NCBI GenBank assembly: GCA_937941745.1 | Contig: CALDGV010000656.1 | Span: 1-20,845 of the forward strand | Direction of reading: 5' to 3' | From: an uncultured Prosthecobacter sp. | GTDB taxonomy: Bacteria; Verrucomicrobiota; Verrucomicrobiia; Verrucomicrobiales; Verrucomicrobiaceae | DNA length: 20,845 nt | In this document: one piece after another, positions 1-20,845 of the stretch | How the letters are laid out: every line of letters starts with the position of its first letter | How positions within the stretch are numbered: the first letter of the stretch is position 1 | Made by a program: the position numbers and the translations under genes | Notes under the pieces: model-generated | The model's database searches: none | The model's input: only the letters and a program-made list of their open reading frames with translations | What the model was told of the DNA's origin: nothing

Positions 1-794
1 CTCATGCCGAAGCCGCCGCCGACGGTGATGGTGTAGCCTTCGACCTCGCCATTCACGACGTGCGGCACGAGGCCGACGTCCTGGGAGTAGATGTCCGCGT
101 CATTGAGCGGCTGGATGGCCACGCCGATCTTGAATTTGCGGGGGAGATAAACTTTGCCGTAGATGGGATCGTCGCCCTCGGCGGCCTTCGTGGCCTCACG
201 CACGGCGGGGTTGACCTCGGGGTCTTTGATCCAGTTTGGCTCGATCTTTTCACCATCGAGCCAGATGTCGGCGTAGGCGCTGGAGCGCCACAGGAAGCGC
301 TGGCTGATCTCTTCGGTGAGTTTTTGCGTGTCGGCATGCACGGCGTCCTTGATCGGCGCGGCGGGGCCCATGGTGTTGCGCACGACATCGCCGCAGGCAC
401 CCATCGTCGAGAGGCCGCTGTGGCAGACGTTGCTGATGACTTCTTTGACGCCGCCTTTGAGCACGCCGTGGAGCTGGATGCCCTGGCGGTTGGTGAGGCG
501 CATGTTGCCCATCGCTTTGGTGCAAAGTGCGTCGTGAATCATCCACTGCTCGGCGGTGATGCGGCCGCCGGGCATCTTGCTGCGGATCATGAAGCTCCAG
601 GCCTTCTCTTTCTTCTCCTTGGAAAGCTGGGCACGCAGGTCACGGTCGTCCTGCTGGTAGGAGCCGTGGTGCTTCATGAGGATGTTGCTGTCCTCCGGGA
701 TGCTGGGGGTGTTGGTGTCAGCGAAAAGCTCGGCGAGCTGGCCACGGAGGCCGGCGGAGGCAAGCTTGATTTCTTCAACGGAGGCTTTGGACAT
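1..794 (-). CDS. cysI: Assimilatory sulfite reductase hemoprotein (beta) subunit, N-terminal part
   Basis: This gene starts at the ATG at 794 and reads leftwards off the window, giving 264 visible residues of a family that is usually about 550-600 long. The family reduces sulfite to sulfide with six electrons, using siroheme and a 4Fe-4S cluster, in cytoplasmic sulfate assimilation. What I see is the ferrite-reductase N-terminal half: HHGSYQQDDRDLRAQ near residue 42, MPGGRITAEQW near 74, MRLTNRQGIQLHG near 98, MGACGDVVRNTMGP near 130, and YLPRKFKIGVAI near 220, ending at a VGGGFGM segment. These blocks match E. coli CysI and plant ferredoxin-dependent sulfite reductase closely. The cysteine cluster lies in the missing half, so NADPH versus ferredoxin as donor is not settled; MGACGDVVRN leans slightly towards the ferredoxin type. 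Nitrite reductase is less likely. No Shine-Dalgarno is visible before the start. Confidence 0.88.
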   Translation of the reverse strand, partial: MSKASVEEIKLASAGLRGQLAELFADTNTPSIPEDSNILMKHHGSYQQDDRDLRAQLSKEKKEKAWSFMIRSKMPGGRITAEQWMIHDALCTKAMGNMRLTNRQGIQLHGVLKGGVKEVISNVCHSGLSTMGACGDVVRNTMGPAAPIKDAVHADTQKLTEEISQRFLWRSSAYADIWLDGEKIEPNWIKDPEVNPAVREATKAAEGDDPIYGKVYLPRKFKIGVAIQPLNDADIYSQDVGLVPHVVNGEVEGYTITVGGGFGM

Positions 795-884
795 AGGGGA
801 AGGTCTAAATTGGGGGCTGCCAGACTCGCGCATTCACGAGGGAAAGCAAGAAATCATCCCATTTATACATACTTTGTCTATCGG

Positions 885-904
885 AAAAGTGGGCAATTTG
901 CCAC
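885..904 (-). terminator. Possible weak intrinsic terminator after the PQQ-propeller gene
   Basis: On the minus strand GTGGCAAATTGCCCAC can fold into a short imperfect stem (GTGG/CCAC plus CA/TG with one bulged C), followed by TTTT. It lies about 35 bases past the stop of the propeller gene and before the sulfite reductase gene, where a terminator would be expected. The stem is short, so the call is tentative. Confidence 0.3.
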
Positions 905-936
905 AAACTCTCTCGGATCGGCTTCATTCCGAACTC

Positions 937-2106
937 TCACTTCAGTTTGGAGAGTTTTTTGTCACTCCGGACATAGACCGCACCGTCACTGATCGCAGGG
1001 GTGCAGAGAATCGTGTCCTTGAGTTCGACGCTGTGGATGACTTCACCTTCCTTGGCAGTGGTATCCACGACCTGGAAGTCTCCACGTTCGCTGGCAATGT
1101 AGATGTATTTGCCCGCAGCAACTGGTGAGCCACTGAAGGGGCCTTTGAGGCGGAGCTTCCAGGCTTCATCTCCATTTGCAAGGCTGCCTTTCACAAGGAC
1201 TCCAGCGCCGTTGAGCACGTAGATCGAATCACCCAATACAAGAGGGCTGCCGGTGCCGGGCTTGAGTCCGCTGGCACGCCACAACTGAGAAACGGCACCT
1301 TTCTCAGGAACCAAGGCGGTGACACCGTTCGAAGGCACATAGATGGCATCTTGAGTGACTGCGGAGCTGGGGATGGTGGCAGCACCGTCGGTATAGTCCC
1401 ACTCAATCTCACCTGTTTTTGGATTCACCCCCGTGAGGCCTTTGCTGGACTGCAAAGCCACCGTGCCCTTGAAGACAACCGCGCTGGTCCAGTTCGCGGC
1501 TTTCGGACGTTCCTTTTTCCAACGATTCTTGCCCGTGGCCACGTCGATGCCGACGGCAATGGATTCGCTGTCGTTCTCCGCCTGCACCACGAGCGTGTCA
1601 CCGACCACGACGGGTGAAGAGGACATGCCGAGGCTGTTGCTGGCGTTGGCATAATCAAAAGTCAGCCCGCGCAGCCACAGCAGGTTGCCCGCGAGGTCGA
1701 AGGCGAAAAGGTCGTTTGATGAATACAGCGCGAAGACGCGCTCGCCATCGCTGCAAGGGGTCGGCGCGGCCACGCTGGTCTTGTTGTGCGCCATCGTGCG
1801 GCCCGTGGCCTTCATCACACGTTCCCAGAGCTTCTTGCCATCGGCGGCACTGAAGCAAAACACATGCAGGTTCGACTGATCCGGTCCGCTGGAGCAGGTC
1901 ACAAAGACCTTGTTCCCGACCACGATGGGGCTGCTCAGGCCGCGCCCTGGCAGTTCGACCTGCCAATTGACGGCGACTTTTGGACCAGGAGCCGTAGCTT
2001 CGGTGGAAACAGCGGAAGCATTCGGGCCGCGAAACTGCGGCCAGTCGGCGGCAACAGCAGAATGGCCAAGCAGCGCGAAGGCAAAAAGGGAAAGGGTAAG
2101 CTTCAT
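937..2106 (-). CDS. Secreted PQQ-type beta-propeller protein (BamB-like)
   Basis: The product has 389 residues from the ATG at 2106; a TTG four codons upstream would lengthen it but would spoil the signal peptide. Residues 1-20 (MKLTLSLFAFALLGHSAVAA) form a clear Sec signal with an AVA-A cleavage site, followed by DWPQFRGPNASA, the typical start of PQQ-like propellers in Verrucomicrobiota and Planctomycetota. Repeated blade motifs follow, for example SSPIVVGNKVFVTCSS, LFAFDLAGNLLW, SSPVVVGDTLVVQ, GVNPKTGEIEWDY, SPLVLGDSIYVLN and CTPAISDGAVYVRSDK. This pattern supports one complete WD40/PQQ-like propeller acting in the periplasm. No attached enzyme domain is seen, so a binding or scaffold role is more likely than alcohol dehydrogenase activity. 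The start lies 18 bases after the preceding gene's stop, which suggests cotranscription with it. Confidence 0.85.
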   Translation of the reverse strand: MKLTLSLFAFALLGHSAVAADWPQFRGPNASAVSTEATAPGPKVAVNWQVELPGRGLSSPIVVGNKVFVTCSSGPDQSNLHVFCFSAADGKKLWERVMKATGRTMAHNKTSVAAPTPCSDGERVFALYSSNDLFAFDLAGNLLWLRGLTFDYANASNSLGMSSSPVVVGDTLVVQAENDSESIAVGIDVATGKNRWKKERPKAANWTSAVVFKGTVALQSSKGLTGVNPKTGEIEWDYTDGAATIPSSAVTQDAIYVPSNGVTALVPEKGAVSQLWRASGLKPGTGSPLVLGDSIYVLNGAGVLVKGSLANGDEAWKLRLKGPFSGSPVAAGKYIYIASERGDFQVVDTTAKEGEVIHSVELKDTILCTPAISDGAVYVRSDKKLSKLK

Positions 2107-2124
2107 GATGATCAACAAAAGAGG

Positions 2125-3231
2125 TTATTTGGCAGCCAAGATCGCCGTGCCGGTGTCGTCACAGATGCGTAGCTGGAACTGCCATTCGACGGTCCAAGTT
2201 TCGGTCTGCTCGTTTTGGCAGCACTTCACAAGGATCTGGTTTTTGCCTTTCTTGAGGTGAATGGGCAGCTTGTATTGATCCAGCTTCGCGCCGCGATGGT
2301 ATTCATCACGGGCGAAGATGAGCTGGCCGTTGAGCCAGACCTTCCAGCCGTTTTTGCAGCCGAGGCGGATCTGGGCCTCGCGCTCCTCAGCGGAGTCAAA
2401 CTCGGTGTAGGCATAGCCCGTGACCTCCTTCAGCATGGTGTAGGGCTTGTTGAAGTCGATCTGGCCGTATTCGTCCGTGCTGGTGAAGTTGATCCACTTC
2501 ACATCGCCTGTTTTTCCTGGGTAGGTGGCCGTGAGGTCGATCTTCTCTTCAGGGGGAAAGACGGTGTCGAAGCCCTTGCGCTCAACATTGGTGAAGGGAG
2601 CGATCAATTTCCAACTGCGCACGAAGCCGAAATGCGTGGGCAGATCAACGGGGCTGCCAAGGTCCTTGAGCTTTTTGGCGAGGTCCTTGATCTGGTCTTC
2701 GTCACGTGCGCCCTTCATGGCCTGCTGGTAGGAAGCTAAAGCGGCATCCTTCTTGCCCTGCTCCAGGGCTTCATCGCCCGCGCTCGTGAGCTTCGATACA
2801 GGATGGCGGCGGAGCTCGCTGCTGGGGTCCTCAAGAAGCTGCGGGGTGATTTTCTCCGCCAGTTCAGGCTTCGCCCGCTGGATCAGATCAAAGGCGACGA
2901 CACGAGCTGCGGCGCTGTTCTTCGTATCCATGAGGAAGGCCTGCACGGCTTCGACAGGCAGTTTCTTGGCCTCGATCGCCCGATCAGCCACGACGCCAAT
3001 GGCGGCCCGAAGCCAGTTTTCAGCCAGAGGATTGGCGCCATTCATCGCGGTGAGGATCTCTGGCAGCGCGGCGGGATCGGCTTTGCTGATCTGCTGCCAG
3101 GCGGCCGTGGCTTTTTCATTGCCCTCCCCTTCTTTCTGCACGGCCCGCAGAGCTGCGAGAGGCTGCTCCAGGCTGGCAGCAAAGGTGGCGGAGGCGAAAA
3201 GAAGTCCGAAAAAAGCGGCGGGGAGTTTCAT
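2125..3231 (-). CDS. Secreted protein of unknown function: helical repeat region plus C-terminal jelly-roll-like domain
   Basis: The product has 368 residues. It begins with a Sec signal peptide (MKLPAAFFGLLFASATFA, cleavage near residue 18). Residues about 20-200 are alanine-rich and helical, of HEAT/TPR character (PAALPEILTAMNGANPLAENW; SAGDEALEQGKKDAALASYQQ). The C-terminal part, roughly 215-365, is beta-rich. It contains GCKNGWKVWLNGQLIFARDE and a block ending in HLKKGKNQILVKCCQNE, the pattern of galactose-binding-like domains in which a glycosidase-type sandwich displays a WLNG loop. Such proteins are common in this phylum, but I know of no assigned activity. It is the first gene of a two-gene unit with the PQQ propeller (18-base gap), so the two probably act together in the periplasm. 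No catalytic residues are recognisable. Confidence 0.75.
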   Translation of the reverse strand: MKLPAAFFGLLFASATFAASLEQPLAALRAVQKEGEGNEKATAAWQQISKADPAALPEILTAMNGANPLAENWLRAAIGVVADRAIEAKKLPVEAVQAFLMDTKNSAAARVVAFDLIQRAKPELAEKITPQLLEDPSSELRRHPVSKLTSAGDEALEQGKKDAALASYQQAMKGARDEDQIKDLAKKLKDLGSPVDLPTHFGFVRSWKLIAPFTNVERKGFDTVFPPEEKIDLTATYPGKTGDVKWINFTSTDEYGQIDFNKPYTMLKEVTGYAYTEFDSAEEREAQIRLGCKNGWKVWLNGQLIFARDEYHRGAKLDQYKLPIHLKKGKNQILVKCCQNEQTETWTVEWQFQLRICDDTGTAILAAK

Positions 3232-3348
3232 GCGGGATGGGGGAGGCTACCCGCAAAGAACGCTGCTGAGCAAGGAACAGTTTCGAGCCAGAAGAATGAG
3301 GTTCCATCTTGCAGCCTCAGCCTGACATTCGTAAGCCGGGAAAGCGCC

Positions 3349-5856
3349 ATGCTTCCTTCCATCAACAACCTCAAGCTTCCCGACGTCTGGCAGCACCAGG
3401 CGGTGAACTTGCTGCGTGAAGGCTGCGATGTGGTGGTCAGTGCGCCGACCGGAGCCGGCAAGACCTATATTTTTGAGCTGCTGCACCAGTCACGCTCGCT
3501 CCAGGGCCAGGCTGTTTACACGGTTCCCACGCGAGCCCTGGCAAACGACAAGTATGCGGAGTGGCGCGACGCCAAGTGGGACGTGGGAATCGCGACCGGA
3601 GACGTGTCAGAAAACGTCACGGCACCCGTGCTGGTGGCCACGCTGGAGACTCAGCTGGAAAGGCTGGTCCGAGGAGAAGGCCCGGCACTCCTGGTGATCG
3701 ATGAATACCAGATGATCGGCGATGGGCAGCGGGGATCACACTACGAGGCGGCGATCGCGCTGGCACCGCTGGAAACACGACTGCTGCTGCTGAGCGGCTC
3801 GGTGGCCAACCCTGAAGATGTCACAGCCTGGATGCAGCGCCTGGGCCGCCGAGCCGAGGTGGTGATGACCAAGGAACGACCCGTTCCCCTGGACGAAACG
3901 CCCTGGGAGACATTGCCCCAGCGCATGGCACGGCATTTCGAGCAGTTCTGGCCCAAGTTTGCCGCGGCGGTGATGCTGGCGGACCTCGCCCCGCTGCTCA
4001 TCTTCTCACCCCGGCGGAGGGAGGCGGAAAACATCGCACGCCGGCTTGCCAGCGACCTGCCTGCAGGAGACCCGCTGGAGCTCACACCGGAACAGCGTGC
4101 CGTCTGCGGCAAGGATCTGGCCAATCTGCTGGAGAAACGCATCGCCTACCATCACAGCGGGCTGAGCTATGCTGCCCGGGCAGGCGTGATCGAACCTCTG
4201 GCGAAAGCAGGCCAGCTGCGTGTGGTCGTGGCGACGATGGGCCTCGCTGCGGGCATCAATTTCTCCGTCCGCAGTGTGCACGTGGCCGCGACGACGTTTC
4301 ACGATGGCAAGAGCGAGCACAAACTCGCGCCTGACGAACTTTTGCAAATGTATGGCCGGGCTGGGCGCAGGGGGCTGGATGAACGCGGTTACGTGGTCAC
4401 CACAAGGCAGAGCCCATCCCTCTTCGATGCGCGGCCGGCACGGCTTCACCGCAGCAATCTTCTGGCATGGCCGATCTTCCTCCGCGTGATGAGGCATGCT
4501 GCCCAGACCCAGCAGAACCCGTTTGAGGAGGCCGAAAAATTCGCCCGGCGGCTTTTTGCCAAAGCTCCGCCACTGCTCGGACTGGAGGAGGAGGTGCCTC
4601 AGGGGACATTGCAAAGCGGTCTGCAGGAAGCCCAGGCTCTGTTTGGCCTGGAGGCCACAGAAAAGCAGATGCTGAACTCGCGTGGTGAATGGGAACGCAA
4701 GCCCGGAACGCCCCCGGAATGGCTGCCCTTGGCCCAAACCTGGGTGGCTGGCACCGACAAGATGGCCCCTGCCCTGGGCACACCTGGATTCGTGGCGCAC
4801 TTCGCGCATGGGATCGGACGTGTTGGGAGGCTGGAGAAGGATCGCTACGGCGTGGAGGTCCCGCTGGGCTCGAAGATCGAAGATCAGCCAGGAATCGTAA
4901 AGCCGACCAAGGGCCTTCGGAGGATGCTGAAGCTGCCTCGTCGGCTCGAAACGATCTCCGTGGAGGAGATTGAAGTGCTGCATGGTCACCTGCTTGCCGA
5001 AGCTCTGCGGGATGCCTACCAAAGCGGCCTCGAGCACGAAACCCAGGGGCTGCCTGTCCTGCGGTGCACGGTGGAGAAGGAAGGGCTTGTCTTTGCAGTG
5101 TTCGACCTCGGTGACATCTGCGTGCCCGTGCACCGTGACTCGTTTGATGTGCCTTTGTTCCGCACGAAGGAGCGCATGCAGGTGGTGCGGCGTGAAACCG
5201 GTGTGCAAGCACCCGAGGCGTCTGCATCCGACCGGCAGCCTCGCGCAGGTTCGCCGATCCACGCGTGGCGTTCGCTTGGGCTGATTGATGAAAAAGGCGT
5301 GCCGACACGGCGCGGGGAGATCTTCTCCTTTTTTCAAGGCGGAGAAGGGCTGGCCATCGCAGCGGCGCTCGAGGATGAAGGCTACCGGATCGACGACCTC
5401 GTGCGCCATCTCGCGAACCTTCGTGGAGGCACGAAGTTCGACCTGCCGATCAGTTGCGACAGCGAAAGGCTCGGCGCCGTATCGCGGAACACTTTCGGAT
5501 TCATCAACCACCAAGGCTACCTCGAAAGCGGCCTGCCGCCTGATTATGGTGAAGGCACCTCCGAGCTGCTCGACGCCATGCTGCACCCCGAAAAAGGTGG
5601 CGACCGCGACCTGCGCCCCGCCGATGTGGCCGAGGGAGACATCTCGCGTGCCTACATCGAGTGGCTCAGCCTGCTGCGCCACATCATTCACGCCCCGCAG
5701 CACCCCTGGCGACGCTGGCAGGCTCTGCAAGAGGAGTGCACCCGGGCTCTGAAGCACCATGGCAAAGCCCTGCGCCATCTTTTCTACCTGGACCTACCGC
5801 CCCTGACGAACAAGCAGAAGCATGGGAAGACACGGCATCACCTCATGACAAAGTAG
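3349..5856 (+). CDS. SKI2-like superfamily 2 DExH helicase
   Basis: The product has 835 residues from the ATG at 3349. The open frame extends 546 bases further upstream, but that part lies antisense to the neighbouring signal-peptide gene and does not look like protein. The core motifs are complete: motif I APTGAGKT (32-39); Ia VPTRALANDKY (59-69); II DEYQ (118-121) in LLVIDEYQMIGDGQRG; III SGS (149-151); V ATMGLAAGIN (295-304); VI QMYGRAGRRG (333-342). This layout is that of SKI2/MTR4/SUV3-type ATP-dependent helicases, which unwind RNA or DNA in the 3'-5' direction. About 490 residues follow the core; they probably hold the winged-helix and helical-bundle parts, but I cannot assign them confidently. 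Motif II is unusual, since DEVH or DEAH is the rule and DEIQ occurs in SUV3. The gene is transcribed alone, divergent from the secreted-protein pair. RNA turnover is the likeliest role; DNA repair is possible. Confidence 0.87.
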   Translation: MLPSINNLKLPDVWQHQAVNLLREGCDVVVSAPTGAGKTYIFELLHQSRSLQGQAVYTVPTRALANDKYAEWRDAKWDVGIATGDVSENVTAPVLVATLETQLERLVRGEGPALLVIDEYQMIGDGQRGSHYEAAIALAPLETRLLLLSGSVANPEDVTAWMQRLGRRAEVVMTKERPVPLDETPWETLPQRMARHFEQFWPKFAAAVMLADLAPLLIFSPRRREAENIARRLASDLPAGDPLELTPEQRAVCGKDLANLLEKRIAYHHSGLSYAARAGVIEPLAKAGQLRVVVATMGLAAGINFSVRSVHVAATTFHDGKSEHKLAPDELLQMYGRAGRRGLDERGYVVTTRQSPSLFDARPARLHRSNLLAWPIFLRVMRHAAQTQQNPFEEAEKFARRLFAKAPPLLGLEEEVPQGTLQSGLQEAQALFGLEATEKQMLNSRGEWERKPGTPPEWLPLAQTWVAGTDKMAPALGTPGFVAHFAHGIGRVGRLEKDRYGVEVPLGSKIEDQPGIVKPTKGLRRMLKLPRRLETISVEEIEVLHGHLLAEALRDAYQSGLEHETQGLPVLRCTVEKEGLVFAVFDLGDICVPVHRDSFDVPLFRTKERMQVVRRETGVQAPEASASDRQPRAGSPIHAWRSLGLIDEKGVPTRRGEIFSFFQGGEGLAIAAALEDEGYRIDDLVRHLANLRGGTKFDLPISCDSERLGAVSRNTFGFINHQGYLESGLPPDYGEGTSELLDAMLHPEKGGDRDLRPADVAEGDISRAYIEWLSLLRHIIHAPQHPWRRWQALQEECTRALKHHGKALRHLFYLDLPPLTNKQKHGKTRHHLMTK

Positions 5857-5883
5857 GCAATAGACAGCCCTGGCCTGCAGCAG

Positions 5884-6600
5884 CTACAGGCGGGATTGAT
5901 ACAGCAGCCGCCCCGACGAATCGAGGACCAGAAGCTGTGCTGATTCAATTTTGGTTTTAGACTTGGCTATGAAATAGCTAGTGCCAGACTTTCTCCCAGC
6001 AAAATTAGACTGACTTAATTCATTGATGATCTGACTGTCTATTTCCCAAAACACTTCAAAGGCGGCTGAAGCGATCTCACCTGCTGGAATTTGAGCAACT
6101 TTGGCCTTTCGCAGCTGCAAGGCGCGGTATTTGGAAGGCCTGGACTCGCTGGTGTCTTTTTCTAAAACATAACCAATTAGCAGCAGAAGGGTCACATCAG
6201 AGAAATCTTCAGCTCCACTGTTGCTGATTTGCGCCTGATAAGCCACTCCAGTGCTCTTTTCCGTCCCTTTCGATGTGGGCTGCTTGATGCGTTTGAGGTT
6301 CGTTTTGGAGGTCTTTGTCAGTGTCGCCCGCAGTCGCGATGCCGATGGGCTGAGTGATGGCATTTTGAGGCTGAGCCATTTCAACACCTGGGGAAGGTGG
6401 ATGGGCTCGACATCATCCATCCTGACATCATGAGTTTTTCCAGTAGCAGCCTTGAGAATAACCCGGTCAAAGTTGACGGCTTCGATTTTGCCTGTGCATC
6501 TCCCATCTTTACCAGAGGCGGTGATCGTTCCGGCATCCTGGGAGTGAACGGCCGTGGAGAACGCTAGAAGCAGCAGGATGATGCGTGTCGGACAGCTCAT
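5884..6600 (-). CDS. Exported protein of unknown function, AT-rich gene
   Basis: The product has 238 residues from the ATG at 6600. A start 13 codons upstream is open but would put a charged stretch before the signal peptide. MSCPTRIILLLLAFSTAVHSQ is a plausible Sec signal; the Cys at position 3 is too early for a lipobox. Residues about 25-65 (DGRCTGKIEAVNFDRVILKA, then GKTHDVRMDDVEPIHLP) resemble the small SHD1-like beta domains frequent in exported proteins of Verrucomicrobiota and Planctomycetota; this is a weak resemblance only. The rest is beta-rich, with a basic middle (TKTSKTNLKRIKQPTSKGTE). Base composition differs from the neighbours: 42 of 120 bases in 5941-6060 are G or C, about 35%, in an otherwise high-GC window. 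That suggests recent acquisition. It is convergent with the helicase gene (27-base gap) and divergent from pgsA. Confidence 0.65.
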   Translation of the reverse strand: MSCPTRIILLLLAFSTAVHSQDAGTITASGKDGRCTGKIEAVNFDRVILKAATGKTHDVRMDDVEPIHLPQVLKWLSLKMPSLSPSASRLRATLTKTSKTNLKRIKQPTSKGTEKSTGVAYQAQISNSGAEDFSDVTLLLLIGYVLEKDTSESRPSKYRALQLRKAKVAQIPAGEIASAAFEVFWEIDSQIINELSQSNFAGRKSGTSYFIAKSKTKIESAQLLVLDSSGRLLYQSRL

Positions 6601-6672
6601 GATGAACTCGAGAATGATGATTTCTGTTTTCCAGGTCAATCCTTGTCTTTAGCTGCTGCTGAGCGGGCTCCC

Positions 6673-6711
6673 GGCATGTTATGCCTGACAAACGGAATCG
6701 ATGTTTGACAG
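6673..6711. promoter_or_regulatory. Two abutting inverted repeats in the pgsA upstream region
   Basis: GGCAT-gtt-ATGCC (6673-6685) is a perfect 5-base dyad. It shares its last base with CTGACAAAC (6685-6693), which pairs at 8 of 9 positions with GTTTGACAG (6703-6711) across a 9-base spacer. The second arm contains TTGACA (6705-6710), identical to a sigma-70 -35 box, but no good -10 box follows at the right distance. The site lies 42 bases before the pgsA ATG and about 70 bases before the divergent minus-strand gene. It may be an operator or a leader structure. Confidence 0.35.
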
Positions 6712-6752
6712 CACGCCTTTTCTCTCGCTACACGGTCTCACCGAACTCACTC

Positions 6753-7331
6753 ATGAACCTGCCGAACAAGCTGACCGTCGCCCGACTGATCCTGACAGCG
6801 GTGTTCGTCGTATGCTTTTACATTCCTTGGAGCCATGCCATGACGGCGGCGCTGCTCATTTTTTCAGCAGCTTCCATCACGGACTATCTGGACGGCAAGA
6901 TCGCCCGCGCCCGCAATCTGGTGACCAACTTCGGCAAGCTCTTCGACCCTCTGGCAGACAAGGTGCTGATTGCCGCTGCATTCATTCTGCTCGTCGAGCG
7001 CACGGAAATGAAGGCCTGGATTGCCATCGCCATTTTAGGACGTGAATTTTTCGTCACCGGCATCCGGCTGATCGCGGTGCAGAAGGGTGTCGTTCTGGCT
7101 GCGGAAAGGCTGGGCAAGCACAAGATGGCCTGGCAGATCCTCACCGTGCTGTATTTCCTGCTCAGCGCCGCCTCGGCGGAGGCCCTGTTTGGCTTCCTGC
7201 GCCCTTGGCTGGAACCTTCGCCTGCTCACTGGTGGGCTGGTGCCACGATCGTGGGCATCACCACTGCTTTGACGGTGATCTCCGGCTTCAGCTACTTTTG
7301 GAAAAACCGGCAGCTCTTTGATGACGCCTGA
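6753..7331 (+). CDS. pgsA: CDP-diacylglycerol--glycerol-3-phosphate 3-phosphatidyltransferase
   Basis: The product has 192 residues. It transfers a phosphatidyl group from CDP-diacylglycerol to glycerol 3-phosphate in the inner membrane, the committed step to phosphatidylglycerol and cardiolipin. The CDP-alcohol phosphotransferase signature D-G-x2-A-R-x8-G-x3-D-x3-D is exact: D47 G48, A51 R52, G61, D65, D69 (around DYLDGKIARARN and GKLFDPLADK). The start MNLPNKLTVARL is the usual PgsA N-terminus, so ATG 6753 is preferred over an open frame that starts 72 bases upstream. Hydrophobic segments lie near 12-42, 74-100, 120-140 and 160-180, as expected for a multi-pass enzyme of about 185-200 residues. 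Related phosphatidyltransferases share the signature, but the N-terminus and length favour PgsA. It is convergent with the DUF1501 gene (18-base gap). Confidence 0.9.
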   Translation: MNLPNKLTVARLILTAVFVVCFYIPWSHAMTAALLIFSAASITDYLDGKIARARNLVTNFGKLFDPLADKVLIAAAFILLVERTEMKAWIAIAILGREFFVTGIRLIAVQKGVVLAAERLGKHKMAWQILTVLYFLLSAASAEALFGFLRPWLEPSPAHWWAGATIVGITTALTVISGFSYFWKNRQLFDDA

Positions 7332-7349
7332 TCGTCCGCCTTTGCGCTG

Positions 7350-8765
7350 TCAGGAAATCAGCTCCCGGATGGGCGCCCCCTGGTCGATGATGAAATTCGG
7401 CCTGCCTTGATGGTCGGTGTAGGTGGCATCGAGTGGCACGCCCATGTGGTGATAGATCGTGGCGGCCAGATCACCAGGAGTCACCGGCCGTTCAGCGATC
7501 TCACCTCCGTCCTTGGTGGAGGCACCGATGACCTGCCCATGCCTGAAACCTCCGCCAGCCAGACACATGGACATGACCGCCGGCCAGTGGTTGCGGCCAT
7601 CCGTGCTGCCCTGCGTGCCGAGGTTGGGCGTGCGGCCAAATTCCCCCATGGCAATCACCAGCGTGTCGTCCAGCATGCCTCGCTCGGCGAGGTCTGTGAC
7701 GAGGGTGGTGATCACATGGTCGAAGACGGGCAGCAAAGGACGGAGCCCATTCCAGATCCCTCCATAAGGAGGAATGTTGTCGCCGTGGTTGTCCCAAGTT
7801 CCCGAGGCACCATGATTGCTCAGGTCGATCGTCACAAAGGATGAACCGCGTTCGACCAGCCGACGGGCCAGCAGCGCCTGCCGCGCCCAGTCATGATCCC
7901 CATACTTGTCCCTGACTTTTTGCGGCTCCTTTTCCAGGTCAAAAGCCTCCTGGGCCCGCCCTCCGGCAACGATGTCGAAGGCTCTCTGCCCGAAACTGTC
8001 CATTGCCCCCATCATGCCGCTGGAGTCGATCTCCGCGCGAAGGCCATCCATCTGCCGGCTGAGCGTCTGGCGCGCGTGCAAGCGGTCCATGCTGAGCCCG
8101 GAGGGAAGCTGGAAGAGCTTGGCGGCATTGTTGCCATCAAACGGATCATACTGGGTGCCAAGGTAGCCCGCCCAGCCCACGTGCGACCTCGACTTCATGT
8201 TCAGCACCACATAGGGCGGCATGGCTGGATGGTTGGCGCCGTGATGCTTGGCCACAATGCTGCCAAAGGAAGGGTAGAACTTCGCCTTGGGGTTGGTTCG
8301 CGGCTCATTCGCGAGGTTGGCGGTCTGCATCACCATGTTAGGCTCATGGTTGCTGAAGCGGCAGTCCACCGAACGAATGAGGGTGAACTTGTCGAGCATC
8401 GCCGCCTGTCTGGGCAGAAACTCACAGATGCGCACGCCAGGCAGCCGGGTCGGAATGGTCTTGAACGGGCCGCGGTTTTCGATGGGACGATCCGGCTTGG
8501 GATCCCAGGTGTCGATGTGGGAGGGACCTCCTGTCATCCAGAGCAGGATGACGGATTTCCTGCTGCCAGCAGACTTGCCTTGAGCCTGAAGCTTCAACAG
8601 TCCAGGCAGGCTCAGCCCCGCCAGCCCGGCAAGGCTGGTCTTCAGCACGGAACGCCTGCCATGAACCACCACGCCATCGCGGAGGCGAGGGTTCATGAAG
8701 GTGAAGGCGTGTCCGCCGCCGTGACCAAGGCAGCCTTGAGGTGAAGATGTCATCGTGCCATCCAT
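7350..8765 (-). CDS. DUF1501 family exported protein with twin-arginine signal
   Basis: The product has 471 residues from ATG 8765; ATGs at 8753 and 8696 (Met24) are alternatives. GRRSVLKTSLAGLAGLSLPG (residues 36-55) is a twin-arginine signal, implying export in folded form with a cofactor or metal. DUF1501 proteins share the alkaline-phosphatase/sulfatase fold. The blocks visible here are VILLWMTGGPSHIDTWDPKP (about 72-91), a segment with SNHEPNMVMQ, DLSNHGASGTWDNHGDN, LVIAMGEFGRTPN, GRNHWPAVMSMCLAGGG and AATIYHHMGVPLD. These carry the Asp and His residues expected to bind metal. The family is strongly expanded in Planctomycetota and Verrucomicrobiota, and no substrate is established. It is the last gene of the minus-strand run, 61 bases after the FAD oxidoreductase gene. 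Confidence 0.88.
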   Translation of the reverse strand: MDGTMTSSPQGCLGHGGGHAFTFMNPRLRDGVVVHGRRSVLKTSLAGLAGLSLPGLLKLQAQGKSAGSRKSVILLWMTGGPSHIDTWDPKPDRPIENRGPFKTIPTRLPGVRICEFLPRQAAMLDKFTLIRSVDCRFSNHEPNMVMQTANLANEPRTNPKAKFYPSFGSIVAKHHGANHPAMPPYVVLNMKSRSHVGWAGYLGTQYDPFDGNNAAKLFQLPSGLSMDRLHARQTLSRQMDGLRAEIDSSGMMGAMDSFGQRAFDIVAGGRAQEAFDLEKEPQKVRDKYGDHDWARQALLARRLVERGSSFVTIDLSNHGASGTWDNHGDNIPPYGGIWNGLRPLLPVFDHVITTLVTDLAERGMLDDTLVIAMGEFGRTPNLGTQGSTDGRNHWPAVMSMCLAGGGFRHGQVIGASTKDGGEIAERPVTPGDLAATIYHHMGVPLDATYTDHQGRPNFIIDQGAPIRELIS

Positions 8766-8826
8766 ACGCAGCCCCGCCTGGGCCTCTAACTTGGGCTGAA
8801 AGGATAGCCAGCCATCTCGAACAGCC

Positions 8827-11040
8827 TCAACGGACCGGATTGGCTGGATTCAAGGGATGGCTCTCCTGGGTTTCAGATTCGATAGGGACGTGCGATTCAC
8901 CCATGATCCGAAGAATCCGCCATAGATGCATCGCCGCCTCAGCCCTGGAAAGAGGAAGACCCGAACGCGCAATGTCGTGATCCTTGCCATCCACCAGGCC
9001 GGGGCTCACAGGCAGCTTCAGCCGGGTCAGCCAGGCATGCAGAGTGGCCCAGGTGGCAGGCTGATCCGGGCTGAATGTTTCCGCCAGCGGCGCAAAGTCA
9101 CCCCAGCTCACCATCGCTTCAATGAAGGCACGGTCAGGGTCATCTTGGGCCACATCCTGGTAAAGCGGCTGGGAAGGTGACGGCCAGTCTTTAGCGTCTG
9201 GAAGGCTGCGGCAAACCCGGGCAAGCAGACGCGCCAGCTCTCGACGCGAGAGGGTCTTCTCAGGCCGGAAAAAGACATCTTCTGGCTCAGGCCGCCAGAT
9301 CCCGCGCACACAGAGCATGTTCACAGCCTCAAAGTGAAGGTCGTCCGGAGAAAGATCCTGCCAGGGCCAGAGCTGCACACCAGGCCCGCCATGCCCACGG
9401 GCCAGCTTGAGTTGCAGCTCTCGAATTCTGGCCGTGTCAGCCACGACCTGGCGCGGTGCCACTTCATCTCGCAGGCTCATCCAGGCCAGGGTGGCGGCGG
9501 ACTGCCCCACCAGCATCATCTGGCCGTGCAGGCGCAGCGCCGACTGCACCACACTGCTGACACCGATGTTCTTCCCACAACCGAGCAAACCATCCATCTC
9601 GACAGGCACCAGTCCTCGCAACGGGAAGACCGCGCGGTCGGTATCCGTATGCCAGCCACGTTCCTTGGTGTGGATGAACTGCCAGGGACCATTGCGGTCC
9701 TCGGTGAGGAATTTCCGGCGGGTGGGGTGGAAGTCGATGTTGAACTGAAAGGCAAACGCCGCATCCGAGGGCATTACCCTGGCCCACTTCGGCTCGCGAG
9801 AAGCTGCACGAATGTCCTGCTCACGCAGCATGTAGAGCGCTTCGAGCCGCAGGCCTTCACGGATGTAAGGCTTGGGCGGCAGACGATCCTTCGTGCCAAA
9901 CTCGTCGGTGAGTTTCATGTAGCGGAACGACTGTGGAAAGTCCCCCACACGCTCATGCACCACCGTCTGCAGGTGATGCAGGACGCCCAGCGCATGCTGC
10001 TTGGCATCTTCGAAGATGATGCGGCGCTGTGCAGGAGAGAGGGCGACGATGTTCTTCTTCGATGCACCCGGCTCCGTCTTTTCCAGAGCATCCACCACCC
10101 GCTGGGGCAGCTGGCAGAGCGGATAGTCCTGCACCGGGTAGTTGATGAACGTGGCCTCCGTGCCTGGCGCAAAGCCATTGTGCCAGCGGTCCACCAGACG
10201 CCGATGCGTGTAGGGGCTGTTGCCGCTGGGAGAGTAGATGCCCGAGCTCATGTCGCTGTCTGTCCAGGGCACACCCTTGTCCAAGGAAGCAAATGAGCGG
10301 GGATCATACCCGGCAGGGCGAGGGACCGTGGCATCCTGCCCCTGGGTTTCCCGCAGCACGACGCAGTAGGAAATCGGGTTCATTTCCTGGATTCCAGCAT
10401 CATCAAAGGCAGCTGGGGCGCTGTCCTCGCCAAAACGAGACTTCAAATCCGGTCCGGCACCATATTGGGCTCCACTGAGGCGGATCACATCTCCCCAGTC
10501 TGAGGAGTCGAGCGTGATCCTGGACCTCACTTCGAGGGTTTGCTCAGGGCCGTCAGGCCTCTGGAAGAGGACACCGGCAACCGCTCCCTTCTGCACCAGA
10601 ACCTTTTTGGGTTCCCAGCCGCTGATCACACGCACACAAGGGGCTTCGGCCTTCATCCAGTCATCAAAAATCCGCCTGGCAGCAGCCGGCTCGATGGTCT
10701 CCGTGCCACAGAAGGCGTTGCCGGGGCAAGCCTTGCCATACTTGGCAGAATTGTGAGCACGGATGCGGCGGACCATTTCCAGAAACAGTCCGCTGCGAGG
10801 GAAGTTGGTGCGCTTGCCATTGACCACGATCCACTCATCCAGGCAGCCCACGCCCTCGGCGCTGAACTGTCCGCCGAGCCAGTCGAAGTCATTCACCAGC
10901 ACCACCTTTTTCACCCCAAGCCGTGCCGCCTGGATGGCCGCCGCACAGGCGGACTCGTTCCCTCCTACGATCAGGAGATCGGTTTCCAGCACTTCAGCAG
11001 AAGCCAGGCAGGCGAAAAAAGCAGGGAGCAGAAATTTCAT
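8827..11040 (-). CDS. Secreted FAD-dependent oxidoreductase (FAD_oxidored type) with SLH-like C-terminal tail
   Basis: The product has 737 residues. A short Sec signal (MKFLLPAFFACLASA, cleavage near residue 15) precedes the dinucleotide-binding fold: DLLIVGGNESACAAAIQAAR (about 21-40), then VVLVNDFDWLGGQFSAEG. Later blocks typical of the FAD_oxidored family are TLDSSDWGDVIRLSGAQYG, FINYPVQDYPL, AVFPLRGLVPVEMDGLLGCG and QSALRLHGQMMLVGQSAA; the last is the second FAD contact near residue 500. The catalytic domain ends around 530. Residues about 560-610 (WQDLSPDDLHFEAVNMLCVR, then FFRPEKTLSRRELARLLARV) resemble an S-layer homology repeat. More degenerate copies appear at about 627-680 and 690-720. 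This tail may attach the enzyme to the cell surface. It lies 48 bases after the FG-GAP gene in the same run. The substrate is unknown. Confidence 0.85.
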   Translation of the reverse strand: MKFLLPAFFACLASAEVLETDLLIVGGNESACAAAIQAARLGVKKVVLVNDFDWLGGQFSAEGVGCLDEWIVVNGKRTNFPRSGLFLEMVRRIRAHNSAKYGKACPGNAFCGTETIEPAAARRIFDDWMKAEAPCVRVISGWEPKKVLVQKGAVAGVLFQRPDGPEQTLEVRSRITLDSSDWGDVIRLSGAQYGAGPDLKSRFGEDSAPAAFDDAGIQEMNPISYCVVLRETQGQDATVPRPAGYDPRSFASLDKGVPWTDSDMSSGIYSPSGNSPYTHRRLVDRWHNGFAPGTEATFINYPVQDYPLCQLPQRVVDALEKTEPGASKKNIVALSPAQRRIIFEDAKQHALGVLHHLQTVVHERVGDFPQSFRYMKLTDEFGTKDRLPPKPYIREGLRLEALYMLREQDIRAASREPKWARVMPSDAAFAFQFNIDFHPTRRKFLTEDRNGPWQFIHTKERGWHTDTDRAVFPLRGLVPVEMDGLLGCGKNIGVSSVVQSALRLHGQMMLVGQSAATLAWMSLRDEVAPRQVVADTARIRELQLKLARGHGGPGVQLWPWQDLSPDDLHFEAVNMLCVRGIWRPEPEDVFFRPEKTLSRRELARLLARVCRSLPDAKDWPSPSQPLYQDVAQDDPDRAFIEAMVSWGDFAPLAETFSPDQPATWATLHAWLTRLKLPVSPGLVDGKDHDIARSGLPLSRAEAAMHLWRILRIMGESHVPIESETQESHPLNPANPVR

Positions 11041-11088
11041 CCACCCAAACTCGCCCGCTTTCGCAGGATTCTTGCGCCCGAATTGAGA

Positions 11089-12804
11089 TCATGGTGCTCG
11101 CACGAGCCTCACATAATCCAGCCCCGCGTAGCGGTTCTGCACGGCGTTTGGGTTCGTGCCAGTGATTTTCAAGGTCAGCTTGTGCAGACCAGCAGCAAGC
11201 TCACCAACATCGTGCTGCAGCACACCCGTCGTGCCGACCTTGGCAAACTGATAGAGGTCAACCGGAGCACCAAGAGGCTTTCCATCAAACACGGGCTGTA
11301 CGATGGCGAAGTCAGGAGCACAGGTGAGGACCAGTTCGAGCCTGTAGGAGGCTTTTTGCGGAGCTGACAGCTCGATTTCGAGTGTGTCCCCCACTTTGCC
11401 GCCGCTCCAGAACAGCTGCGAATCACCGCTCCAACGTGAGCCTGTGAAGTTTTTCATGTTTTGGGTCTTCGCTGCTCCTCCGCTCGCCTTGGCGGTGACA
11501 GCAAGGGATTCACCTTCAAGCGCGCCTGGCACACGACCTGTGGCTTCGTCAATGGGAGCCGCTGGACCCTTTACAGGAGCGCTTTCGGCTACTTCGAGAC
11601 GTTTCGGCTGCGCGGCCTGCCATTCAGCTTCGCTCACGTTCTTCACACGATGGATCAGAACGTGCGCTCCCTTCATGCCTCCGGCGAGAAGATCGGGCAA
11701 TCGGTCGCCATTCGCGTCTTTGACGATGAGCTGGCGGCCAATGCCGGATTCGCCATCGGCCTTCATCGGCAGCCAATCAATGCCATCCTTGCCACGTACG
11801 AGTTTGAACCAATAAACCACCGCGCCATCATTCCAGCCGTGCGATTTTTTGTGGTGCGACCAGTAGGTTTTGCCGGTGACAATGTCCTGCAAGCCGTCGC
11901 CATCCATGTCGGCGAGCTGGACGCTGTGCAGCTCGCTGAAATAGACGCCGTAGCGGTTCAGGCCGGGGCGGTCGCCCATGATGAGATGCTCTTGAAAACC
12001 CTGCGGCGTCTGCTCATGCCACGCGAGGCCATACTCGTGCGCGGCAAGGCCGGTGATGACGTCGTTGTCGCCATCGCCATCCACGTCGTAGGCAAACATC
12101 TCTGCGCCGCCGCGCTGGGCAAAGACGGCCTTGTGCAGGGTCCACAGTCCCTGCGTAAGATCCTCCGGCTGCTCGAACCAGCCATCCTTCATGAGCACAT
12201 CGAGCCGACCGTCGCCATTCACATCCCCAACGCCCAGACCGTGGCCAAAACGCTCCGGCGCGATGCGCTCGGAGATCGGATGAAAATTCCACGGCTCCAA
12301 TCCATTCGCCGGATTGATCTCCACATAGCCAAAGTAGCCGTCGCGGGTGCAGACGAGCTCCGGCACGGCATCGCCGACGAGATTCGTGAAGTGTGGCGAC
12401 TCGTTCGAGACCCAATCGAAGACCTGATGCTTCGGCCAGGGGGCATCGTGGCCTTCTTTGCCGGGATTTTGATGCACGAAGGCCGGTGTGCCTGGAAAGC
12501 CAGCCGTAAGCACATCGACAAGGCCGTCCTTGTTGAAATCGTAAGGCCAGGAGAAGAAGTTGTTCGCGTAGCCTTCGCGATTCTGCGGCGCGGCCTGGTA
12601 GATGAGCTTTTTCGACTTGAACTCCGGCCCTGCGAACCAAAACGGCCCGTGAATCACATCCACCTGCCCGTCCCCATCGATGTCCGCCGCATTGATGCCC
12701 TCAGAATAGTAACGATCCGTCAGCTGGATACGCTCAAATGAATGAATCTGCCAAGATTCTGCCTGAGCCACAGCGGCAACGAAAAGCATCGGTAAGATTT
12801 TCAT
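11089..12804 (-). CDS. Secreted FG-GAP/VCBS repeat propeller with C-terminal carbohydrate-binding-like domain
   Basis: The product has 571 residues, with a Sec signal MKILPMLFVAAVAQA. About seven FG-GAP-like blades follow, several with the calcium-binding D-x-D-x-D-G-x2-D loop: ADIDGDGQVDVIHGPFWF, YDFNKDGLVDVLTAGF, GDVNGDGRLDVLMKDGWF, YDVDGDGDNDVITGLAA, ADMDGDGLQDIVTGKTYW and KDANGDRLPDLLAGGMKG. Seven blades would close one integrin-type propeller (residues about 30-380). After a Pro/Ala linker, residues about 410-571 are beta-rich and end in YAGLDYVRLVRAP, the kind of ending seen in CBM6/galactose-binding-like modules. It probably binds polysaccharide or protein outside the cell; no catalytic motif is visible. 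The start lies 67 bases after the protease stop, so it could belong to that transcript or have its own promoter. Confidence 0.87.
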   Translation of the reverse strand: MKILPMLFVAAVAQAESWQIHSFERIQLTDRYYSEGINAADIDGDGQVDVIHGPFWFAGPEFKSKKLIYQAAPQNREGYANNFFSWPYDFNKDGLVDVLTAGFPGTPAFVHQNPGKEGHDAPWPKHQVFDWVSNESPHFTNLVGDAVPELVCTRDGYFGYVEINPANGLEPWNFHPISERIAPERFGHGLGVGDVNGDGRLDVLMKDGWFEQPEDLTQGLWTLHKAVFAQRGGAEMFAYDVDGDGDNDVITGLAAHEYGLAWHEQTPQGFQEHLIMGDRPGLNRYGVYFSELHSVQLADMDGDGLQDIVTGKTYWSHHKKSHGWNDGAVVYWFKLVRGKDGIDWLPMKADGESGIGRQLIVKDANGDRLPDLLAGGMKGAHVLIHRVKNVSEAEWQAAQPKRLEVAESAPVKGPAAPIDEATGRVPGALEGESLAVTAKASGGAAKTQNMKNFTGSRWSGDSQLFWSGGKVGDTLEIELSAPQKASYRLELVLTCAPDFAIVQPVFDGKPLGAPVDLYQFAKVGTTGVLQHDVGELAAGLHKLTLKITGTNPNAVQNRYAGLDYVRLVRAP

Positions 12805-12871
12805 GGCGCCATTTTAAGGACGGCCATGCCAGATGGCGAGACTTCAAACCGAAAAGCTCTGGCAGCCCTCT

Positions 12872-13609
12872 TCAGACCAGCTCTGCAGGCTGTGCCAGAC
12901 CGCGCATCAACTCCTTGGCCGCCTCCACGCTGAGGCCGGGCCGGAGTTCCAGCAGCCGGGCCAGCCAGGCGGCGACCCTGGGTGCGGCAAAGCTGCTGCC
13001 CGTGACGACCTTCCATCCGCCCTGCCAAGGGACCCGGACGTTCAGCCCCTGCGCCAGAAACTCGACCATGCCGCGCGGACGGTGCTGCCAGACATCGGGC
13101 GGGAGGTCGGCAAGGTTCACCGTCAGCACCGTGGGAAACCAGCCCGGCCACTCGCGCATGCTTGCGTCTTTATTGCTGCAGGCCGCGACGACATGCACAC
13201 GACGGAGATAGGCTTCATCCGTCCATTCCTTGTAAGGCATGACGTGCCTGGCCTCTCCAGGACTGCCAAAGCTGCAGTTCAAAATGTGATAGCCGCGCTG
13301 CACTGCCAGCCTGGCAGCCTCCCAGATCACCGAGGTGCGCCCTCGCAAGTCCGCATCCAGCACCCGGAAGCTGCCGATCTCGGCTTCTGGCACCAGACTG
13401 CGCAGAATCCAGGCGATCGCCGTTCCGTGCCCCATGACATCACCGGAAGTCTGAACGGCCTTGAGAAAGGGGCCGTCGCGCTCGAAAGCCATGTCATCCG
13501 CCAGTTGAAGTCCGCCAAGTGCCGGATGGCTTGAATCAATTCCGGAATCGAGTACGGCGATGCGCACCCCTTTGCCGGTGCAGTGCTGGAGGTCGGCAAG
13601 CGTGATCAT
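12872..13609 (-). CDS. Leaderless subtilisin-like (S8) serine protease
   Basis: The product has 245 residues, short for S8 proteases, and has no signal peptide or propeptide, so it is probably cytosolic. The triad is intact: Asp21 in VRIAVLDSGIDSSHP, His61 in GDVMGHGTAIA, and Ser206 in VVTGSSFAAPRVAA. The oxyanion-hole Asn is Asn146 in VVAACSNKD. Cys112 (LNCSFGS) and Cys144 sit next to substrate-binding and oxyanion positions; redox control is conceivable but is inference. A strong Shine-Dalgarno GGAGGA lies 8 bases before the ATG. Only 4 bases separate the ATG from the stop of the GAF gene, so the two are coexpressed and probably functionally paired. Without a prodomain the enzyme must fold unaided and be held in check otherwise, perhaps by the GAF partner. 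The target is unknown. Confidence 0.9.
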   Translation of the reverse strand: MITLADLQHCTGKGVRIAVLDSGIDSSHPALGGLQLADDMAFERDGPFLKAVQTSGDVMGHGTAIAWILRSLVPEAEIGSFRVLDADLRGRTSVIWEAARLAVQRGYHILNCSFGSPGEARHVMPYKEWTDEAYLRRVHVVAACSNKDASMREWPGWFPTVLTVNLADLPPDVWQHRPRGMVEFLAQGLNVRVPWQGGWKVVTGSSFAAPRVAAWLARLLELRPGLSVEAAKELMRGLAQPAELV

Positions 13610-13613
13610 GATG

Positions 13614-14261
13614 CTATTCCTCCGTGCCCAGCACCCAGGCGTTCAACCGGCTTTCCACCAGCCTTCCCACTGCGGCCGCCGTGGTTTCCATGGTGGCAAG
13701 ATCAGCGAGGCCGAACGCGGCTGGAAGACTCAGACCTGCAGGAAGTTCCGCCGCTGATTCCGGCAGGTGGTCCAGCCCAGGAAAGTCCTTCAGGCGAATC
13801 AGCCGGACGGCCGTGATGACACCACGGGCAGCCCCACCGAAGACGAGGGGCACGGCAAGCATGGCCCAGGTGAGAACGCCCAGGTTGCGGTCCAGTTCCC
13901 GATGCTGCTTCTGATGAAAACAGACCTCAGCCTCACAAGCAGGCAGGCCGCTGGTGAACACAAATCCGGTGATCCCCTGCGTCACGGGCAGCCTGAAGCT
14001 CCCAACAAAGCGCGCCGCATCCGGGCCGTTGTTCCAAACAGGCAGCAAGGCCCGCGAATCATCCACAGCGAGCCAGATCGAGCCTTCATCCGCACCCACA
14101 TGAGTCAAAAAAAGATTTGTCAGGCGCGCAGGCAACCCATCAACCAGCGCAGAAGGCTTCTCTGCCAGACAATGGCGGGCAAGCTGCTCCCGCCTCTCCG
14201 CAAGAAGGCTGGCGGCAGCGACGGTTTCGGGATCGCCTATGATGGAAAAGGGAGCAGGCAT
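13614..14261 (-). CDS. GAF-domain sensor protein paired with the protease
   Basis: The product has 215 residues from ATG 14261, chosen because GGAGG lies 5 bases upstream. The open frame continues to 14429 and another ATG sits at 14273, but that region is basic and low-quality and overlaps the divergent gene's leader. Residues about 20-165 fit a single GAF domain: ADEGSIWLAVDD, then FRLPVTQGITGFVFTSGLP (about 90-107), WAMLAVPLVFGGAARGVITA and VRLIRL. C109-x4-C114-x-H116-x3-H120 sits where GAF domains line their ligand pocket and could bind a metal. The remaining 50 residues are hydrophobic and alanine-rich (PAAFGLADLATMETTAAAVG), with a final ESRLNAWVLGTEE. No output domain is fused, so the signal probably passes to the protease encoded 4 bases downstream. 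The protein is cytosolic. Confidence 0.8.
   Translation of the reverse strand: MPAPFSIIGDPETVAAASLLAERREQLARHCLAEKPSALVDGLPARLTNLFLTHVGADEGSIWLAVDDSRALLPVWNNGPDAARFVGSFRLPVTQGITGFVFTSGLPACEAEVCFHQKQHRELDRNLGVLTWAMLAVPLVFGGAARGVITAVRLIRLKDFPGLDHLPESAAELPAGLSLPAAFGLADLATMETTAAAVGRLVESRLNAWVLGTEE
13618..13623 (-). promoter_or_regulatory. Shine-Dalgarno site of the S8 protease gene
   Basis: GGAGGA on the minus strand lies 8 bases before ATG 13609 and inside the last codons of the GAF gene. It is one of only two strong ribosome-binding sites in the window and fixes the protease start. Confidence 0.8.
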
Positions 14262-14266
14262 GGCAG

Positions 14267-14271
14267 CCTCC
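14267..14271 (-). promoter_or_regulatory. Shine-Dalgarno site deciding the GAF gene start
   Basis: GGAGG on the minus strand lies 5 bases before ATG 14261 and inside the codons that follow the alternative ATG at 14273. This favours 14261 as the true start. Confidence 0.75.
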
Positions 14272-14292
14272 ATATCACAGCGGCATCTGCAA

Positions 14293-14304
14293 GCCAAGCT
14301 TGGC
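14293..14304. promoter_or_regulatory. Perfect 12-base palindrome in the divergent promoter region
   Basis: GCCAAGCTTGGC is a perfect dyad in the 73 bases between the divergent starts of the GAF gene (14261) and the cupredoxin gene (14335). It is flanked by CAAGC direct repeats. Its position suits an operator acting on both transcripts. No clear -10 or -35 boxes were found, and a 12-base palindrome can occur by chance. Confidence 0.3.
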
Positions 14305-14334
14305 AAGCTGGGCATCCGCCGCTTGAATCCAGGC

Positions 14335-14979
14335 ATGCTCCGCTTCACTTCGGCCTGCCTGGGTCTGCTTCTCTGCTGCCAGTCTGTTCTGGCGGATGGT
14401 GCTGTGACAGGCACCGTCGTGCTGGACACCCAGCGTCCGCCCGATGTGCCCGCTGGCTACCGCCCGCTGACGGTGAAGCCCATCCAGCCTGAGGACCCCA
14501 CTCCAGCCATCGTCTGGGTCGAAAAGAAAGGCCTGAGCTATCCAAAACCAGCCACCCAGAAGCCTGTCACCATCTCCCAGCGCGGCTACCAGTTCCGGCC
14601 TGCGGTGCTGGTGGTTCAGACAGGGACTCCTGTGGTCTTTCCCAATCAGGATGACGAGTTCCATCACGTCTTTTCCTACTCGAAACCGCACCCCTTTGAC
14701 CTCGGCCGCTTCCGGCAGGGGGAAACACCAGGGGCACGCATTCTGGAGAAGCCCGGGCTCATCAAAATCTACTGCGAGATTCACAAGCACATGCGCTGCA
14801 GGCTGCTTGTTCTCGACAGCCCCTGGCACGCCGTCACAGATGCCCAGGGAAGGTTCAAGATCACCGGCATCCCGGCTGGGGACTATGAGATCAAGGCGCT
14901 GCTGCCTTCCGAAAAGCAGATCACCTCTGCAATCACCATCCGCGATGGTCAAACCACCACGATTCAGCTTTCCCGCTAG
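14335..14979 (+). CDS. Periplasmic cupredoxin (plastocyanin/MauL-like) with carboxypeptidase-regulatory-like tail
   Basis: The product has 214 residues from ATG 14335. An open frame from 14239 was not used because only the later ATG gives a clean signal peptide (MLRFTSACLGLLLCCQSVLA). The cupredoxin fold is indicated by FRPAVLVVQTGTPVVFPNQD, then EFHHVFSYS (His110, His111) and IKIYCEIHKHMRCRL, giving likely type-1 copper ligands His110, Cys147, His150 and Met153. This is the plastocyanin pattern, one-electron copper chemistry in the periplasm. Residues about 157-205 (VTDAQGRFKITGIPAGDYEI) match the carboxypeptidase-regulatory-like beta-sandwich. Similar proteins are often annotated 'methylamine utilization protein', but no mau enzyme genes are present here. 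It is the first gene of a three-gene operon, 3 bases before the cyclase, so it probably feeds copper, redox or ligand information to it. Confidence 0.82.
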   Translation: MLRFTSACLGLLLCCQSVLADGAVTGTVVLDTQRPPDVPAGYRPLTVKPIQPEDPTPAIVWVEKKGLSYPKPATQKPVTISQRGYQFRPAVLVVQTGTPVVFPNQDDEFHHVFSYSKPHPFDLGRFRQGETPGARILEKPGLIKIYCEIHKHMRCRLLVLDSPWHAVTDAQGRFKITGIPAGDYEIKALLPSEKQITSAITIRDGQTTTIQLSR

Positions 14980-14982
14980 GCC

Positions 14983-16686
14983 ATGACCTTCCGCGCGCGC
15001 TTGCAGCAGGCCATCATCGGACTCGTGGCAGCCGCCACGGGGGCAAGCCTGTTCATCGCCCAGCAGCAGAACGACGCCCAGCATCGTGAAATGCTCGACC
15101 GGCTCTTCGATCAGCAGTTCGCCGCCTTCCGGCGTGAGCAGCAGCGGAACATCGACCTTGCCGAAAAGAATGTGAAGCGTCTTTCCGAATCCGTGCGGCT
15201 CTTTGCAGCCTTGGAAGCGGGATTTGAAGGCTCCTACCAGGTCGCCACGGATGAACTGCGCCTGGATGATTTTGACTTCTTCCGTCTCCTGGGCGCTGAC
15301 GGCGAGATCATTCAGCCTCCGGAAGGCAGCCGCACTGAAGCAGGACTTGCCGACTCCTCCATTCAGGAGCCTTTGAAACAGCAGCTGACACATGCCAAGC
15401 TCCAGAAAATCACGACTACAGGCTATTTGATCCTGAACAGCGAAGAACTTTCCGCACCTCGTGTTTTCCGCATTGTCTCCGCTCCTATTCAAAACTTCGA
15501 CTCGGTCGTGGGTGCCCTGGTGCTGGGACAGGAAATGCAGGACTTTGGGAAGGATGAAGGTGGCAAATACGAGTTGGGCGGCAGCATGCCTGCCATGTGG
15601 CTGAACGGGAGTCTGGCTGGAAGTGCGCTTCCAGGTGAACTCAAGCCGGGCCTGGAGAAGGACCTGCACGCAGCCATCGGGGCGAATTCACCGGATCATG
15701 TCGAAAGACACCTGCGCATTCAGGGAACAGGCTACCGCTACATGGCGCACTGCCTGAATCCAGGCTCGCCCTTCCCGTCGGCCTATTACGTGTCCATCGT
15801 ATCACTGGCGAACTTCGAAGCCTCACAGAGGATCTTGATCTTCAAGATCGTCGGACTTGCAGTGCTGGCCATCGGCCTGGCCTCTCTCATCGGCTTTCTG
15901 TTTGCGCGGCAGATCACGCAGCCAATCCAAAGCCTGGTGGAGGCCACGCAGCAGATCACAGGCGGCCATTTTCAGCCTGCCATCAGCCCTGGTCCCACGC
16001 AGGAGATGCGGCATCTGGCGGACGCCTTTCAGGACATGGCCGCCGGGCTGGCGCTGAAAGACCGTTATCATTCCGTGCTCAGCATGGTGGCTGATCCACG
16101 TGTGGCGGAGCAGCTCATGGCAGGGAAGATTCCGCTGGGGGGCGAACTGCGCCAAGTGAGCGTGATCTTCTGCGACATTCGCGGCTACACGGCGCTGAGT
16201 GCCGGACGAGATCCTCGGGAGGTCATCCAACTGCTCAACAAGCACATGTCCGCCCTGACCCGGGTGGTTTACCGCCATCATGGCGTGATCAACCAGTTCG
16301 CCGGAGACGCCATCATGATCCTCTTTGGCGCGCCCACGGACAATCCAGACCATGCGCTGAATGCGGTGCAGTGTGCCCGCGAAATGCTGAAGGAGCGCGA
16401 GAAGCTGAACCAGGAGACCCATGAACCTTTGGGCATCGGCTTTGGCATCGCCACAGGCCATGTGGTCGCAGGCTGTCTTGGCAGTGAAAACCGTGCCGAC
16501 TACACGGTCGTGGGAGATCGCGTGAATCTGGCCGCCCGGCTGTGCAGCGTGGCGGGTGCAGGTGAAATCATCCTCGACACCGCCACACGGGCAGAGCTTC
16601 CAGCGGGCTTCGCCACTTCGCCGACCGATCCGCTGAAACTGAAAGGGTTCAACGATCCCATCATCGCGCACCGACTGTTGTCATGA
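14983..16686 (+). CDS. Membrane-bound class III adenylate/guanylate cyclase with periplasmic sensor and HAMP domain
   Basis: The product has 567 residues. The order is: TM1 about 10-26; periplasmic sensor about 28-282, probably Cache-like (SEELSAPRVFRIVSAPIQN); TM2 about 284-306; HAMP about 307-358 (FARQITQPIQSLVEATQQIT); linker; and class III catalytic domain about 390-565. The metal-binding aspartates are present: D398 in VIFCDIRGYT and D442 in FAGDAIMILFG. So are N515 and R519 in VNLAARLC, which stabilise the transition state. The purine-reading pair is Q438 (usually Lys) and T508 (YTVVGD); Thr is typical of the class IIIb, bicarbonate-responsive type. cAMP is the likeliest product, but the Lys-to-Gln change makes substrate uncertain. 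The ATG is 3 bases after the cupredoxin stop, and the TGA overlaps the next ATG. Confidence 0.9.
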   Translation: MTFRARLQQAIIGLVAAATGASLFIAQQQNDAQHREMLDRLFDQQFAAFRREQQRNIDLAEKNVKRLSESVRLFAALEAGFEGSYQVATDELRLDDFDFFRLLGADGEIIQPPEGSRTEAGLADSSIQEPLKQQLTHAKLQKITTTGYLILNSEELSAPRVFRIVSAPIQNFDSVVGALVLGQEMQDFGKDEGGKYELGGSMPAMWLNGSLAGSALPGELKPGLEKDLHAAIGANSPDHVERHLRIQGTGYRYMAHCLNPGSPFPSAYYVSIVSLANFEASQRILIFKIVGLAVLAIGLASLIGFLFARQITQPIQSLVEATQQITGGHFQPAISPGPTQEMRHLADAFQDMAAGLALKDRYHSVLSMVADPRVAEQLMAGKIPLGGELRQVSVIFCDIRGYTALSAGRDPREVIQLLNKHMSALTRVVYRHHGVINQFAGDAIMILFGAPTDNPDHALNAVQCAREMLKEREKLNQETHEPLGIGFGIATGHVVAGCLGSENRADYTVVGDRVNLAARLCSVAGAGEIILDTATRAELPAGFATSPTDPLKLKGFNDPIIAHRLLS

Positions 16687-17885
16687 CACGCCTCGCCCTT
16701 GCCTTCGCCCTGCTGGCTGCCGATCTGGCAGCCCAAACGCCTCTGGAGTGGCTGGACCAGCATCTGACGCTCAGTTCAGCGGATGCGGAATGGCGGGCGG
16801 ATGTCTCTGGCCTGCTGGATCTGGAGGCCTATCTGCCGGAACAGCAGGCGCTCGGTCTTTTGGAGACAGACGACGAGGTCTTTTTCAATCCACGGCTGAC
16901 GCTGATGCTGGATCTTCAGATGAGCTCACACTGGCGGGCCCATGCGCAGATGAGGGCAGACCGAGGGTTTGATCCCGGCTTCGCGCCTGACGGGCAGACA
17001 AGGCTCGATGAGTACTTCGTGGAGTGGAAGCCGCTGGCAAGCGATGCGCTGAACTTCCGCGCAGGCAAGTTTGCCACGGCATTCGGAGCCTGGACCTCCA
17101 GGCGGCTGTCCTGGGACAACCCCTTTGTCACGGCACCCGCCGCTTACAGTGACATGCTTCCCATCACGGACCGGATGGCGGCTCCCGCGGCGGGCTTTGC
17201 GAACCGCCGCAACGTGCCTGAAAACCGCCAGACATGGGTCCCCATCCTCTGGGGGCCTTCCTATGCCAGTGGCGCATCGGTTTTTGGCCGCACCCAGCAC
17301 TTCGACTATGCCCTGGAGGTGAAAAATGCCTCCATCTCGTCGCGCCCCGAAGCCTGGGACGTGGTGCAAAATGGCTGGGATGCCACCACCTTCACCGGCA
17401 GGCTGGGCTGGCGGCCTGCGCCGGAATGGACCCTGGGCACCTCGTTCAGCCATGGGCCCTACCTCCTTGAAGAGGCCGAGCCCACACTGACACGAGGTCA
17501 GGACTACCTAGACTACGATCAAACGACCTTCGGCCTGGACGCTGGCTATGCCCACGGCCCCTGGCAGCTGTGGGGAGAGCTGATGACGAGCACGTTTGAA
17601 GTGCCCAACGTCGGTGAGGTGCATGTCGTCAGCGGCTTTCTTGAAGCCAGACGGCGCCTAGGCGCACGCACCTGGGCCGCCGCACGATGGAATCAAAGCT
17701 GGTTTGGCAACCTTCCGGGCACCAGCCGTGAATGGGACAGGGATGGCTGGCGCATTGATCTCGCCATCGGCCACCGACTGAGCAGCAACCTGCAGGCGAA
17801 GCTGCAGTACAGCCTGGCGGAGCGGACGGGGCATGACCAGGAGGGTGACCACCTCCTGGCAGCACAGGTGACGCTGCGATTTTAA
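16683..17885 (+). CDS. Outer-membrane beta-barrel (porin-like) protein
   Basis: The product has 400 residues, with a Sec signal (MTRLALAFALLAADLAAQ). Alternating amphipathic strands rich in Trp, Tyr and Phe fill the rest, for example FNPRLTLMLDLQMSSHWRAH, LDEYFVEWKPLASD, LNFRAGKFATAFGAWTSRRL, FTGRLGWRPAPEWTLGTSFS and WAAARWNQSWF. It ends with Phe in LLAAQVTLRF, the C-terminal signal recognised by the BAM complex. The GKFATAFGAW segment recalls the porin-family 'G(K/Q)-F-x-x-P-x-G' strand. Its ATG overlaps the cyclase stop (ATGA), so translation is coupled. Placement in a sensor operon suggests a channel or receptor serving the same signal. No plug domain or TonB box is seen, so it is not a TonB-dependent receptor. 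Confidence 0.78.
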   Translation: MTRLALAFALLAADLAAQTPLEWLDQHLTLSSADAEWRADVSGLLDLEAYLPEQQALGLLETDDEVFFNPRLTLMLDLQMSSHWRAHAQMRADRGFDPGFAPDGQTRLDEYFVEWKPLASDALNFRAGKFATAFGAWTSRRLSWDNPFVTAPAAYSDMLPITDRMAAPAAGFANRRNVPENRQTWVPILWGPSYASGASVFGRTQHFDYALEVKNASISSRPEAWDVVQNGWDATTFTGRLGWRPAPEWTLGTSFSHGPYLLEEAEPTLTRGQDYLDYDQTTFGLDAGYAHGPWQLWGELMTSTFEVPNVGEVHVVSGFLEARRRLGARTWAAARWNQSWFGNLPGTSREWDRDGWRIDLAIGHRLSSNLQAKLQYSLAERTGHDQEGDHLLAAQVTLRF

Positions 17886-18000
17886 GCCTTCGGTAAAAAA
17901 GTGGGGGAATTTGCGCAAGTCCGGGAGGGGACCTGCATCAGGGGGGTGAAGGGCAGCAAAAGCCGCCCGCCGAATCACCCAACTCCATTCCATCCCCTCC

Positions 18001-19080
18001 ATGAAACGCCGCACCACCCTCCTCGCCCTCGCCGCCAGCCTTTTGACTGTCGCCGCTTCCACCTCAGCGAATGCTCAGTCCATCCGCCTGCTGACGCAGA
18101 TCACGGAGATCATCCCCAGCCAAGCCATGGCAGGCCAGACCATCACGGTGAAAGTGACCCGCAACGACCTCCTGCTGAACTCCGCCCTGAAGGACATCCG
18201 CCAGAACGCCTTGAAGGACATCGCCCGCCGCTTCCCAGGCAGGACAGGCAGCCCGACGGCCAAGATTTTCTTCACCGGAGCCACCACAGGGTCGTTCGTT
18301 GAAGGTCAGAACGTGGTGCGGGTGAACGATGACACCTTCACCGTCCGCGTCCCCTCCACGGCACGCTCTGGCCCGATGCGCCTTCAGATGGGCCTGGGAA
18401 CGAGCCTCTCCAGGGTCAACTTCACCCTGACCTCCACGGGCTTCACCTTTGCCAACCTGAGCCAGTTCAATGTCGTGAGCCTCAAGATCGACAACGTGGA
18501 GCGCCTGACTCCCGGGCAGGTCATCGCCGCAGTGCCACACAACGTTCCCAATGTGAACGTGCTGGATGTCGGAACCACTGCCGGCAACCACAACATCCAG
18601 GTCACCCTTGGCTTGGACGCCGCCCGGCCGATCATGGTTCTCTTCTTTCCGACCCGTGCCGCCCAGCCCCTGATCAGCACCAGCCAGGGCTTCAACAATC
18701 CAATTGCCCTTCAGTTGATGCTTGGCGGCGAATATCTGGCCTCTTCTCCGAACGCAGTTTCCGTTGTTGGCAGCAGCCGCACCGTGAGCTGGCAGGCCCT
18801 TCAGTTTCAGGCAAACGGATCCCTGGTGGTGCATGGTTTTGACTTCACCTTCAACAGCGCCACTGGCGGCACGACCTTCAAACATTGGATCAGCGACCGC
18901 CCCAATGTGGTGGCCCAGGGCACCGTGGTGGAGCCCACCGCTGCCCAGTGGGGCATCAACCTGCCAGCTGTGAACCTGCCTCTTCGCCTCAGCAATGGCA
19001 GCAACTACACCGTGCTGAATGTGAACCTTGCTGCTGCCAGCCTCACCGCCACCGATGGACTGACCTACAACATGCAGTGA
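18001..19080 (+). CDS. Secreted beta-rich protein of unknown function (IPT/TIG-like N-terminal part)
   Basis: The product has 359 residues. The signal peptide is clear (MKRRTTLLALAASLLTV, cleavage ANA-Q near residue 25). The mature start, ITEIIPSQAMAGQTITVKVT, resembles the opening strands of an IPT/TIG immunoglobulin-like domain, and TFTVRVPSTARSGPMRLQMG is typical of its end (residues about 110-130). The remainder is rich in Asn, Thr, Ser, Val and Leu, with no catalytic motif and almost no Cys. It could be a surface or structural protein. It is monocistronic: 115 bases separate it from the porin gene, and a strong terminator follows. The 115-base leader is G/C-rich with no Shine-Dalgarno before the ATG. 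I do not recognise a named family. Confidence 0.75.
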   Translation: MKRRTTLLALAASLLTVAASTSANAQSIRLLTQITEIIPSQAMAGQTITVKVTRNDLLLNSALKDIRQNALKDIARRFPGRTGSPTAKIFFTGATTGSFVEGQNVVRVNDDTFTVRVPSTARSGPMRLQMGLGTSLSRVNFTLTSTGFTFANLSQFNVVSLKIDNVERLTPGQVIAAVPHNVPNVNVLDVGTTAGNHNIQVTLGLDAARPIMVLFFPTRAAQPLISTSQGFNNPIALQLMLGGEYLASSPNAVSVVGSSRTVSWQALQFQANGSLVVHGFDFTFNSATGGTTFKHWISDRPNVVAQGTVVEPTAAQWGINLPAVNLPLRLSNGSNYTVLNVNLAAASLTATDGLTYNMQ

Positions 19081-19105
19081 GCCTTCCTTCGCGAAAGACT
19101 CGCCA

Positions 19106-19140
19106 CCAGCCAAGCCACCCGGCTTGGCTGGTTTCGTTTT
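19106..19140 (+). terminator. Strong intrinsic terminator
   Basis: CCAGCCAAGCC (19106-19116) pairs perfectly with GGCTTGGCTGG (19121-19131) around the loop ACCC, followed by TTTCGTTTT. It lies 25 bases past the stop of the secreted protein gene. The T-rich tail is only on the plus strand, so it mainly ends that transcript before the convergent hydrolase gene. Confidence 0.93.
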
Positions 19141-19160
19141 GCGGGGAACCCTTTCCCGCC

Positions 19161-20384
19161 TCAATCCACCCGCACTGCGGCGCAGACCATCTCAAGCACC
19201 CGCCACAGTCCGTTGTTGCCCTGCAGGCTGCCTTCCTGAAACCCTGTGGCGGGCGTGGGCTGCCATTGGGAACGATCACTGGTCGGCGGAGGCTGGGGAA
19301 TGCGGGTCAGCTTTTCGTCATACTGGCCGTCCTTGCCACCCAGCTTGTAGATCACGAGGTCCAGAGAAGGCACGATGTAGAGGCAGAAGCCTCCTGCGCC
19401 GCTTTTCCAAAAAGCATCTCTGGGAGCACCGGCCACATGCCCATCGGCATTGTGCTCCCACTGAAGGCTGAAGGGGCAGTGCGAATTGTAGGGCAGCCAA
19501 GACTGGCATTTTTTGATGTATTCTGCCGGGACAAGCTGCTGATCGCGCCACTTTCCACCCTGCGCCAGGCAGTAGCCAAAGCGCATGACATCGGTGGCAT
19601 GCAGCGCCGTGCTGCCGGCACCGTTGGCATGCTTCATCACCACATCACCGCGATAGAGGCAGTAGTTCCAGGCCCCCCAGCCCTGGGGCTTGGCCAGCCT
19701 TTCATGAATGTAATCCTTCAATTCCATGCCGCTCACATTGCGCAGCACGATGCTCGCGATGTGGGGCGAGGGCGAGGAATAGGAATAGCCCGCGCCTGGA
19801 TCACACCAGAGTGGCACACGCAGTGAAGATTCATCAATCTCACGCACATCCTGTCCCTTCACAGGTTTGAGAGGCTGCGGCTTGCCCATGATGATGCCGC
19901 TGGGTGCCTGCCCTTCCCCCCAGGTGCCAGCGGTCATGCACAAGAGCTGCCCGAGGGTGATCCCGGCCTTCCGCGGATCATCCAGCGGCATGGCCTGGGG
20001 CAGGTAGGCAGGCGTGTACACCTTGGTGTCCAACCCCTGAGGGATCTTGTCCTTGAACTCCTCCAGCATAATGCCGCAGGCGATGCTGCAAAAACCCTTG
20101 CCGGTGGAGGCCATGTCGGGATTGGCATTGCGGCTGGCCTTGCCGAAATACTTTTCAAAAACCAGCCAGCCCTTGCGCACCACCACAAGACCACCGTTGG
20201 CGGTCGTTTTTTCCGTCACCGTGTAGGCGGGCTCGAGCTTGCGAAGATCCATCCCAGCCTTGTCGCGCATCTCCAGCTCCGATTTGGCCTCACGCCAGCC
20301 GCCTTCAGCGTCTGGAGGCGGGAAATAAGTGTCGGCGGCAGCCAGGACGATGGGAAAACAGCCAAGGAAGAGACAGCGAAGCAT
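19161..20384 (-). CDS. Exported serine hydrolase of the beta-lactamase/DD-peptidase fold (class C-like)
   Basis: The product has 407 residues from ATG 20384; a GTG 12 codons upstream also opens the frame but makes a poorer signal peptide. MLRCLFLGCFPIVLAAAD is a Sec signal. The nucleophile motif S-x-x-K is S93-T-G-K96 (PDMASTGKGF), the second motif is Y202-S-S in GYSYSSPSPH, and KSGAGGF near the C-terminus stands where KTG or HxG is found. This is the 'beta-lactamase' family shared by class C enzymes, DD-peptidases and esterases. In this phylum such proteins usually act as esterases or peptidases on unknown substrates. True beta-lactamase activity cannot be inferred. The gene is transcribed alone, convergent with the secreted protein gene, and starts about 115 bases after the ahcY terminator. 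Confidence 0.88.
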   Translation of the reverse strand: MLRCLFLGCFPIVLAAADTYFPPPDAEGGWREAKSELEMRDKAGMDLRKLEPAYTVTEKTTANGGLVVVRKGWLVFEKYFGKASRNANPDMASTGKGFCSIACGIMLEEFKDKIPQGLDTKVYTPAYLPQAMPLDDPRKAGITLGQLLCMTAGTWGEGQAPSGIIMGKPQPLKPVKGQDVREIDESSLRVPLWCDPGAGYSYSSPSPHIASIVLRNVSGMELKDYIHERLAKPQGWGAWNYCLYRGDVVMKHANGAGSTALHATDVMRFGYCLAQGGKWRDQQLVPAEYIKKCQSWLPYNSHCPFSLQWEHNADGHVAGAPRDAFWKSGAGGFCLYIVPSLDLVIYKLGGKDGQYDEKLTRIPQPPPTSDRSQWQPTPATGFQEGSLQGNNGLWRVLEMVCAAVRVD

Positions 20385-20497
20385 GAGCAGGAGTGATGAG
20401 GGTCTGGGTAACGACCTCACTCGAACTCATTTTTGCTCTTTTCCAACCTCGGATACTCCATGCAAGCCCTCGGCAGGAGATGCGATGGGTGCCAACC

Positions 20498-20529
20498 AAA
20501 ACGCGCCCGGCCTTTCGACCGGACGCGCT
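20498..20529 (-). terminator. Intrinsic terminator of ahcY, with GAAA tetraloop
   Basis: On the minus strand AGCGCGTCCGGTC pairs with GGCCGGGCGCGTT around the loop GAAA, a GNRA tetraloop, and runs into TTTT. Three of the pairs are G-T wobbles on this strand and would be C-A mismatches on the other, so the structure belongs to the minus-strand transcript. It starts 63 bases past the ahcY stop. Confidence 0.88.
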
Positions 20530-20562
20530 CTGGGGTTTTGGGGGTGGTGAGTGGTTGAGGCT

Positions 20563-20581
20563 CATCTCGCGGAGCGAGATG
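20563..20581 (-). repeat. Short hairpin between the ahcY stop and its terminator
   Basis: CATCTCGC and GCGAGATG pair perfectly around a 3-base loop. No T-run follows on either strand, so it is unlikely to terminate by itself. It could stabilise the 3' end of the ahcY mRNA. Confidence 0.45.
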
Positions 20582-20591
20582 GCTACTTTAA

Positions 20592-20845
20592 TTAATAACG
20601 GTAGTGATCCGTCTTGTAGGGGCCTTCGACGGGGACGCCGATGTAGTCGGCCTGGTCTTTGGTGAGGACGGTGAGCTTCACGCCGATCTTCGCGAGGTGG
20701 AGGCGGGCGACTTCTTCGTCGAGCTTCTTCGGCAGGACGGTGACGCCGACTTCGCGGGTGTCTTTGGTGGCCCAGAGTTCCATCTGCGCAAGGCACTGGT
20801 TGGTGAAGCTGTTGCTCATCACGAAGCTCGGGTGGCCGGTGGCGC
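20592..20845 (-). CDS. ahcY: S-adenosylhomocysteinase, C-terminal part
   Basis: The visible part is the last 84 residues; the rest lies beyond the right edge. The enzyme hydrolyses S-adenosylhomocysteine to adenosine and homocysteine in the cytoplasm, using bound NAD, and so maintains methylation capacity. The diagnostic blocks are [37 protein letters not shown] and the invariant C-terminus ending KTDHYRY, in which the Lys and Tyr reach into the partner subunit's NAD site. Stop codons TAA end the gene at 20592. Any SAH riboswitch would lie at the 5' end, outside the window. A strong terminator follows. Confidence 0.95.

What the first reader, a model, noticed from the sequence alone, without database searches (positions are those of the whole stretch)
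14335..17885. Compact envelope signalling operon: cupredoxin, transmembrane nucleotide cyclase and outer-membrane barrel
Three genes with gaps of +3 and -3 bases encode a periplasmic type-1-copper-like protein, an inner-membrane cyclase with a large periplasmic sensor and HAMP, and an outer-membrane barrel. Together they span all cell compartments. The arrangement suggests that a small molecule, copper or redox state enters through the barrel, is bound by the cupredoxin, and is read as a cyclic nucleotide signal. I recall related cupredoxin genes beside GGDEF/EAL proteins in proteobacteria, but cannot verify this here; a cyclase output would be a variant. The system logic is inference; the gene families are seen.
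Basis: partly seen in the sequence, partly recalled or inferred. Interest (0 to 1): 0.75.

Follow-up and report, generated by a model that had tools for sequence, protein, structure and literature searches.

The report
Copper-protein-coupled envelope signalling cassette
Three neighbouring genes encode a copper-binding-type protein of the periplasm, a membrane receptor that makes a cyclic nucleotide, and an outer-membrane barrel; in relatives the same copper protein and a related receptor sensor are wired to four other signalling outputs, which suggests a reusable sensing module.

Summary
14335-17885 is a tight three-gene unit: a cupredoxin (CUP), a class III nucleotide cyclase with a large periplasmic sensor and HAMP, and an outer-membrane barrel. 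The gaps are 3 bases and a 4-base ATGA overlap. Its nearest named kin are Verrucomicrobiaceae.

The unit is conserved. In 24 of 24 CUP loci from named genomes the next gene is a transmembrane transducer, and the barrel follows in 23 (the other is cut by a contig end).

The CUP-sensor pair occurs with five outputs: class III cyclase, histidine kinase plus regulator, hybrid kinase, Ser/Thr kinase, and GGDEF-EAL in Proteobacteria. Type-1 copper ligands H/C/H/M are kept in 83 of 83 aligned CUPs. The aligned sensors have no conserved Cys, His or Met.

My reading: CUP is a periplasmic co-receptor that reports copper or redox state to a Cache receptor, much as YfiR does for YfiN. Contact, copper binding, ligand and the barrel's role are inferred.

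Against exclusivity: six related cyclases lack a CUP beside them, and two related kinases sit beside DUF3570-ApbE redox clusters. The window cyclase has Gln, not Lys, at the base-specifying position, so cAMP versus cGMP is open.

New variant of a known kind.

The parts
14335..14979 (+). Cupredoxin (CUP), 214 aa, Sec-type signal peptide by eye (cleavage near ...VLA-DG). Type-1 copper ligands His110, Cys147, His150, Met153 (C-x2-H-x2-M, amicyanin spacing) together with a CarboxypepD_reg-like beta-sandwich.
   Evidence: signal peptide read by eye; amicyanin ligand spacing recalled
14983..16686 (+). Transmembrane class III nucleotide cyclase, 567 aa: TM1 (about 7-25), periplasmic Cache-like sensor (26-288), TM2, HAMP 306-356, catalytic domain about 385-561. 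Metal Asp398/Asp442 and Asn515/Arg519 kept; base-specifying position is Gln438 with Thr508.
15058..15846 (+). Periplasmic sensor region of the cyclase, remote relative of dCache_3 sensors
16683..17885 (+). Outer-membrane beta-barrel, 400 aa, C-terminal ...QVTLRF, distant Porin_O_P/OMP_b-brl kin; overlaps the cyclase stop by 4 bases

Best explanation
The three genes encode an envelope-spanning signalling cassette in which the cupredoxin is a soluble periplasmic co-receptor. Its type-1 copper site is loaded or changes redox state with the copper or electron supply of the periplasm, and the loaded or reduced form docks on, or leaves, the Cache-like sensor of the membrane transducer. That shift passes through TM2 and HAMP and sets the activity of the cytoplasmic output, in the window a class III cyclase making cAMP or cGMP. 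The outer-membrane barrel lets the relevant solute in or holds the cupredoxin at the outer membrane, as YfiB does with YfiR. SHOWN by sequence: the genes, their conserved adjacency, the conserved copper ligands, the shared sensor and the exchange of outputs. INFERRED: copper occupancy, docking, direction of the signal and the barrel's role.
For: (1) Adjacency: in 24 of 24 loci from the genome-contig scan a transducer is the next gene after CUP (22 cyclase, 2 kinase). Of the 49 loci fetched from the scan of 387 Verrucomicrobiota genomes, 35 have one (16 cyclase, 9 kinase, 8 hybrid kinase, 2 Ser/Thr kinase). (2) Same sensor, different outputs: with TMs and HAMP cut away, the window-type cyclase sensor matches the kinase sensor at E 2.4e-31, and the second cyclase group matches GGDEF-EAL at E 7.4e-37; column-shuffled controls had probability 2.1% or less in 36 of 36 comparisons. 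The two sensor clans join at probability 97.9, E 5.9e-13 over 238 columns. (3) Copper ligands in 83 of 83 aligned CUPs (70 of 70 in signalling or CUP-barrel loci, 13 of 13 others). (4) A loop with S114, S116, D/E122 and F/Y126 is kept in 67, 67, 69 and 67 of the 70 and in only 6, 1, 1 and 1 of the 13 others (F121 is in 70 of 70 and 9 of 13, so it does not discriminate); it is a candidate docking surface. (5) In the 21 and 17 sensors that I aligned no invariant or nearly invariant column is Cys, His or Met, so CUP is the only conserved metal site. (6) Two close kin of the window sensor without a CUP next to them sit beside DUF3570-ApbE clusters, and a DUF3570 protein was shown to be an ApbE flavinylation substrate (PMC8238504, passages read), which points to extracytosolic redox as the common theme. 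(7) Barrel: 16 of 17 near-full-length places of its family in 387 genomes lie within 4 kb of a CUP, in the same cluster (against 27). (8) cNMP-binding domains (PF00027) occur in 8 of 8 related genomes searched.
Against: No contact, copper binding or activity was measured. The sensor also occurs without CUP: of 21 sensor places in 387 genomes, 13 are beside a CUP, 2 beside DUF3570-ApbE, and 6 are orphan cyclases. Three loci have CUP and barrel but no transducer, one has two CUPs in tandem and no transducer, one CUP on the signalling side of the tree (L105, very long branch) lies beside a cytochrome P460 instead, and one barrel has no CUP (G025, L130). Gene order alone cannot tell a co-receptor from a co-regulated target. 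The cyclase model is only moderate (pLDDT 75.9, pTM 0.49) and its sensor part was not matched to a solved fold.
Confidence: 0.5

Rival explanations
1. Copper-responsive regulon: the transducer senses something itself, and CUP and barrel are merely its co-transcribed targets (copper sink, electron carrier, porin), as I recall for the cin operon of Pseudomonas putida, where a cupredoxin gene neighbours a copper two-component system.
For: In the kinase group a response-regulator gene sits directly upstream of CUP in 11 of 13 loci (sequences of two), an arrangement that fits autoregulation. Three loci keep CUP and barrel without a transducer.
Against: The pair is kept with outputs that are not transcription factors (cyclase, GGDEF-EAL, Ser/Thr kinase). 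The aligned sensors lack conserved Cys/His/Met. The window cyclase scores 17.0 bits against the CopS/CztS family cut-off of 292.55.
Confidence: 0.25
2. Electron-transfer reading: CUP shuttles electrons for a periplasmic enzyme and the cyclase adjusts the cell to that metabolism; there is no direct coupling.
For: Other members of the same CUP family lie in respiratory operons: 7 loci have COX1 next (L098-L100, L112, L114-L116), and Phyllobacterium and S. meliloti have it by SCO. One CUP that falls on the signalling side of the tree, on a very long branch, is by a cytochrome P460 (L105).
Against: Signalling CUPs lie on one side of a starred branch against 13 respiratory or other rows (support 99, quick tree) and carry a different loop. 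I saw no oxidoreductase kept beside them in the gene maps, but did not search for one systematically.
Confidence: 0.15
3. The barrel is the sensing or uptake part for an organic solute (phosphate-selective-porin-like), the Cache sensor binds that solute directly, and CUP only protects or matures the sensor.
For: Cache domains usually bind small molecules (recalled); the barrel family shows weak Porin_O_P hits in 4 of 22 members.
Against: The barrel-like gene next to the second cyclase group has no detectable homology with the window type (probability 4.9) while CUP stays; the partner kept across these loci is CUP.
Confidence: 0.1

Closest known systems
YfiBNR (AwsXRO/TpbB) of Pseudomonas aeruginosa (PMC3375315: abstract and passages; PMC2837407: abstract)
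   Same: Soluble periplasmic regulator, inner-membrane transducer with periplasmic sensor plus HAMP plus output, and an outer-membrane partner. The first paper also reports that in relatives the YfiN output is replaced by GGDEF-EAL, HPT or histidine kinases.
   Different: The periplasmic protein here is a type-1-copper cupredoxin, not YfiR; the outer-membrane partner is a barrel, not an OmpA/Pal lipoprotein; the sensor is dCache-like, and the outputs include class III cyclase and Ser/Thr kinase.
cinRS-cinAQ of Pseudomonas putida (recalled; the paper was not held)
   Same: Cupredoxin gene beside a copper-responsive two-component system.
   Different: There the cupredoxin is a target; no exchange of outputs and no barrel is recalled.
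H-NOX proteins with partner kinases or diguanylate cyclases (recalled)
   Same: Stand-alone metal-cofactor sensor protein encoded beside interchangeable signalling partners.
   Different: H-NOX is cytoplasmic and haem-based; here the protein is periplasmic and copper-type.
Amicyanin (MauC) and 'methylamine utilization protein' annotations
   Different: Extra CarboxypepD_reg sandwich and a signalling neighbour; no methylamine dehydrogenase is listed in the 7 plasmid regions that came with a gene table.
DUF3570-ApbE-DUF4266 extracytosolic flavin clusters (PMC8238504, passages)
   Same: Two kinases with a sensor close to the window's lie beside such clusters.
   Different: No cupredoxin directly in them (one lies about 3.5 kb past a CUP locus); none of the eight window proteins scanned around the cassette is ApbE or DUF3570.

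Membership tests
Type-1 cupredoxin, amicyanin-like | Ligands His, Cys, His, Met with C-x2-H-x2-M | tested here: met
   His110, Cys147, His150, Met153; 83 of 83 aligned rows
Type-1 cupredoxin, amicyanin-like | Cupredoxin fold | tested here: met
Type-1 cupredoxin, amicyanin-like | Binds copper, blue or purple spectrum | not testable with these tools
   needs purified protein
Class III nucleotide cyclase | Two metal Asp, transition-state Asn and Arg (roles recalled) | tested here: met
   Asp398 and Asp442 in 39 of 39 aligned cyclases; Asn515 and Arg519 in 38 of 39 (L024 is cut by its contig end)
Class III adenylate cyclase (cAMP-specific) | Base-specifying Lys and Asp/Thr pair (roles recalled) | tested here: inconclusive
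   Gln438 with Thr508 in the window; Gln in 18 and Lys in 21 of 39. Base specificity not decided
dCache_3 sensor (PF14827) | Pfam match | tested here: not met
   0 of 21 members of A5 hit it; 10 of 17 members of A6 do
dCache_3 sensor (PF14827) | Homology to dCache_3 sensors by profile | tested here: met
   A5 against A6 probability 97.9, E 5.9e-13, 238 columns. Works like and is remote kin; not filed as a member
Outer-membrane porin (Porin_O_P) | Pfam match of the window protein | tested here: not met
   no family; 4 of 22 family members match weakly
Outer-membrane beta-barrel | C-terminal aromatic signature and barrel-clan kin | tested here: met
   ...QVTLRF; OMP_b-brl in 7 of 22. Signal peptide read by eye; fold not modelled
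YfiBNR system | YfiR-family periplasmic protein | tested here: not met
   CUP hits CarboxypepD_reg, CarbopepD_reg_2, fn3_3 and Cupredoxin_1 in Pfam and nothing in NCBIfam
YfiBNR system | Periplasmic repressor binds transducer sensor; outer-membrane partner sequesters it | not testable with these tools
   needs pull-down and fractionation
CusS/CopS copper sensor kinases | Family score and conserved periplasmic metal ligands | tested here: not met
   TIGR01386 17.0 of 292.55 bits; no conserved Cys/His/Met in A5 or A6

The most novel reading that the evidence does not exclude
A type-1 copper protein serves as the exchangeable input head of a whole family of bacterial receptors: one cupredoxin-Cache pair has been plugged, across Verrucomicrobiota and Proteobacteria, into cAMP/cGMP, c-di-GMP, His-Asp phosphorelay and Ser/Thr kinase pathways, giving cells a copper- or redox-gated sense of the envelope. 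By hand count 7 of the 387 genomes carry two such units with different outputs.
Probability: 0.45. Interest if true: 0.8.

Novelty: new variant of a known kind. Interest (0 to 1): 0.62.

Why it matters
Cupredoxins are known as electron carriers and copper handlers, not, to my knowledge, as receptor subunits. If the coupling is real, it explains many genes now annotated 'methylamine utilization protein' or 'plastocyanin', gives Cache receptors without a known ligand a candidate input (copper or periplasmic redox state), and offers a natural experiment in how one periplasmic signal is wired to five different outputs. It is directly testable with two proteins.

Tried and rejected
Window genome: none is held, so the window's own genome could not be searched; relatives were reached through loci.

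Cyclase profile in the 387 genomes: 156 match at E 1e-20 or better, in the listed rows mostly through the catalytic domain alone, so class III cyclases as such are common there; that list is cut and was not used for counts.

Literature: searches for cupredoxin, plastocyanin, amicyanin or 'methylamine utilization protein' together with GGDEF, EAL, adenylate cyclase or related words turned up no paper that I could see to be about such a unit. Searches found 0 papers. One search listed 12 and one search listed 1, none opened. One search listed 4: passages of PMC7019866 were read, the other three were seen as listings only. One search listed 5: passages of PMC6769254 and PMC7019866 were read, the rest listings. 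One search (DUF3034) listed 2, not opened. One search listed 2, passages of PMC8238504 read. This covers openly licensed PMC papers only.

Considered and set aside: a fused CUP-cyclase model by reading through the CUP stop (the two genes are in frame). The tether would put CUP on the wrong side of TM1, so the result would mislead; it was not run. Coevolution of CUP and sensor was set aside because there are too few sequences and genes of one operon co-diverge anyway.

Promoter and terminator scan uninformative. Rfam: no match at gathering threshold in the window.

Limits of my counts: the gap between CUP stop and transducer start (-32 to +52 bases in 68 loci, the window included, L060 left out) uses a start codon chosen by my script about 35 bases or less before the CUP stop, so the lower bound is set by construction. 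L060 is the same record as L026. Left out of the tree: L060, L010 (near-copy of L009), L004 and L121 (both S. meliloti, with L003 standing for that branch), and L107 and L116 for low scores, leaving 86 rows. L105, L106 and L118 were also left out of the 83-row residue count; the 70 'signalling' rows include 3 CUP-barrel loci without a transducer, and the 13 'others' include L081, which the tree puts on the signalling side. In one search the sensor cut was wrong for some rows; one search replaces it. A5 and A6 hold sensors that I chose (21 and 17), not every sensor seen. The genome search first look scored at most 3-7 candidates per genome in the phylum searches, so its misses are not proof of absence. 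The tree is a quick one with long branches (L105, L106, L088, L104, L003, L002, L103, L081). The counts of 29 of 387 genomes, and of 7 genomes with two different outputs, were made by hand. Of the 51 plasmid records with a match (also 51) I opened 9: 5 have GGDEF-EAL next, 1 a cache fragment, 3 neither.
Full report
WHAT IS THERE. Window 14335-17885 holds three genes on the + strand: a cupredoxin (CUP, 14335-14979), a class III nucleotide cyclase (14983-16686) and an outer-membrane barrel (16683-17885). CUP and cyclase are 3 bases apart and in the same frame. The nearest CUP from a named genome is 69% identical and belongs to a Verrucomicrobiaceae MAG (L005); the window's own genome is not held.

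CYCLASE. PF00211 96.5 bits and HAMP 39.7 bits; best PDB chain 2w01 (E 1.2e-34), titled guanylyl cyclase Cya2. Among 39 aligned CUP-linked cyclases Asp398 and Asp442 are in all; Asn515 and Arg519 are in 38, the other (L024) being cut by its contig end. The base-specifying position is Gln438 in 18 rows, all in the window's clade, and Lys in 21, so the Gln looks derived. Thr508 is Thr in 33, Ser in 5 and missing in L024. The roles of these positions are recalled, and whether the product is cAMP or cGMP is open. Related genomes have cNMP-binding domains (8 of 8).

BARREL. No Pfam match itself; the 22 aligned family members show weak outer-membrane-barrel hits (OMP_b-brl 7, Porin_O_P 4, BBP2 3). 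It ends in Phe.

CONSERVATION. A scan of genome contigs with the CUP alignment gave 24 loci. In 24 of 24 the next gene is a transmembrane transducer: cyclase in 22, histidine kinase in 2. The barrel follows in 23 of 24, cut short in L008 and L016; L024 ends before it. A search of 387 Verrucomicrobiota genomes with the same profile hit 49, many only through the CarboxypepD_reg part. I fetched 49 loci at up to 17.3 kb from those hits and 9 more from genomes reached. Of the 49, 35 have a transducer next (16 cyclase, 9 kinase, 8 hybrid kinase, 2 Ser/Thr kinase; L060 repeats L026), 3 have CUP and barrel only, 1 is a CUP tandem, and 10 belong to respiratory or other settings. By hand count 29 of the 387 genomes carry a CUP-transducer pair and 7 carry two with different outputs.

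OUTPUT EXCHANGE. Pfam on the middle proteins shows HisKA/HATPase_c (L027, L028), hybrid kinases with a receiver (L061, L074, L079), Guanylate_cyc (L083, L088) and Ser/Thr protein kinase (L087, L093), and dCache_3-HAMP-GGDEF-EAL in Proteobacteria (L001, L002; also GGDEF and EAL in L117, L119, L120 by HMM). In the kinase group a response regulator is directly upstream of CUP in 11 of 13 loci. The annotated proteobacterial CUPs are called 'methylamine utilization protein' or 'carboxypeptidase regulatory-like' and lie directly upstream of the EAL protein; L118 has only a short cache-domain fragment. With TM helices and HAMP removed, window-type cyclase sensors match the kinase sensors (E 2.4e-31), and the second cyclase group matches GGDEF-EAL sensors (E 7.4e-37), hybrid kinases (E 5.2e-14) and, weakly, Ser/Thr kinases (E 4e-6). 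Column-shuffled controls stayed at probability 2.1% or less in 36 of 36 comparisons; several real cross-clan pairs were also insignificant. Pooled, the two clans join at probability 97.9. On the CUP tree the second cyclase group and the GGDEF-EAL group share a starred branch (95), and window-type cyclases, kinases, L061 and the CUP-barrel loci share another (97). The cyclase label needs 4 changes, 3 of them forced by starred branches. The CUP and the sensor therefore travel together while the output changes.

RECIPROCAL TESTS. Barrel profile in the 387 genomes: 17 near-full-length places, 16 within 4 kb of a CUP in the same cluster, the exception in G025; three further weak fragments were not counted. 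Sensor profile: 21 places, 13 beside a CUP, 2 beside DUF3570-ApbE clusters (DUF4266 was confirmed in one), 6 in orphan cyclases with no CUP in the 13 kb fetched. The orphans are evidence against exclusivity and show that the sensor occurs without CUP.

BARREL VARIETY. Barrels of the window type and of the kinase group are one family (E 1e-126). The hybrid-kinase group has a distant relative upstream (E 2.2e-11; 6 of 8 loci). The second cyclase group has an unrelated Phe-ending gene upstream in 12 of 14 loci, and the annotated Caballeronia loci have DUF3034. Barrel status of the last two is inferred from the C-terminus only. By the criterion no barrel showed in L077, L078, L086, L087, L088, L002 and L117; L063 has one in a longer frame, and L072 has it after an intervening gene.

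WHERE THE SIGNAL ENTERS. In the 21 and 17 sensors aligned no invariant or nearly invariant column is Cys, His or Met, so direct metal sensing by them is unlikely, while CUP keeps a full copper site. Signalling CUPs share a loop after the first ligand (S114, S116, D/E122, F/Y126) that the other CUPs mostly lack. I propose it as the docking surface (inference). Two kin of the window sensor without a CUP next to them lie beside DUF3570-ApbE clusters, and a DUF3570 protein was shown to be flavinylated by ApbE (PMC8238504, passages). That points to extracytosolic redox rather than an organic ligand, though copper level itself remains possible.

COMPARISON. The arrangement works like YfiBNR: periplasmic regulator, inner-membrane transducer with sensor and HAMP, outer-membrane partner. 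YfiN relatives also swap outputs (PMC3375315, passages). It is not a member: CUP hits no YfiR family, and sensor and outer-membrane partner differ. Hence 'new variant of a known kind'. My literature searches found no report of a cupredoxin in this role (several listed papers were not opened), within openly licensed PMC papers only.

VERDICT. The weakest links are the lack of any test of CUP-sensor contact and the unknown role of the barrel.

Noticed in passing
window 12872-13609 (-) and 13614-14429 (-): A small subtilase and a GAF-domain protein run divergently from the cassette. GAF is next door in 9 of the 24 loci and the subtilase in 7 of them (some loci are cut there). The subtilase resembles QhpE below its cut-off (80.4 of 165 bits).
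   Followed up: partly
L128:8587-10779 and L129:9659-12190: Histidine kinases with a sensor close to the window's (E 1.7e-56 and 1.7e-55) but no CUP next to them, followed by DUF3570 and ApbE (and DUF4266 in L129); the one in L128 lies about 3.5 kb past a regulator-CUP-kinase-barrel locus.
   Followed up: partly
L122-L127: Orphan cyclases with the same sensor clan and no CUP or barrel hit in the 13 kb fetched; three of these genomes (G002, G202, G246) also carry a CUP-transducer-barrel locus.
   Followed up: partly
L098-L100, L112, L114-L116, L003, L121: Other members of the same cupredoxin family sit beside COX1 or SCO genes, without a signalling partner.
   Followed up: partly
L105: A CUP that the tree puts on the signalling side, on a very long branch, has a cytochrome P460 gene next to it instead of a transducer.
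   Followed up: no
L067, L071, L073, L081: CUP and barrel without a transducer (three loci), and two CUPs in tandem (L081).
   Followed up: no
L001, L002, L118, L119: A group 1 truncated haemoglobin gene and DUF3034 accompany the proteobacterial CUP; in three of these loci (L001, L002, L119) a GGDEF-EAL gene follows, in L118 only a cache-domain fragment. A haem protein beside a copper protein fits a redox or NO theme.
   Followed up: no
window cyclase residue 438: The Lys-to-Gln difference at the base-specifying position is confined to 18 of 39 CUP-linked cyclases, all in the window's clade.
   Followed up: partly
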